Assembly (NCBI RefSeq): GCF_004803835.1
Contig: NZ_CP012545.1
Coordinates: forward strand, 1,240,001-1,304,000
Direction of reading: 5' to 3'
DNA from: Campylobacter sp. RM6914
GTDB lineage: Bacteria; Campylobacterota; Campylobacteria; Campylobacterales; Campylobacteraceae
DNA: 64,000 bases
Shown one piece after another: positions 1 through 64,000 of this stretch. A model generated the notes under the pieces. That model saw only the letters and a program-made list of their open reading frames with translations. It had not been told where the DNA came from and searched no databases. The position numbers and the translations under genes were made by a program. How positions within the stretch are numbered: the stretch's first letter is position 1; the number at the start of each line of letters is the position of its first letter.

Positions 1-676
1 CGCTTATATCAGTAATGATACCGTTTTAAAGCCGATACAAGCGGGAGCAAATGACTACATCCAAAAGCCTTTTATGCTTGAAGAACTCGTTAGAAAAATA
101 AGGCATTTTGAAGAACACAAACGCATGAAAGCACTTTTACAAAGCTACGAAGACTACATACAATACACTCTTCGCAACTACAAAATAGACGACATAGACG
201 TCAAAAAGGTAAAACTCCCTCTTTTAATACGCACGTCAAAAATACCTTATGCGGACAAATTTGTCCAGCTTTATATGAGCGAGATGAAGACCCCTTTTAT
301 CTTCTGTCCGGCAACTAAACTAGTCCAGATCGATAAAATTTTAAAACAAAATCCAAAAGAGTATCTTTATATCTCAAATTTTCAACTACTAAAAAATGAC
401 GAACAAGAGAGAATTTTATCGTTTTCATACAAAAAAAAGATAGTCATCTCAACAACAGACCTAGAGCTATCCGTGCCTTTTGATACGCTTGATATAGTAA
501 ATAAGGCGCAAGGATTTAGCGTGGATGAGATAGTAACTATCGACGAATACATAAGACACATTATAACCACATATCAGGATAGATTTCCAGATACGGAACT
601 ATCTAAAAAACTTGGAATTTCACGTAAATCACTTTGGGAGAAAAGAAAAAAATATGATATCCTCAAGAAAAAATAA
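1..676 (+). CDS. HP1021/Cj1608-like atypical response regulator (3' part)
   Basis: The open frame enters from the left window edge (frame starting at base 2) and ends at 676, so the true start is outside. The first 25 codons read as the end of a receiver domain, with the QKPF motif (conserved Lys-Pro) near base 65. A middle domain follows without obvious nucleotide-binding motifs, and the C terminus carries a Fis-type helix-turn-helix around LSKKLGISRKSLWEKRKKY. Overlap with a sat-like gene and then pgpA is the order around Cj1608 in C. jejuni, the HP1021 orthologue, which in H. pylori is an orphan regulator that binds oriC. Family assignment rests on this synteny and architecture. The phosphorylation site cannot be seen here. 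Confidence 0.8.
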   Translation, partial: AYISNDTVLKPIQAGANDYIQKPFMLEELVRKIRHFEEHKRMKALLQSYEDYIQYTLRNYKIDDIDVKKVKLPLLIRTSKIPYADKFVQLYMSEMKTPFIFCPATKLVQIDKILKQNPKEYLYISNFQLLKNDEQERILSFSYKKKIVISTTDLELSVPFDTLDIVNKAQGFSVDEIVTIDEYIRHIITTYQDRFPDTELSKKLGISRKSLWEKRKKYDILKKK

Positions 677-1835
677 AACTATAGCCATAAGCACCGAGGC
701 GTTTGGAACGCTTGAACTTATCAAAAACAACATCATCTCAAATTTTAGCTCTTTTATGGACTATGATCAGATAAAAGCAACGAACAAATACGGTTTTTTC
801 GAGGGTGAGCCGATGCCTTACTCTTTTGGATTTGCCCCATTTGGCGATGAAAATCAAGCAGTCGTAAAAAGCTTAAAACAAGGAGAGAGAGTAAATTTAT
901 CGCTAAAAGGTGAGATAATCGGGCATGTGGATGCAGATAAAATTTTTAAACTAGATAAACAAACAAGTGAAAAAAATATATTTTTAGCTAACGAATCAAC
1001 AAGTGTCCATCAGATGAGACTTGGAGAATACGCCCTAAGCGGAGAATTTGAAATTTATGACCAAGAGCTAAAAAAGACAAAACAACGCCTTCAAAAGGTC
1101 ATTAAAGAAACGGGTGCAAAGAGGATAACTGCGCTTTTCCTTACTGCTGATCCATTTAACCGAGCACATGAGCGCCTAGTGAGAATGACGATAGATAAAA
1201 CCGACTTGGTTATTGTGTTTTTAGTAAGAACAACGCAAGATAGTCATATAAACTACGACTTGCGCAAAGAGGTACTTGAGTATTTTAACCAAAACTACTT
1301 ACCGTCAAATAGGATTTTTATATTTCCGTTAAGAAACACAACCCTTTTTAGTTCACATAAAAATCCAACACTTGAGTATATAACTGCTCACCATTTAGGA
1401 GCGGACAAGCTAGTTATCGGGCAAAATCACACAGGTATAGGTATGTTTTTTGATCAAAACGAAGCCCATACTATACTTGATAAATACAAAGACGCTTTAA
1501 AGATGGATATCATCATCTTACCGGAACTTGTTTACTGCAACAAGTGCAAAACTCTTGTAAGCACAAAAACATGCCCGCATGGTGCACATCATCACATCAA
1601 ATACCATCCAGACACTATAAAAACGCTACTTTTTCAAGGTATTTTGCCGCCTGCTATCTTGATACGCCCGGATATATCGGCGCTTATTTTGTCACAAATT
1701 TTACCGGATAGATTTAAAGATATTCAAAAACTATGCGATGATTTATTTCCAAATTCAGGTCTTCTTGAAAAACGCAGCGATCGCGACTTTTATGAAGAGT
1801 TAATGAAACTTTATCAAACATCATCAATGACTTAA
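654..1835 (+). CDS. sat: Sulfate adenylyltransferase-like protein
   Basis: Predicted 393-aa member of the ATP sulfurylase family, which activates sulfate with ATP to give APS. I chose ATG 654 because a purine-rich GGGAGAAAAG lies just upstream; a longer frame opens at 612 inside the preceding gene. The fold is recognisable: an N-terminal PUA-like part, a nucleotide-binding part with ADPFNRAHERLVR, then GQNHTGIG, and a zinc-type CNKCKTLVSTKTCPHG motif near residue 300. However, the usual QTRNPxHRAHE motif reads LTADPFNRAHE, so the QTRN stretch and the first histidine are lost. The activity is therefore uncertain. It overlaps the regulator gene by 23 bp and is followed 9 bp later by pgpA, as in Cj1609-Cj1610. 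Confidence 0.8.
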   Translation: MISSRKNKTIAISTEAFGTLELIKNNIISNFSSFMDYDQIKATNKYGFFEGEPMPYSFGFAPFGDENQAVVKSLKQGERVNLSLKGEIIGHVDADKIFKLDKQTSEKNIFLANESTSVHQMRLGEYALSGEFEIYDQELKKTKQRLQKVIKETGAKRITALFLTADPFNRAHERLVRMTIDKTDLVIVFLVRTTQDSHINYDLRKEVLEYFNQNYLPSNRIFIFPLRNTTLFSSHKNPTLEYITAHHLGADKLVIGQNHTGIGMFFDQNEAHTILDKYKDALKMDIIILPELVYCNKCKTLVSTKTCPHGAHHHIKYHPDTIKTLLFQGILPPAILIRPDISALILSQILPDRFKDIQKLCDDLFPNSGLLEKRSDRDFYEELMKLYQTSSMT

Positions 1836-1844
1836 GGACGATAC

Positions 1845-2312
1845 ATGCAAAAACTATTTTTGACATTTTTTGGCACTGGGCTTTTACCAAAAGCTCCTGG
1901 GACTTGGGGTTCGCTAGCCGGTATGGTTTGCGCATATATAATTCTTGCGTATTTTTCTTCTACGACGCTGTTTTTAGCTAGTATTTTGCTGTTTTTGCTT
2001 GGCGTAAGCGCAGTGGAAAGCTATGAAAAAATAACCGGTGAACACGATAGTTCACATATCGTTATAGATGAAGTTGCAGGTGTATTTTTAGCGATAGCTA
2101 TTAGTGGAGCTACGTTTGCTCAAATTTTGCTATCGTTTTTATTTTTTAGACTACTTGACATCAAAAAGCCGTCTATTATCGGACGTATAGACAGAAATGT
2201 CAAAGGCGGACTTGGTGTTATGGGAGATGATATGGTCGCTGGATTTTTCGCGGGACTTATGAGTGCGATAGCTTATGGTATATGCCTAAAATTTGGTATA
2301 AGTTTGATCTAG
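1845..2312 (+). CDS. pgpA: Phosphatidylglycerophosphatase A
   Basis: 155-aa integral membrane enzyme that removes the phosphate from phosphatidylglycerol phosphate to make phosphatidylglycerol. The N-terminal PKAPGTWGSLAG block, the acidic VIDEVAGV motif near residue 70 and MGDDMVAGF near residue 127 are the PgpA family signatures, and there are about four hydrophobic segments. Length is normal for the family. A good ribosome-binding site (AAGGACG) precedes ATG 1845. It is the last gene of the plus-strand run, and a terminator hairpin follows the stop codon directly. Confidence 0.93.
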   Translation: MQKLFLTFFGTGLLPKAPGTWGSLAGMVCAYIILAYFSSTTLFLASILLFLLGVSAVESYEKITGEHDSSHIVIDEVAGVFLAIAISGATFAQILLSFLFFRLLDIKKPSIIGRIDRNVKGGLGVMGDDMVAGFFAGLMSAIAYGICLKFGISLI

Positions 2313-2334
2313 GCTCGTTAATATACGAGCTTTT
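2313..2334 (+). terminator. Rho-independent terminator of pgpA
   Basis: Inverted repeat GCTCGT (2313-2318) / ACGAGC (2325-2330) with a 6-nt loop, followed by TTTTATC, lies immediately after the pgpA stop. It sits at a convergent junction with the gene ending at 2333. Confidence 0.7.
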
Positions 2335-2791
2335 ATCTTGCTCTATTTTTTCTATTCTCTACGCCTTGGCTTTCATACTCCTCTATCTCGACGACATACT
2401 CGGGATTTTTCTTCTTAAGTCCGGCGTTTAATACGGTTATTATCTTAGCATCGGCATTTTTATGACTACATATAAGAAGAACCAAATTTAAATATATTCC
2501 CGCTTCTTGAGGCGCTTTTCCGTTTTGTTTTTGTGGAAATTTAAACTCTTCTATAAATTGACTTACAACCATAGCTAGATCATCTTTGCTCTTTTTGCTA
2601 TCAGAAGCTATACTGATAAGATCTTTTATGCTAGTCTCTTTTTTGGGCGTTGCTTGCTTTGCGGACTTAGGAGCCACTTTATGTTCTATGTCGTCATTTT
2701 TTATAAATTTGATCAAAATAATCATAAGCACGATAATAGCGATTAAAAAAATCGCTATTATAACAAGCAAAATCGTGCTTTGTGTGCTCAT
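2333..2791 (-). CDS. Small membrane-anchored protein (Cj1012c-like position)
   Basis: 152 aa with one strongly hydrophobic N-terminal segment (about residues 7-29) and a charged, Lys-rich soluble part. The start codon lies 1 nt after the ccsBA stop, so the two are almost certainly co-transcribed and probably translationally coupled. In C. jejuni a membrane protein of unknown function (Cj1012c) follows the fused cytochrome c biogenesis gene in the same way. I recognise no domain. A role linked to cytochrome c maturation is only suggested by position. Confidence 0.75.
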   Translation of the reverse strand: MSTQSTILLVIIAIFLIAIIVLMIILIKFIKNDDIEHKVAPKSAKQATPKKETSIKDLISIASDSKKSKDDLAMVVSQFIEEFKFPQKQNGKAPQEAGIYLNLVLLICSHKNADAKIITVLNAGLKKKNPEYVVEIEEYESQGVENRKNRAR

Positions 2792-2792
2792 A

Positions 2793-5700
2793 TTAAAGTC
2801 TTGAACAGATATTACGTTTTGGATACGCTAGAAGCGTAATCGCCACCATAACACCTATCATGATCCAAATAAAATCCGGTACCGGCAACGGATCTCCTGC
2901 TGCATACGAGTGCATACCCGCCAAGTAGAAATTCACACCAAAATACGTCATAAGTATCGCCCAGTATGCAAAAAACGATGCAACAGCAAAGGCGTATTGG
3001 TTATTAAGCTTTGGTATAAATCTAATATGTAAAACTGCCGCATAAACCAGTATCGACACAAGAGCCCAGGTCTCTTTACTATCCCAACCCCAGTATCTAC
3101 CCCAGCTTTCATTTGCCCAAACACCGCCTAAAAAGTTTCCTAAAGTTAGCAAGCTAAGACCAAGTATCATCGCCATCTCATTTATACGAGTAGCCTCTGT
3201 AATGTTGCGTGAAATTTCTTCGTTTGGTTTTTTCTTGCTTTGCATGATGATAAGTATAAGCACAAAACCGCCAAGCAATGCACAAAGCCCTAAAAATCCA
3301 TAACTAGCCGTAATAATAGAAACATGGATCGTTAGCCAGTAGCTTTGAAGAACAGGCACAAGCGTTGTTATCTGTGGGTCCATCCAGCTTAAATGTGCAA
3401 CAAAAAGCGTAACACCGGCAAGTATAGATGTAAGCGCGATAGCTATCGGGCTACGTTTTGAAAACACTATACCAGAAAGACCAAGCGCCCAAGCGATATA
3501 TACCATAGACTCATAGGCATTACTCCAAGGAGCGTGTTCTGCGATATACCAGCGAAGCCCAAGACCAACGGTATGAACTGCAAATGCAAGTAAATTTATG
3601 CCATATATCACCTTAACGATCTTGTCGATATTTAGCTTTGGAGCTAACATTTTTATAAACACAAACAGCAACAACACTAAGCCGGCTAGTAAATATATCG
3701 GTGTTAAGCGATCAAAAACTTGCAGCTTGTTAAACAAAAGCTCGGTTTCTATCTTTTGCTTTGCAGGCATTATTTGTGAGCCGTAGTTGTTTTGATACTC
3801 AAAAATTTTATCCAAAGCCTTATCCGCTTCACTCCATTCTTGAGTTTTTACTGCATTATCAACTGCTGTAAAATAATCCCTCATCATGCCTATAACCAAA
3901 TTTCCCTCTTCAGGAGAAAAATACATCATTGCCGATGCAGGAGAGTACCAAGTGTTTGATGGATCATCTTGTTTTGGAAAAATTTTAAATATCTCTCCTA
4001 TAAACATCATATAAAAGACATTTAGCCTTTCATCTATCTTGATCACATCTTTATCAAAAGTGCCACGCGAGCCAGGGTGTTTGCGGTTAGCTTGCTCGGC
4101 AAATTTAGTAAGCTTATACTCGCTTCTGCCATCTTTACCTGGTTTAAAAAAGTCGTTAAAACTAGCGTATTTTGCATTTTCAGATACTCCCAAAACCTTT
4201 TTTAACTCGCTGCTTGACCCAAGTGCGATCACAAATTCATTACGCCAAAACTCCGGCATAACCATTATGGAAAGCGCTGCTTGGTTTGAGTCAAGTGAAC
4301 CGATACGATCTTTTCTGTGAAATTTGTTTAATACTTCTTTACTAAGCGTATCAAAAGGTTTCATCCTGCCGTCAGGACTTTGCACGATAAGCCTTGAAAG
4401 CTTTTTGGCATGCTCTGGACTTATACGAGGCAAGAAGTCGTCAGCCGCTTTTAGCTGAGTTAAATTTAAAGCAAAAAGCCCGATCACAAGGAAGCTTGCT
4501 ACTTTTTTTACAGAGTCGTTATCTATCAGTTTTGCTAGCTTTCTAAATCTACTTGTGGGGTTTACTACATTTAAGAAAAATCCTATGCCAAGCAAAAAGT
4601 ATCCGATATAAGTCGGGATCTTGCCGGGGTCTTTGTTTACTGATAGTATTGTTCCGCGCTCATCTTGATCATATGAGCTTTGGAAAAATCTATATCCATC
4701 ATAATCTAAAACGTGATTCATATATATCCTATAATCAAAACTTGGACTATCTCCATCTTTAACGACAACTTCACTTGCATAGCTCATTGGGGAATTTGAG
4801 CCAGGGTATCTTTTTAATTCAAAATCTTTTAAATACAAACTAAAAGGAAGCTTTATCTGTTGAAGTCCCCAAGATGCGTTAAACTGCTGACCTGCGACTG
4901 TAGCTTTACTAGGCTCTATAAGGTTATAAAACAGTGGAATTTCTTTGCTCTCACCCTTATATGTTAAAAGCACGTTTACTACGTCAAATTCGCCATTTTG
5001 ATTTGCCATGAGCTTTCTTTTTGCCTTAGCTGAAATAAATTTAGATATAAAATTTACTCCCTCTATCGTGTATAAATTTTTCTCTTCAAACTCATTTACA
5101 CTCTCTGGGCTAATCACACTTTTAGAACTATCTATCATTGAAATTTTACTTAACTCCATGCTTGAAGTAACGCTAAATTTTCCATTTTCTAGTTTAAAAA
5201 GAACAAATTTTTGATTAGATTTTGGCATTGTGTTAAATAAGAAGCTTATATCACCTGCAACGACTTCTTCGCCCTCAAGTAGATATACATCTTCTCTATT
5301 TTCATCATCAGAGATCGTTAGCTCTATAACGGCTCTTCCACCCTCATCGTCGACAAATCTATATGCGGCGCTTGGCAGATACTCTACAAATTTCATATTA
5401 GCACTATCTTGACCGATCTTGAGCTTTATATCAAAGCCGTTTGTTACTATGTCGCTAAATGAACGAGGTATCGAAGTAGTAACCTCTTGTCCATCAACCA
5501 ACGAACTTAGACTTATGTATGTGCCTTTTGTTGTTACAATATTAGTTTGGGAATTTTCTCTAATATGCACATTGCCTTCAAATCCAAAATACCTAGTTAT
5601 CCCTGCGCCTATAAGTATAACTATAAAACCTGCATGAAAAAGCAATGACGGGAGTTTTTTGACATTTAAAAGCTTATATTGATAAATATTGTAGGCTAAA

Positions 5701-5879
5701 TTTATACCTAACAATAACTGCACAAATGCAAACCAACCAGCACCATATACATAAAACCATGCGGCTTCGGTACCAGACTTACTCTCAATAATGGTTGCCG
5801 CGCCACTTCCGATAGCAAAGATGATCATCAATACTATCGCTGAACTCATACTTAAAAAAACTGATTTAAAACCAAACAT
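2793..5879 (-). CDS. ccsA: Fused cytochrome c synthase CcsBA (system II)
   Basis: About 1028-aa fusion of ResB/CcsB (N-terminal half, about residues 1-470) and ResC/CcsA (C-terminal half). It exports haem and attaches it to apocytochrome CXXCH motifs on the periplasmic side. The C-terminal part contains the haem-handling WWD domain (WANESWGRYWGWDSKETW, near residue 920) and many transmembrane helices; a signal-like LIVQSPDGRMKPFDTLSKE linker follows the ResB part. I prefer ATG 5879, which has AAAGG six bases upstream; an in-frame ATG at 5903 lacks this and overlaps AT-rich promoter-like sequence. The single-polypeptide form is typical of Campylobacter and Helicobacter. It serves the cytochrome at 6063 and NapB. 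Confidence 0.93.
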   Translation of the reverse strand: MFGFKSVFLSMSSAIVLMIIFAIGSGAATIIESKSGTEAAWFYVYGAGWFAFVQLLLGINLAYNIYQYKLLNVKKLPSLLFHAGFIVILIGAGITRYFGFEGNVHIRENSQTNIVTTKGTYISLSSLVDGQEVTTSIPRSFSDIVTNGFDIKLKIGQDSANMKFVEYLPSAAYRFVDDEGGRAVIELTISDDENREDVYLLEGEEVVAGDISFLFNTMPKSNQKFVLFKLENGKFSVTSSMELSKISMIDSSKSVISPESVNEFEEKNLYTIEGVNFISKFISAKAKRKLMANQNGEFDVVNVLLTYKGESKEIPLFYNLIEPSKATVAGQQFNASWGLQQIKLPFSLYLKDFELKRYPGSNSPMSYASEVVVKDGDSPSFDYRIYMNHVLDYDGYRFFQSSYDQDERGTILSVNKDPGKIPTYIGYFLLGIGFFLNVVNPTSRFRKLAKLIDNDSVKKVASFLVIGLFALNLTQLKAADDFLPRISPEHAKKLSRLIVQSPDGRMKPFDTLSKEVLNKFHRKDRIGSLDSNQAALSIMVMPEFWRNEFVIALGSSSELKKVLGVSENAKYASFNDFFKPGKDGRSEYKLTKFAEQANRKHPGSRGTFDKDVIKIDERLNVFYMMFIGEIFKIFPKQDDPSNTWYSPASAMMYFSPEEGNLVIGMMRDYFTAVDNAVKTQEWSEADKALDKIFEYQNNYGSQIMPAKQKIETELLFNKLQVFDRLTPIYLLAGLVLLLFVFIKMLAPKLNIDKIVKVIYGINLLAFAVHTVGLGLRWYIAEHAPWSNAYESMVYIAWALGLSGIVFSKRSPIAIALTSILAGVTLFVAHLSWMDPQITTLVPVLQSYWLTIHVSIITASYGFLGLCALLGGFVLILIIMQSKKKPNEEISRNITEATRINEMAMILGLSLLTLGNFLGGVWANESWGRYWGWDSKETWALVSILVYAAVLHIRFIPKLNNQYAFAVASFFAYWAILMTYFGVNFYLAGMHSYAAGDPLPVPDFIWIMIGVMVAITLLAYPKRNICSRL

Positions 5880-5981
5880 TAAATACCTTTGTTGTGTAAT
5901 CATACAATTATATAATAAAATATTTAACGCAACCGTTAATTATATGGTTTTTTAGGGAGTTTGTGAGGAAGCTAAAGATAT

Positions 5982-6020
5982 AGCGTAAAATTCATATAAA
6001 TTTATTATAAATTTTACGCT
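5982..6020 (-). terminator. Hairpin downstream of the cytochrome c gene
   Basis: Perfect 11-bp arms AGCGTAAAATT (5982-5992) and AATTTTACGCT (6010-6020) with a 17-nt loop, 43 nt past the stop of the cytochrome gene on the minus strand. The T-run after the stem is short, so this may be a weak terminator or an mRNA-stabilising hairpin. Confidence 0.45.
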
Positions 6021-6062
6021 CTTAAGGATTGGTTGTCAAAAAGCGGGCTACCGATAGATATT

Positions 6063-6620
6063 TTATCTTAGATAGCTGCCTTGTTTTTTCTCGGTAGAAA
6101 CAGGTTTATTTTTTAGCTCCTCTTGCTCACTTAATGCATCTTTGCCTTTTAGGTATGCGATTATCGCTCCAAGATCTTGGTTGTTTACTATCTTGGCCTG
6201 TGTTTGCATAAGTAGTCTTCCACCCTTGCCAAATTCCGTATCACTTCTATATGAAATTATAGAGTCTTCTATATCCTGGGCACTTAAATTTTTAAGAGCC
6301 GTTGATCCATAGGGTCGTTTGTCTGCATTTTCACCGTGACAGCTCATGCACTGCTTTTCATACAGTTCTTTTCCTAAAGATGCGCTATATCTACCTTTGC
6401 GATCGACGCCGATTTTTACTATCCTGTTATCTTTGTATTTTCTAGGGTCTTCGTCGATGAAAACTTGAATTTTCTCATTTTTTTCATTGGCCTGTTTTGT
6501 TGCCATATCAGCAAGTTCTTTGCCAAACTCTCCATACGCTCTTATATAGTAAACTTCTGAAGCGCCAAATACACTTGCCGCAAAAACACACGCCAAAAAA
6601 GAAATTTTAAAAATTTTCAT
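6063..6620 (-). CDS. Periplasmic monohaem c-type cytochrome
   Basis: 185 aa with a Sec signal peptide (about residues 1-19, ending at VFGAS) and one haem-binding motif CMSCH near residue 92. A methionine in GGRLLMQTQAKIVNNQDL near residue 138 is the likely sixth haem ligand, as in class I cytochromes c. The roughly 85 residues before the haem motif are unusual for a simple cytochrome c and are not recognised. It is similar in size and neighbourhood to Cj1020c of C. jejuni. Electron partner unknown. The apoprotein would be matured by the CcsBA encoded just downstream. Confidence 0.85.
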   Translation of the reverse strand: MKIFKISFLACVFAASVFGASEVYYIRAYGEFGKELADMATKQANEKNEKIQVFIDEDPRKYKDNRIVKIGVDRKGRYSASLGKELYEKQCMSCHGENADKRPYGSTALKNLSAQDIEDSIISYRSDTEFGKGGRLLMQTQAKIVNNQDLGAIIAYLKGKDALSEQEELKNKPVSTEKKQGSYLR

Positions 6621-6645
6621 AAGTTTCCTTTTAAATGTCCTAAAT

Positions 6646-6681
6646 TTAAAAATCCCAAGTTAGGGATACTAACTTGGGATT
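6646..6681 (-). terminator. Strong terminator of the porin gene
   Basis: Perfect 13-bp stem AATCCCAAGTTAG (6651-6663) / CTAACTTGGGATT (6669-6681) with a 5-nt loop, followed on the minus strand by TTTTTAAATTT. It lies 34 nt after the porin stop and isolates this highly expressed gene from the cytochrome gene. Confidence 0.92.
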
Positions 6682-6714
6682 ATATCATAAGCTTGTTAAA
6701 TAAAGCTAAGTGAA

Positions 6715-7977
6715 TTAGAATGAGTATCTAGCCTCAAATCTATATTTTTGAGAATCACGATCAGGCTCACCTTTTTTATCATAGTTAGCCCATGAGTAGA
6801 ATGTGCTGAATTTTAGCTTTTTGTTGTATTGGTAAGCTACAGCAGGCATTACTTCTTGATAATCTGTTTCATTACCTCCAGTGTATTTAACTGTACCAGC
6901 TACATAATCAACACTAAATTTAAATTTATCAATTCCATAACCTAGTTTAGCAAACCAGAAGTTACCTTTACCTTCAGCTAATGTATAATCACCAACTTTA
7001 TCAGAGAATTGCTCAGCAACATCTATTAAAGAGCCTTGGTCTTCTAGGCTAAATGACGTCATGCCTTTGTTTTTAACATCATATCCGATATAACCAGCAG
7101 TTGCGCTAACGCCAAAGAATTCGCCAGATAACTCACCTGCATAGAATTTACCGTCATTATAATCAAAGCCTAGAGCTTTTCCTGCATTTTTAATATCTGA
7201 ATTTGCATCAGAATTTACAAATTGACCTTTAAAGCCGATATTTACATCATTAGTAACATCAAAATCACCTGCTAGTTCAAGGGCAAGAAGGTCTGTTAGG
7301 TTTTCAAGAGAAGCATACCATAGTTGGAAACTAATAGGATCATAAGAACCGATAGCAGCTACACCATATAGGTTACCTGCATCATACACAGATAGTGTTC
7401 TCACATTCTCATTTGCAGCTTTGCCGGTTACTGCTTCAAAATCATAAAGACCGCCATCGCTCTCTTGCTTATCATTTTCAAGTCCATCAAATACTATAGC
7501 AGCTAGAGTTAAGCCCTCTACATCTTTATTTAAAACCTTAACGCCTGTGCCGATAGCATCATCAGTAAAGAATGTGCCTAGAGTTTGTTTACCTGCTGTG
7601 ATTGTAGTGTTAGCATAAGTATATCCTAGGTAAAATTGGTGGATACCTAGATTGCTATCATTGTTTACATTTGTTTTGTCTGTATTATAATCTTTATCTT
7701 GACTACCTGTTCCATCAGTCTTGTTATATCTAAGACCTATAACACCAAAGAAGTTATCATCGATAGCCGCTTTGAAGTTAGCTATAAATTTAAACTGATG
7801 TCCTGCGCCAGTTTTGCTTCCAACTGCCTCTTCTGTGTTTGTGTTTGTATAGCGGTATCTTGCCATACCTGAAACGTCTACATTTTTAATAGCCTCTTCA
7901 AGTGGAGTAGCAGAAGCAACGCTTGAGAAAGCACCTAAAGCAACCAAAGTAGCTAGACTAATTTTAGCTAATTTCAT
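6715..7977 (-). CDS. porA: Major outer membrane porin (MOMP/PorA)
   Basis: 420-aa outer-membrane beta-barrel porin with a signal peptide (MKLAKISLATLVALGAFSS, cleavage after about residue 22 at ASATP) and a mature start TPLEEAIKNVDVSGMARYRY typical of Campylobacter MOMP. The sequence is rich in alternating polar/hydrophobic strands, and it ends in FEARYSF with the terminal Phe expected of barrel proteins. It forms the general diffusion pore. It is monocistronic, with its own strong promoter (-10 at 8014-8019), an AAGGAGAC ribosome-binding site and a 13-bp terminator. Repeated Asn/Asp/Thr-rich loops (for example near residues 95-110) are where surface variation would be expected. Confidence 0.95.
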   Translation of the reverse strand: MKLAKISLATLVALGAFSSVASATPLEEAIKNVDVSGMARYRYTNTNTEEAVGSKTGAGHQFKFIANFKAAIDDNFFGVIGLRYNKTDGTGSQDKDYNTDKTNVNNDSNLGIHQFYLGYTYANTTITAGKQTLGTFFTDDAIGTGVKVLNKDVEGLTLAAIVFDGLENDKQESDGGLYDFEAVTGKAANENVRTLSVYDAGNLYGVAAIGSYDPISFQLWYASLENLTDLLALELAGDFDVTNDVNIGFKGQFVNSDANSDIKNAGKALGFDYNDGKFYAGELSGEFFGVSATAGYIGYDVKNKGMTSFSLEDQGSLIDVAEQFSDKVGDYTLAEGKGNFWFAKLGYGIDKFKFSVDYVAGTVKYTGGNETDYQEVMPAVAYQYNKKLKFSTFYSWANYDKKGEPDRDSQKYRFEARYSF

Positions 7978-8011
7978 TTTCTAAGTCTCCTTTTAAGAAA
8001 TATTGTGAAAG

Positions 8012-8022
8012 CCATTATAATA
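8012..8022 (-). promoter_or_regulatory. porA promoter -10 region
   Basis: On the minus strand this reads TATTATAATGG, containing a perfect TATAAT at 8014-8019. It lies about 37 bases upstream of the porA ATG, with an excellent ribosome-binding site (AAGGAGAC, 7986-7993) between. Campylobacter housekeeping promoters usually lack a strong -35 and rely on the -10. Confidence 0.75.
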
Positions 8023-8203
8023 CAGATTTTTTGATTTTAAGCTTAAAAAATCATAAAAATCTACGAATTTGTTACCGTGTATTTACCGTATATAGAGCAA
8101 ATATGCTTTTGTTAAGAAAAAGGACTTGCTAATGTAATATGAAAATATGCAAAAAAATAATTTTATAAAAAGAATTATGACAAAAAAGCATGAAAGATAA
8201 GGA

Positions 8204-8231
8204 AAGGGGCGAAGTTCCATCACAGCCCCTT
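8204..8231 (-). terminator. Terminator-like hairpin after the lipoprotein gene
   Basis: AAGGGGC (8204-8210) / GCCCCTT (8225-8231), 14-nt loop, followed on the minus strand by TTTCCTTATCTTT. It is 64 nt downstream of the lipoprotein stop and would insulate porA from upstream transcription. Confidence 0.6.
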
Positions 8232-8295
8232 AAAAGGAGTTCTAGTTTTGATTGCTTGGTGAAATTATAGTCAATGACGGTAAATCAACGGCTAA

Positions 8296-8721
8296 TCAAA
8301 AAGATATATGCTCCTCTTTTGGTACTTCTATCTTTGTTTTTATATTTTTACGATTTGCATTGATTGTATTTTGCGGTTTTTTGATGCCTGAAATTTTTCC
8401 AGAAGAACTTCCTTCACGTATAAGAAGCATGCTCTCAAGGCTTCTGCCAACAAATGTCGCGTAAACAAGATCGCCTTTGTCATAGTAGTATTTATTAGCA
8501 CAAAAATTTGCACTAGGTAACTTAGAATTTTTAGTGTCAACAGCAATGATAGTATAACAATATCCGCCATCTTCATAAGTAAGGTCTTTGATAAAACCTT
8601 TGATAGAACTTTTAGCAGGCTTTTGCACTACGATATTTTTTGGCTTAGATGGTTGTTTGTAAAAAAAGGAACAACCACCAAGAGCAAAAACTACAAAAAT
8701 AGATATTAAAATTTTAAACAT
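8296..8721 (-). CDS. Predicted lipoprotein, unknown function
   Basis: 141 aa with a lipoprotein signal peptide and lipobox LGGC at residues 14-17, so it should be lipid-modified and periplasmic. The body has a compact domain around GFIKDLTYEDGGYCYTI with two cysteines that could form a disulfide, then a basic C-terminal tail. I do not recognise the family. It starts 8 nt after the DUF5610-like gene, so the two probably form a small operon. Confidence 0.75.
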   Translation of the reverse strand: MFKILISIFVVFALGGCSFFYKQPSKPKNIVVQKPAKSSIKGFIKDLTYEDGGYCYTIIAVDTKNSKLPSANFCANKYYYDKGDLVYATFVGRSLESMLLIREGSSSGKISGIKKPQNTINANRKNIKTKIEVPKEEHISF

Positions 8722-8729
8722 ACAGACCC

Positions 8730-9317
8730 TTAAGCAGAAACATTTAGAACATTTCCACCAAGAGAAGCGATCTTTTCGTCGATAGAAGATAGGGTCTTAT
8801 CGATAGTCTTTTGTGAAATTTCAGGCAAATTTCCACCCCATGCTTTTTGAGCTTCATTAAAACCTCTTAAAATTCCTTCGCGACCGGCTTGAAGCTTTTC
8901 TAAATCATCGCCTGCAAAAGATAAAACAAAGCCTGAAAGTCTTTGCGCGGTATTTGTAATACCAAAAAAACCCTCTTCGCTCACTAGTGCACTTGCTTCA
9001 TCTACATTTAACTTATCTATAGCTGTACCGTTATATCCGATGGAAGATAGGTCAAGTCCGCTTAAAATTTCAGATAAATTTGACGGCACGCCGGATATCA
9101 CACCGCTTAATGCGCTTTGAGCGGAGGAGTTCGATGTTGTTTGGGCTGAAATTTGTGCTTGAAATTGTAAAAAATAACTATTTGAAAGCTCTTTTGCACT
9201 CATTGAGGAGAATTCTTTTAATTTCTCTTCATTGTTCTTGTTTAAAAGAGTATCTTGTTTTGTTTGTGTTTTTTCGCTTATCGTTGTTAAAATGCTTGAA
9301 TTTAGGCTAACTTGCAT
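8730..9317 (-). CDS. DUF5610-like hypothetical protein
   Basis: 195 aa beginning MQVSLNSSILTTI. I chose ATG 9317 because AAAGGAG sits 5 nt upstream; a longer frame (to 9356) lacks a site. The Gln/Ser-rich N-terminal half resembles an unstructured or secreted-type leader. The C-terminal part (FVLSFAGDDLEKLQAGREG and following) resembles a domain found in many epsilonproteobacterial and other proteins, sometimes labelled DUF5610 or, wrongly, hydrogenase-4 component G. There is no signal peptide. Function unknown; family named from memory. Confidence 0.7.
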   Translation of the reverse strand: MQVSLNSSILTTISEKTQTKQDTLLNKNNEEKLKEFSSMSAKELSNSYFLQFQAQISAQTTSNSSAQSALSGVISGVPSNLSEILSGLDLSSIGYNGTAIDKLNVDEASALVSEEGFFGITNTAQRLSGFVLSFAGDDLEKLQAGREGILRGFNEAQKAWGGNLPEISQKTIDKTLSSIDEKIASLGGNVLNVSA

Positions 9318-9386
9318 ATTTACTCCTTTGCAATAATCTGCCACCAATATCGTCAAAAATGAAAATTTCTTTAGGTTTAAAAGGAA

Positions 9387-9412
9387 GAAAAAAGGGCGAA
9401 AATTTCGCCCTT
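9387..9412 (-). terminator. Terminator of dps
   Basis: Near-perfect palindrome AAGGGCGAAA (9392-9401) / TTTCGCCCTT (9403-9412), effectively an AAGGGCG/CGCCCTT stem with an A/T loop, followed on the minus strand by TTTTTTCTTCC. It lies 7 nt past the dps stop. Confidence 0.9.
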
Positions 9413-9418
9413 GGGGTT

Positions 9419-9853
9419 TTATTTGCTTAAAGTTGCGTTAAGCATCCAAATTTCTTTTTCGTATTTTGCTATTTGCTCTTGAGCATAAGCTTGAGTTGTT
9501 GTATCGCCCTCGGCAACTTCGTCAAGGTCTTTAAATTCTTTTAAAAGATGTTTATACTCTGCTAAAACGATCTCCAAAACTTCTGTTGGAGTATAAGACG
9601 GTTTTGCTTCGTGTTTAATGCAAGTTAGTTTTGCCAACTCCTCAGCTTTAACAACAGCTGTACCGCCAAGCATGATAGCACGCTCTGCAACAGCATCGAA
9701 AATTTCGCTCATATCATCATATGCTTTTTCAGTGTATTCGTGAATGCTAAAAAACTGAATTCCTTTTACATTCCAGTGAAGATCGTGAAATTTAACATAT
9801 AACGCGTTTGCGTCAGCCTGAATTTTATTTAGTCTTGCTATAACTTTTGACAT
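9419..9853 (-). CDS. dps: Dps ferritin-like DNA/iron protection protein
   Basis: 144-aa miniferritin of normal length. The family signature LHWNVKG (residues 24-30) supplies a ferroxidase histidine, and HEYTEKAYDDMSEIFDAVAER supplies the partner His/Asp/Glu ligands contributed across the dimer interface. Dps dodecamers oxidise Fe(II) with peroxide and store it, protecting DNA. It is monocistronic, with an AAGGAG site and its own terminator. A perfect 14-bp palindrome about 45 bp before the start codon is a plausible PerR/Fur-type operator. Confidence 0.95.
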   Translation of the reverse strand: MSKVIARLNKIQADANALYVKFHDLHWNVKGIQFFSIHEYTEKAYDDMSEIFDAVAERAIMLGGTAVVKAEELAKLTCIKHEAKPSYTPTEVLEIVLAEYKHLLKEFKDLDEVAEGDTTTQAYAQEQIAKYEKEIWMLNATLSK

Positions 9854-9897
9854 TTTGTCTCCTTTTGTTAATTTGGCGTAATTTTAACACAGAATGC

Positions 9898-9911
9898 TTA
9901 ATAATTATTAA
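9898..9911. promoter_or_regulatory. Perfect palindrome upstream of dps (possible PerR/Fur site)
   Basis: TTAATAATTATTAA is a perfect 14-bp palindrome. On the minus strand it precedes a TTAAAAT-like -10 of dps by roughly 20 bp, a position where a repressor would block RNA polymerase. Peroxide and iron control of dps is common in this group. The regulator assignment is inference from position and AT-rich dyad form. Confidence 0.5.
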
Positions 9912-9912
9912 A

Positions 9913-9937
9913 CTAAATAATAAATTTTATTATTTAG
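9913..9937. repeat. Perfect 25-nt palindrome between napD and dps
   Basis: CTAAATAATAAA (9913-9924) and TTTATTATTTAG (9926-9937) are exact reverse complements around a single T. It starts one base after the smaller dps palindrome and ends 6 nt from the napD stop. It could be an AT-only transcription end for napD or a second operator half for dps. Confidence 0.6.
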
Positions 9938-9943
9938 GAAAAT

Positions 9944-10291
9944 TTATCTTACTTTATAGTGAACACTTCCATTATAGCAAATATCTTCGGCTTTGACGTT
10001 ATCATTTGTTAAAATTTCGCTTATTCCTTGTTTTTTATCTAGCTTGTCTTTATCAAACTCAACATCTTCTTGATATGCATAAACCATAGCAACAGTCGCA
10101 ACCCCTTCGATCATCTCCATACGTCTAAAGGTTGCCACTTCGCCATTTACGTCGTCTGCGGTTACAACGGCTACGATTTTATCGTTTTTGTGAGCTATGA
10201 TTTCTACATCTTTAAATTTACTAAGCTCGTTTAATACTAAATTTTTGTCTGCTTTTTCTTTTAAATTTATAACAACGCTTGAAATATTCAT
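9944..10291 (-). CDS. napD: NapD, NapA-specific twin-arginine chaperone
   Basis: 115-aa cytoplasmic chaperone that binds the Tat signal of NapA and holds it back until the molybdenum cofactor is in place. It begins MNISSVVINLKEKADKNLV and has the short ferredoxin-like alpha/beta fold pattern of NapD, longer than the E. coli protein by an acidic C-terminal tail. The ATG at 10291 overlaps the napL stop in ATGA; an upstream in-frame TTG is also possible but is less likely. It is the last gene of the nap operon. Confidence 0.88.
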   Translation of the reverse strand: MNISSVVINLKEKADKNLVLNELSKFKDVEIIAHKNDKIVAVVTADDVNGEVATFRRMEMIEGVATVAMVYAYQEDVEFDKDKLDKKQGISEILTNDNVKAEDICYNGSVHYKVR

Positions 10292-11217
10292 CTTACCTTC
10301 CAAAAATGTATGTTTTTCTCAAAAGCACTACTTAAAAGCGTATCAGGAGAGATAAAGACTATACTATTTATCGTATTTTGAGGAGTTTGCAAACGCTTTA
10401 CTTGCGTAAGAGAATTTGTATCAAAAACATAAATTTCACTCAAATCATCTTGAATATAAGCACCTGTTTTTGCGTCAGTGCTTAAAGCTATATCCATCAC
10501 TGAAGTTTTTGCCTTTAGACGTCTTATCTCATTGCCCCGCAAAACAGCCACGCTCATATCAACGCCTGCAGTAAGCACAACGTTACCGTCATAGTCGATA
10601 GCATACATTGTATCTTTATGCACGTCTACAATCCTGCTCATATCCCTACTTTTAACATCGTAAAAGTAAATTTTACCTCCTTCGGTAGCTATAGCAACGG
10701 TTGTTTTGTTTGGATTTACCTTCATATCAGCTAGAAGTGCGGTTGAAATTTTAAAGTCATGCTCACTCTTGCCGTTTTGTAAATTTATAATAGAAATTTC
10801 ATTGCTGATAGTGCCTAAAATCGCTTTATTTTCACTTAGAAACAGAGCTTTTTTAGCAGCTTCGCCAAGCTGGGAAACAAGCTTTATGCCGCTATCTTTT
10901 ACAAGATAAAGCGAACGTTTATTAGAATTTGCTTCAGTCAAAACCAGCAAAGAACCATTTAGCTCATCTATGCTTAGGATATTTGGTCGCAAAATTTCAT
11001 CATTTATATTTTTAATGTCGTCAAAAACAATACTTTGCTTAAAAGTGTCATTTTTTACATCATAAATTTCTATACTACCGCTATAAGTTGCGATATAAAG
11101 GTTGTCATTTACAAGCGTCATAGACATGACATTTGCTTGTGTTTGTATGGTCTTAAAGGGCAAATCCTCGCCAAAAACAAAGCCCAAAAACAGTAAAAAA
11201 ACTAAAAATACTCTCAT
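10288..11217 (-). CDS. napL: NapL, periplasmic beta-propeller-like Nap accessory protein
   Basis: 309 aa with a signal peptide (MRVFLVFLLFLGFVFG) and a succession of WD40/quinoprotein-like repeats (for example LYIATYSGSIEIYDVKND and KIYFYDVKSRDMSRIVDVHK). NapL occurs in nap operons of Wolinella, Campylobacter and relatives; its exact job in electron delivery or maturation is not settled. It overlaps napF by 4 nt and napD by 4 nt, which points to translational coupling in the operon. Confidence 0.85.
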   Translation of the reverse strand: MRVFLVFLLFLGFVFGEDLPFKTIQTQANVMSMTLVNDNLYIATYSGSIEIYDVKNDTFKQSIVFDDIKNINDEILRPNILSIDELNGSLLVLTEANSNKRSLYLVKDSGIKLVSQLGEAAKKALFLSENKAILGTISNEISIINLQNGKSEHDFKISTALLADMKVNPNKTTVAIATEGGKIYFYDVKSRDMSRIVDVHKDTMYAIDYDGNVVLTAGVDMSVAVLRGNEIRRLKAKTSVMDIALSTDAKTGAYIQDDLSEIYVFDTNSLTQVKRLQTPQNTINSIVFISPDTLLSSAFEKNIHFWKVR

Positions 11218-11690
11218 AAGCTCTCCATTTTAATCGAATGTTTGAAGCAAGCATTAATACACTCGCCACATGAGTTACAACGCTCGTTTATCATCGGACG
11301 AAAAACACCAAGAAAATCAATCGCCCTATACTTGCACGCATCTTGACAATTATAGCATATGACATCATTCCAAGCTAAGCAAGAATTTACTTGTATTGCT
11401 GTTTTTGCTCCGATATTTTGGCTAAATTTTAGATCTAAAACACTCTTTTTAACCGATTCGCAAGCTATAGCACACTCTTTACAAAAGTTGCAACCCCTAT
11501 CCTTAACGTCAAAAATCACTCTTTGTCCGTCAAAACTAAGCAACTCTCTTGCACAAATACTAACGCAAGGTGCATCGCAACCCTCACAATCAAATTCACC
11601 GCTAAAATAAGGCGGAGTAATAAAGCGCGGTTGCTCCCCAACGGCAGTAACCGGCTTTAAAATTTTAGTAAATAGTGCGCGACGCTGCAA
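11214..11690 (-). CDS. napF: NapF ferredoxin-type protein
   Basis: 158-aa iron-sulfur protein with cysteine clusters CEGCDAPCVSIC (near residue 33), CNFCKECAIAC (near 67), CYNCQDAC (near 112) and CNSCGECINAC (near 137), enough for three to four [4Fe-4S] centres. There is no signal peptide, consistent with a cytoplasmic role. NapF is thought to assist cluster loading or activation of NapA before export. The stop is adjacent to the napL start (4-nt overlap) and its own start directly follows napB. Confidence 0.9.
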   Translation of the reverse strand: MQRRALFTKILKPVTAVGEQPRFITPPYFSGEFDCEGCDAPCVSICARELLSFDGQRVIFDVKDRGCNFCKECAIACESVKKSVLDLKFSQNIGAKTAIQVNSCLAWNDVICYNCQDACKYRAIDFLGVFRPMINERCNSCGECINACFKHSIKMESL

Positions 11691-12209
11691 CTATCTTACT
11701 CCCTCGTTTAAGATATCAAGTAAATTTGACTTAGCAGAGCCGTTGGCATCTCTAAATTCAGGAGTGAAGTTGTTTTTGATAGGCACTTTAACATCCGCTT
11801 GAGAAACGTGACAAGTTGTGCAGTTAAAGCGCTCGTCGTGCAAAATTCCCTTCAAGTCGGTTTTATTTCTTAAATCATACAAGTGTGAAGCAGGTATCGG
11901 TGTAGCTCCGCTATCTGCGGCAAATTCAGGCATATGACAGGTTACACACATGTTCATATCTTTAGTAATAGGCACTAAACCCTCTAAATCATGCGGGATA
12001 AACGGAGGTGCGTTTTCAAACGATCGGTCAAATTTCTTTGACATACCGGCAGGCTCTGCACTATAATTTATATCTCTAGCCGCGATATTGTCATTAGTAA
12101 GATCGCCTCTAAAACCCATATCGGTATCGCTTATGCTTTTGTTTGAAACCGCACAAGCACTTAAAATAAGCGCAAGTAGTGCGCCAAATGCTATAAATTT
12201 AAATTTCAT
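11691..12209 (-). CDS. napB: NapB dihaem cytochrome c subunit, with a lipobox
   Basis: 172-aa small subunit of periplasmic nitrate reductase that passes electrons to NapA. Two haem-attachment motifs are present, CVTCH near residue 87 and CTTCH near residue 129, and extra histidines (for example in IPASHLYDL) can serve as distal ligands. The N terminus is a lipoprotein-type signal with LSAC at residues 16-19, so the protein may be membrane-anchored by lipid, unlike the soluble E. coli NapB. It overlaps napH by 4 nt. Haem attachment needs CcsBA. Confidence 0.94.
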   Translation of the reverse strand: MKFKFIAFGALLALILSACAVSNKSISDTDMGFRGDLTNDNIAARDINYSAEPAGMSKKFDRSFENAPPFIPHDLEGLVPITKDMNMCVTCHMPEFAADSGATPIPASHLYDLRNKTDLKGILHDERFNCTTCHVSQADVKVPIKNNFTPEFRDANGSAKSNLLDILNEGVR

Positions 12210-13003
12210 CTTTCTTCCTTTAAATTTCTTATACTAAATTTCATCGCATCATCATTGCAAACATCAATACAGCGTCCACAACTTATGCACTCGCTATTTG
12301 TTACAAAACCGCTTTTATGCCCTACCATCGAAAGGACTTGCGGCTCGGGGCAAGCTTTTAGACATTTTGCACATTTGTTGCATTTGCTTAGGTCGTGACT
12401 AATGCGAATTAGTGAAAATTTTGACAATAAAGCGTAAAACGCACCCAAAGGACAAATGTATCCACATATGCCTCTAGGTAAAACAAACATGTCAAAAACT
12501 ATAATCACAAAGATCGCTGCTAATACAAAAATATCAAGATATATGATACCTCTTTGCACCATACCCACAAAACTTACACTCTCAAAAACAGGTAAAGAGA
12601 GCAAGGCTGAAAACACAAGAATTGCCAAAAGTAGGTAATATCTTGTATTTTTAGGTAAATTTAAAAGCTTTGCGTCTTTATTAAAGCCTAGTTTTTCGCG
12701 TAGTTTTGCAGCCATATCCGTAAATAAATTTACAGGACAAACCCAAGCACAAAATGCACGTGGAGCAATAACAGCATATAAAATAGCCACAATCACAGCT
12801 CCAATAATCACACTCATGCCGACACTTGCTCCTGCTAAAATAAGCTGTAGCAAAGCAAATGGATCAGCAAATGTGATCGCACCAAAAAGCGATGAGGCAC
12901 TAAGATCGCCCAAAAGCAACTTTAAACCATAATGGTTTGATACGATAAACGCAACTAAAATTAAAATTTGAGTAAGCCTTCTAAAAAGTAAAATTTTCAT
13001 CAC
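12206..13003 (-). CDS. napH: NapH quinol dehydrogenase membrane subunit
   Basis: 265-aa membrane ferredoxin with four transmembrane helices, two CX3CP motifs (CAWVCPVN and CGYICPLG) characteristic of NapH/NosR-type proteins, and a cytoplasmic C-terminal domain with two [4Fe-4S] motifs (CNKCAKCLKACP and CISCGRCIDVC). With NapG it oxidises menaquinol and sends electrons to NapB, replacing NapC, which is absent here. It overlaps both napG and napB by 4 nt. Confidence 0.94.
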   Translation of the reverse strand: MMKILLFRRLTQILILVAFIVSNHYGLKLLLGDLSASSLFGAITFADPFALLQLILAGASVGMSVIIGAVIVAILYAVIAPRAFCAWVCPVNLFTDMAAKLREKLGFNKDAKLLNLPKNTRYYLLLAILVFSALLSLPVFESVSFVGMVQRGIIYLDIFVLAAIFVIIVFDMFVLPRGICGYICPLGAFYALLSKFSLIRISHDLSKCNKCAKCLKACPEPQVLSMVGHKSGFVTNSECISCGRCIDVCNDDAMKFSIRNLKEER

Positions 13004-13752
13004 AGCTCCCCATCATTTAAATAATCTTTAGCTTTATTAATATCAAGCTTTATGTTTGTATCAACGCCCTCGAGTCGCTTCTCGTCGCCTTCTACCCAAC
13101 CTTTGACATAGTTTTGATCCACAGAGCCCATAACGATATCTCTAGGCATGATCTTAATGGCTGGATTTTGCGTAATGCAAACTCTTTCACATACTCCACA
13201 GCCTGTACAAACATCCATATCAACAACCGGTAGCAAAAATGCGTGTTTTGCGGTGCGTTCGTTTCGTCTGTACTCAAGTTTCAATGCCTTGTCTATAAGT
13301 GGACAATCACGATAACAGGCATCACAGCGGATACCCCAGTATGCAATACAGCTGTGAGTATCTATCATGGCAACGCCCATTCTTGCTTTATTGATGTCTA
13401 GCTCACCATTTGTGCTAACTAAAATTTTATCAAGTGCATTGGTCGGACAGGCTACCACGCAAGGTATATCCTCGCATAACTTGCAAGGAGTTTCACGCGG
13501 AGTAAAGTGTGGAGTGCCGTTTGCCACACCAGAGCTAAGCGTTGCTAGCTTTAACGTATCAAAAGGACATGCCTCAACGCAAAGCCCGCAACGTATACAG
13601 CTAGCTAAAAATTCGCTCTCATTTTTAGCTCCGGGCGGTCTAAGCAAAACTAGCTTATCCGCCTTTACAGCCTTTGTCCAAACAAAACTACCGGCAGCAG
13701 CCAGCGCAACGGCTTTAAGTCCAAATTTTAGGACTTCTCTTCTATTTTGCAC
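13000..13752 (-). CDS. napG: NapG periplasmic ferredoxin of the quinol dehydrogenase
   Basis: 250 aa with a Tat-type leader (MQNRREVLKFGLKAVALAAA) and four [4Fe-4S] cysteine clusters, beginning CIRCGLCVEACP near residue 51 and ending CTGCGVCERVC near residue 184. Partner of NapH in menaquinol-to-NapB electron transfer. It starts 2 nt after the napA stop, as expected in the napAGHBFLD order of Campylobacter and Wolinella. Confidence 0.94.
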   Translation of the reverse strand: MQNRREVLKFGLKAVALAAAGSFVWTKAVKADKLVLLRPPGAKNESEFLASCIRCGLCVEACPFDTLKLATLSSGVANGTPHFTPRETPCKLCEDIPCVVACPTNALDKILVSTNGELDINKARMGVAMIDTHSCIAYWGIRCDACYRDCPLIDKALKLEYRRNERTAKHAFLLPVVDMDVCTGCGVCERVCITQNPAIKIMPRDIVMGSVDQNYVKGWVEGDEKRLEGVDTNIKLDINKAKDYLNDGEL

Positions 13753-13754
13753 GA

Positions 13755-16535
13755 CTAAGCCTTATAAACCTTAACGGCACATTTTTTATAATCCGTCTCT
13801 TTTGAGATAGGACAAGTCGCATCTAAACATACCTTGTTGATATACACGTTTTCATCAAAAAATGGTACATACACAAGTCCTACAGGCGGCTTGTTTCTAC
13901 CATTTACATCAACACGTGCTTTGACTTTACCACGGCGGCTCTCTACCCATACTATCTCATTATCAAGAACGCCGATCTTTTTCGCATCATCTTCATGCAT
14001 GTAGCAAAGCGCCTCAGGAACAGCACGATAAAGTTCAGGAACACGCATTGTCATAGTGCCGGTATGCCAATGTTCAAGCACCCTTCCCGTACATAGCCAT
14101 AACGGATACTCTTTGCTTGGCATTTCGCATGGATCCATATAAGGGCGGAAGAAAATTTTAGCTTTATTTGTTAGAGGAGTCTTATCTTGCGTTATCACGG
14201 CTTTTAAATTTCCGCTTGGAAGAGCTGCGTTTTTGTTACCGTAGAATGCAAAATTTTCACCCTCTTTTGCATATTTTTTAGCATAATAATCAAATTTAAC
14301 GTTAAATCTCCACTGTGTCTCTTTGCCATTTACTACCGGCCATCTAAGTCCGCGCACTCTATGATACGTATCAAAATCAGCCAAGTCATGTCCATGTCCT
14401 ACGCCAAATTTTCTATACTCTTCCCATAGATATTTTTGAACAAAGAAGCCATAACCGTTAAATTCTTTACCGTCTGAGCCGACAACTTTACGTTTGTCAC
14501 CAAACACTTCAGAGTTATCGTAATCCTCCATAATAGCGTCTTTAGCGTTAAAGCTTTTTGCGTATTCATTAGCAAATAACACATCATAAAGCGTGTCTTC
14601 TTCGCTATAACCCATAGCTTTTGCTTCTTCAAGAACGCTAGGAAGAGTAACTTTATCATTTACTTTTACTTCGCCCCAGAACTCTTTTATCTTAAATCTT
14701 TTTGTAAATTCCATAATCTGCCACGTATCACTCATCGCTTCGCCGACAGGAAGAACTTGTTGTCTCCAGTGTTGAGTTCTACGCTCTGCGTTACCGTATG
14801 CACCCCATTTCTCATATATCATCGCTGTTGGAAGTATAAGGTCTGCAACTTTAGCAGAAATTCCAGGATATGGATCTGAAACAACGATAAAGTTATCCAT
14901 CTCACGTGCCGCTTTTATCCAGTGGTTTGCATTTGCAGTGTTTTGCCAAGGGTTGTTTACCTGAACCCAGATAAATTTATTTTTACCATCTTCAAGATCA
15001 CGAAGCATTTTTACATAATGAGAAGCAACAACGTGGTTTATAGTATTTTTAGGAAGTTTCCAAATTTGCTCGGTTATCTCTCTGTGTTTTGGATTAGCAA
15101 CAACCATGTCGGCAGGCAAGCGATGAACAAATGTTCCAACTTCGCGCGCTGTTCCGCATGCGCTTGGTTGTCCTGTTAGCGAGAAAGCACCGGATCCCGG
15201 AAGCGCTTGCTTGCCAAGCAGGAAGTGCACCATGTAGGCTTGTTCGTTTACCCATGTTCCTCTTTGGTGTTGGTTAAAGCCCATTGTCCAAAAGCTAACT
15301 ACTTTGCGATTTTTCTCGATATAAAGGTCGGCTAATTGTTTTAATTTGGCTTTAAATTCATCTAGAGGCTCACTTGCGTCACCTTTTGCTATCTTGGCTG
15401 TAAATTCCAAAGTATAAGGTGCAAGAGCTTTTTTAAACTCCTCAAAGCTTATATGCCAGTGTGCATCTGCCTTGCCGTTATTTTTATTTTCAAGAGTATC
15501 TCCTGCTTTCATGCCAAGGTACGCCAAAGTAACACCCTCAGCTTCACTTAAAACTTTTGATTTCTCTGTTGCTGCGGTATCTAACTCACTTGGTAGATAT
15601 TTTGCGTGTTTGGTTTCCGGTCTAAGTCCGTAACCTATATCAACCGGACCCGTTGTAAATACGCAGTGACGTTTTACAAATTCCTGATCTATCATTTCAG
15701 GATGATTGTAAACTATCTCGCGAGCTATATAGTTCCAAATAGCAAGATCTGTAGATGGAGCAAAGATGATCTCTATATCTGCTAAATTTGAAGTTCTGTT
15801 TGAAAAAGTAGTTAAATTTACCACTTTAACCCTATCAGGATCACCAAGCTTTCTATCGCTTATGCGTGACCACAAGATCGGGTGCATCTCAGCCATGTTT
15901 GCGCCCCATGTTACGACAGTATCTGTCATCTCGATATCATCATAGCAACCAGCAGGCTCATCCACACCAAAAACTTGCATAAAACCGACAACGGCAGATG
16001 CCATACAGTGTCTTGCGTTTGGATCTATGGAGTTACTTCTAAAGCCGCCTTTCATCATTTTTGAAGCGGCATAACCCTCCATGATAGTGTATTGGCCAGA
16101 TCCTAAAACTCCTACGCCATGAGGACCTAGCTCTTTATAGGCTTTTCTAAATTGCACCTCCATTACATCAAAGGCTTGCTTCCAGCTAACTTGCTTAAAT
16201 TTACCTTTTTTATCAAATTCACCTTTTTCATTTACACGAAGCAAAGGATGAGTTATACGGTCTTCGCCATACATTATCTTTGCATTAAAATAACCTTTAA
16301 TACAGTTTAATCCACGGTTAACAGGTGCTTCAGGGTCACCTTTGACGGCTACGATCTTACCGTCTTTAGTAGCCACCATGATACCACAACCCGTACCACA
16401 GAAACGACAGGCAGCCTTATCCCAACGCCAACCTTTTTCTACTTCGTTTGCGTTAAGTCCGCTAGGTAGTGCGATACCGGCACTAGCACAAGCAGCCGTT
16501 GCGGCAGCTGATTTTATAAATTCCCGACGATCCAT
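13755..16535 (-). CDS. napA: NapA periplasmic nitrate reductase catalytic subunit
   Basis: 926-aa molybdoenzyme that reduces nitrate to nitrite in the periplasm. The twin-arginine leader is [20 protein letters not shown]. The [4Fe-4S] site is formed by [12 protein letters not shown] plus the later CIKGY cysteine near residues 43-78. The Mo-ligand cysteine is in [11 protein letters not shown] near residue 176. Bis-MGD-binding segments follow over the whole length, which is normal for epsilonproteobacterial NapA. An AAGGAG site precedes the ATG. It is the first gene of the operon, preceded by 487 bp of noncoding DNA that must contain the promoter. Confidence 0.97.
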
Positions 16536-17022
16536 ATTTTCTCCTTGATAAGAATTTAAGTCTTTGTACTTATTTGCCTAAAATATTAATATAACATAAA
16601 TTTCATTTAAATCGGATTAACCCAGATCAATGAATGATAAGAATTTATAATGATTATTAAATAGTTAAGTGGAAAATTGTGAGATAAAATTTAATCAAAG
16701 ACTACAACCACGATCGTAACGCAAAATAGTTTAAATATTGATAAGCATACTTATAAAGGTTATCCATAAATTTCACGAAAAATTTATCTATATTTTACGC
16801 AAGAGATAGAGTTTTAGTTTTGAATTTCTAATAAAAACGAGAAATTTCATTTTTTAAATGCATAGCAAGATAATATATCACACTATATTTTTCAATCAAA
16901 ATCACAATAAAACATACAACAAACTTGAAGATTAATATAAATTAAATTTTCACTCAAATCTCGATTTTAACGTGATTTGGTAAATAGTTATAAATTAAAA
17001 TAAATAGCGGTAAATAGATAAG
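16536..17022. other. Long noncoding region upstream of napA
   Basis: 487 bp, very AT-rich, with no coding frame I can support on either strand. The napA ribosome-binding site is at its left end, and minus-strand TATATTAATATTTTAG around 16600 could hold the -10. Several imperfect dyads such as TTGATAAGC...CTTATAAAG around 16739-16757 are visible, but none matches an FNR or NssR site closely enough to name. Confidence 0.55.
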
Positions 17023-17099
17023 TGGTGTCCCCATCAGGATTCGAACCTGAGGCCTCAAAATTAGGAATTTTGCGCTCTATCCTGCTGAGCTATGAGGAC
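17023..17099 (-). tRNA. tRNA-Arg (anticodon CCU)
   Basis: 77-nt cloverleaf including an encoded CCA. Acceptor GTCCTCA pairs with TGGGGAC (one G-U pair), the anticodon stem CAAAA/TTTTG encloses a loop with CCT, and the T arm reads TCAGG-TTCGAAT-CCTGA. It decodes AGG. Confidence 0.95.
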
Positions 17100-17141
17100 A
17101 ATTTGCAATTTAAAGCGATAAATAATTAAATTTATATAAAC

Positions 17142-17168
17142 TAAAAAGCCACCCGAATTTGGGTGGCT
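17142..17168 (-). terminator. Terminator of fusA
   Basis: AGCCACCC (17147-17154) / GGGTGGCT (17161-17168), 6-nt loop, followed on the minus strand by TTTTTAG. It closes the rpsL-rpsG-fusA unit 12 nt past the fusA stop. Confidence 0.9.
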
Positions 17169-17180
17169 AGCTTTTGGCTT

Positions 17181-19259
17181 TTAGCCGTTTCTTTTCTTAA
17201 TAATCTCTTCACTAACATTCTTTGGAACTTCTTCATAGTGATCAAATTCCATAGAGTATGTAGCGCGACCTTGAGTTTGGCTTCTAAGGTCTGTTGAGTA
17301 GCCAAACATAGACGCAAGTGGGCAGAATGCTGTAACGATCTTGTTACCACTTCTTTCATCCATTGAGTTTACTTGACCACGGCGCTTGTTAAGGTCACCG
17401 ATAACATCACCCATATACTCTTCAGGTGTTTCAACTTCAACCTTCATCATAGGCTCAAGTATAACAGCGCCTGCTTTTTTAGCGCCCTCTTTAAAGCCCA
17501 TAGATGCAGCAAGTTTAAACGCCATCTCAGATGAGTCAACTTCATGGTAGCTACCGTCAAATAAAGTAACTTTAACGTCTTCAACAGGATAACCAGCAAG
17601 GATACCGTTTTGAAGTGCCTCTTTACAACCTTTTTCAACTGCAGGTATATACTCTTTTGGTACTACGCCGCCTTTGATATCGTTAACGAATTCAAATCCA
17701 CTAGCAGCTTCAAGCGGCTCGATACGCAAGAAAACGTGTCCGTATTGACCACGACCACCTGATTGTTTAGCGTATTTATACTCTTGCTCAACTGTCTTGC
17801 GGATAGTCTCACGGTAAGCAACTTGCGGTTGACCAACTTCTGCATCAACTTTAAATTCACGCAACATACGATCAACAATGATTTCTAGGTGAAGCTCGCC
17901 CATACCGCTAATGATAGTTTGACCACTCTCTTCATCGGTACTAACTCTAAAGCTTGGATCTTCTTGTGCTAGTTTCTGAAGAGCAATAGCCATTTTCTCT
18001 TGGTCAGCTTTAGTTTTTGGCTCAACCGCAACAGAGATAACCGGCTCTGGAAAGTCCATTCTCTCAAGGATCACAGGATCTTTTTCACTTGAAAGCGTAT
18101 CGCCTGTTAGTGTATCTTTTAGACCAACAACCGCCCCGATCTCACCAGCGTGTAGAACTGAAATTTCTTCACGTTTATTTGAGTGCATTTTTAAAAGACG
18201 GCCGATTCTCTCTTTTTTACCTTTTGTTGAGTTAAATGCATAACTGCCACTCTCAAGACTTCCGCGATAAACACGAACGAAAGTTAGCTGACCAACAAAA
18301 GGGTCTGTCATGATCTTAAATGCAAGACCTGCAAATTCGCCATCATCGGTTGATTCAACATTTACTTCTGCACCATCTTCATATTCGCCTCTAATCGCTG
18401 CAACTTCATCTGGAGCAGGAAGGTAAGACACGATAGCGTCAAGTAGCGGCTGAACGCCTTTATTTTTAAATGATGTTCCGCAAACCATAGGTATAATGTT
18501 CATAGATAAACAACCGGCCTTTATACCTCTTTTGATCTCTTCAGCGCTTAGTTCTTCGCCACCAAAGAATTTTTCCATTAAAGCATCATCTGTCTCGGCA
18601 ACTGCTTCGATCATTTTTGCTCTATACTCTTCTGCTTTCTCAACTAAATCAGCAGGAATTTCTCTCTCAACGAAAGTTGTAGGCTTGCTATCGTCTTCCC
18701 AAACTAGGGCTTTCATAGTAACTAAGTCTACTACGCCCTTAAACTCATCTTCTGCGCCGATAGGAATTTGGATAGGCACAGGATTAGCTTTTAGTCTAGT
18801 TTTGATTTGATTTTCAACATTGTAAAAGTTGGCACCTATACGGTCCATTTTATTTACGTAAACCATTCTTGGAACTTTATACTTGTTGGCTTGTCTCCAA
18901 ACTGTTTCAGACTGAGGTTGAACGCCACCAACTGAACAAAATACTGCAACAGCACCATCAAGAACACGCATAGAACGTTCAACTTCGATAGTAAAGTCAA
19001 CGTGTCCCGGAGTGTCGATTAGGTTAATTTGGTGATCTTTCCAAAAGCATGTAGTCGCAGCAGAAGTAATGGTAATACCACGCTCTTTTTCTTGCTCCAT
19101 CCAGTCCATAGTAGCAGCGCCGTCATGAACCTCACCAAGCTTGTGACTCATACCCGTAAAGAATAAAATTCTCTCACTCGTAGTAGTCTTACCAGCATCG
19201 ATGTGAGCTGCAATACCAATGTTTCTAACCATATGTAATGGGGTTTTTCTATCTGCCAT
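17181..19259 (-). CDS. fusA: Elongation factor G
   Basis: 692-aa translational GTPase that drives ribosome translocation and, with RRF, recycling. G-domain motifs are [15 protein letters not shown] (P-loop), DTPGHVDF and NKMD; domains II to V follow at normal length. It lies 12 nt downstream of rpsG in the conserved str-operon order rpsL-rpsG-fusA. tuf is not part of this operon here; it sits 13 kb away with the tRNA cluster. Confidence 0.98.
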
Positions 19260-19271
19260 AGTTTCTCTTTC

Positions 19272-19775
<504 letters not shown>

Positions 19776-19818
19776 TCAAACGCAACCAAATCTAGGGCGC
19801 GTCTGCGAACCTATTTGC

Positions 19819-20202
19819 TTACTTTTTTGCGTCTTTAGGGCGTTTAGCACCGTATTTAGAACGTGAAACAGTTCTTTTTGCAACACCTGCGGTATCAAGT
19901 GCACCACGAACGATGTGATATTTAACACCCGGTAAGTCTTTAACCCTACCACCGCGTACTAGCACGATGCTGTGTTCTTGTAGGTTATGTCCTTCACCGC
20001 CGATATAGCTGATAACTTCAAAGCCGCTAGTTAGTCTAACTTTGGCAACTTTCCTCAAAGCTGAGTTTGGTTTTTTAGGAGTTGTTGTATAAACTCTCGT
20101 GCAAACTCCTCTTCTTTGAGGACACTCTTTTAGCGCAGGAGACTTTGATTTATAAGTAACCTTTTTGCGCTCATTTCTGACCAATTGATTTATGGTTGGC
20201 AC
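19819..20202 (-). CDS. rpsL: 30S ribosomal protein S12 (GTG start)
   Basis: 127-aa decoding-centre protein, target of streptomycin-resistance mutations. Family proteins start MPTINQLV; here that proline follows a GTG codon at 20202 with AAAGGA six bases upstream, so GTG is the likely start. An upstream in-frame ATG at 20217 overlaps that ribosome-binding site and would add five residues. The loop with [18 protein letters not shown] has the usual lysines (streptomycin-sensitive type, by sequence). First gene of the rpsL-rpsG-fusA operon. Confidence 0.96.
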
Positions 20203-20291
20203 AGTAATTCCTTTCATCTAAATTTATTAAAAAGATCTAATTTTATTTAAAAAAGGCTTAAATAATGGTTAAAATAATTTTAAATTATCAA

Positions 20292-20675
20292 CTAATCTTG
20301 TTTAACAGCGTATTTTCCACTGCCACAAAATACAATACAAAAAGCCATACAAATATAAAGATATAAAATTTCGGCCTTAAAACCACCATAGTTTGTGATC
20401 TCCAAAGGATTTGGATATGCTGCGTAAATTATAAAGAGCGATGTAGCTATGATAATGGAAGCAGAAATTCTTGAATAAAATCCAATAATTAGCATTAAAG
20501 GAGCTAAAACTTCACCAAAATAAACTCCGTAAGCCAAAATTTCAGAAAGTCCTGATTTGACAAGTATTGCCTTAACACCACCGATACCGTTTGTTATCTT
20601 ATGAAACCCATGCAAAAAAAGACAAATTCCAAGCCCAAGCCTAATAAACAATAATCCTAAATTAAAATTTTTCAT
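20292..20675 (-). CDS. DoxX family membrane protein
   Basis: 127 aa with four hydrophobic segments, the pattern of small DoxX/SURF4-like membrane proteins. GLGICLFLHGFHKITNGIGG near the N terminus and FGEVLAPLMLIIGF in the middle are typical. Biochemical role not established; relatives are linked to quinone or thiosulfate redox chemistry in some organisms. It sits between rpoC (which has a terminator) and rpsL, an unusual tenant of the rpo-str interval. Confidence 0.85.
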   Translation of the reverse strand: MKNFNLGLLFIRLGLGICLFLHGFHKITNGIGGVKAILVKSGLSEILAYGVYFGEVLAPLMLIIGFYSRISASIIIATSLFIIYAAYPNPLEITNYGGFKAEILYLYICMAFCIVFCGSGKYAVKQD

Positions 20676-20705
20676 TTTGCCTCGTAGTATAAAGTGTAGA
20701 GTTTA

Positions 20706-20735
20706 AATAAAAAGCCTCCTTTTTACGGGAGGCTT
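20706..20735 (-). terminator. Terminator of rpoC
   Basis: AAGCCTCC (20712-20719) / GGAGGCTT (20728-20735), 8-nt loop, then TTTTTATTT on the minus strand, 6 nt past the rpoC stop. Confidence 0.9.
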
Positions 20736-20741
20736 GAGATT

Positions 20742-29424
<8,683 letters not shown>

Positions 29425-29445
29425 TTATATAAGGCATCTAAATTT

Positions 29446-29472
29446 AAAAAAGAGAGGGTATTCTCCCTCTCT
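29446..29472 (-). terminator. Hairpin between rplL and rpoB (attenuator/terminator)
   Basis: AGAGAGGG (29451-29458) / CCCTCTCT (29465-29472), 6-nt loop, followed on the minus strand by TTTTAAATTT. It lies 31 nt past rplL. A partial terminator at this place is the classical way to lower rpoBC expression relative to L7/L12. Confidence 0.85.
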
Positions 29473-29502
29473 GAATTTTGAATAATCTCAAATAAAATGA
29501 AA

Positions 29503-29877
29503 TTATTTAAGCTCGACTTTAGCACCTGCTTCTTCAAGCTCTTTTTTAGCTGCTTCAGCTTCATCTTTACTAACGCCTTCTTTAAGAACTGAAGGAGTTT
29601 GCTCAACTGCGTCTTTAGCTTCTTTAAGACCAAGGCCTGTAAGAGCGCGAACAACTTTAATAACGTTGATTTTCTTATCACCGCCATCAAGTAGAACTAC
29701 GTTGAATTCTGTTTTTTCTTCAGCTGCCTCAGCTGCACCGCCAGCAGCAGCACCAGCTACCATAACAGGAGCAGCGCTAACGCCGAATTTCTCTTCGAAT
29801 TCTTTTACAAGCTCAGAAAGCTCAAGTACTGAAAGATTAGAGATAAACTCTAATACGTCTTCTTTAGTGATTGCCAT
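29503..29877 (-). CDS. rplL: 50S ribosomal protein L7/L12
   Basis: 124-aa stalk protein that recruits translational GTPases. N-terminal dimerisation helix, an Ala/Gly-rich hinge ([20 protein letters not shown], residues 35-54) and the C-terminal factor-binding domain with [20 protein letters not shown] are clear. It follows rplJ after 20 nt. Confidence 0.98.
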
Positions 29878-29897
29878 TTTATTATCCTTATATATTT

Positions 29898-30383
29898 TTA
29901 TGCTGATTGTTCTTTTTTCTCTTTAAGCGCATTTAATCCAATTGTGAAATTTTGAATTGGCGCATTCCAAACTTGTAGAAGCATTGCAATAAGCTCGTCG
30001 CGACTTGGCATCTTTGATAGAGCTTTAACTTTCTCAACGCTTGCAACTTCACCATCTATGTAAGCTGTTTTAATTTTGAAAAATTCAGAGTTGGTTTCTT
30101 CAAATTTAGCAACAACTTTTGTTACAGCTAATTGATCTTCGCTCCAAACATAGATATTTGTATCTTTAAGATCCATGCCGTCTTTTTCAACGTTTTTAAG
30201 AGCTATGTTAGCAAGAGTGTTTTTAACAACTTGAACTTTAACATTTTGCTCTTTTGCAGCTTGTCTTAAAACTTCAAGTTTTTTTACTGTAAGGCCACGA
30301 TAGTCACAAACTACGATCGCTTCAGCAGTCTTAAATTCAGTCTCAAGCTTAGCTATAACTTCAGATTTCTCGTTACGTGTCAC
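29898..30383 (-). CDS. rplJ: 50S ribosomal protein L10 (GTG start)
   Basis: 161-aa stalk base protein that anchors L7/L12 dimers on 23S rRNA. It contains [17 protein letters not shown] and [11 protein letters not shown] as in other L10 proteins. The start codon is GTG at 30383 with AAAGGAG upstream (reading MTRNEKSEV). The upstream 130 bp probably fold into the autoregulatory L10 leader. Confidence 0.97.
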
Positions 30384-30512
30384 ATTTTCTCCTTTCCGAC
30401 CGGTAATTTCAGGCAGAGCGGGTCGAATCGATTAAGTCAGAAGACCTCGGCCATCTCCAATCTAAAATAAAAGTCTAAATTTGGATTTACAAATTCAGGC
30501 TTTTATTTTAGG
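30384..30512 (-). promoter_or_regulatory. Probable L10 leader (rplJL autoregulation)
   Basis: The 129-nt interval between the rplA terminator and rplJ has GC-richer, structured segments (minus strand GGAGATGGCCGAGGTCTTC, then CGATTCGACCCGCTCTGCC and ACCGGTCGG next to the ribosome-binding site). In many bacteria L10(L7/L12) binds such a leader to repress translation. I infer the role from position; I did not fold it. Confidence 0.5.
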
Positions 30513-30537
30513 AAAAAGAGTCATAAAGACTCTTTTT
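30513..30537 (-). terminator. Terminator between rplA and rplJ
   Basis: Perfect AAAAAGAGTC (30513-30522) / GACTCTTTTT (30528-30537), 5-nt loop. It lies 9 nt past the rplA stop and divides rplKA from rplJL. Confidence 0.85.
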
Positions 30538-30546
30538 AAATTTTTA

Positions 30547-31248
30547 TTATTTAAGATCCATCACTTCTTGAGTATCAAGTGAGATAGATGGACTCATTGT
30601 AAGCGATAGTGCAGCATTTTTAACATATCTGCCTTTTGCAGCGGCAGGTTTATGTTTATTAATTGCTCTAATAAAAGTTGAAATATTTTCTAAAAGTTGC
30701 TCTTTAGAAAAGCTTACTTTGCCAAGACCAGCATGAATATTTCCTTGTTTATCAACACGGAAATTTACTTGACCGCTTTTTGCATTATTAACAGCCTGAG
30801 CTACATCCATAGTAACTGTTCCTGTTTTTGGGTTTGGCATAAGACCTTTTGGTCCAAGTACACGAGCTACTTTACCTAAAACACCCATTAGGTTAGGTGT
30901 AGCAATAAGAACATCAAAATTTATAATTCCCTTTTGAACGTCCTCTATAATCTCTTCTGCTCCGACCAAGTCAGCACCAGCAGCTTTAGCCTCATCGGCT
31001 TTAGCGTCTTTTGCAATAACTGCAACACGAACTTTTTTACCGGTTCCTGCTGGTAATACAACTGAACCACGAACCATTTGATCAGCATGTCTTGGGTCAA
31101 CGTTAAGCTTAAGAGCTATTTCGACAGTCTCGTCAAATTTAGCAGAAGCTAGTGTTTTAACAGTATCAATAGCTTCAGAAATATTGTAGTTTTTTTTGTC
31201 TTCTACTTTTTTAAGTAGTTCTTGAAATCTTTTAGTATTTTTTGCCAT
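30547..31248 (-). CDS. rplA: 50S ribosomal protein L1
   Basis: 233 aa, starting [20 protein letters not shown] with CGGAGAA upstream; an in-frame ATG at 31293 would add 15 untypical residues. The [20 protein letters not shown] and [15 protein letters not shown] segments are L1 signatures. L1 forms the mobile stalk at the E site and often represses rplKA translation. It follows rplK. Confidence 0.97.
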
Positions 31249-31310
31249 TAAATTTCTCCGCATTTTAAAGTGCTTCCGCCTTCTGATATACAACCCGGCG
31301 GTAAGGGCTA

Positions 31311-31736
31311 TTAGTCGATTACTTCAACACCCATAGAACGAGCTGAACCAGCGATGATCTTAGCGGCTTGTTCTTTGTCTTTTGTATTTAAATCGACAAG
31401 TTTTTTCTCAACTATCTCAAGCACTTGAGCTTTGGTGAGTTTGCCGACTTTATTTTTCAAAGGATTATCTGTTCCTTTTGTTATACCAGCAGCTTTTTTA
31501 ATAAGGTCAGTTGCAGGTGGTTGTTTTGTGATGAAAGTAAAGCTTTTATCTGCATAAACAGTGATAACAACAGGTATATTAAAACCTACCATATCTTTTG
31601 TTCTTTCGTTAAATGCCTTACAAAACTCCATAATATTTACACCTTTTTGACCAAGAGCTGGACCAACAGGTGGGCTTGGATTTGCTTTAGTTGCAGCAAT
31701 TTGCAATTTTATTTCGCCTATAACCTTTTTAGCCAT
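31311..31736 (-). CDS. rplK: 50S ribosomal protein L11
   Basis: 141 aa. The N terminus [27 protein letters not shown] (first 20 of these suffice) and the C-terminal [10 protein letters not shown] are family hallmarks. It forms the GTPase-associated centre with 23S rRNA. It lies 12 nt after nusG in the standard secE-nusG-rplKA order. Confidence 0.98.
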
Positions 31737-31748
31737 AAACTAATCTCC

Positions 31749-32279
31749 TTAAATTATCTTCTCAACTTGTGAATACAAAATATCAACCGGTGTACTTCTA
31801 CCAAATATCGAAACATTTAGTCTAAGTTTACCATGAACCATGTCGTACTCTTCTACAATACCTGTAAAATTCGCAAAAGGACCTTCCGTTATACGAACAC
31901 TCTCGCCATCTTCAAAATAAATTTTAGGTTTAGGTGCAGCACGTTTTTCAACTTTTTCTAAAATCGTATTAATATCTTTGTCACTTAAAGGTGTTGGCTT
32001 TTTTGCCTCACCGATAAATCTTCCAACTTTTGGCAATGATTGAATTTTATGCCAAAGAGCTGTATCTAAATCTAGGTTTGCAAAGGCATAACCAGGATAA
32101 ATAGTTCTTTCGTTTATTTTTTGTTTTCCGTTTTTTATCTCAATCACATCTTCTGTTGGAACGATTACTTCTTTTAATTGCTCCTCAATACCATGATCTT
32201 TTACTAAATTTTCTATAGCTCTTTTAACAGCCATCTCGCTACCGGCATATGTCTGAATAGCATACCATTTGTGCGCCAT
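31749..32279 (-). CDS. nusG: Transcription termination/antitermination factor NusG
   Basis: 176 aa. NGN domain at the N terminus (KWYAIQTYAGSEMAVKRAIE) and a C-terminal KOW domain around GESVRITEGPFANFTGIVEE. It binds RNA polymerase and couples transcription to translation or Rho. It starts 16 nt after secE. Confidence 0.98.
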   Translation of the reverse strand: MAHKWYAIQTYAGSEMAVKRAIENLVKDHGIEEQLKEVIVPTEDVIEIKNGKQKINERTIYPGYAFANLDLDTALWHKIQSLPKVGRFIGEAKKPTPLSDKDINTILEKVEKRAAPKPKIYFEDGESVRITEGPFANFTGIVEEYDMVHGKLRLNVSIFGRSTPVDILYSQVEKII

Positions 32280-32295
32280 TAATCTATCCTCTCTT

Positions 32296-32475
32296 TTAAA
32301 TTACATTAGAAAGAGTAAATGACATAATAGCGTCAACCAAAGCTAAAAAAAGAGACACCACAGTAACAACAATAAAAACGGTAATAAATGCATTCCTTAC
32401 TTGTTCTTTTGTAGGAAATATCACTTTCATAATTTCAAGCTTAGATAACTTTATGTAATTTATTATTTTTTCCAT
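32296..32475 (-). CDS. secE: Preprotein translocase subunit SecE
   Basis: 59 aa with a single C-terminal transmembrane helix (about residues 29-51), the minimal SecE form; it stabilises SecY. ATG 32475 with AAGG upstream gives MEKIINYIKLSKLEIMKVIF; the longer frame to 32520 would be translated from inside tRNA-Trp and is rejected. Only 15 nt separate it from the tRNA-Trp 3' end, so tRNA processing would leave a very short leader. Confidence 0.95.
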   Translation of the reverse strand: MEKIINYIKLSKLEIMKVIFPTKEQVRNAFITVFIVVTVVSLFLALVDAIMSFTLSNVI

Positions 32476-32490
32476 TTTTAACCTTAATGA

Positions 32491-32566
32491 TGGCAGGGCA
32501 AGAGGGATTCGAACCCCCAACCATTGGATTTGGAATCCAGCGCTCTACCGTTGGAGCTATTGCCCT
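32491..32566 (-). tRNA. tRNA-Trp (anticodon CCA)
   Basis: 76 nt with encoded CCA. Acceptor AGGGCAA/TTGCCCT, anticodon loop TTCCAAA, T arm GGGGG-TTCGAAT-CCCTC. The first pair of the anticodon stem is a C/A mismatch. It lies between rpmG and secE, a common bacterial arrangement. Confidence 0.95.
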
Positions 32567-32580
32567 AATGGTATTTTCCG

Positions 32581-32739
32581 TTAACTTTTTAGCTTAACTT
32601 CTTTATGAACAGTATGCTTTTTAAGTCTTGGACAATATTTTTTTAGCTCTAACTTCTCTGTTGTAGTTTTACTATTTTTTGTAGTAGTATAGTTTATATC
32701 ACCACTCTCAGAACATTTTAAACCAACTTTAATTCTCAT
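32581..32739 (-). CDS. rpmG: 50S ribosomal protein L33
   Basis: 52-aa protein too short for usual ORF cutoffs. It reads [20 protein letters not shown] and ends [12 protein letters not shown], typical L33, with only two of the four zinc-type cysteines (LKCSES and KKYCPR), so it is probably the zinc-free or partially degenerate form. It lies between tuf and tRNA-Trp, as in other campylobacters. An AAGGAATT site precedes ATG 32739. Confidence 0.95.
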
Positions 32740-32752
32740 CAAAATTCCTTAA

Positions 32753-32780
32753 ATTTAAAAGAGCGAACAAGTCGCTCTTT
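32753..32780 (-). terminator. Terminator of tuf
   Basis: AAAGAGCGA (32758-32766) / TCGCTCTTT (32772-32780), 5-nt loop, followed on the minus strand by TAAATTT. It lies 16 nt past the tuf stop. Confidence 0.85.
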
Positions 32781-32796
32781 AATGTTATTAATTTAA

Positions 32797-33996
32797 TTAT
32801 GCAAGTATTTTAGAAACAACGCCTGAACCAACTGTTCTACCACCCTCACGGATCGCAAAACGTGTACCTTCTTCAAGAGCTACAGGAGCGATAAGTTCAA
32901 CAGAAATTCTTACATTATCACCAGGCATAACCATCTCAGTTCCCTCAGGAAGTGTGATAGAACCTGTAACGTCTGTTGTTCTTACATAAAATTGTGGTCT
33001 ATAGTTGTTAAAGAATGGAGTATGACGACCACCCTCTTCTTTAGTTAAGATATAAACCTCGCCCTCAAATTTTGTATGAGGAGTGATTGATTTTGGCTTA
33101 CAAAGAACCATACCGCGCTCAACGTCTTCTTTCTTAGTACCTCTAAGAAGAACGCCTACGTTATCGCCAGCTTCGCCTTGCTCCATCTCTTTTCTAAACA
33201 TCTCAACGCCTGTAACTGTAGTAGTTTGAGTGTCCCTGATACCAACGATCTCAATAGTGTCACCTACTTTAACAACACCTTTTTCGATTCTACCTGTAAC
33301 AACCGTACCACGACCTGAAATTGAGAAAACGTCCTCAATAGGCATAAGAAGGTCTTTGTCTGTAGCACGAACAGGAGTTGGAATATAGCTATCAACTGCT
33401 GCCATAAGCTCCATAACTTTTGCTGACCACTCGCCATCTTTACCTTCTTTAGCTTCGTTAAGAGCTTGAAGTGCTGAACCAGCAACGATTGGAGTGTCAT
33501 CGCCCGGGAAGTTGTATTCGTTTAGAAGTTCACGAATTTCCATCTCAACTAATTCAAGAAGTTCAGCATCGTCAACCATATCAGCTTTGTTCATGAAAAC
33601 AACGATGTATGGAACGCCAACTTGACGAGATAGTAGGATGTGTTCTCTTGTTTGTGGCATTGGGCCATCAGCAGCAGAAACAACTAGAATCGCACCGTCC
33701 ATTTGTGCAGCACCTGTAATCATGTTTTTAACATAGTCGGCGTGGCCTGGGCAGTCAACGTGTGCATAGTGGCGATTTTCAGTTTCATACTCAATGTGTG
33801 AAGTTGCGATAGTAATACCACGCTCTTTCTCTTCTGGAGCGTTATCGATATTATCATAATCTTTAAGCTCAGCAAGACCTTTTCTTGAAAGAACAGCAGA
33901 AATAGCAGCTGTTAAAGTTGTTTTACCATGGTCAACGTGACCGATAGTACCGATGTTTACGTGTGGCTTGTTGCGTGAAAATTTTTCTTTAGCCAT
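32797..33996 (-). CDS. tuf: Elongation factor Tu
   Basis: 399-aa GTPase that delivers aminoacyl-tRNA to the ribosome. G motifs [17 protein letters not shown] and NKADM are intact, and domains II and III are complete. It follows four tRNA genes on the same strand and is followed by rpmG. An AGGAGG-like site lies upstream (AACGGAGGAAAAG). This is the only tuf copy in the window. Confidence 0.98.
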
Positions 33997-34069
33997 CTTT
34001 TCCTCCGTTATGATATGTGTCTCATCTTTAAATTTGCATTATCTTGCAGCCAAATGTCGTATAAACCAG

Positions 34070-34144
<75 letters not shown>

Positions 34145-34270
34145 GTTTAACGCTTGGCTGAGACGACTTTTGCTTAACAATACAAACAACTAAACTTTTG
34201 GATACTATAAACTGAATACTGTGTTAGGTAATAAAAATAACTATACAGCTCCCAGTCTGATATCCAATCT

Positions 34271-34347
34271 TGGAGCGGGAAACGGGACTCGAACCCGCGA
34301 CCCTCAGCTTGGAAGGCTGATGCTCTAGCCAACTGAGCTACTCCCGC
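34271..34347 (-). tRNA. tRNA-Gly (anticodon UCC)
   Basis: 77 nt with encoded CCA. Acceptor GCGGGAG with a 3' strand TTCCCGC (one G-U pair), anticodon stem TCAGC/GCTGA around TCC, T arm GCGGG-TTCGAGT-CCCGT. It decodes GGA/GGG. Confidence 0.95.
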
Positions 34348-34354
34348 AATAGCA

Positions 34355-34439
<85 letters not shown>

Positions 34440-34493
34440 CTTTAATTAAAAAAGTATTGCTTGGTTTTTCTGGTCAAACACTGTTACAAAAAA

Positions 34494-34569
34494 TGGAGCT
34501 GGTGAACGGACTTGAACCGCCGACCCACTGCTTACAAGGCAGTAGCTCTACCAACTGAGCTACACCAGC
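34494..34569 (-). tRNA. tRNA-Thr (anticodon UGU)
   Basis: 76 nt with encoded CCA. Acceptor GCTGGTG paired with TCACCAGC region, anticodon stem ACTGC/GCAGT around TGT, T loop TTCAAGT. First gene of the Thr-Tyr-Gly-Thr-tuf cluster, the same gene content as the E. coli thrU-tyrU-glyT-thrT-tufB cluster. Confidence 0.94.
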
Positions 34570-34729
34570 ACCCCACTGTTTGTGAAGTGGGAATTATACA
34601 TGAAATAAAATTAAAAGTCAAGGCTATTTTTGCATTTTTTATATTTTTTTGCGAAAAAATAAAAATTTAATTTTTTTTAAAAAGTAAAGCCATATAATAA
34701 CATTTAAATTTTTAAAAAAGGACGACATA

Positions 34730-34978
34730 ATGCAATTTTTACCATGGATTATTATATTAATGTTAATTTACGCGATATACTTTTTGATGATAAGATATGA
34801 AAAAAGAATAACCATACTGAGTAAATTAATAGAACAAAATAGCGAAGGCATAAAACAAAATCGCAATCTCATAGAAAAAAACAGAGCCCTCATAGAAGAA
34901 AATAAACACGACATACGCGAAAACACAAAAAGCATAAATACAAATTTAGAAAAAATAGATATTGATTTGGAAGACTAG
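34730..34978 (+). CDS. Small membrane-anchored coiled-coil protein
   Basis: 82 aa: an N-terminal transmembrane helix (about residues 4-20) followed by a heptad-like, Asn/Glu/Lys-rich coiled coil with repeated IEQNSEG, IEKNRAL, IEENKHD units spaced 7 residues. It has its own promoter (TATAAT at 34693-34698) and ribosome-binding site AAGGACGAC. Function unknown. It diverges from the tRNA-tuf operon. Confidence 0.75.
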   Translation: MQFLPWIIILMLIYAIYFLMIRYEKRITILSKLIEQNSEGIKQNRNLIEKNRALIEENKHDIRENTKSINTNLEKIDIDLED

Positions 34979-35001
34979 TCTTTCAAATTTATTATATAAA
35001 T

Positions 35002-35628
35002 TTAGCTGTTCTTTTGCATTAAAAGAACAAGCCCTATCCTATCTTTCACGCCTAATTTATTATATATAGAAGCAGTGTGGGCTTTTACCGTGCGTAAGGT
35101 TATACCTGTTTGCTCTGATATTTTTTGATTACTCAAGCCTTCATATATGAGTTGCGCCATCTCTTTTTCGCGTTCACTTAAATTTGCAAGACTGGATTCA
35201 TTTACTTCTAAATCATTTTTTTGACCGCTAGTCATTTCTGTTATCATCTCCTGGATAAACTCAGGATAAAGCCACGCTTTGTCTTCTTGTATAGTTTTTA
35301 TAGCATCATTTACGTGAATTTCTTGCATGTGAGAGTTTGCGTATCCTTTTGCTCCAAGTGTTAAAAGTGCTTTACCTTGAGCAAATTTTGGCTCATTTGC
35401 AATAAATAAAATTCTTAATTTGGCACAAAAATCAAAAATTTCAAGCATAAATTCACTAGCACTTCCCTTGATAGTTGCCACATCAACTATGGCGATATCC
35501 GGATCTTCTTGGTTTAACGCACTTAAAAAATCTCTTTTGCTACTTACAAATTTTATATCTTTGGCTAATGCATATCCCTGCCATAAATTTTGCAACGATC
35601 TATTTTGCGTGAGTAAAACTATCTTCAT
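35002..35628 (-). CDS. LuxR/NarL-type response regulator of the Lap module
   Basis: 208 aa. N-terminal receiver-like domain in which IVDVATIKG holds the likely phospho-acceptor Asp region, and a C-terminal LuxR-type helix-turn-helix with LSEREKEMAQLIYEGLSNQK and TVKAHTASIYNKLGV. I chose ATG 35628 (MKIVLLTQNRS), preceded by AAAGG; a longer frame from 35676 is inside the upstream gene. It overlaps the 174-aa gene by 29 nt and ends the lap operon, so it likely controls adhesin or secretion genes. No cognate kinase is nearby. Confidence 0.85.
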   Translation of the reverse strand: MKIVLLTQNRSLQNLWQGYALAKDIKFVSSKRDFLSALNQEDPDIAIVDVATIKGSASEFMLEIFDFCAKLRILFIANEPKFAQGKALLTLGAKGYANSHMQEIHVNDAIKTIQEDKAWLYPEFIQEMITEMTSGQKNDLEVNESSLANLSEREKEMAQLIYEGLSNQKISEQTGITLRTVKAHTASIYNKLGVKDRIGLVLLMQKNS

Positions 35629-36124
35629 CTTGCACCTTTTTATCGCAGTTTGCATTACTGCATAAAATTTCATCATTTATATATATCAAAACATCATGCT
35701 TACAGCCATCGTCAAAACTACACTCTATGCTACGTAAAAAATCAATCACTCGATCAGCTTTTTCATTTAAGGTCATACTCATCTCAAAGCCATTGCTCGT
35801 TATCGCGTATCTATACGGAGCGTTTAAATTTATTTTATCAAGGTCAAAATTTATACTATCGGTGCTTTCATTATAGCCTTTTATAATTATTTTTAGGCTT
35901 TTTATGATCTCATCTTTTATGTTTAAACCATCAAATAAGTTGTTACTTTCACTAACGGTAAGCTCGCTAAAATTTTTTACGCAATCCGCAAATACAAACT
36001 CTTCTATGCTTTCATCCACAAGATCGCAACCACTTTCATGTTTAATAATAACAAATTCTCTCAAATTTAAAGGTTTTAAAATTTCACACTCGTTAAAATT
36101 AAAATCATAAAAAGCACTTCTCAT
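35600..36124 (-). CDS. Unknown 174-aa protein in the lap operon
   Basis: Acidic soluble protein without signal peptide, beginning MRSAFYDFNFNECEILKPL and containing several cysteines near the end (CSFDDGCKHD, CSNANCDKK). Its ATG overlaps the lapC stop (TAATG), and its end overlaps the LuxR-type regulator, so it is cotranscribed with the Lap exporter. The region GFEMSMTLNEKADRVIDFLR could be a small binding domain, but I recognise no family. A regulatory or accessory role in adhesin display is inference from position only. Confidence 0.7.
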   Translation of the reverse strand: MRSAFYDFNFNECEILKPLNLREFVIIKHESGCDLVDESIEEFVFADCVKNFSELTVSESNNLFDGLNIKDEIIKSLKIIIKGYNESTDSINFDLDKINLNAPYRYAITSNGFEMSMTLNEKADRVIDFLRSIECSFDDGCKHDVLIYINDEILCSNANCDKKVQDEDSFTHAK

Positions 36125-37557
36125 TATCTTTCCGTTAATGCGTTATTTTTAGCCTTTAAAATCGGCTTTAAAAGATAGTCAAGCACGGTCTTTTTACCGG
36201 TTATGATATCTGCCGACACTATCATGCCTACTTTTATCCGCAAAGGTTTTTCTTCGCTACCTAGATAATTTTTCTCAGTTTCTATGCGAACAAGATAGTA
36301 GCTTTCTCCTGTTTTTTCGTTAGTTTCGGTGTCTGCACTTATTTGCATAACCTCACCCTTTAATCCCCCATATATACTAAAGTCGTAAGCCGTAAATTTA
36401 ACCATCGTTTCAAGTCCCGGTCTTAAAAACGCCACATCGGCAGGTTTTACCTTGACTTCTGCTATAAGCTTATCTTCTAGCGGCACGATCTCTGCGATGT
36501 TTTCACCTGGTTTTATAACACCTGATACCGTATGTACCATAAGCTTGCTTACGATACCGTTTACAGGAGAGCGAACATTTGTCCTATCTACTCTGTCACT
36601 TAAATTTATCTGCGACTCACTTATACGGGCTATCTCAGCTGAAACTTCGTTTAACTCGGCTTTGGCCTTATTTTTAAAGGCAAGTCTTGCTTCGGTTATT
36701 TTGTTTCTAGCCTCTTTTATGGTTGATTCCACGCGCGGGACGGCTAGTCTTGACGCATCAAGTTCACCTTTTAAGTCGCTTAACTTTTTTTGTAATTGGA
36801 TGTATTCTATCTGACTAACAAGCCCTTTTTTAAACACTGGATCCATGATAGCTTTTTCCTTAAGCGTGAGGTTATATCCTGCTTGAGCTTGCTCGATCTT
36901 GTTTTGTAGCTCAACCAACTCGTTTTCTCGTTGGGCGATTTGCTCGTTTAAAATTCCTATCTGTTCGTTTAGATGCTCCATATTTGAGTTATGTAGACTT
37001 ATCTCATACTGTATAGCTTTTGTGTTATTCGCATCTCTAACCTCGTCATATACAAAGGTTGTATCGTTTGACTCGGCATCAAGTCTTAAAAATTTCGCCA
37101 TCAACTCATTGAATCTAAGCTGTGACTCACCATAACTACTTACGAAATTTTTATTATCTATTTTGACTATAACCTGATCTTTTTTGACCTCATCACCCTC
37201 TTTTACTAAAATTTCTTCGATGATTCCGCCTTCTAAATTTTGAATGGCTTGGTTTTTGCCGGATGGTATTATCTTACCGTCTCCTCTTGTTATCTCATCG
37301 ATTTGCGCCTGTGACCCCCAAACCAAAAGCCAAAAGATCGTTGCGCCTATTACATAAAGCAACATCTTAGAGCTTGATGGGGTTCTTGCAAGGACTGCTT
37401 CTGAAAGGCTTGACATAAATTTTAGATCGTTTGAGTCATATTCGTTTTTTTGAATATTGCCTTTTATATTTTTTATACTATTAAGAATTTCTTCGCAAGC
37501 CGACTCTTGATTTTTGATATGATCTTGTCTTATTTTTACATTTTCTTTTTCTTGCAT
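36124..37557 (-). CDS. lapC: LapC-like membrane fusion protein of type I secretion
   Basis: 477-aa HlyD-family adaptor. A long cytoplasmic N terminus of about 65 residues precedes one transmembrane helix (about residues 66-82), then a lipoyl-type half motif (NLEGGIIEEILVKEGDEVKK), a long coiled coil (about 170-320) and the second lipoyl half with VRSPVNGIVSKLMVHTVSG. It links the inner-membrane ABC transporter to the TolC-like outer-membrane protein. It starts 2 nt after lapB. Confidence 0.92.
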   Translation of the reverse strand: MQEKENVKIRQDHIKNQESACEEILNSIKNIKGNIQKNEYDSNDLKFMSSLSEAVLARTPSSSKMLLYVIGATIFWLLVWGSQAQIDEITRGDGKIIPSGKNQAIQNLEGGIIEEILVKEGDEVKKDQVIVKIDNKNFVSSYGESQLRFNELMAKFLRLDAESNDTTFVYDEVRDANNTKAIQYEISLHNSNMEHLNEQIGILNEQIAQRENELVELQNKIEQAQAGYNLTLKEKAIMDPVFKKGLVSQIEYIQLQKKLSDLKGELDASRLAVPRVESTIKEARNKITEARLAFKNKAKAELNEVSAEIARISESQINLSDRVDRTNVRSPVNGIVSKLMVHTVSGVIKPGENIAEIVPLEDKLIAEVKVKPADVAFLRPGLETMVKFTAYDFSIYGGLKGEVMQISADTETNEKTGESYYLVRIETEKNYLGSEEKPLRIKVGMIVSADIITGKKTVLDYLLKPILKAKNNALTER

Positions 37558-37559
37558 AT

Positions 37560-39698
37560 CTACTTCCCGCCAAGTTTTGCTAAAACATCATCTCTTGCAC
37601 CGTCTAGTAAAATTTTACCGTTATCGATAACTATTAGTCTATCTACAAGCTCAAGCATAGATGTTCTGTGTGTTACCAACAACATGGTTTTTCCGACTGT
37701 GTTTGATTTTAAATTTATTTTTAGCTTGTTTTCTACCGTGTTGTCTAGCGAATTTGTCGGCTCGTCAAGCAAAACGATCGGGCTATCAAGCAAAAAAGCC
37801 CTAGCCACCGCTATACTTTGACGCTGACCACCGCTTATGCCGTCGCCTCTTTCGTAGACAGGCATGTCAAATCCAAGGGGATGAGCATTTACATACTCGT
37901 CAACACCACTGATTTTGGCTGCTTTGATGATTTGTATATCATCTACATAAGGTGCTTTTTGTACGATATTTTCACGAACAGTGCCTTTAAATAAAACAAC
38001 ATCTTGCGGAACATAGCCGATATTTCTTCTAAGGTCTGCAGGATCGATTTGGTTTATATCTATACCGTCAATTAAAACAGAGCCGTCAGTTGGCGAGTAA
38101 AGACCTAAAATAAGCTTTTGTATGGTTGTTTTTCCTGAGCCGTTCTTGCCTATGATACCTACCTTTTCGCCTGGTCTTATAACAAAATTTATCCTATCAA
38201 GTGATCCTTTTGTAGTGTCCGGGTAAGTAAAGCTTACATTTTTAAATTCTATCTTTCCTTCAAAAGAATTTCTTCTTACAAATTTCTTTCCTTCCGGACG
38301 TTCAACAGGCATTTGCATTATCTTATCAAGACTTGCGTAAGCGGTCTTTGTCTGCTCGAAATTTGCCGCCAACGAAGCTACTTGCCCCATAGGTGCGATA
38401 GCTCTTGAAGCAAGCATGACTGAGGCTATAAGCCCACCCATAGTAAGCTCAACAGCCTCTATCATATAAACACCAAGAACAATGATAGCAATGGTATTAA
38501 GTTGAACCAAAAACGTAGTAACAGTCGTGATAGAGGTAGTTATCATTTTTGATTTGATATTTCTAGTAGCTATCTCGCCCGTTGCCTCTTCCCAGTGCCA
38601 CTGAATATGTCCGTTGGCACCCAAAGTCTTTATCGTCTCAAGACTGCTTAAACTCTCTATCAAAATTCCGTTTTTAGCAGCCGAGGCTTCAAAAGTACTT
38701 TTTATGGCATTTTGCAAAGGATCTTTTATAAAAAATGTATAACAAAGTATGCAAATTATAATAATAATAGGCACAAGCACTAAATATCCGCCGATAAAAT
38801 ACGTAACCACTAAAAATATAAAAGCAAAAGGCAGATCCACAAGTGCGGCAATAGAGGCTGATGAGAAAAAATTTCTAACCGTATCAAATTCTCGCAAGTT
38901 GTTTGCAAATGAGCCCACTGACTTTGGCTTGTTGCTAAATTTCATGTCCATAACGCGCTCAAAAAGCATCGAGCTCATGATAATATCACTCTTTTTGCCG
39001 GCAACTTCTAAAAAATAAGAGCGTATAAATTTTAAAAACAAGTCAATAATGTAAATTATCGCCACGCCAAGAGCCAAGACCCAAAGTGTTTCTACTGCGT
39101 TGTTTGGCACAACTCTATCGTAAACATTCATTGTAAACAATGGAGTTGTTAGAACAAATAAATTTACCAGTAAACTAGCCAAAATAACATCGATGTAAAT
39201 TTTTTTAGAACGCTTTATCGTGCCCCAAAACCAATGCTCTTTACCCGTATCCACAAGACGAGTTGCATTTGTATCCTCTGGAGTAAATTTACGCTTTAGA
39301 TAGTAAGCATAACCAAGGTATTCGTCTTTAAGCTTATCTATCTCGATCTCATTTGTGCCAGAACTTGAGTCGGGAGTTATTATCTTTGCTCGTTTTTTAT
39401 CAGCACTAATCGATTGAAGTATGCATGCCTTTTTGCCCCTAAGCATCAAGATACAAGGCAAAACTAAAGGAGAAATTTCTTCTATGCGTTTTTTAACTAT
39501 ACTTGAAGAAAAGCCGGCTCTAGAAGCCGCACGAGAAAAAAGAGACTTAGAGCCATCGATCGAAAAAAGCTCAACCTCTTCTCCGTCTTGAACAGGAAGT
39601 CCGGTAGTTAGCGCATCGGCACTATAAGGGTTGTTATGAAGCTTGGTAAATATAACCAAACACTGAAGTAGCTCGTCTTTTGTCTTTTCATTACTCAT
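37560..39698 (-). CDS. lapB: LapB-like type I secretion ABC transporter
   Basis: About 712 aa. N-terminal C39-like domain (about residues 1-130) lacking a catalytic cysteine, as in RTX exporters that do not cleave their substrate; a six-helix transmembrane domain (about 160-440); and an ATPase domain with Walker A GKNGSGKTT, signature ISGGQRQS and Walker B IVLLDEPT. The domain pattern fits LapB/HlyB export of large RTX adhesins. I use ATG 39698; an in-frame GTG at 39704 is an alternative. It follows lapD without a gap. Confidence 0.93.
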   Translation of the reverse strand: MSNEKTKDELLQCLVIFTKLHNNPYSADALTTGLPVQDGEEVELFSIDGSKSLFSRAASRAGFSSSIVKKRIEEISPLVLPCILMLRGKKACILQSISADKKRAKIITPDSSSGTNEIEIDKLKDEYLGYAYYLKRKFTPEDTNATRLVDTGKEHWFWGTIKRSKKIYIDVILASLLVNLFVLTTPLFTMNVYDRVVPNNAVETLWVLALGVAIIYIIDLFLKFIRSYFLEVAGKKSDIIMSSMLFERVMDMKFSNKPKSVGSFANNLREFDTVRNFFSSASIAALVDLPFAFIFLVVTYFIGGYLVLVPIIIIICILCYTFFIKDPLQNAIKSTFEASAAKNGILIESLSSLETIKTLGANGHIQWHWEEATGEIATRNIKSKMITTSITTVTTFLVQLNTIAIIVLGVYMIEAVELTMGGLIASVMLASRAIAPMGQVASLAANFEQTKTAYASLDKIMQMPVERPEGKKFVRRNSFEGKIEFKNVSFTYPDTTKGSLDRINFVIRPGEKVGIIGKNGSGKTTIQKLILGLYSPTDGSVLIDGIDINQIDPADLRRNIGYVPQDVVLFKGTVRENIVQKAPYVDDIQIIKAAKISGVDEYVNAHPLGFDMPVYERGDGISGGQRQSIAVARAFLLDSPIVLLDEPTNSLDNTVENKLKINLKSNTVGKTMLLVTHRTSMLELVDRLIVIDNGKILLDGARDDVLAKLGGK

Positions 39699-39703
39699 GG
39701 GCA

Positions 39704-41650
39704 CTATCCGATATTTTTAATCTCATCTATATAAAATCCTTGCATGTTTATAACGCCAAGCTCGATTAGCTTGTTTTTTTGCTCCTCGTTTTCAACGCCG
39801 ATAGCAATTAATTTTATGCCTTTTGAACTCATTATAACTTCAAGCGAACGTCTTGTTTGCTCACTGCCGTTTTCGCTAAAGAAGTCTATGATGTTGCCTG
39901 CTTGAATTTTAACATAATCCGGGCTTAAAATTTTTAATTTCTCTATACTTTTTGCATCAAGCCCAAAATGGTCAAAGCCAAAGCCAAAGCCAAGCTCTTT
40001 TAATTTCTGCGTTAATCTAACAATGCTTTGTATACTCATATCGTCTTTATTTGGAATTTCTATATAGTTTTTAAATTTAGAATTTGCACTTATCCTTTTA
40101 AGAGCCGTCTCAAGCCTAATAAAACTATTTTGTGAAGTTAAAATTTCTTTACCTAAATTTATAGCCAGCGAGCCGTTTGGTAAAATTTTATTTGGTAAAA
40201 TTTCAGCTATTCTATTTAATATATGAAGATCAAGCGTCGCACTTAAGTCAAGCTCCTTAACCATCGGCATAAAGTAGCTCGCCGACTGCCATTTGCCCTC
40301 ATCATCAACAAGACGTAAATAAAGTTCGTATTGTTCAAATCCATTTTCATCACCCACTTTTTGAGAAGCAAATTTAAATTTATCGTTTTTCATGGATTTT
40401 GATATTAGATCGCGGTATTTTTCCTTGCCTATAATTAGCGCTGCACTATCATCTTTGAAAATTTTGTATTTGAAATTTCCAAGCTCTTTTGCATCTGCAA
40501 GAGTTATGTCTGCCGTAGTTAGGATGGTCTTTAGCCCAGAATTTGGCTTAAATTCAACTATCGCGGCATTTACTAAAAGCTCGTTTTGATCTATATCAAA
40601 ATTCTCACTCTCTTTTTTAATCTCTTTCATGATACTTTCAATCAAAGTAGCAACACCGCTTGAAGTTACCGCGGGCATTAAAAGCGTAAAGTCATCATCG
40701 TTTAACCGTGCTGCAACACCGCTATATTTGCTATCTTCAAGCTCAGTTTCTAAGATATTTGCTATCTTGATAACAAAACTTTGCCATTTTTCAAAACCTA
40801 AATTCTTCTTCAAATTTGCAAGCTCTTTAAAGCTCAAAAGCACCATAGATCCGCTTGAATACTCCTCACTTGCGATGTATTCGTTAAATTTAGTCTGAAA
40901 ATAACGTCTATTATACATGCCACTAAGAGCATCTTTATAAAGGAGTTCTTGGTATCTATCAAGTGTTTTTGCCTCTTGCTCAAATATATCTTGCACCTTT
41001 GCAACCATGGAGTTCATAGCCAAAACCATTTGACGAAGATCGGTGGTAAAAGGAATTTTATCTTGGATCAAAAATTTATTATCAAGTATGGCCTCGGCTT
41101 GATTTCGCACCTTAACAAGGGGTCTAAATATCGTTTTAAGCCCAAAGTAAGTCGCACAAATAGCCAAAACCATCATTGCCAGCAAAAAGCCAAACATCTC
41201 TTTCATATTGTTATAAAGCTCATAGTATGCAAGTCCTGCACTGCTTTGAACATAAAGCGTGCCAAATTTCGTCCAACCAGTCATTATCTCACTGCTTTCG
41301 ATAGGAGCCGTAAATTTGGTTAAATTTAAAAACCACTCCGGAACACTGACGACTTGTATATCTTGCGCTCGCTCGATCAAAATTTCATCATCCACGCCTT
41401 TTAGTGTGATATTTTGATAATACCCACTATCAAACATGGAATTTATCATAGTCTCCGCCATAGACATATCGTTAGGATCTATAACAGGCTTTAGCGCAAG
41501 TCCTAGCGAATTTGCAGTATGTCTTGCATTTGCTCCAAGTTGGTCTGCTATGTAGGTATTTAGACTTTTAAAATTTAAATACCCAACCGCGCCAAATATC
41601 ACGAAACTAAACAGTGTCGTAGCTATTATTATCTGTTTAAAAAGTGTCAT
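39704..41650 (-). CDS. lapD: LapD-like c-di-GMP receptor (degenerate GGDEF-EAL)
   Basis: About 648-aa inner-membrane protein. Order: N-terminal helix, periplasmic LapD/MoxY-type domain (about residues 30-150), second helix, HAMP, degenerate GGDEF (RLNDDDFTLL in place of GGDEF) and degenerate EAL (ELYLRLVDDEG in place of EAL, and FDHFGLDAKS for DDFG). Such proteins bind c-di-GMP rather than make or break it and sequester LapG when bound. ATG 41650 overlaps the lapG stop (ATGA) and has GAGGG upstream; the frame from 41689 is less likely. Confidence 0.9.
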   Translation of the reverse strand: MTLFKQIIIATTLFSFVIFGAVGYLNFKSLNTYIADQLGANARHTANSLGLALKPVIDPNDMSMAETMINSMFDSGYYQNITLKGVDDEILIERAQDIQVVSVPEWFLNLTKFTAPIESSEIMTGWTKFGTLYVQSSAGLAYYELYNNMKEMFGFLLAMMVLAICATYFGLKTIFRPLVKVRNQAEAILDNKFLIQDKIPFTTDLRQMVLAMNSMVAKVQDIFEQEAKTLDRYQELLYKDALSGMYNRRYFQTKFNEYIASEEYSSGSMVLLSFKELANLKKNLGFEKWQSFVIKIANILETELEDSKYSGVAARLNDDDFTLLMPAVTSSGVATLIESIMKEIKKESENFDIDQNELLVNAAIVEFKPNSGLKTILTTADITLADAKELGNFKYKIFKDDSAALIIGKEKYRDLISKSMKNDKFKFASQKVGDENGFEQYELYLRLVDDEGKWQSASYFMPMVKELDLSATLDLHILNRIAEILPNKILPNGSLAINLGKEILTSQNSFIRLETALKRISANSKFKNYIEIPNKDDMSIQSIVRLTQKLKELGFGFGFDHFGLDAKSIEKLKILSPDYVKIQAGNIIDFFSENGSEQTRRSLEVIMSSKGIKLIAIGVENEEQKNKLIELGVINMQGFYIDEIKNIG

Positions 41651-42312
41651 AGTCCCTCTTTTTTCATTTTGTCTATTAATTCCATCCATTTTGGATTTTG
41701 CTTTTTGTTTCCACCAGGAACAACCTGCCCAAGCCCCTCTTGTTTTGCAAGGTAAAGCGAATCACCATTAAAACTATAGACCGGAGCTAGGTCTGTTCTT
41801 TGTGTTGCTATTTTGATATTACCGTTGATATTATCTAAGATAAGCGGCACCGACTTTGGTGTCTCATAATAAGAAAGCACCATGTGTGCTTGGTTAAATT
41901 TAAGAGCTTTAACATAGGTAAAATAAAGCTTACTCGTAGGAACACCAAGCTGTTTTAGAGTAAAATACTTTGCCGTAACAAAGTCCTCACAATCCCCGGC
42001 CCCTTTGCCTAAAAATTCCATCCTAGTAGCCCAATAATCCTTTTTGCCCCAAACTTCCATATCATTAGCCCATCTTAAAGAGTTAAAAAATTCATTTACT
42101 TTTTTTAATTTTTCTTGCTCGGATTCGTTTTTGAGTGAATTCATTAAGGCATTTAGCGCTACAACTCGTCTTTTGGCATTTTCGCCATATATCTTAGAAA
42201 CATTAGCTATAGTTGTTGACTGGATAAATTCGCCTATGGCGCTAACGCAAAATAGTAAGGCAAGAGCTGCTAAAAACGCTCTTGCTAAAGAATTTTTTAC
42301 CTTTTTAGGCAT
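41647..42312 (-). CDS. lapG: LapG-like periplasmic cysteine protease
   Basis: 221-aa bacterial transglutaminase-like cysteine proteinase (BTLCP). N-terminal signal or anchor (about residues 8-26). Catalytic triad visible as GAGDCEDF (Cys), NQAHMVLSYY (His) and LILDNING (Asp); the DCED segment also fits the calcium site of LapG. LapG cuts the N terminus of LapA-type adhesins after a di-alanine motif to release them from the surface when c-di-GMP is low. It overlaps lapD by 4 nt. Confidence 0.9.
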   Translation of the reverse strand: MPKKVKNSLARAFLAALALLFCVSAIGEFIQSTTIANVSKIYGENAKRRVVALNALMNSLKNESEQEKLKKVNEFFNSLRWANDMEVWGKKDYWATRMEFLGKGAGDCEDFVTAKYFTLKQLGVPTSKLYFTYVKALKFNQAHMVLSYYETPKSVPLILDNINGNIKIATQRTDLAPVYSFNGDSLYLAKQEGLGQVVPGGNKKQNPKWMELIDKMKKEGL

Positions 42313-42318
42313 AAATTT

Positions 42319-44031
42319 TTACTTTAAATCATTTTGGATACTGCAAGCACCTTGAATATATCTTTTAGCAAATCCCGGCTCAAAGCTATCAGCTAGCAAA
42401 CCCATATTATCAAGAAGTCTGTATTTTGCATAGATTAAAGCCGTTTCGGTATTGATAATCTCTTTTAACGCAGTGTTATACTCACTCTCTGCATCAAGTA
42501 AATTTATAAGATCACGACGACCTATCTTAAATTCGTCCTGATATGCGTCAAGCGTTGCCTTTGCATATTCGACGTGTTGAGCAAGATACGACATCTTTTT
42601 TTGCTCGAGTTCATAGCTTTGCCATGAAAACTTAAGCGACTCTCTAAGCTCTCTTGTTAGGGTTTCAAGGGCTTGCTGCTCTTGTCTAACAGCCAGCTGA
42701 CTCTTTTCTTTGTCTAGCTTATCATTTCCTTTATTATAAAGGTTATAGTTAAACCTCACAAGCGCATTTACGCTTTGATCTTCGTAGTTATTATATAACA
42801 CATCAGTATGATCATACCCGCCAGATACCACAAGATCTACTTTTGGTAAAAACGGTGCATTTTTTTCTTTCACCACAGACTCCGCCATCGCAACATTTGA
42901 TCTTTGAACCAAAAGAGATGGGTTGCATAGTAAAGCTCTATCATAGACCGCCTGCTCGTTGGTCGGTAGAGGTATATTAAATTCAGGCTCGATTAAATTT
43001 TGAGCAAAAAGCTTTTTACCGTATAATCTCTCAAAAGTAGAAACTGCATCTTCATAATTGTTTGCCGCAGAAATATAATTTGACTGCGCCAAGGTATACC
43101 TAGATCCTGCTTGGCGCTCTTCTGAAGCTATACCGTATCCAGACTGTGCCCTATCTTTTATCTGTGAGTAAATTTCTTCGTGATTTTTAACATTTAAGTC
43201 TTCTATGTCTAAAATTTTCTTAGTTTTTATAACTTCAACATAAGCATTTACCATCTCAAGAGCAAGTCTGTCGGCTCTTTGTGCCACGCTATAAGCAGCA
43301 GAGTCAAGACGCGCGCTTTGAGAATTTATCCTATTTTTATCGGCTCCGCCATTGTATAAATTTTCAACTAAAGTAAGTGTTGCGCTTGAAATTCTACCGT
43401 TGCCGGTTCTTGTGTTCGTATCATTATCCAAGCGTCTTCTTTCATGCCCAACCGAAGCTTGAGCATCAAGCGTTGGATAGTAGGCGTTTTTGGCGATATT
43501 TAGATCTTTACCAACTTGAAGGTAGTTATACTCCGTCTCTTTTAAGCTTGGATTTTCACTAAGAACGGTTTTTATAACTTCATTTAGCGTTACTGCACTA
43601 TTTTTATCAGTGCCATTTGTTTGTGTTGAGGCAAAATTTGATTGACTAGTTTGAACCAAAAAGCTCTCTTTAGCTTTCTTGGTATCAGCGATATCGGTTT
43701 TGCTTAAATTTGTAAAATTTTCACTTTTGATCTTCATGTAAGCGTCGCTATAGCCAGGTGTCGCTCTTAGGTTTTTTAGTATATTATCTGCTTCAAAGGC
43801 CGAGATTGCAGAAGTATCGACGTAAAGAAATTCCCTGCCATTTTCAGCATAACTGCCAAAACTAAGTCTTTCGTCTTGTGAAATTATATCTTTTATATTT
43901 TGTTTTACGTTAGTTAGCTTAGTCTCGTTTTCAGACTGGGTAAACGCACCTAAAAACACCCTATACGTTAGGTCTTTAGCGGAAGAAATCGTAGCCGCAA
44001 CTATCATTCCTACGATAAATATCTTTTTCAT
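42319..44031 (-). CDS. lapE: LapE/TolC-like outer-membrane protein with N-terminal SPOR-like domain
   Basis: 570 aa. Signal peptide (residues 1-18), then a region of about 85 residues (YRVFLGAFTQSENETKL to YSDAYMKI) that resembles a SPOR domain, a linker, and a TolC/OEP fold (about 150-555) with typical motifs such as AKNAYYPTLDAQASVGHER and LLDAESEYNTALKEIINTE. It is the outer-membrane duct for the adhesin. First gene of the operon lapE-lapG-lapD-lapB-lapC. The SPOR-like assignment is from sequence pattern and not from a search. Confidence 0.88.
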   Translation of the reverse strand: MKKIFIVGMIVAATISSAKDLTYRVFLGAFTQSENETKLTNVKQNIKDIISQDERLSFGSYAENGREFLYVDTSAISAFEADNILKNLRATPGYSDAYMKIKSENFTNLSKTDIADTKKAKESFLVQTSQSNFASTQTNGTDKNSAVTLNEVIKTVLSENPSLKETEYNYLQVGKDLNIAKNAYYPTLDAQASVGHERRRLDNDTNTRTGNGRISSATLTLVENLYNGGADKNRINSQSARLDSAAYSVAQRADRLALEMVNAYVEVIKTKKILDIEDLNVKNHEEIYSQIKDRAQSGYGIASEERQAGSRYTLAQSNYISAANNYEDAVSTFERLYGKKLFAQNLIEPEFNIPLPTNEQAVYDRALLCNPSLLVQRSNVAMAESVVKEKNAPFLPKVDLVVSGGYDHTDVLYNNYEDQSVNALVRFNYNLYNKGNDKLDKEKSQLAVRQEQQALETLTRELRESLKFSWQSYELEQKKMSYLAQHVEYAKATLDAYQDEFKIGRRDLINLLDAESEYNTALKEIINTETALIYAKYRLLDNMGLLADSFEPGFAKRYIQGACSIQNDLK

Positions 44032-44055
44032 AGAAATTTCCTTTTTTCTAAAAAT

Positions 44056-44083
44056 TTATAGGCATTTTATATACGAAAATGCC
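44056..44083 (-). terminator. Terminator of the Fe-S oxidoreductase gene
   Basis: GGCATTTT (44061-44068) / AAAATGCC (44076-44083), 7-nt loop, followed on the minus strand by TATAAATTTTT. It separates the hemB-to-glpC unit from the lap operon. Confidence 0.75.
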
Positions 44084-44109
44084 CAATTATACATAAATTT
44101 GTTTGAATT

Positions 44110-45363
44110 TTACAAATTCGCCGCGATCAGATCTATCGGATTTTCAAATTTAACATTTGAGCCGTGTATGTGAAGCGCATTTGAAATTTGCATCTTACAA
44201 GCACTGCACTCGGCGCTTACAAATTTCACATTAGTATCATTTACCATTGCGGCTTTTCTTTGTCCTGCCGCACGACTTAGATGATACTTCTCCGCTTGCA
44301 TCGTCACTCCGCCAAATCCACAACACTCATTTGGATCGCTCATCTCTACTATATCGTAATTTTGCGCTAAAAGTTTACGAGGCTCTTTATAAACTCCTTG
44401 CATTTTTCTAGCATGACAAGCATCATGATACGTCACACTCTCTAATCTTTTGCCTTTGCTTGCCAGAATTTGCGCCAAATTTGTCTCTTTCTCAAGATAC
44501 TCGGTGGCTAGGAAAATTTTCTTACTTATCTCTTTGGCTCTCTCTCGCCACTCGTCATTATCGTGGAAAAAATGCTCGTAATCAACCTTAACCATCGCAG
44601 AACAGGTCGCTTCAGGGATAATGATAGCATCTATCTTATCTCTCAGGCTTTCAAAATACTCAATATTTCGCTTAGCCAAAACCTCAACCGTCGCAAAATC
44701 ACCCGTAAAATACGCCGGTGCGCCACAACAAGCTTGCTTTTTCATCAAATGCACGTTTAGTTTTAGCTCGCGAGCTATTTTTAGCAAGCTCTCACCAATG
44801 CTTGTGTATGCGTAGTTTCCCATGCAGCCGATAAATATTCCTATAGTCTTTTCGCCGCCATTATCTATAAATTCCTCATGCGAATTTAAAAAGCTCTTGC
44901 CTTTAGCGGTCGGAAATAGCCTCTCTTTTTTTACCATCGGCAGGCTAAAGCGTGGCGTCATCGTGCTCTCTTTTATCTTAAACGCACAGCTTTGAAAGAC
45001 ATAGCCCATTTTAGCGCAAAAGTCCATTATCTTGCGGTAGCGAAGCAGCCAAAAAAACGCCTTTTTATACCAAGCTATGCCGTATTTATTTGCTAGATCT
45101 TTTCTGACATTTTCTATCGCCGTATCCACGCGCAAGGAATTTGGGCAGACATCTACGCAGTTGGTGCATAAAAAACAGCTCTCAAATATATTTTTTGCAT
45201 TTTTATCAAGGTTGAGTTCACCTCGCTCGTAAGCGCCTAAAAGATCCAAAAAACCCCTTGGGCTCGTTACCTCATCGCTATTTATATTGTGGATAGTGCA
45301 AACCTGTATGCACTTGCCGCATTTTACACATTTGTCTGAAATTTCACTAAATTTAAACATCAT
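44110..45363 (-). CDS. GlpC/LutA-type CCG-domain Fe-S oxidoreductase subunit
   Basis: 417 aa. Two N-terminal [4Fe-4S] motifs (CVKCGKCIQVC near residue 12 and CFLCTNCVDVCP near residue 63) and two cysteine-rich CCG-type domains (CCGAPAYF near residue 213 and CCGFGGVTM near residue 345) as in GlpC, GlcF and heterodisulfide reductase B/D. These pass electrons between a flavoprotein dehydrogenase and quinone; the partner is not next to it. The same neighbour order (hemN then glpC) occurs in H. pylori. Its ATG overlaps the hemN stop. Confidence 0.85.
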   Translation of the reverse strand: MMFKFSEISDKCVKCGKCIQVCTIHNINSDEVTSPRGFLDLLGAYERGELNLDKNAKNIFESCFLCTNCVDVCPNSLRVDTAIENVRKDLANKYGIAWYKKAFFWLLRYRKIMDFCAKMGYVFQSCAFKIKESTMTPRFSLPMVKKERLFPTAKGKSFLNSHEEFIDNGGEKTIGIFIGCMGNYAYTSIGESLLKIARELKLNVHLMKKQACCGAPAYFTGDFATVEVLAKRNIEYFESLRDKIDAIIIPEATCSAMVKVDYEHFFHDNDEWRERAKEISKKIFLATEYLEKETNLAQILASKGKRLESVTYHDACHARKMQGVYKEPRKLLAQNYDIVEMSDPNECCGFGGVTMQAEKYHLSRAAGQRKAAMVNDTNVKFVSAECSACKMQISNALHIHGSNVKFENPIDLIAANL

Positions 45364-46721
45364 ATCGTCTTTGAAAAGCTATTTTTACTATCTTTAAATT
45401 TTATCATATATTCATCAAAACACATAGCGATATTGCGGATTATGAGTGTGCCGGTCTCGTTTACGCTGATCTTATCGGGCGTAACGCTAACAAATTCACT
45501 CAAATTCTCAAGCTCTTTTAGCTCCCCATTAAAGTGATCAAAAAAGTCTATCTTAAACTCCGCTTCAACCGCTTTTATATCAAGCGCGAAGTTACTCATC
45601 AGGCTCATTACAACAGCCTTTCTAAGCAGGTCTTCATCGTTTAGATAAACACCCTTTGCGTAAGGTAAAATTCCGCTATCAAGGGCCTTTTCGTATTCGT
45701 CCATATCTTTATAATTTTGCGCGTAGTAGCGCTTGCCCTCACCTATACTGGTTAGTCCTATACCGATAAGATCGGCTCCTCCCTTTGTCGTATAGCCTTG
45801 GAAATTTCTATGCAAAGTCCCGTTTGCAAGCGCGCCAAAAAGCTCGTCATTTGGCTTTGCAAAGTGATCCATGCCTATCATTTTATAGCCGTTTTTGATA
45901 AAAAACTCGGCCGTGTATTTTAAAATTTCAAGTTTGGTTTTTGGGCTTGGGAGCGTAGCTTCATCAAATTTACGCATTGACTTTTTGATCCACGGCACAT
46001 GAGCGTAGTTAAACACCGCCAGCCTATCAGGACTTAGTGTCAAAGCCTTATCAAGCGTAGTTTTAAAGCTCTCAAGTGTTTGATAAGGAAGTCCATAAAT
46101 AAGATCCATATTGATTGAGTTTATACCTTTTGCGCGTGCCATGTCTACAGCATTTTTAGTGATCTCATAAGGCTGTATCCTATGAATTTCCTTTTGCACT
46201 TTCTCATCAAAGTCTTGCACGCCGTAGCTTATACGGTTAAACCCATGCGAAACAAGCACATCAAGTTGCTCATCGGTTAAAAATCTAGGATCTATCTCGC
46301 AGCTAATCTCCGCCTCACTCATAAAATTTGGAAATTTAGCTTTTATAAGACGGATTATTTTATCAAGTTGTTCAGCATTGTAAAAAGTAGGAGTACCGCC
46401 GCCAAAATGCATCTGAAGCACAGGCGCATTTGTGTCAAGATGACGTGATAAAAGCTCAAGCTCTTTTGCCAGATACTCGATATATCGCTCTTTTTTATCC
46501 TCTTTACTTGTATAAATTACATTGCAACCGCAAAAATAACAGGCGCTTCTACAAAACGGAAGGTGCAAATAAAGCGAAAGAGGTCTTGATTTATCGCGAT
46601 TTTCAAGCTCGTTTATATATGCTTTATAGTCAAATTTATCACTAAACTCAAGCGCAGTCGGATAGCTTGTATATCTTGGCCCAGGGCGTGAATACTTTAC
46701 ATATGCGTCAAAATCAATCAT
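45360..46721 (-). CDS. hemN: Oxygen-independent coproporphyrinogen III oxidase
   Basis: 453-aa radical SAM enzyme that decarboxylates coproporphyrinogen III to protoporphyrinogen IX without oxygen. The cluster motif is [10 protein letters not shown] (CX3CX2CXC) near residue 55, followed by GGGTPTF for SAM binding. It starts [20 protein letters not shown], typical of true HemN rather than the HemW homologue. Overlaps UPF0763 by 8 nt. Confidence 0.96.
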
Positions 46722-47202
46722 TAAATTTACTCCTAGCTGCTTTCATCATCTCGCTCATATCGACAAATAAATTCGGATGATCTTTTTTTATGTTTTTTAC
46801 TAATTTCTCAATATCAACACTAAAATTTTTCTCATTTTTCTTCGTTGCTATGCGTTTTATCTCATCCATAGCCACAACCCAAACATCACTAAAATCAATC
46901 GGAACATTCTGCCAAATCGTCTTTTCAAGCTTTAGATCAAAATTTTCTTTTTGCAGTTTACGAAAGGCTTCGATCATCTGCGAAAGGGATTTTATCGAAA
47001 CCATCGTGTGTAAATTTTGGTTTTCATCGATACCAAACCAAGGCTCAACACCATCCCAAGAGCCACTTTTTAAATTTAAAGCACGCTCGTTTGGATTATC
47101 AGTCGGCACTATCTCAAATATCGTTCTCTCATCCTCGTTAATACCAAGTGAGCTGCTAATCTCGTTGATTTTAGCCAGTGGATTTTTATTTTTTTCACTC
47201 AT
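46714..47202 (-). CDS. UPF0763/DUF2603 family protein
   Basis: 162-aa soluble protein conserved in Campylobacter and Helicobacter between argF and hemN (Cj0993c type position). Distinct motifs are [20 protein letters not shown] and [11 protein letters not shown]-like sequence. Function not known. Overlap with hemN and position after argF show it is part of the haem/arginine operon. Confidence 0.85.
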
Positions 47203-47221
47203 TATTTTCTCATTTCAAATT

Positions 47222-48145
47222 TTATCTATGCTTATCAAGCCAAACCATTACACCCTTTTGCGCGTGCAGTCTATTTTCCGCCTCGGCAAAAATTTCGTCC
47301 GCATGCGCCTCAAAAACCTCTTCGCTCACTTCATATCCGCGGTAAGCAGGTAAGCAGTGCAAAAATATAGCTTTTTTATCGGCTAATTTCATTAGCTCAC
47401 TATCCACACAAAAGCCCGCAAATTCTTTTATGCGTTTTTCCTTTTCCGCCTCTTGTCCCATTGAGACCCAAGTATCGGTAGTAACGACATTTGCGCCGCT
47501 TATCACCTCTTTTATATCATTTGTGATAATAATTTTAGCACCTGAAATTTTAGCGTTTTCTTGCGCCATTGCTAAAATTTTAGCATCCGCTTCGTAGCCC
47601 TTTGGCGTGGCGACTCTAAGCTCAAAGCCAAGCTTGCTAGCTAACATCAGCCACGAGTGAGTCATATTATTTCCGTCTCCCACATATGCGGCCTTTATCT
47701 CTTCTACTTTTAGTCCGCACTCGATCATCGTTAGCATATCGGCCATTAGTTGCACGGGATGAAATTTATCACTAAGTCCGTTTATCACAGGGATCTTACT
47801 AAATTTCGCAAATTCCACCAACGTCTCGTGGCGATTAACGCGAAGCATCGCCATATCGCACATTCCGCTTATTACGCGTGCCGTGTCTTTTATCGGCTCA
47901 CCGCGTCCGATTTGGATATCATTTGAGCTTAGAAACATCGCATGCCCGCCAAGCTGATACATCCCCACATCAAAGCTCACCCTAGTCCTAGTAGAGCTTT
48001 TCTCAAATATCATAGCTAGGCTTTGCTCTTTTAGATAAGGCTTATAGTTTTTGTCTTTAGCCTCTTTTTTTATCTCGATGGCTAAATTTAAAATTTCAAT
48101 AATTTCCTCTTTACTAAAGTCGTTTAACGTTAAAAAATGTCTCAC
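47222..48145 (-). CDS. argF: Ornithine carbamoyltransferase
   Basis: 307 aa, converts ornithine and carbamoyl phosphate to citrulline in arginine synthesis. Carbamoyl phosphate loop STRTR (near residue 51), [11 protein letters not shown] and the C-terminal HCLPAYRG loop are intact, as is the ornithine-binding DGNNMTHSW. Normal length. It starts immediately after the hemB stop. Confidence 0.97.
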
Positions 48146-49123
48146 TTAAAGTCCTTTTCTTAAAATTTGGGCAGCCTCTTTGGCGTGGTAGCTTATGATC
48201 AGATCTGCACCCGCCCTTTTAAAGCCAAGCAAGGTCTCCATCATCACTCTTTCATAATCGATCACACCAGCTTTTGCTCCAGCTTTTAAAAGAGCATATT
48301 CGCCACTTACGTTATACGCACAAACGGGAAGTCTTGTAGCATCTCTTAGCTCACGAATGATGTCTAAGTAGGCAAGTGCGGGTTTTACCATGAGTATATC
48401 GGCTCCTTGCGCCTCATCTTCTAAGCTCTCATTTACTGCTTCTAGGCGGTTTGCAGCGTCCATTTGATAGCTTCTTCTATCGCCAAAGCTTGGCGCGCTC
48501 TCTGCTACGTCACGAAACGGTCCGTAATACGCTGAAGCAAATTTGGTCGAATACGCCATAATAGGCAGATTTTCATAGCCGTTTTCATCAAGCGCTTCTC
48601 TAAGCGTCGTGATAATGCCGTCCATCATGCCGCTAGGTGCTATCATATCAGCTCCGTTTTTAGCATGTATAAGCGCTTGCTTGGCTGAAATTTCAAGCGT
48701 AGCGTCATTATCAACAGTCTTATGAACATGATCTAAAATGCCACAATGTCCGTGATCTGTGTATTCACAAAAGCAAAGGTCGGTTACGACGACAAGGTGT
48801 GGAAATTTATCCTTGATCGCACGAAGCGCTGTGGCGATAATGCCATCATTACTTAATGCGTCAGAACCGATACTGTCTTTTAAATTTGGAATTCCAAACA
48901 AGATAATAGACTTTATGCCCAAATTTACGATAACTTCGCACTCTTTTAAAATTTCATCTAAACTCATCTGAAAGACGCCCGGCATAGAGTTTATCTCTTT
49001 TTTTATCCCCTTGCCTTCCACCACAAAAAGCGGATATATAAAGTCGCTTGCACTAAGCGAATTTTCACGAACCATGTCCCTTATTGCAGGGTTTATCCTA
49101 AGTCTTCTAAAGCGTTTAAACAT
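48146..49123 (-). CDS. hemB: Delta-aminolevulinic acid dehydratase
   Basis: 325-aa porphobilinogen synthase. Schiff-base lysines lie in [16 protein letters not shown] and [12 protein letters not shown]. The catalytic zinc cysteines [14 protein letters not shown] are present, so this is the zinc-dependent type. First gene of a leftward unit hemB-argF-UPF0763-hemN-glpC-like; it diverges from ribA over a 66-bp promoter region. Confidence 0.97.
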
Positions 49124-49189
49124 AATTTTGCCTTTTATCTGCTAAAATATTTCATTTTATAAGTGTATCATAGTTGGAGTAAATTTAAT

Positions 49190-49762
49190 ATGAAAATCGA
49201 GATTTCAAACATTGCCAACCTGCCCTCAAGATTTGGTAAATACAAAATTAAAGCTTTTAAAGAGGGATTTAAAGAGCATTTAGCGATCTACAAAGAGCCT
49301 TTTGGCGATGTAACAAATGTGCGTATCCACTCAGAGTGTCTAACAGGAGATGCGATAGGAAGCCTAAAATGCGACTGTCGCGATCAACTTGAGGCGAGTT
49401 TAAAATTTATAGAAGAACATAGCGGTATGGTTATCTATCTTCGTCAAGAAGGTCGTAATATAGGGCTTTTAAACAAAATAAACGCTTACGCACTTCAAGA
49501 CAAAGGGCTTGATACGATAGAGGCAAACCACCAACTTGGCTTTAAAGCCGACGAGCGAACATATGAGATAGTTGATTTTATCTTAAAACATTTTGGTATA
49601 ACAAAGATAAATTTACTCACAAACAACCCACTTAAACTAATGGGGTTAAAGTGTGTAGAAGTCATAGCAAGAGTGCCGATCGTAATAGAGCCAAACGAAT
49701 TTAACGAGGGTTATTTGCGTGTTAAAAAAGAGCAAATGGGACATATTTTAGATGAAAAATAG
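49190..49762 (+). CDS. ribA: GTP cyclohydrolase II
   Basis: 190 aa, opens GTP for riboflavin synthesis. Zinc ligands in [20 protein letters not shown] and catalytic [13 protein letters not shown] are present. I chose ATG 49190, with GGAG at the right side of a 10-nt spacer, over an in-frame ATG at 49163. It is the stand-alone cyclohydrolase without a fused RibB domain. It overlaps rsmG by 11 nt. Confidence 0.96.
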
Positions 49763-50306
49763 CTTGGTTTTGTCACCTGAATTTAAAGATAAAACAGTTA
49801 AATTTGCCGAAATTTTAGCCAAATTTAACCGCATACACAGCCTTACAAACTACAAAAATATAGACGAGCAAATTCTTGACAGCATAGCTCCGATAGAAAT
49901 TTTTGACATAAAAGATGCTAAAGTAGCCATCGATGTCGGTAGTGGCGCCGGCTTTCCTGCGATATTTTTAGCAATGATAATGAACGAATGCGAGTGGCAT
50001 TTGTTTGAGCCAAACGCTAAAAAATCATCCTTTCTAAGTTACGCAAAAGTTGCTCTAAATTTACAAAATCTCACGGTTCACAGCCAAAAGATCGAAAATT
50101 CTAATAAATTTCATGCAGACCTTATAACATCAAGAGCCTTGATGAAAACACCCCAGTTGATCAAAATATGCAATGGCTTTTATGATAAAAGCACAAAATT
50201 TCTGCTTTATAAGGGATCGAGCGTAAACGAAGAACTAGGCGATATAAAGGCTGAAATTTATAATAACAAAAACAGAAATTACATTTTAATGGAAAATATA
50301 TGCTAG
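49752..50306 (+). CDS. rsmG: 16S rRNA m7G527 methyltransferase
   Basis: 184-aa class I SAM methyltransferase (GidB). SAM-binding motif [17 protein letters not shown] near residue 57 and the [21 protein letters not shown] segment match the family. It is somewhat shorter at the C terminus than E. coli RsmG. It is coupled to ribA and overlaps the next gene by 7 nt. Confidence 0.92.
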
Positions 50307-50503
50307 GAAAAATCATAACTTTAATCATCGTATTTGCGGTAATTTATCTCGTATTTTTTAAAATGCTACGCAAAAAAGACAGTGGGAATAAAGAAATAGA
50401 AAATTTCGTAGAATGCGACAAATGCAGCACTTTCGTCGACATGAAAAGTGCTGTTTTAAGCAATGGCAGATATGTCTGTCGTGATTGCATAAAGGCTAAA
50501 TAA
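50300..50503 (+). CDS. PP0621-like small membrane protein with zinc ribbon
   Basis: 67 aa: one transmembrane helix (about residues 4-20), then [10 protein letters not shown] and VCRDC, a two-CXXC pattern for a small zinc ribbon, typical of the PP0621 family. Function not known. It is coupled at both ends within the ribA-to-htpX run. Confidence 0.75.
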
Positions 50504-50877
50504 TGCAACTTATCGGACATGAGCTAGTGGAATTTGAACCGCTATTTTGGACGCAAAGCACAAACGAGATGTCAAAAGATAGGCTAAATTTGTTTGAGTT
50601 TGATAAAGATCTCATAAAATTTGCAAAGCAACATCAAATGAACTTCGCCACCGTCTGCATAGACACCAAACAAGCTATCATAGCAAACGCTTGTGGCGCA
50701 AAATTTATACTTTGCCATAAATTAATCGCAAAAAATTTGTCAGATCTAGCACAATTTTATCTTTTTGACGCAAAAATAGCCTGCGTAATAACTCATGAGC
50801 ACGAGCTTGAAGAGCTTGCTAAATTTGGCGTTGATGTTGCGATATTTCAGAAAGGGGTCGTAGGTGGAAATTTTTAA
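50503..50877 (+). CDS. Hypothetical protein in the ribA-htpX operon
   Basis: 124 aa without signal peptide, beginning [20 protein letters not shown]. Part of the sequence (ATVCIDTKQAIIANACGAKF, then CVITHEHELEELAKFGVDVA) reads like an alpha/beta fold with alternating strands and helices. I do not recognise the family; similar proteins occur at this place in other campylobacters. Its last 14 nt overlap htpX. Confidence 0.75.
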   Translation: MQLIGHELVEFEPLFWTQSTNEMSKDRLNLFEFDKDLIKFAKQHQMNFATVCIDTKQAIIANACGAKFILCHKLIAKNLSDLAQFYLFDAKIACVITHEHELEELAKFGVDVAIFQKGVVGGNF

Positions 50878-51754
50878 AACCTGTTTTTTAATGGTAGGGC
50901 TTGTGCTTCTTTTTATGTTTGTAGGAGCATGGATCGGTGGCGAACAAGGCATGATAATGGCATTTTTAGTGGCGCTTGGCATGAACTTTTTTAGCTACTT
51001 TTTTAGCGACAAGTTGGTATTAAAGCGCTATAACGCCATTGAAGTAGACGAAAACAGCGCGCATGGACTTTATGCCATCGTTAAAAGACTTTGCCAAAAA
51101 ACAAGCATGCCAATGCCTCGCATTTACATCATACCCGAGCAAATGCCAAACGCCTTTGCCACAGGAAGAAACCCAAGCCACGCAGCCGTAGCGGCAACGG
51201 AAGGGCTTTTAAATTTATTAGACGAAAACGAAGTGGAAGCGGTTTTAGCTCACGAGCTAAGCCATGTACGCCACTACGACATCCTAACCGGAACGATCGC
51301 CGCAGTTATTGCAGGGGCGATCGCCATGCTTGCAAATTTTACTCAATTTGGCGCGATGAATAGAGAAAATTCACAGCGCAACAATGCTCTTATGATGATC
51401 ATCATCGCGGTTGTGATGCCACTAGCAGCTAGCGTAATACAAATGGCTATCTCAAGAGAAAGGGAGTATAAAGCCGACAAAGGTGCAGCGCTAATGACTG
51501 GACACCCGGAGTGGCTAGCAAGCGCACTAAACAAGCTTGAAAACTACTCGCGCTCATATGCTATACAAAACGCCTCACCGCAAAGCGCACATATGTTTAT
51601 CGTAAATCCATTTGGCTCATTTAAAGACAAATTCAGCGGTCTTTTTAGGACTCATCCAAGTACAAGCGATAGGATAGTAAGGCTAAACGAGCTAGCTCAG
51701 CAACTAAGCACAAGTCATAGAAATCACGGGGCAAGCGGCTTTTTTAGAAGATAA
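50864..51754 (+). CDS. htpX: HtpX membrane zinc metalloprotease (GTG start)
   Basis: 296-aa M48-family protease of the inner membrane, which degrades damaged membrane proteins. The HEXXH site is AHELSHVRH (near residue 128), with the third ligand Glu in SREREYKADKGAAL. Two N-terminal and two central hydrophobic segments are present. The start is GTG 50864 with AAAGGGG upstream. Length is normal for the family. Confidence 0.94.
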   Translation: MEIFKTCFLMVGLVLLFMFVGAWIGGEQGMIMAFLVALGMNFFSYFFSDKLVLKRYNAIEVDENSAHGLYAIVKRLCQKTSMPMPRIYIIPEQMPNAFATGRNPSHAAVAATEGLLNLLDENEVEAVLAHELSHVRHYDILTGTIAAVIAGAIAMLANFTQFGAMNRENSQRNNALMMIIIAVVMPLAASVIQMAISREREYKADKGAALMTGHPEWLASALNKLENYSRSYAIQNASPQSAHMFIVNPFGSFKDKFSGLFRTHPSTSDRIVRLNELAQQLSTSHRNHGASGFFRR

Positions 51755-51756
51755 AT

Positions 51757-52164
51757 TTATTGATTTTGCAGCAAAAGACAGTCAGCCTTTTTAATGCTAT
51801 ACTCAAACAAAAGCTTGCCAGTCTCAAAATAAAAAACATGTTCCATAATAATGTCTTGGTCAAGCATATCAAGAGCTTTTTTATCGGAGCAAATTTGAGT
51901 CAAGTTCATTTTTCTTGTTTCGCTTGCGTATTTTTCAAGCTCTTCTTTGTTAAATTTTGAGACCCAAGTCTTTTTTGTGTCATTAACAGCATATCTATAA
52001 AGCAAGACATCAGCGATATTTAAAAGGTCGTTTAAAACGATGTTTGAATTACATCTAAGCGGAAGAGCCTTTTTATATGCTTTGGCATAAATTTCAGCAG
52101 CTTCGTGGCTTGTTTGAGAGAGGACAAAATTTAAAATCACACATAGTAAAAAAACTACTCGCAA
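51757..52164 (-). CDS. Secreted hypothetical protein
   Basis: 135 aa with a signal peptide (MRVVFLLCVILNFVLSQT). The mature part is helical with three cysteines. I recognise no family. Its start overlaps the stop of the next upstream gene (52155-52589), which is also a secreted protein, so they are a pair; the end converges on htpX with only 2 nt between stops. Confidence 0.7.
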   Translation of the reverse strand: MRVVFLLCVILNFVLSQTSHEAAEIYAKAYKKALPLRCNSNIVLNDLLNIADVLLYRYAVNDTKKTWVSKFNKEELEKYASETRKMNLTQICSDKKALDMLDQDIIMEHVFYFETGKLLFEYSIKKADCLLLQNQ

Positions 52165-52589
52165 CTGCTCTTATCCACCGATATATCAAAAAGATGTTTG
52201 TTGTTTAGCGTATAGCTACCATTTAGTTTTATACCTCTTTTTAGCATGACTTTTGCAATACTTGTAGCACAAATCGCACTTTTGCCGTTTTGATAGAATT
52301 CATTTTTAAGCCGTGCCACCTGTGCTTTTTTTAAATTTGAAATCTTTCTATTTGCGGTATCGTTTAATTTAAAATTTGCATTGACGTTTAAACCATCAAT
52401 ATCAAGCGAGTCTATCACAACCATCTCATCAACTCTGTATGGTAAATTTTGACCTGCTAGTTGTTTTATAAATTTTGGAATTTCTTCCGTTTTTAGACTT
52501 GATAAAATTTGTTCATAAATTTTAAGCTCGTTTGCGTTATTTGCAAAAGCCACCACTCCCAAGCAAATGGCAAAAAGAGCTTTTTTCAT
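52155..52589 (-). CDS. Secreted hypothetical protein downstream of alr
   Basis: 144 aa with a signal peptide (MKKALFAICLGVVAFANNAN). ATG 52589 overlaps the alr stop in ATGA; an in-frame ATG 9 nt further up would add three residues. The mature part includes LDIDGLNVNANFKLND and LKRGIKLNGSYTLNNKHLFD, which look like repeated beta hairpins. Function unknown. Confidence 0.72.
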   Translation of the reverse strand: MKKALFAICLGVVAFANNANELKIYEQILSSLKTEEIPKFIKQLAGQNLPYRVDEMVVIDSLDIDGLNVNANFKLNDTANRKISNLKKAQVARLKNEFYQNGKSAICATSIAKVMLKRGIKLNGSYTLNNKHLFDISVDKSSCE

Positions 52590-53602
52590 GATTGCCATTT
52601 TCTATCTATAAACGGCGAGAGCTTTGTTAAAACATCATAATTTATCGTATTAAAAAACTGCGCCCACACATTTGCATCATCAAACACACAAACCATCTCA
52701 CCGCAATTTTCACAGCTAAAGCTATCCATCGACATCTTGCCAAGAAGCCGTTTGCCGTTTGCTAGCGTTAGATCTCCATCTCCCGTATATCGCAAAAGCC
52801 CGTCGCCATATCCAAGGTCATATGTAGCTATATTTATGTCGCTTGTAGCGCAAAATTTAGCCCCATATCCTACGCATTGACCGGCTTTTAGCACTCTTTG
52901 ACTAATGCGCTGTGCCCACAGACTAAGAACGGGTTGCAAATTTAGACTATCGTTAAACTGCGCGTATCCATGCTGAGCGATACCTACACGAACCATATCA
53001 TCGCTCATATCGCTAAATCTTTCAACTCCGGCTGAGTTATGAGAGTGAAATATCGGTTTTAAAAGTCTAAATTTATCACAAAAGGCGAGAATTTTCACCT
53101 TCGCCTCACTAAATTTTTGCTTTTGCACAAAATAATCCGCATTCATCTCGTCACTAGCCCTAAAGTGCGTGTAAGCACCCTCAAGCTTTAAATTTTTACT
53201 TAAAATAACATCAAAAGCACTATCAAGCTCATCTATACAAAGCCCGTTTCTATGCATGATCGTATCAATCGCAAGATGAATTCTAGTGCCGTCTTTGACG
53301 CTATTTAAAGCATAAATATCATTTATACCGTATATGAAATTTTGACTTTCGTTTTTATTTGGTATGTGAGAAAGGATCAAAATTTTATCAAAAAACTCAC
53401 CTATCTCATGCGCCTCTTTTTCGTTTTTTACGGCACAAAATTTTATACCAAATTCCTTTGCAACAGGAGCTATAAGCAAAGCCCCGTGCCCATATGCGTT
53501 ATCCTTTAAAACCAAGATAACGCGCTCTTTACCGCCCGCTTTATTGCAAATTTGTGTTAGATTATGTGTATAGGCGGATTTATTTAGACGAATTTCAGAC
53601 AT
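52586..53602 (-). CDS. alr: Alanine racemase
   Basis: 338-aa PLP enzyme making D-alanine for peptidoglycan. The PLP lysine is in LVLKDNAYGHG (near residue 33), and the catalytic tyrosine region is DLGYGDGLLRYTG. The conserved RPGIALYG motif reads RVGIAQHGYA, slightly altered, and the length is short for the family, as in other epsilonproteobacteria. It overlaps the 82-aa gene upstream by 8 nt. Confidence 0.9.
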   Translation of the reverse strand: MSEIRLNKSAYTHNLTQICNKAGGKERVILVLKDNAYGHGALLIAPVAKEFGIKFCAVKNEKEAHEIGEFFDKILILSHIPNKNESQNFIYGINDIYALNSVKDGTRIHLAIDTIMHRNGLCIDELDSAFDVILSKNLKLEGAYTHFRASDEMNADYFVQKQKFSEAKVKILAFCDKFRLLKPIFHSHNSAGVERFSDMSDDMVRVGIAQHGYAQFNDSLNLQPVLSLWAQRISQRVLKAGQCVGYGAKFCATSDINIATYDLGYGDGLLRYTGDGDLTLANGKRLLGKMSMDSFSCENCGEMVCVFDDANVWAQFFNTINYDVLTKLSPFIDRKWQS

Positions 53603-53843
53603 TAAATTTCACATCATAAGCGCTATATACGTCTGGTAGTAGCTTTCTAACAGCGTAGTCATACGCATAAAATTTGGCATAAATTTCTTTTAAATTTACA
53701 TCTTTTGCTTTATCAAAATCAAAAACATCAGTATCACCCTTTTTAGGCACATTTGCATCTAATAACTCAAAAAATTGCGCTCTTGCGGCAAAAATTTTTT
53801 CTATCTTTTCCTTAACTTGTGCTTGTTTTGACTCTTCTTGCAC
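53595..53843 (-). CDS. Small hypothetical protein upstream of alr
   Basis: 82-aa charged, helical cytoplasmic protein (VKEKIEKIFAARAQFFELLD). It overlaps alr by 8 nt and lies 2 nt after the L,D-transpeptidase gene, so it is in a cell-wall operon. Family not recognised. Confidence 0.7.
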   Translation of the reverse strand: MQEESKQAQVKEKIEKIFAARAQFFELLDANVPKKGDTDVFDFDKAKDVNLKEIYAKFYAYDYAVRKLLPDVYSAYDVKFNV

Positions 53844-53845
53844 GC

Positions 53846-54808
53846 TTACTCCTCTATTAAAATTTTCATATCGTCGCCGTAAAGTTTCACGTAAAGTGTT
53901 TTTTGTCCTTGAAATTTATATGTCGGCGTAGAGTAGTCCTCAAAAAAGCTTACTCTAAAAATATTCTCATTTTTTAAATTCGGATAAGGTGTGATGATAA
54001 GGTTCGAAAAAGCTATATTTTTACTCTCTTTTCTGGCAAATATCGCTCTTTTCATGCTTTGAAATTTATCCAAACTCATACCGTCGTATCTTGCGAAATT
54101 TTTATCGTAAAATTTTAGATAATTTTCTATATCGCTCTCACTCCATGTCTTTTTCCATCTAAAGAGCTTTGAAATAATAACAGCGATTTGCTCGGCACTT
54201 GCATTTGGCTTAGCATCTTCGTAAATTAACGCCAAAGAGCGCTTGTAATCGATGATTTTGTCGTATTGCATTAAAGTATCGTTCTCCATGGCGACACAGC
54301 CTTTTGTTTTAAGCTCATCAGTCCTCTCGCCATCAAGCGGATAACCATGTATCCATATGCCTCCGCCGTTTCTTTTTGCAAGTTTATCAAGTAAATTTGG
54401 GTAAGAAAGAGAAAATGCAAGCGGTCCAAGATATCTATCGCTAGGCACAAATCTTCTTGTTAGCTGATACACGCCAATCGGCGTCTTAAGGTCGCCCTCT
54501 ATAAGCTTTTCACCGCTTTTGCCAACTATAACGCTAGTATCAAAAGTCTTCTTTAAAACACCGTCCGAGTAAGTAAATACGCTTAGTTTTTTATCTGTTT
54601 TATCAACCACCGTAAGCAAAATATCATTGTCATAGTAACCGTATTTTACGTCCTTGCCATCAAGCTTTTTAAGCCAATACTCTTTGCTTAAGATATTTTT
54701 TTCTATCTCTTTTATGACAGCTGAAATTCCATTTTTTAGGTAAATTTCTTCGTAGTTTTGAGCCCAAGCGGCCACCATGAAAGACACAAGTAATAAAAGC
54801 TTTTTCAA
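53846..54808 (-). CDS. L,D-transpeptidase-family peptidoglycan enzyme (Pgp2/Csd6 type)
   Basis: About 320-aa periplasmic enzyme with a YkuD domain (about residues 85-200). Active-site pieces are GGGIWIHGYPLDGER and TKGCVAMEN, supplying His and Cys. A C-terminal domain of about 100 residues (NTF2-like pattern) follows, the architecture of C. jejuni Pgp2 and H. pylori Csd6, which trim muropeptides by L,D-carboxypeptidase action and shape the helical cell. I choose a TTG start at 54808, giving a clean signal peptide MKKLLLLVSFMVAAWAQ with GGGG upstream; an ATG at 54862 would add 18 residues that spoil it. Confidence 0.85.
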   Translation of the reverse strand: MKKLLLLVSFMVAAWAQNYEEIYLKNGISAVIKEIEKNILSKEYWLKKLDGKDVKYGYYDNDILLTVVDKTDKKLSVFTYSDGVLKKTFDTSVIVGKSGEKLIEGDLKTPIGVYQLTRRFVPSDRYLGPLAFSLSYPNLLDKLAKRNGGGIWIHGYPLDGERTDELKTKGCVAMENDTLMQYDKIIDYKRSLALIYEDAKPNASAEQIAVIISKLFRWKKTWSESDIENYLKFYDKNFARYDGMSLDKFQSMKRAIFARKESKNIAFSNLIITPYPNLKNENIFRVSFFEDYSTPTYKFQGQKTLYVKLYGDDMKILIEE

Positions 54809-54916
54809 TCTAACCCCATTAAAGTAAAAATTTAAAGCGTAATTATAGCCTAAAAATTTCACTTTTAAGCGTTAAATTTCACTTTTTAAGCTAAGCACTA
54901 TATAATAAAACTTGCG

Positions 54917-54922
54917 TATAAT
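54917..54922 (+). promoter_or_regulatory. -10 box of the copper chaperone gene
   Basis: TATAAT preceded by TTGCG, 41 nt before the ATG at 54963, with a further TATAAT at 54901. An AAGGAG ribosome-binding site follows at 54951. No copper-regulator site was recognised. Confidence 0.55.
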
Positions 54923-54962
54923 GACATAAAATACAAAAAAATAATTTCACAAGGAGTTAGTT

Positions 54963-55394
54963 ATGAAAAAATTTCTACTTGTTTGCCTTTTGTCGGGCGG
55001 TTTTTGTGCGAGTCTCTTAGCAGCTGATATTAGCGTTGAAAATTTAAGAGCTCGTCCTTCAAATATCGGTGCAAGCAATAGTGCGATATTTATGGACATA
55101 AAAAACAGTTCAAACGCCGATGTAAAACTAGTCGCTGTTAAATCAAGCATATGCAAAAGCACTGAGCTACACACACATAAACTGGTTGATGGCATGAAAA
55201 TGATGACAAAGATAGACGACATAAATGTTCCCAAAGAAGGCATGGCAAAACTAGCTCCGGGCGGACTTCACGTTATGCTTATAGGGCTTGATAAACCGCT
55301 TGTTGACGGTGATATAGTTGATCTTGAAATGAGCTTTGATAACGGAGAAATACTAAATTTTAACGATATAAAAGTCATAAACAACTTCAGATAA
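54963..55394 (+). CDS. PCuAC periplasmic copper chaperone
   Basis: 143 aa with a signal peptide (about residues 1-20). The copper motif H(M)X10MX21HXM is visible as ELHTHKLVDGMKMM and then GGLHVMLIGL. PCuAC proteins deliver Cu(I) to cytochrome oxidase, usually with a SCO protein; one is encoded 50 nt downstream. Monitors of copper regulation are not visible in the upstream region. Confidence 0.92.
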   Translation: MKKFLLVCLLSGGFCASLLAADISVENLRARPSNIGASNSAIFMDIKNSSNADVKLVAVKSSICKSTELHTHKLVDGMKMMTKIDDINVPKEGMAKLAPGGLHVMLIGLDKPLVDGDIVDLEMSFDNGEILNFNDIKVINNFR

Positions 55395-55443
55395 ACGCAG
55401 CTTGCGTTATTTAACCACATTTATGCAAATTTAGGAGTGTGTA

Positions 55444-55986
55444 ATGAAAAAAATATTTGCTTTTTTGGTTTTTGTGCTAATAATCGGTGGAGCTGCTCTT
55501 TTGCTTCTAAAACCGTCAAAATACGACTTTAAGGCGTATTCTCCAAGCGGAGAAGTTAGCTTGCAATCATTTGAAGGAAAATATAAAGCGATATATTTTG
55601 GCTATCTTTTTTGTCCAGATGTTTGTCCTACTACGCTTTCACTGGTAGGCGATGTGCTAACTAAGCTAGATAGAAATGACTTTGAGCTAATCTTCATAAC
55701 GCTTGATCCAAAGCGAGATAAGCCAGAAGACCTAACAATGATGGCTAAAAATTTCTATAAAGATGCAACTGGTCTAAAGCTACTTGACATTGACAAAGTA
55801 ACGGCGAATTATGGAGTTAAATTTAAAGAAATTCCTATGCCAAATTCGGAAATGTTTTATACCGTAGCACACAGTTCATCGATATATCTAATCGACAAAA
55901 ATGGTAAATTTTACTCTGAAATTTCAAATCTAACCACAGAAAATATCAAAGAAAACATCTTAAATCTTATCAAAGAAAGACCGTAA
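55444..55986 (+). CDS. SCO1/SenC family copper/thiol protein
   Basis: 180 aa with an N-terminal membrane anchor (about residues 4-22) and a thioredoxin fold. The CXXXC copper motif is FCPDVCPTT near residue 58 and the distal histidine is in VAHSSSIYLID. It inserts Cu into or reduces the Cu-A site of cytochrome oxidases or related enzymes. Neighbours are PCuAC and a rhodanese. Confidence 0.92.
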   Translation: MKKIFAFLVFVLIIGGAALLLLKPSKYDFKAYSPSGEVSLQSFEGKYKAIYFGYLFCPDVCPTTLSLVGDVLTKLDRNDFELIFITLDPKRDKPEDLTMMAKNFYKDATGLKLLDIDKVTANYGVKFKEIPMPNSEMFYTVAHSSSIYLIDKNGKFYSEISNLTTENIKENILNLIKERP

Positions 55987-55991
55987 TCAAA

Positions 55992-56378
55992 ATGATAAAA
56001 ATACATAAATTTCTTCTTACAACACTATGCGCTACGACTATGTTTGCTGAAGTTGCGACCATAGATGCAACACCAAAAAACATATCTGAATTTAAACAGA
56101 TCATAGACATTAGGACACCTCCAGAATGGCACAATACGGGTGTAATAAAAGGCGCAAAACTTATTACTATGACAAATGACAAAGAGGGCTTTTTGATGTC
56201 ATTAAAGGCAGCCGGCATAGACACAAAAGAGCCAATCGCGCTTATTTGCAGAAGTGGCGCAAGAAGTAGAGCTTTTGCAGAGTTTATAAATGATGATAAC
56301 TTAAAGATCATAAACCTACATGGAGGCATGAGTTCACTCATAGCAAAAGGCTATCAAACCGTTTCGCCCAATCAATAA
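55992..56378 (+). CDS. Periplasmic rhodanese-like protein
   Basis: 128 aa with a signal peptide (about residues 1-18) and a single rhodanese domain. The active loop is CRSGARSRAFAE (near residue 79), with the nucleophilic cysteine intact, and DIRTPPEWHNTGVIKGAKLI is the usual N-terminal part. Substrate unknown; sulfur transfer or thiol redox in the periplasm is a reasonable inference. It follows the SCO gene after 5 nt. Confidence 0.88.
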   Translation: MIKIHKFLLTTLCATTMFAEVATIDATPKNISEFKQIIDIRTPPEWHNTGVIKGAKLITMTNDKEGFLMSLKAAGIDTKEPIALICRSGARSRAFAEFINDDNLKIINLHGGMSSLIAKGYQTVSPNQ

Positions 56379-56449
56379 ATATAAATTTTATGTAAAATAT
56401 TTAAATTTAAATCGTATCATATCGTATAAATTTTTAAAGGAGAAAAAAG

Positions 56450-57082
56450 ATGAAAAACTATCTTGACATTATAAATTTTCGCCATGCATGCAAAATTTTT
56501 GACGACACAAAAAAGATTAAAAGCGAAGATTTTGATTTTATTTTAGAAGCGGGTCGTGTAAGTCCAAGCTCGACAGGACTTGAGCAATGGGACTTTGTGG
56601 TGGTGCAAAACCCGGCACTTAGAGAAAAGATACGCAAGGTATCATGGGATCAACCGCAAATCACCACTTGCTCGCACTTGGTTATCATTTTAGCTAAAAT
56701 TTCAGACATCAAAAGCGATAGCAAATACGTAGCTGATATGATAAACAGACGTCCTGATAAAACACCTCAAGAGCATGAAGCTAGAGTGAATTTTTACAAA
56801 AATTTCATCACAGAGAATTTTAAAGACGATGATGAGTTGTTGTTTCAGTGGTCACACGAGCAGTGCATGTATCCTGCGATAAATATGATGAATGCCGCAG
56901 CATCTCTTGGCATAGACAGCTGCCCGATAGAGGGTTTTGAGCGTGAAGAGGTTGGCAAGCTTTTAAATATCGATCCCAAAAAACACCGCGTAGCCATAGC
57001 TATACCGTTTGGATACCGCCTAAACAAACAGCCTGTTAAATATCGCAGAACGATGGACGACGTTGTTACTTGGATAAATTAA
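56450..57082 (+). CDS. rdxA: RdxA/NfsB-like FMN nitroreductase
   Basis: 210 aa, the length of oxygen-insensitive NAD(P)H nitroreductases. N-terminal RHACKIFDDTKKI, ILEAGRVSPSSTGLEQWDF and C-terminal HRVAIAIPFGYR are FMN-binding motifs. The family converts nitroaromatics to reactive products; RdxA in Helicobacter and its Campylobacter homologue are linked to metronidazole sensitivity. A GGAGAAA site precedes the ATG. It is the last clearly chromosomal gene before the prophage. Confidence 0.9.
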   Translation: MKNYLDIINFRHACKIFDDTKKIKSEDFDFILEAGRVSPSSTGLEQWDFVVVQNPALREKIRKVSWDQPQITTCSHLVIILAKISDIKSDSKYVADMINRRPDKTPQEHEARVNFYKNFITENFKDDDELLFQWSHEQCMYPAINMMNAAASLGIDSCPIEGFEREEVGKLLNIDPKKHRVAIAIPFGYRLNKQPVKYRRTMDDVVTWIN

Positions 57083-57088
57083 TCTACT

Positions 57089-57113
57089 TAACGAGCCAAA
57101 TTTCGGCTCGTTA
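57089..57113. terminator. Hairpin after the nitroreductase gene
   Basis: TAACGAGCC (57089-57097) / GGCTCGTTA (57105-57113), 7-nt loop, 7 nt past the stop. The T-tract is missing on the plus strand (AAAATCTTC follows), so termination is possible but not certain. Confidence 0.55.
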
Positions 57114-57241
57114 AAAATCTTCAAAAATTTACTTTTTAAAAATTCAAACAATCATTAAAATAAGAACATAGCAAAAATAAATAAAACCGTATCAAAATGA
57201 AAGTTATTAAAAGTTATTAAAATGTGTTTAAATAGTCCAAA

Positions 57242-57256
57242 TGGTGGAAGCGAGGG
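57242..57256 (-). other. Putative prophage attachment site (tmRNA 3' end copy)
   Basis: On the minus strand this reads CCCTCGCTTCCACCA, ending in CCA. As I remember it, the tmRNA of C. jejuni ends with this sequence, and its acceptor strand GGGAGCG pairs with CGCTTCC. Nothing else of ssrA follows, so this looks like the short duplicate left on the distal side of an element that integrated into ssrA. Host gene rdxA lies to the left and phage genes to the right. Confidence 0.65.
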
Positions 57257-57317
57257 CTACCATATTATGTCCATATAATAACGTTATATAAGGATTTTAA
57301 TAATACAAAATATAAAA

Positions 57318-57341
57318 AAGTCCGTTAATAAGTCCGTTAAA
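57318..57341 (+). repeat. Tandem 12-bp repeat
   Basis: Two direct copies of AAGTCCGTTAAT/A (57318-57329 and 57330-57341), differing in the last base. It lies next to the presumed att site and could be integrase arm-type or regulator binding sites; role unknown. Confidence 0.6.
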
Positions 57342-57411
57342 ATAATTTTGCCCGCTTTATGGGATCGAATTTGCGGGATCGAACTTAGCCGCTAGATTAT
57401 TTCTTTATCCC

Positions 57412-57446
57412 AACCATTTTCCCCGCTTGGCGAAAATGGTTTTTTC
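57412..57446 (+). terminator. Strong hairpin with T-tract at the prophage edge
   Basis: Perfect AACCATTTTC (57412-57421) / GAAAATGGTT (57432-57441), 10-nt loop, followed by TTTTC. No gene upstream on the plus strand needs it, so it may insulate the prophage operon from host transcription entering from rdxA. Confidence 0.75.
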
Positions 57447-57511
57447 TAAAAAAATAATCAAAAAACTATAATTAAAGTGTAGTGTATTACCTTTTTTAAG
57501 TTTTTTATAAG

Positions 57512-57527
57512 TAATAATGCGTTATTA
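57512..57527. promoter_or_regulatory. Operator-like dyad before the 57557 gene
   Basis: TAATAA (57512-57517) / TTATTA (57522-57527) around TGCG, 30 nt before the start codon, overlapping the probable promoter. It would fit a dimeric repressor; the small HTH protein at 58155 is one candidate. Confidence 0.4.
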
Positions 57528-57556
57528 TTCTCTTATCAAAACAAAAGGATAATAAA

Positions 57557-58153
57557 ATGATACAGTATTTATTAAGCGCGGCAAGAGAGCACAACAAGGA
57601 GCTTAGCGAGAAAGAATTTATAACAAACGGCTTATACCGCGAGAGCTTAGAACAAATTGAAAAAGAACTTGAGCCGTTTATATTTGACGGCGAAGCTTGC
57701 GACAACCTTGCAGAGGGCTTCGTGAAATTTAAAGAGCTACTAGAACAAATCGAAAAAAAATCAGGCGGTGCGTTTGCGCTACTTGCTGCCGAAACTCTTT
57801 TGATGACCCCGCCTTTTGGTCTTGTGGCAACTAATGATAACTTGTTTTTCGAAATGGATAATTTTTATAGTGATCTTTGCTATGCCTCTACTGAGGCAGC
57901 AAGTGGCGGTCGAAACATCGCGGAAGCCAGAGAAAGTTTAGGAATTCCACAAGTAAAAGAGTTTCGAACAAATCTTATCTACGCCGGAAACCCGCAAAAG
58001 GGTCAAGTGTTTATTTGTGAGCTTGTTGTTGAAATCAAAAGCACAGGGGCAGTTTTCGGCTTACCATTGATAGATGTAAGGTTTAAAACGAAAACACTAA
58101 GAAAGATGGTCGGCGAAACAATGGTTGATGTAGTCGATAATGTAGAGATTTAA
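57557..58153 (+). CDS. Unknown prophage-edge protein
   Basis: 198-aa soluble protein, no signal peptide or membrane segment. The first half is Glu/Lys-rich and helical (KELSEKEFITNGLYRESLEQ). The second half has beta-rich segments such as KGQVFICELVVEIKSTGAVF. I do not recognise the family. It has an AAAGGAT ribosome-binding site, runs opposite to the late genes, and is coupled (1-nt gap) to a small HTH protein. Position suggests lysogeny, exclusion or defence cargo, but this is inference. Confidence 0.72.
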   Translation: MIQYLLSAAREHNKELSEKEFITNGLYRESLEQIEKELEPFIFDGEACDNLAEGFVKFKELLEQIEKKSGGAFALLAAETLLMTPPFGLVATNDNLFFEMDNFYSDLCYASTEAASGGRNIAEARESLGIPQVKEFRTNLIYAGNPQKGQVFICELVVEIKSTGAVFGLPLIDVRFKTKTLRKMVGETMVDVVDNVEI

Positions 58154-58154
58154 A

Positions 58155-58346
58155 ATGGCTGGAGAAACAAAAATCAAAAAAGCCACCCTAAAAGAGGTAG
58201 CTGACTTCCTAGAGCGCCCATACGAAACCGTGAAGCGCTGGGATAAAAAGAAAAAGGTGGCGCTCCAATACGGAGTGCCTATTATAAAAGAGATAAGAGA
58301 AAATTCAGAAAAAAAAGAATACAATTCAAACACGGCTAGCATTTAA
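58155..58346 (+). CDS. Small HTH DNA-binding protein
   Basis: 63-aa basic protein. TLKEVADFLERPYETVKRWD followed by a Lys-rich stretch looks like a helix-turn-helix of the kind in phage Cro/regulator and transposition proteins; the rest is a charged tail. It starts 1 nt after the upstream stop, so it is co-translated with the 198-aa protein. Likely regulates this operon or the late genes. Confidence 0.68.
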   Translation: MAGETKIKKATLKEVADFLERPYETVKRWDKKKKVALQYGVPIIKEIRENSEKKEYNSNTASI

Positions 58347-58444
58347 TTTTTGCCCGCTGGGCTTTGAAACCATTATCTTAGAATTTTTAACCTTTTAGGT
58401 TTCGAAATTATTAATTTGATATTCAGGTTTTAATAGCTAGCCGT
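58332..58444. repeat. Inverted repeat flanking the convergent intergenic region
   Basis: ACGGCTAGC (58332-58340) and GCTAGCCGT (58436-58444) are exact reverse complements, extended imperfectly by ATTTAAT/TTTTAATA on the inner sides. The left copy covers the last codons of the HTH gene. Between and beside them lies GGGGC(58463-58467)/GCCCC(58473-58477), a small hairpin at the end of the endolysin gene. Confidence 0.5.
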
Positions 58445-58476
58445 TTTACCCTATGGGTCTTGGGGGCTTAACGCCC

Positions 58477-59034
58477 CTACACCGCTTCCGCTCTAGTTCT
58501 CCAGCCATTGGCGTATATTTTCAAATTTTGTTTCTTTTCTATCAGCCTATTGTAATAGGTTATCTCGGACTTGTCATACTCTTTGTCAAATTTCACTTCG
58601 TCATAGCGATTTATCGCTGATATACTCGCCTCGCTCATATTGCCGTCATCCACTACGCCAACAACTCTTTGAGCGGTTTTAATTGCCGTTCTTATTCCGA
58701 CATTAACTCCAAACGCGAATATCTCGTCCGCCTTTTTTTGGGAGTTAATATCATCGCCTTTTATCTTATCCCAGAAATTCACTCTGTAAAATTTAACTAC
58801 CAAGTCTTGCAAAAAATCGTTTTGCATAAGGACTTTAGAGGCAGATTTTAAATCACCTTTTTTTACGTCTATCATAGTATGTACCATGCCCCACCCAGCC
58901 CAATTTGGGTGTGCCTTTTCATAAATGCCCATAAAGGTTAAGCCCTTTTCGGTTGGGTTTTGATGAAGTGCATTACTAGGATTATTAAACTCTAAGTCTA
59001 GTAGTATTTCGTATGATTGTTTAAAATTTGCCAT
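58477..59034 (-). CDS. Phage endolysin (GH108/N-acetylmuramidase type)
   Basis: 185 aa. The N-terminal domain has the NPTEKGLTFMGIYEKAHP motif, in which the Glu of EKG is the catalytic acid of glycosyl hydrolase 108 muramidases, and the C-terminal part (about residues 90-180) fits the peptidoglycan-binding domain of that family with NVGIRTAIKTAQRVVG. It would cut the glycan of peptidoglycan at lysis. There is no signal peptide, so it needs a holin. The ATG overlaps the holin stop. Confidence 0.85.
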   Translation of the reverse strand: MANFKQSYEILLDLEFNNPSNALHQNPTEKGLTFMGIYEKAHPNWAGWGMVHTMIDVKKGDLKSASKVLMQNDFLQDLVVKFYRVNFWDKIKGDDINSQKKADEIFAFGVNVGIRTAIKTAQRVVGVVDDGNMSEASISAINRYDEVKFDKEYDKSEITYYNRLIEKKQNLKIYANGWRTRAEAV

Positions 59035-59414
59035 TAAAAATTGTCCTTTTCATCTAAATTTCTTGGTATTGGTGGCACTTCATTGCCATATCCATACCCA
59101 CGATAATCATCTTGCGGTTTATTAATTCTTGATTTTATGGCTTTATCTACCATCTCATTAGCCCAGTTTGCACCACGCCAAGCAAAAAAGCCACCAACTG
59201 CTACACTTATGCGATCAACTTGTGTAAAGTAAAATGTTGCTTCGTAAGCTAAGTAGCATAAAAACATCGAGCCAGCTATACCAGTGATGATATTTAATGC
59301 GTTGTGAGCATTTGACTTTTTAGGGTCTGCAAGATTTAAAAGCCCACCGATAAAACCCATTACAACCACCCAAAAAAATGGCTTATTTGTTAAATCCTCT
59401 AAAAATTTATTCAT
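59034..59414 (-). CDS. Holin-like membrane protein
   Basis: 126 aa with three likely transmembrane helices (about residues 12-28, 38-60 and 72-82) and a charged C terminus. Placement between endolysin and spanin genes, and its size, point to a holin that permits endolysin to cross the inner membrane. I cannot name a family. It overlaps the Rz1-like gene by 8 nt. Confidence 0.7.
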   Translation of the reverse strand: MNKFLEDLTNKPFFWVVVMGFIGGLLNLADPKKSNAHNALNIITGIAGSMFLCYLAYEATFYFTQVDRISVAVGGFFAWRGANWANEMVDKAIKSRINKPQDDYRGYGYGNEVPPIPRNLDEKDNF

Positions 59415-59703
59415 CGCCTACGCACCCTCTTAGCAAGGCTTCAACCTGTGCGTAGTATCTTGCTAGCTCTTTTGCACTTTGTAAGTTGTTTTGGTTATAT
59501 GCTGGTTTAGCTGGTAGCTTTGCTTCACATTTTATCGGCACATAAACATCTTGAAATTTTGTCTGTGTGATGATTTGTGGCTTACTACTAGCACAACCAC
59601 CGATTAATACAATCACTAAACATAGCAAGATTATAAAAGCTATCTTACGCACCTTTTGGCGTGTTTTATAAAGCTTGTATCTTAAAATTTGTGCTTCACT
59701 CAT
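59407..59703 (-). CDS. Rz1-like outer-membrane spanin lipoprotein
   Basis: 98 aa from ATG 59703 (MSEAQILRYKLY). A hydrophobic segment ends in a lipobox LIGGC (near residue 38), followed by CASSKPQIITQTKFQDVYVP with the proline-rich, short ectodomain usual for o-spanins. Its first 8 nt lie inside the Rz-like gene. With Rz it would fuse inner and outer membranes at the end of lysis. An alternative is a small phage lipoprotein. Confidence 0.72.
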   Translation of the reverse strand: MSEAQILRYKLYKTRQKVRKIAFIILLCLVIVLIGGCASSKPQIITQTKFQDVYVPIKCEAKLPAKPAYNQNNLQSAKELARYYAQVEALLRGCVGDE

Positions 59704-60091
59704 CGCCAAGCTCTTTAAAAAGATTTTCATAAAATTTTAGTTTGCTTTCGCATTTTGCATTATGTGCTGGTGTTTGTATGCGCTCATATTTACGCTCTAA
59801 CTTAACTTGTAGCTTTTGTGCTTGCTTTTTTAGCATATCATTATCAAGGCTTATGGCTTTTAGCTTTGTATTTGTAAGTGTTATTCTACTTTCACACTCA
59901 TTTAAATTTGCGTTTGATATTTGTAAGTTTGCCTCTTTGCTAACTAGGTTTAAACTAAGTTGTGAGTTTTGCTCTTTTAAGCTTTTTATCTCGTTATTTA
60001 GTTTTAAATTTACTAACCAAAGACCAAGCAACACACCAAGCAAACCACCAACTACTACAAGCCAAAATTTGTTATTTAGTAAAAAGTTCAT
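59696..60091 (-). CDS. Rz-like inner-membrane spanin
   Basis: 131 aa: one N-terminal transmembrane helix (about residues 9-27) followed by a long coiled coil (about 30-110, with NNEIKSLKEQNSQLSLNL) in the periplasm, the standard i-spanin layout. The stop overlaps the Rz1-like gene by 8 nt, an overlapped spanin pair. Part of the lysis cassette. Confidence 0.75.
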   Translation of the reverse strand: MNFLLNNKFWLVVVGGLLGVLLGLWLVNLKLNNEIKSLKEQNSQLSLNLVSKEANLQISNANLNECESRITLTNTKLKAISLDNDMLKKQAQKLQVKLERKYERIQTPAHNAKCESKLKFYENLFKELGDE

Positions 60092-60384
60092 TATTCTACC
60101 TTTTCATACGTCGCTTCAAATATGTCCGGCTTGCAAGGATAGATTTCACCTTTAACGCCTTTTATAATATAATCGCCGTTATCGGCGTGCATTACGCCTT
60201 CTAGGGTATGTATATCCGCCATTATTAGATGACTTGTATCTTCAAAAGGGCTCTCTGTCTCGTAGTCTTGGGGCAACAATGTTATTAGCTCGTTTTTATT
60301 GCGTGCCTCGATAGCCCAATCAGGGAAGTTATCCACGCCTAGTTTAAAAGCTTCGATTACAACCGGTTTCTTTTTGTATTTCAT
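60091..60384 (-). CDS. Conserved small phage protein
   Basis: 97 aa. [19 protein letters not shown] and the start [16 protein letters not shown] are familiar from many temperate phages, where it sits among lysis or tail genes; function not known. It overlaps Rz by 1 nt. Confidence 0.78.
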
Positions 60385-60404
60385 TTTTTGCTCCTTGTCT
60401 TATT

Positions 60405-60512
60405 TTATAATAACCACCACACTAACCCTACCGCACAAGCACCTATGACAACTCCGCCTAATATGCAATATACGATAAGACATTTAATTACATCATCGAA
60501 GTTTGGAACCAT
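60405..60512 (-). CDS. 35-aa membrane microprotein in the lysis region
   Basis: MVPNFDDVIKCLIVYCILGG and then a hydrophobic tail to VWWLL; residues 10-35 form one transmembrane helix with two cysteines. Strong ribosome-binding site GGAGGGTAAG before ATG 60512. The start is 1 nt after the DUF1353 stop. It is too short for usual ORF calling. It could be a small holin or antiholin-like protein. Confidence 0.6.
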   Translation of the reverse strand: MVPNFDDVIKCLIVYCILGGVVIGACAVGLVWWLL

Positions 60513-60513
60513 C

Positions 60514-60846
60514 TTACCCTCCATATCTTAACTTATGCCACGCACGGCACGCTAGGTAAAAGCACCATACTTTGATTTTAGAGCAGCCAAGCTCGGTCAT
60601 CATCTCACGCAAAACTTCGTCCGCCTCTTTGTACCTTTCTTTGTCGCACAGGTAGTCATGCACCACTATCGCCGAAAGATATTCGGGGCTATTTGGTGGA
60701 AATACACTCCAAAAGATACGTGGTACATTTGCGCCGTTTGTCTTGTATGCTGCTGGAACTACGATATTGCCGTACTCGTATGACTCGACTAGCTCAAACC
60801 TATCTTTTGAGAAAGGTTTGAGTATGGGTCTTTTGATTTCATTCAT
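60514..60846 (-). CDS. DUF1353 family phage protein
   Basis: 110 aa with the conserved TNGANVPRIFWSVFPPNSPE and VVHDYLCDKERY motifs of DUF1353, a phage tail/baseplate-region family of unknown activity. Overlaps the next upstream gene by 8 nt. Confidence 0.85.
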   Translation of the reverse strand: MNEIKRPILKPFSKDRFELVESYEYGNIVVPAAYKTNGANVPRIFWSVFPPNSPEYLSAIVVHDYLCDKERYKEADEVLREMMTELGCSKIKVWCFYLACRAWHKLRYGG

Positions 60847-61315
60847 TGCTTGCTCCTTGTTCGTTAGACGGTTCTATTTGTGTAGAAGCTTCGGGAAGCT
60901 CGAGACGCGGCATATCGCTCATCGCTCTTGCGATATTTTCTTCGCTTATCTCTAGCTCACCTTTTTGCACCTTTTCAAGAATTCCGTAGCAGTATGTATA
61001 GACGTTCGAACGCCACTTGAAAAAGGCTACTCCCTCATCGTAGAAAGGATTTGGCATAGCCGCATAGCTTGCGGCGGTTGCTATGTTGTCGTATCCTTTT
61101 TCGTGTGCTTTTTGATTTAGAAGAGCGTCTACGTCCGAAAGGAACTTAGCTTTTACTTCCTCAAGTGTCGGCTCTTTTGGTTTGTTTAGCTCTTCGAGTT
61201 CTTTTTGAGTGAGTTTTTTTAGCCCTAGTTCTTTTATCTTTGAGTTTAGAAATTCACTGCTTACATCATCGTCATAAGCGTAGATTTCATTGTTTTTGTT
61301 TTTGTAGTGTTTCAT
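60839..61315 (-). CDS. Tail-fibre assembly-like protein
   Basis: 158 aa. The Glu/Lys-rich middle (TQKELEELNKPKEPTLEEVK) and the region around NIATAASYAAMPNPFYDEGV resemble proteins that follow tail-fibre genes in Mu-like and other phages and act as chaperones or assembly factors. It lies 11 nt downstream of the collar-type fibre. Function inferred from this location. Confidence 0.7.
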   Translation of the reverse strand: MKHYKNKNNEIYAYDDDVSSEFLNSKIKELGLKKLTQKELEELNKPKEPTLEEVKAKFLSDVDALLNQKAHEKGYDNIATAASYAAMPNPFYDEGVAFFKWRSNVYTYCYGILEKVQKGELEISEENIARAMSDMPRLELPEASTQIEPSNEQGASNE

Positions 61316-61326
61316 TGTTTTGTCCT

Positions 61327-63096
61327 TTATCTTAATTCAAGCCATAGAGGTATTGTTCCTGCGTTGATTGCTGCAGAGTATGTGGAGCCGGGAGGTATTA
61401 TCGCACAAAGTGATATGATCTCTGATGCTGATGTTGCGAAGTATTGGAGCGGTTTTCCATCTACCGTGAGTATTCCGCCACAACTGCCTGTGAGTGCAGA
61501 TGTTCTTAGGGAGATATAAATAGGTCTACCTGTAGTGTTGGTATATGTTATACCCGGCTTTCTGTCTTTGGTCATATCTTGCCAAGCTTGGTCTACACCT
61601 ATACTTTTGTTTGCCTCTATGGCTTCTTTCACCGCTTTTTCGGTTACGGCTACATCTTCGGCATTACCGGTAATTGAGTTTTTTAGCTTTGTTATTCCAG
61701 CCTTTGCTTCTGTGGCGTATGGCGTGTCGTCTATCTCTGATTGCGTGGCTTCTTTGACATCTTTGGCTTTTATAAGAACAACTACTGAACTGTTTGTTGG
61801 TCTTGTTTCATCACCACCAGTTTCACTGGTAGGGTTATTCAATGTTAAAGATTGGTGTCCATACCAGTTGCCACTCTGTGTGCCTATGTTTCCTCTAGAT
61901 GTATAAAAGTTATGACTATGTTTCTTTATTTCATCTTGCTGTAGCTCGCCCAAAGGCAACGCATTCCCGCCTACGCTTCGCATAAATCTACCATCGTTGA
62001 ATGTGGGGATATTGAAACTCTCTCCGCTTCCGCCGTATGTATAGCCTATGACGGCAAAGAGTTCGGCATACTCTGATTTTACAAGGCTTCGTCCGTCGCA
62101 AACAAGAAAACCCGAGGGCGTATGGCTTTCAGAACTCCAAAGCAGGTATGAGCCAATTTTGAGCCCGTCGCTTATTTCGGATTTTAGGGCGTATTCATTA
62201 GCACTTACTCCGCCAAGTTTTGCACTATTAGTTGCCGTGGCGGTGATGTCTAGCTTTGTATCATCTGTTATCGTTATATCTTTAGTGCCGTCAAAAGCTA
62301 CTCCGTTTATGGTTACGGGAGTTGCTAGTTTTGACGCACTTGCTGCATTTTCGTTTGAATCTAGCTTTTTGTCTAATTCATTTTGAACAGCTGTAGATAT
62401 AGGTTTGTCTATATCCGGCGTATTATCTACCTTGTCTATGCCTAGAGTTGTTTTATTTGTCGAGGATGTAATTAGCTCGTTTGTTTTTGCGGAGCTATAT
62501 ACCGTTGCTGCGCTTACCATATCATCATTTACTAGACCATTCGTGTTTATGCTGATCAGGTCTCGTAGCTCGTTTTCTACCCTTTCTTTGGTCGCAATGA
62601 ATTCTTCTTTGCTTTCGTCGTATTGGGTTTTATTGTCGGTTATATCGGCGTTTAATTTGCTTATATCATTTCTTAAACTGATCGTGTCGTTAAATGCGAT
62701 TAAAAATTCCTCTACTTTTTTATATATTTCCGTCTTAGTGCTATTTACCTCGACAGCCGTCGCACTATTTTCGTCGCTTATATCGTCTATGGTAGTTTTT
62801 AGCTCGTTTAACCTATCAAGAAGAGGCGTAAACTCCGGGTAAGTGTTAAGAAAAACGGAATACTTAGAATTAAAGTCTGACGCTTGAACGTCTAGTGCCT
62901 CTTTTGCAGCTAGAATATCTTGCTTTATGTTCGAGACATCATTTTTTGTTTTTGAGATTTGTGCCCCTATTGCCCTGACACTATCTAAGTTTATATTGTT
63001 TATTGCTTCTTCAAGCGACGTAAGCTCATTTAGTAAAAACTGCAAAGCTTCTAATTTTTCAGCCCCAAGTTTTAGTTCATAGATTGATGATGGCAT
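61327..63096 (-). CDS. Tail fibre with phage tail-collar domain
   Basis: 589 aa. The N-terminal 320 residues are helical and repetitive (KTDVSNIKQDILAAKEAL-like coiled coil). The tail-collar domain follows near residue 330, with SGFLVCDGRSLVKSEYAELF, GGSGESFNIPTFNDGRFM and a following RPTNSSVVVLIKA. The C terminus probably binds the host surface. The first gene of the receptor-binding part of the late block; its start overlaps the previous stop by 1 nt. Confidence 0.88.
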   Translation of the reverse strand: MPSSIYELKLGAEKLEALQFLLNELTSLEEAINNINLDSVRAIGAQISKTKNDVSNIKQDILAAKEALDVQASDFNSKYSVFLNTYPEFTPLLDRLNELKTTIDDISDENSATAVEVNSTKTEIYKKVEEFLIAFNDTISLRNDISKLNADITDNKTQYDESKEEFIATKERVENELRDLISINTNGLVNDDMVSAATVYSSAKTNELITSSTNKTTLGIDKVDNTPDIDKPISTAVQNELDKKLDSNENAASASKLATPVTINGVAFDGTKDITITDDTKLDITATATNSAKLGGVSANEYALKSEISDGLKIGSYLLWSSESHTPSGFLVCDGRSLVKSEYAELFAVIGYTYGGSGESFNIPTFNDGRFMRSVGGNALPLGELQQDEIKKHSHNFYTSRGNIGTQSGNWYGHQSLTLNNPTSETGGDETRPTNSSVVVLIKAKDVKEATQSEIDDTPYATEAKAGITKLKNSITGNAEDVAVTEKAVKEAIEANKSIGVDQAWQDMTKDRKPGITYTNTTGRPIYISLRTSALTGSCGGILTVDGKPLQYFATSASEIISLCAIIPPGSTYSAAINAGTIPLWLELR

Positions 63097-63242
63097 TATT
63101 TATCCTTTTGTAGTCCGCTATTTTTTATTGTTTCTTTGGATGATATAAGTTTTTTGCTAATCTCTTTAAATATCTTTAGCAAATCTATTTTTGATAGTTT
63201 TTCTGCGTTTTTTAAAGCTGTTATAAAACCACTTTCATTCAT
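63096..63242 (-). CDS. 48-aa phage protein
   Basis: Starts MNESGFITALKNAEKLSKID at ATG 63242, with GAGGAAATC upstream, overlapping the previous stop by 8 nt. A longer frame to 63314 lies inside that gene and is not chosen. Charged and helical; unknown function, perhaps a small tail or chaperone protein. Confidence 0.65.
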   Translation of the reverse strand: MNESGFITALKNAEKLSKIDLLKIFKEISKKLISSKETIKNSGLQKDK

Positions 63243-63615
63243 ATAGATTTCCTCTTCCATCGTTTGCGATATACTCTGAGATATTTTCAAGTGCCAAAGA
63301 TCTGTAAAACTCATCTTTATTGATGATAAAAGCCACGTAGTTTATGACCGCATAAGTTAGGCTCTCATCTATCATTATGTGTTCGTTCTCGTTGGCAAAA
63401 TTTGGTTTATCTGGGTAAGTTATATAAAAACCGTCCTCTAAGTGCCTATACACACGCCCACCTTGTTCGCCCCTTATTAGCTCACTAGGCACGCACTTAT
63501 TAGCCACATACAGCATAGCTTCTAAAAATATTTCAGAGAGTATCTCATCAGACGGCAAAGCCCTACCGCTCGCCGTCTTTATTTGTAAGATTTCCTTAGC
63601 TCTTACGCTAGTCAT
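63235..63615 (-). CDS. Phage head-tail region protein
   Basis: 126 aa, mostly helical, starting MTSVRAKEILQIKTASGRAL. Location directly after the major capsid gene and length of about 125 aa fit a head-tail connector or head-completion protein. I recognise no motif. It overlaps the capsid gene by 4 nt. Confidence 0.68.
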   Translation of the reverse strand: MTSVRAKEILQIKTASGRALPSDEILSEIFLEAMLYVANKCVPSELIRGEQGGRVYRHLEDGFYITYPDKPNFANENEHIMIDESLTYAVINYVAFIINKDEFYRSLALENISEYIANDGRGNLYE

Positions 63616-64000
63616 ACTTGCTCGCTTTTTAGTCCCACACCGATAGCAAAGGCATTAGGGTTACGCACCTCTAGACAACACTCGGTGTAGTAGCGCTTTT
63701 GCTTTGCGGTTTTGCTTGTCGGAACATCCTCGATAGTAGTCGGAATAAATAGCCCGTTTTTCGCGTAGCTAAAATCCCCCGCGATTAGCACGTCAGCTAG
63801 CCCAAATTTACTACTTAAAAAGCGGTGCATTCTAAAATTGACTTTACCGAAATCAGTATCCAGGCTTACCACTTTTGCCTTTAGCGCGGTTTCGTTGCTA
63901 AATTGACGCGTTGCTAGCTTATTGATCGCGGGTTTTAGCGCAGCACCGATAAATATGTCTTTTGGTGTCGCCCCACTGTCCCAAATTTGCTGTAAAATTT
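63612..64000 (-). CDS. SU10-like major capsid protein (3' part)
   Basis: The frame is open from the window edge to 63612, giving the last 129 residues. The start ILQQIWDSGATPKDIFIGAA and the end with GDFSYAKNGLFIPT and CCLEVRNPNAFAIGVGL resemble the C-terminal part of the SU10/DUF5309 capsid family, an HK97-fold protein of phages. An ORF caller would start inside at 63872 (a GTG), but translation upstream is open, so the gene is truncated by the window. Confidence 0.72.
   Translation of the reverse strand, partial: ILQQIWDSGATPKDIFIGAALKPAINKLATRQFSNETALKAKVVSLDTDFGKVNFRMHRFLSSKFGLADVLIAGDFSYAKNGLFIPTTIEDVPTSKTAKQKRYYTECCLEVRNPNAFAIGVGLKSEQV

Follow-up and report, generated by a model that had tools for sequence, protein, structure and literature searches.

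Integration at ssrA, the gene of tmRNA, is known in many bacteria, and phage P4, a satellite phage, integrates in a tRNA-Leu gene. The ssrA islands of Dehalococcoides are flanked by ssrA and by a 20-bp repeat of its 3' end (PMC3146451). In Campylobacter, prophages have been described at tRNA genes; these are CJIE2, CJIE4 and CLIE1 (PMC539331) and the zot prophages (PMC5025632). A search of the open literature for a Campylobacter prophage at ssrA found none; most subscription papers were outside that search and no claim of priority is made.

The stretch of DNA analysed here, in the following called the window, has a length of 64,000 bp (G000:C1:1240001-1304000) and is part of a genome of 1,782,759 bp assembled as one contig. 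An earlier note, made from the letters of the window, had pointed to a 15-mer which it took for the 3' end of a tmRNA gene on the minus strand. The reading to which we assign a probability of about 0.97 is that this 15-mer is the attL scar left when a temperate podovirus-like prophage of 35.6 kb integrated at the ssrA 3' end.

The 15-mer TGGTGGAAGCGAGGG is found at 57242-57256, and the window contains no other match to it even when two mismatches are allowed (0.03 expected). The whole genome holds two exact copies, at C1:1297242-1297256 and at C1:1332865-1332879, where the base composition would give approximately 0.0006 copies per genome. The second copy forms the 3' end of an intact ssrA, and the left copy, read on the minus strand as CCCTCGCTTCCACCA, is thereby identified as a copy of the tmRNA 3' end, as had been proposed. 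Judged by eye from the sequence, these 15 gene bases make up, in the RNA, the 3' strand of the acceptor stem, the discriminator, the CCA and 4 nt of the T stem.

The note had also predicted that an intact minus-strand ssrA with an integrase next to it would lie beyond position 64000, and that the repeat would recur at the far end of the prophage. All of this is present. A single intact ssrA is located on the minus strand at C1:1332865-1333223, 35.6 kb to the right of the left copy (Rfam RF00023, E=6.8e-58); ARAGORN calls the same interval a tmRNA with the tag peptide ANNVNFAPAYAKAA, and no other intact ssrA was found elsewhere in the genome. On its prophage side, and on the same strand, a tyrosine integrase of 426 aa is encoded at C1:1331465-1332745, with 120 bp between its start and the 3' end of ssrA. 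It carries Arm-DNA-bind_3 (PF13356), a central domain and Phage_integrase (PF00589), and a 57-aa HTH_17/excisionase-like (Xis-like) protein is encoded beside it. The arrangement with the RNA gene on the N-terminal side of the integrase and on the same strand was found in 59 of 59 loci of integrase relatives that have a tRNA or tmRNA gene no further than 1.5 kb away, a number in which a few loci are counted twice.

Alignment of the two sites gives an exact common repeat of 18 bp, AAATGGTGGAAGCGAGGG, of which 57242-57256 is the part inside the tmRNA gene. To the left the repeat can be extended by 12 more bp, TTTAAATAGTC followed by C or T, to a total of 29 identical bases out of 30 with one mismatch; the attL copy of this extended repeat, TTTAAATAGTCCAAATGGTGGAAGCGAGGG, covers 57227-57256 and its attR counterpart G000:C1:1332850-1332879. 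The 15-mer copy of the note was thus real, but the actual repeat is longer. None of the IMG/VR contigs carries the extended repeat of this strain.

It might be argued that a match of just 15 bases has arisen by chance and that the phage DNA starts nearby for another reason. The match lies exactly at the host/phage boundary, it is part of the 18-bp exact repeat and of the longer repeat with its single mismatch, its second copy is ssrA itself beside an integrase, and five sister prophages have the same junction. With far fewer than one copy per genome to be expected, such a coincidence is so improbable that it was rejected on copy number and position.

To the right of the core the identity ends immediately, with CTACCATATT on the phage side (57257-57266) and GGATCGAACC in ssrA; the ten phage bases are identical in G005, G012, G019, G022 and G024. 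No remaining part of ssrA was found beside the left copy at 57242-57256, where only the core is duplicated. The comparison of the ends bears out the statement that the 15-mer stands at the border between host and phage genes with no other part of ssrA following. A copy which matches the ssrA 3' end would also be left by the decay of a second tmRNA gene, or by a duplication of ssrA that had nothing to do with integration. The identity breaks off sharply at the core, on the side of the phage, with no more of ssrA there, and the pairs of empty and occupied sites described below agree with insertion. With the duplication limited to the core this explanation was rejected, and we give it next to no weight.

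The last host gene before the prophage, at 56450-57082 on the plus strand, codes for a nitroreductase-family protein of 210 aa (PF00881, E=4.9e-27), and all 48 genomes of the genus have a homologue. The note expected that rdxA would be followed by ssrA in a relative without the prophage, which agrees only loosely with what is seen. The same host block does face ssrA in relatives, the genes for SCO1-like, rhodanese-like and nitroreductase proteins in G031 and G043, but there an apparent nap operon lies in between. In the present genome the napA homologue is found at C1:1253761-1256535 (13761-16535 of the window), some 41 kb to the left of the junction. To the right of ssrA follow what we take to be an Hpt-like gene and panB, here as in the relatives. 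The neighbourhood is thus the same apart from a local rearrangement, napA having another position than in G031 and G043, where it stands between ssrA and the nitroreductase gene. In G001 the SCO1 and rhodanese genes lie near ssrA, and an integrase remnant separates them from it. This N-terminal remnant (positions 1274-1360 of L170, G001:C2:385501-388500) comprises 29 aa, is 79% identical and lies 184 bp from ssrA; it is what is left of an element that occupied the ssrA site before.

The 15-mer was also followed through a survey set of 48 genomes of the genus, in most of which it occurs once, at ssrA. It occurs twice, 36-37.5 kb apart, in G005, G012 and G022, and its copies are on separate contigs in G019, G024 and G028. 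In G005, G012, G019, G022 and G024 an integrase 65-67% identical to the present one adjoins ssrA, and the prophages of these five genomes and the present one have the left junction TGGTGGAAGCGAGGGCTACCATATT in common. No relative of the integrase was found in G028, where both copies extend into ssrA-like sequence. The copy on contig 1 of that genome (L169, G028:C1:260001-263000) runs into at least 60 bp of such sequence while the intact ssrA is on contig 5; it is possibly a partial duplicate of ssrA or an assembly overlap. G002 has three copies of the 15-mer and two tandem elements, one of 37 kb and one of 49 kb, which carry one integrase each. In this region (G002:C1:244950-331688, L158-L160) the 15-mer marks each edge, the two integrases are different, and GAATC continues the repeat at the left edges.

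Sister genomes without a prophage have an uninterrupted site. When the occupied G012 is compared with the empty G010, the left flanks are identical in 60 of 60 positions up to the core and then diverge; in blastn the left flank is covered at 96% and the right flank at 98%, with the break at the core. The empty site is thus seen for sister prophages and not for the present strain, for whose own species no genome lacking the prophage was found. Other integrases, some of them incomplete, stand beside ssrA in G038, G039, G040, G041 and G045, and integrase remnants do so in G001 and G047. Altogether an integrase, or a part of one, stands at ssrA in about 12 of the 48 genomes, the remnants in G001 and G047 not being counted. 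This marks ssrA as an integration hotspot in this group of Campylobacter. Another branch of integrases is located at tRNA-Ala (ggc) in G024, G030, G003 and G041 (L174-L177), and at 62-66% identity this branch is found at tmRNA in G038, G039 and G040 (L178-L180).

The prophage extends over G000:C1:1297257-1332864 and continues beyond the window. Its first two genes, for proteins of 198 and 63 aa (57557-58346, plus strand), have no family match. They are followed on the minus strand by a lysis module at 58477-59730 with endolysin-like, holin-like and possible Rz-like spanin genes (PHROGs phrog_315, phrog_2073 and phrog_2291/456), and by tail genes at 60514-63096 coding for a protein of the tail assembly chaperone family, a protein of unknown function and a tail collar/fibre protein of 589 aa (phrog_1158, phrog_33019 and phrog_523). 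The window closes with a gene for a conserved phage protein and, in part, the gene of the major head protein (63235-64000, minus strand; phrog_9292, E=7.9e-38, and phrog_1328, E=1.1e-83), which is complete at C1:1303612-1304604. Further genes between the repeats code for a terminase large subunit, a head-tail adaptor/portal, a replication initiator, a CI-like repressor, an anti-repressor, a nuclease, an Erf-like annealing protein, a RecE-like exonuclease and SSB. Structural, lysis and lysogeny genes are all found between the repeats of this temperate podovirus-like prophage. A search for defence genes among seven prophage proteins gave nothing but one nuclease-domain match.

One may ask whether the element, inserted as described, is now a defective and immobile remnant fixed at ssrA. 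Inducibility is invisible in a sequence, and several of the prophage genes have no family match. The genes for the integrase, the Xis-like protein, the CI-like repressor, the anti-repressor, the terminase and the head-tail adaptor are all open, as are those for capsid, tail, lysis, replication and recombination. In the end-to-end comparison neither att core is damaged. We regard a defective element as rather unlikely, and we infer that the prophage may be inducible.

What is observed directly are the two copies and no more, the intact ssrA, the adjacent integrase, the complete-looking set of phage genes and, for sister prophages, the pairs of empty and occupied sites. The integration itself can be pictured as follows. 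The attP core was brought into register with the identical core of ssrA by a tyrosine integrase of the P4 type that has an arm-binding domain, and strands were exchanged in a short overlap inside AAGCGAGGG, within which we infer the exact crossover bases. The original 3' end of the host ssrA and its downstream flank were shifted to the left end, and the phage copy took their place at the right end. The tmRNA gene is in this way restored without a changed base, and phage DNA makes up only the trailer behind CCA. Excision would be the reversal of this reaction; the small Xis-like protein is encoded beside the integrase.

Binding sites for the integrase can be suggested from the sequence around the ends. 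In the left junction of the clade the imperfect inverted hexamers TGGTGG and CTACCA surround the 9 bp AAGCGAGGG (TGGTGG-N9-CTACCA), and they are candidate core-type integrase sites around the overlap. A motif scan and a repeat search found GTCCGTTA as two direct repeats at 57320-57339 (plus strand) and as a third copy at C1:1332721; these three are the only copies in the whole prophage, each within 150 bp of its ends, and GTCCGTTA is a candidate arm-type integrase-binding site.

The integrase of G025 is located at tRNA-Met (cat), and it is 94-97% identical to the tmRNA-targeting integrases of C. concisus (L184, G025:C39:55704-57205, and L197, compared with L157, L161, L164, L166 and L168). Its left junction is TGGTGG-GTTCACCAC-CTACCATATT, with the same flanking motifs and another 9-bp spacer; the sequence of the tRNA is TGGTGGGTTCACCAG. 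The integrase of C. gastrosuis (G032), at tRNA-Met, is degenerate, and the junction there is TGGTGG-GTTCACCAA-CTACCA. We lean slightly towards the view that the clade switches its target gene by exchange of the attP spacer while the integrase and the flanking core-type sites are kept; its basis is one near-identical case (G025) and one distant case (G032), in both of which the ends are on different contigs. If true, nature would here provide a case of lambda-type recombination in which the target was switched through an exchanged spacer. The near-identical integrases at tmRNA and at tRNA-Met offer a simple natural test of how far the target of a tyrosine integrase depends on spacer homology alone.

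CTACCA at 9 bp is absent from the attL candidates of distant integrases in G037 and G034 (both at tRNA-Leu), G018 (tRNA-Lys) and G041 (tRNA-Met), and because of this the motif is confined to the clade of about 62% identity or more. It is not universal in that clade, being absent from the site of the 62%-identical integrase of G002, where the core is longer. In the stretches read, no second copy of the core was found for the elements at tRNA-Arg in G041, tRNA-Leu in G045 and tRNA-Arg in G005.

The closest relatives of the insertion are the ssrA prophages of the C. concisus group (e.g. UNSWCS contig NZ_ANNG01000010), which have an integrase of the same clade, the same core and CTACCATATT junction and a similar size (36-37.5 kb); the prophage of G012 also shares some tail and lysis genes. 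They differ in that the integrase is one third diverged and that the arms past the core and much of the body are different. The closest phage records are the Campylobacter phages CC12667_12684_ph15 and vB_CJ12660_3PH123, integrase-bearing and of about 39.7 kb. The former is listed under Rountreeviridae, Sarlesvirinae, Minhovirus; its major head protein is 61% identical over 99% to that of the prophage, and its order of terminase, head-tail adaptor, head and tail genes is similar. The integrases of the two phages are of the same family but just 40% identical, and a megablast search of 50,697 phage records with the left 17.8 kb gave no match at the DNA level. The prophage is related to the Minhovirus-like temperate podoviruses, but it is not filed in the genus. 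The integrase of phage P4 is of the same family, with 35% identity over 92%, while the body of P4 is unlike that of the prophage.

The finding is an ordinary one, a known kind of event which the earlier note had called correctly. Its interest is that a prediction made from sequence alone was confirmed and that ssrA is marked as a hotspot, where the Campylobacter papers found give tRNA sites only. CJIE2, CJIE4, CLIE1 and the zot prophages also integrate at the 3' end of an RNA gene with direct repeats, but their targets are tRNA-Arg, -Met, -Leu and -Ser, and tmRNA is not among them (PMC539331, PMC5025632). The Dehalococcoides islands (PMC3146451) have in common with the present element the position at the 3' end of ssrA and a short direct repeat, and their tandem accretion may be compared with the two elements in G002. 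They are catabolic islands inserted in the T-loop by serine recombinases, whereas the element described here is a phage, carries a tyrosine integrase and has its core in the acceptor and T stems, on their 3' strand.
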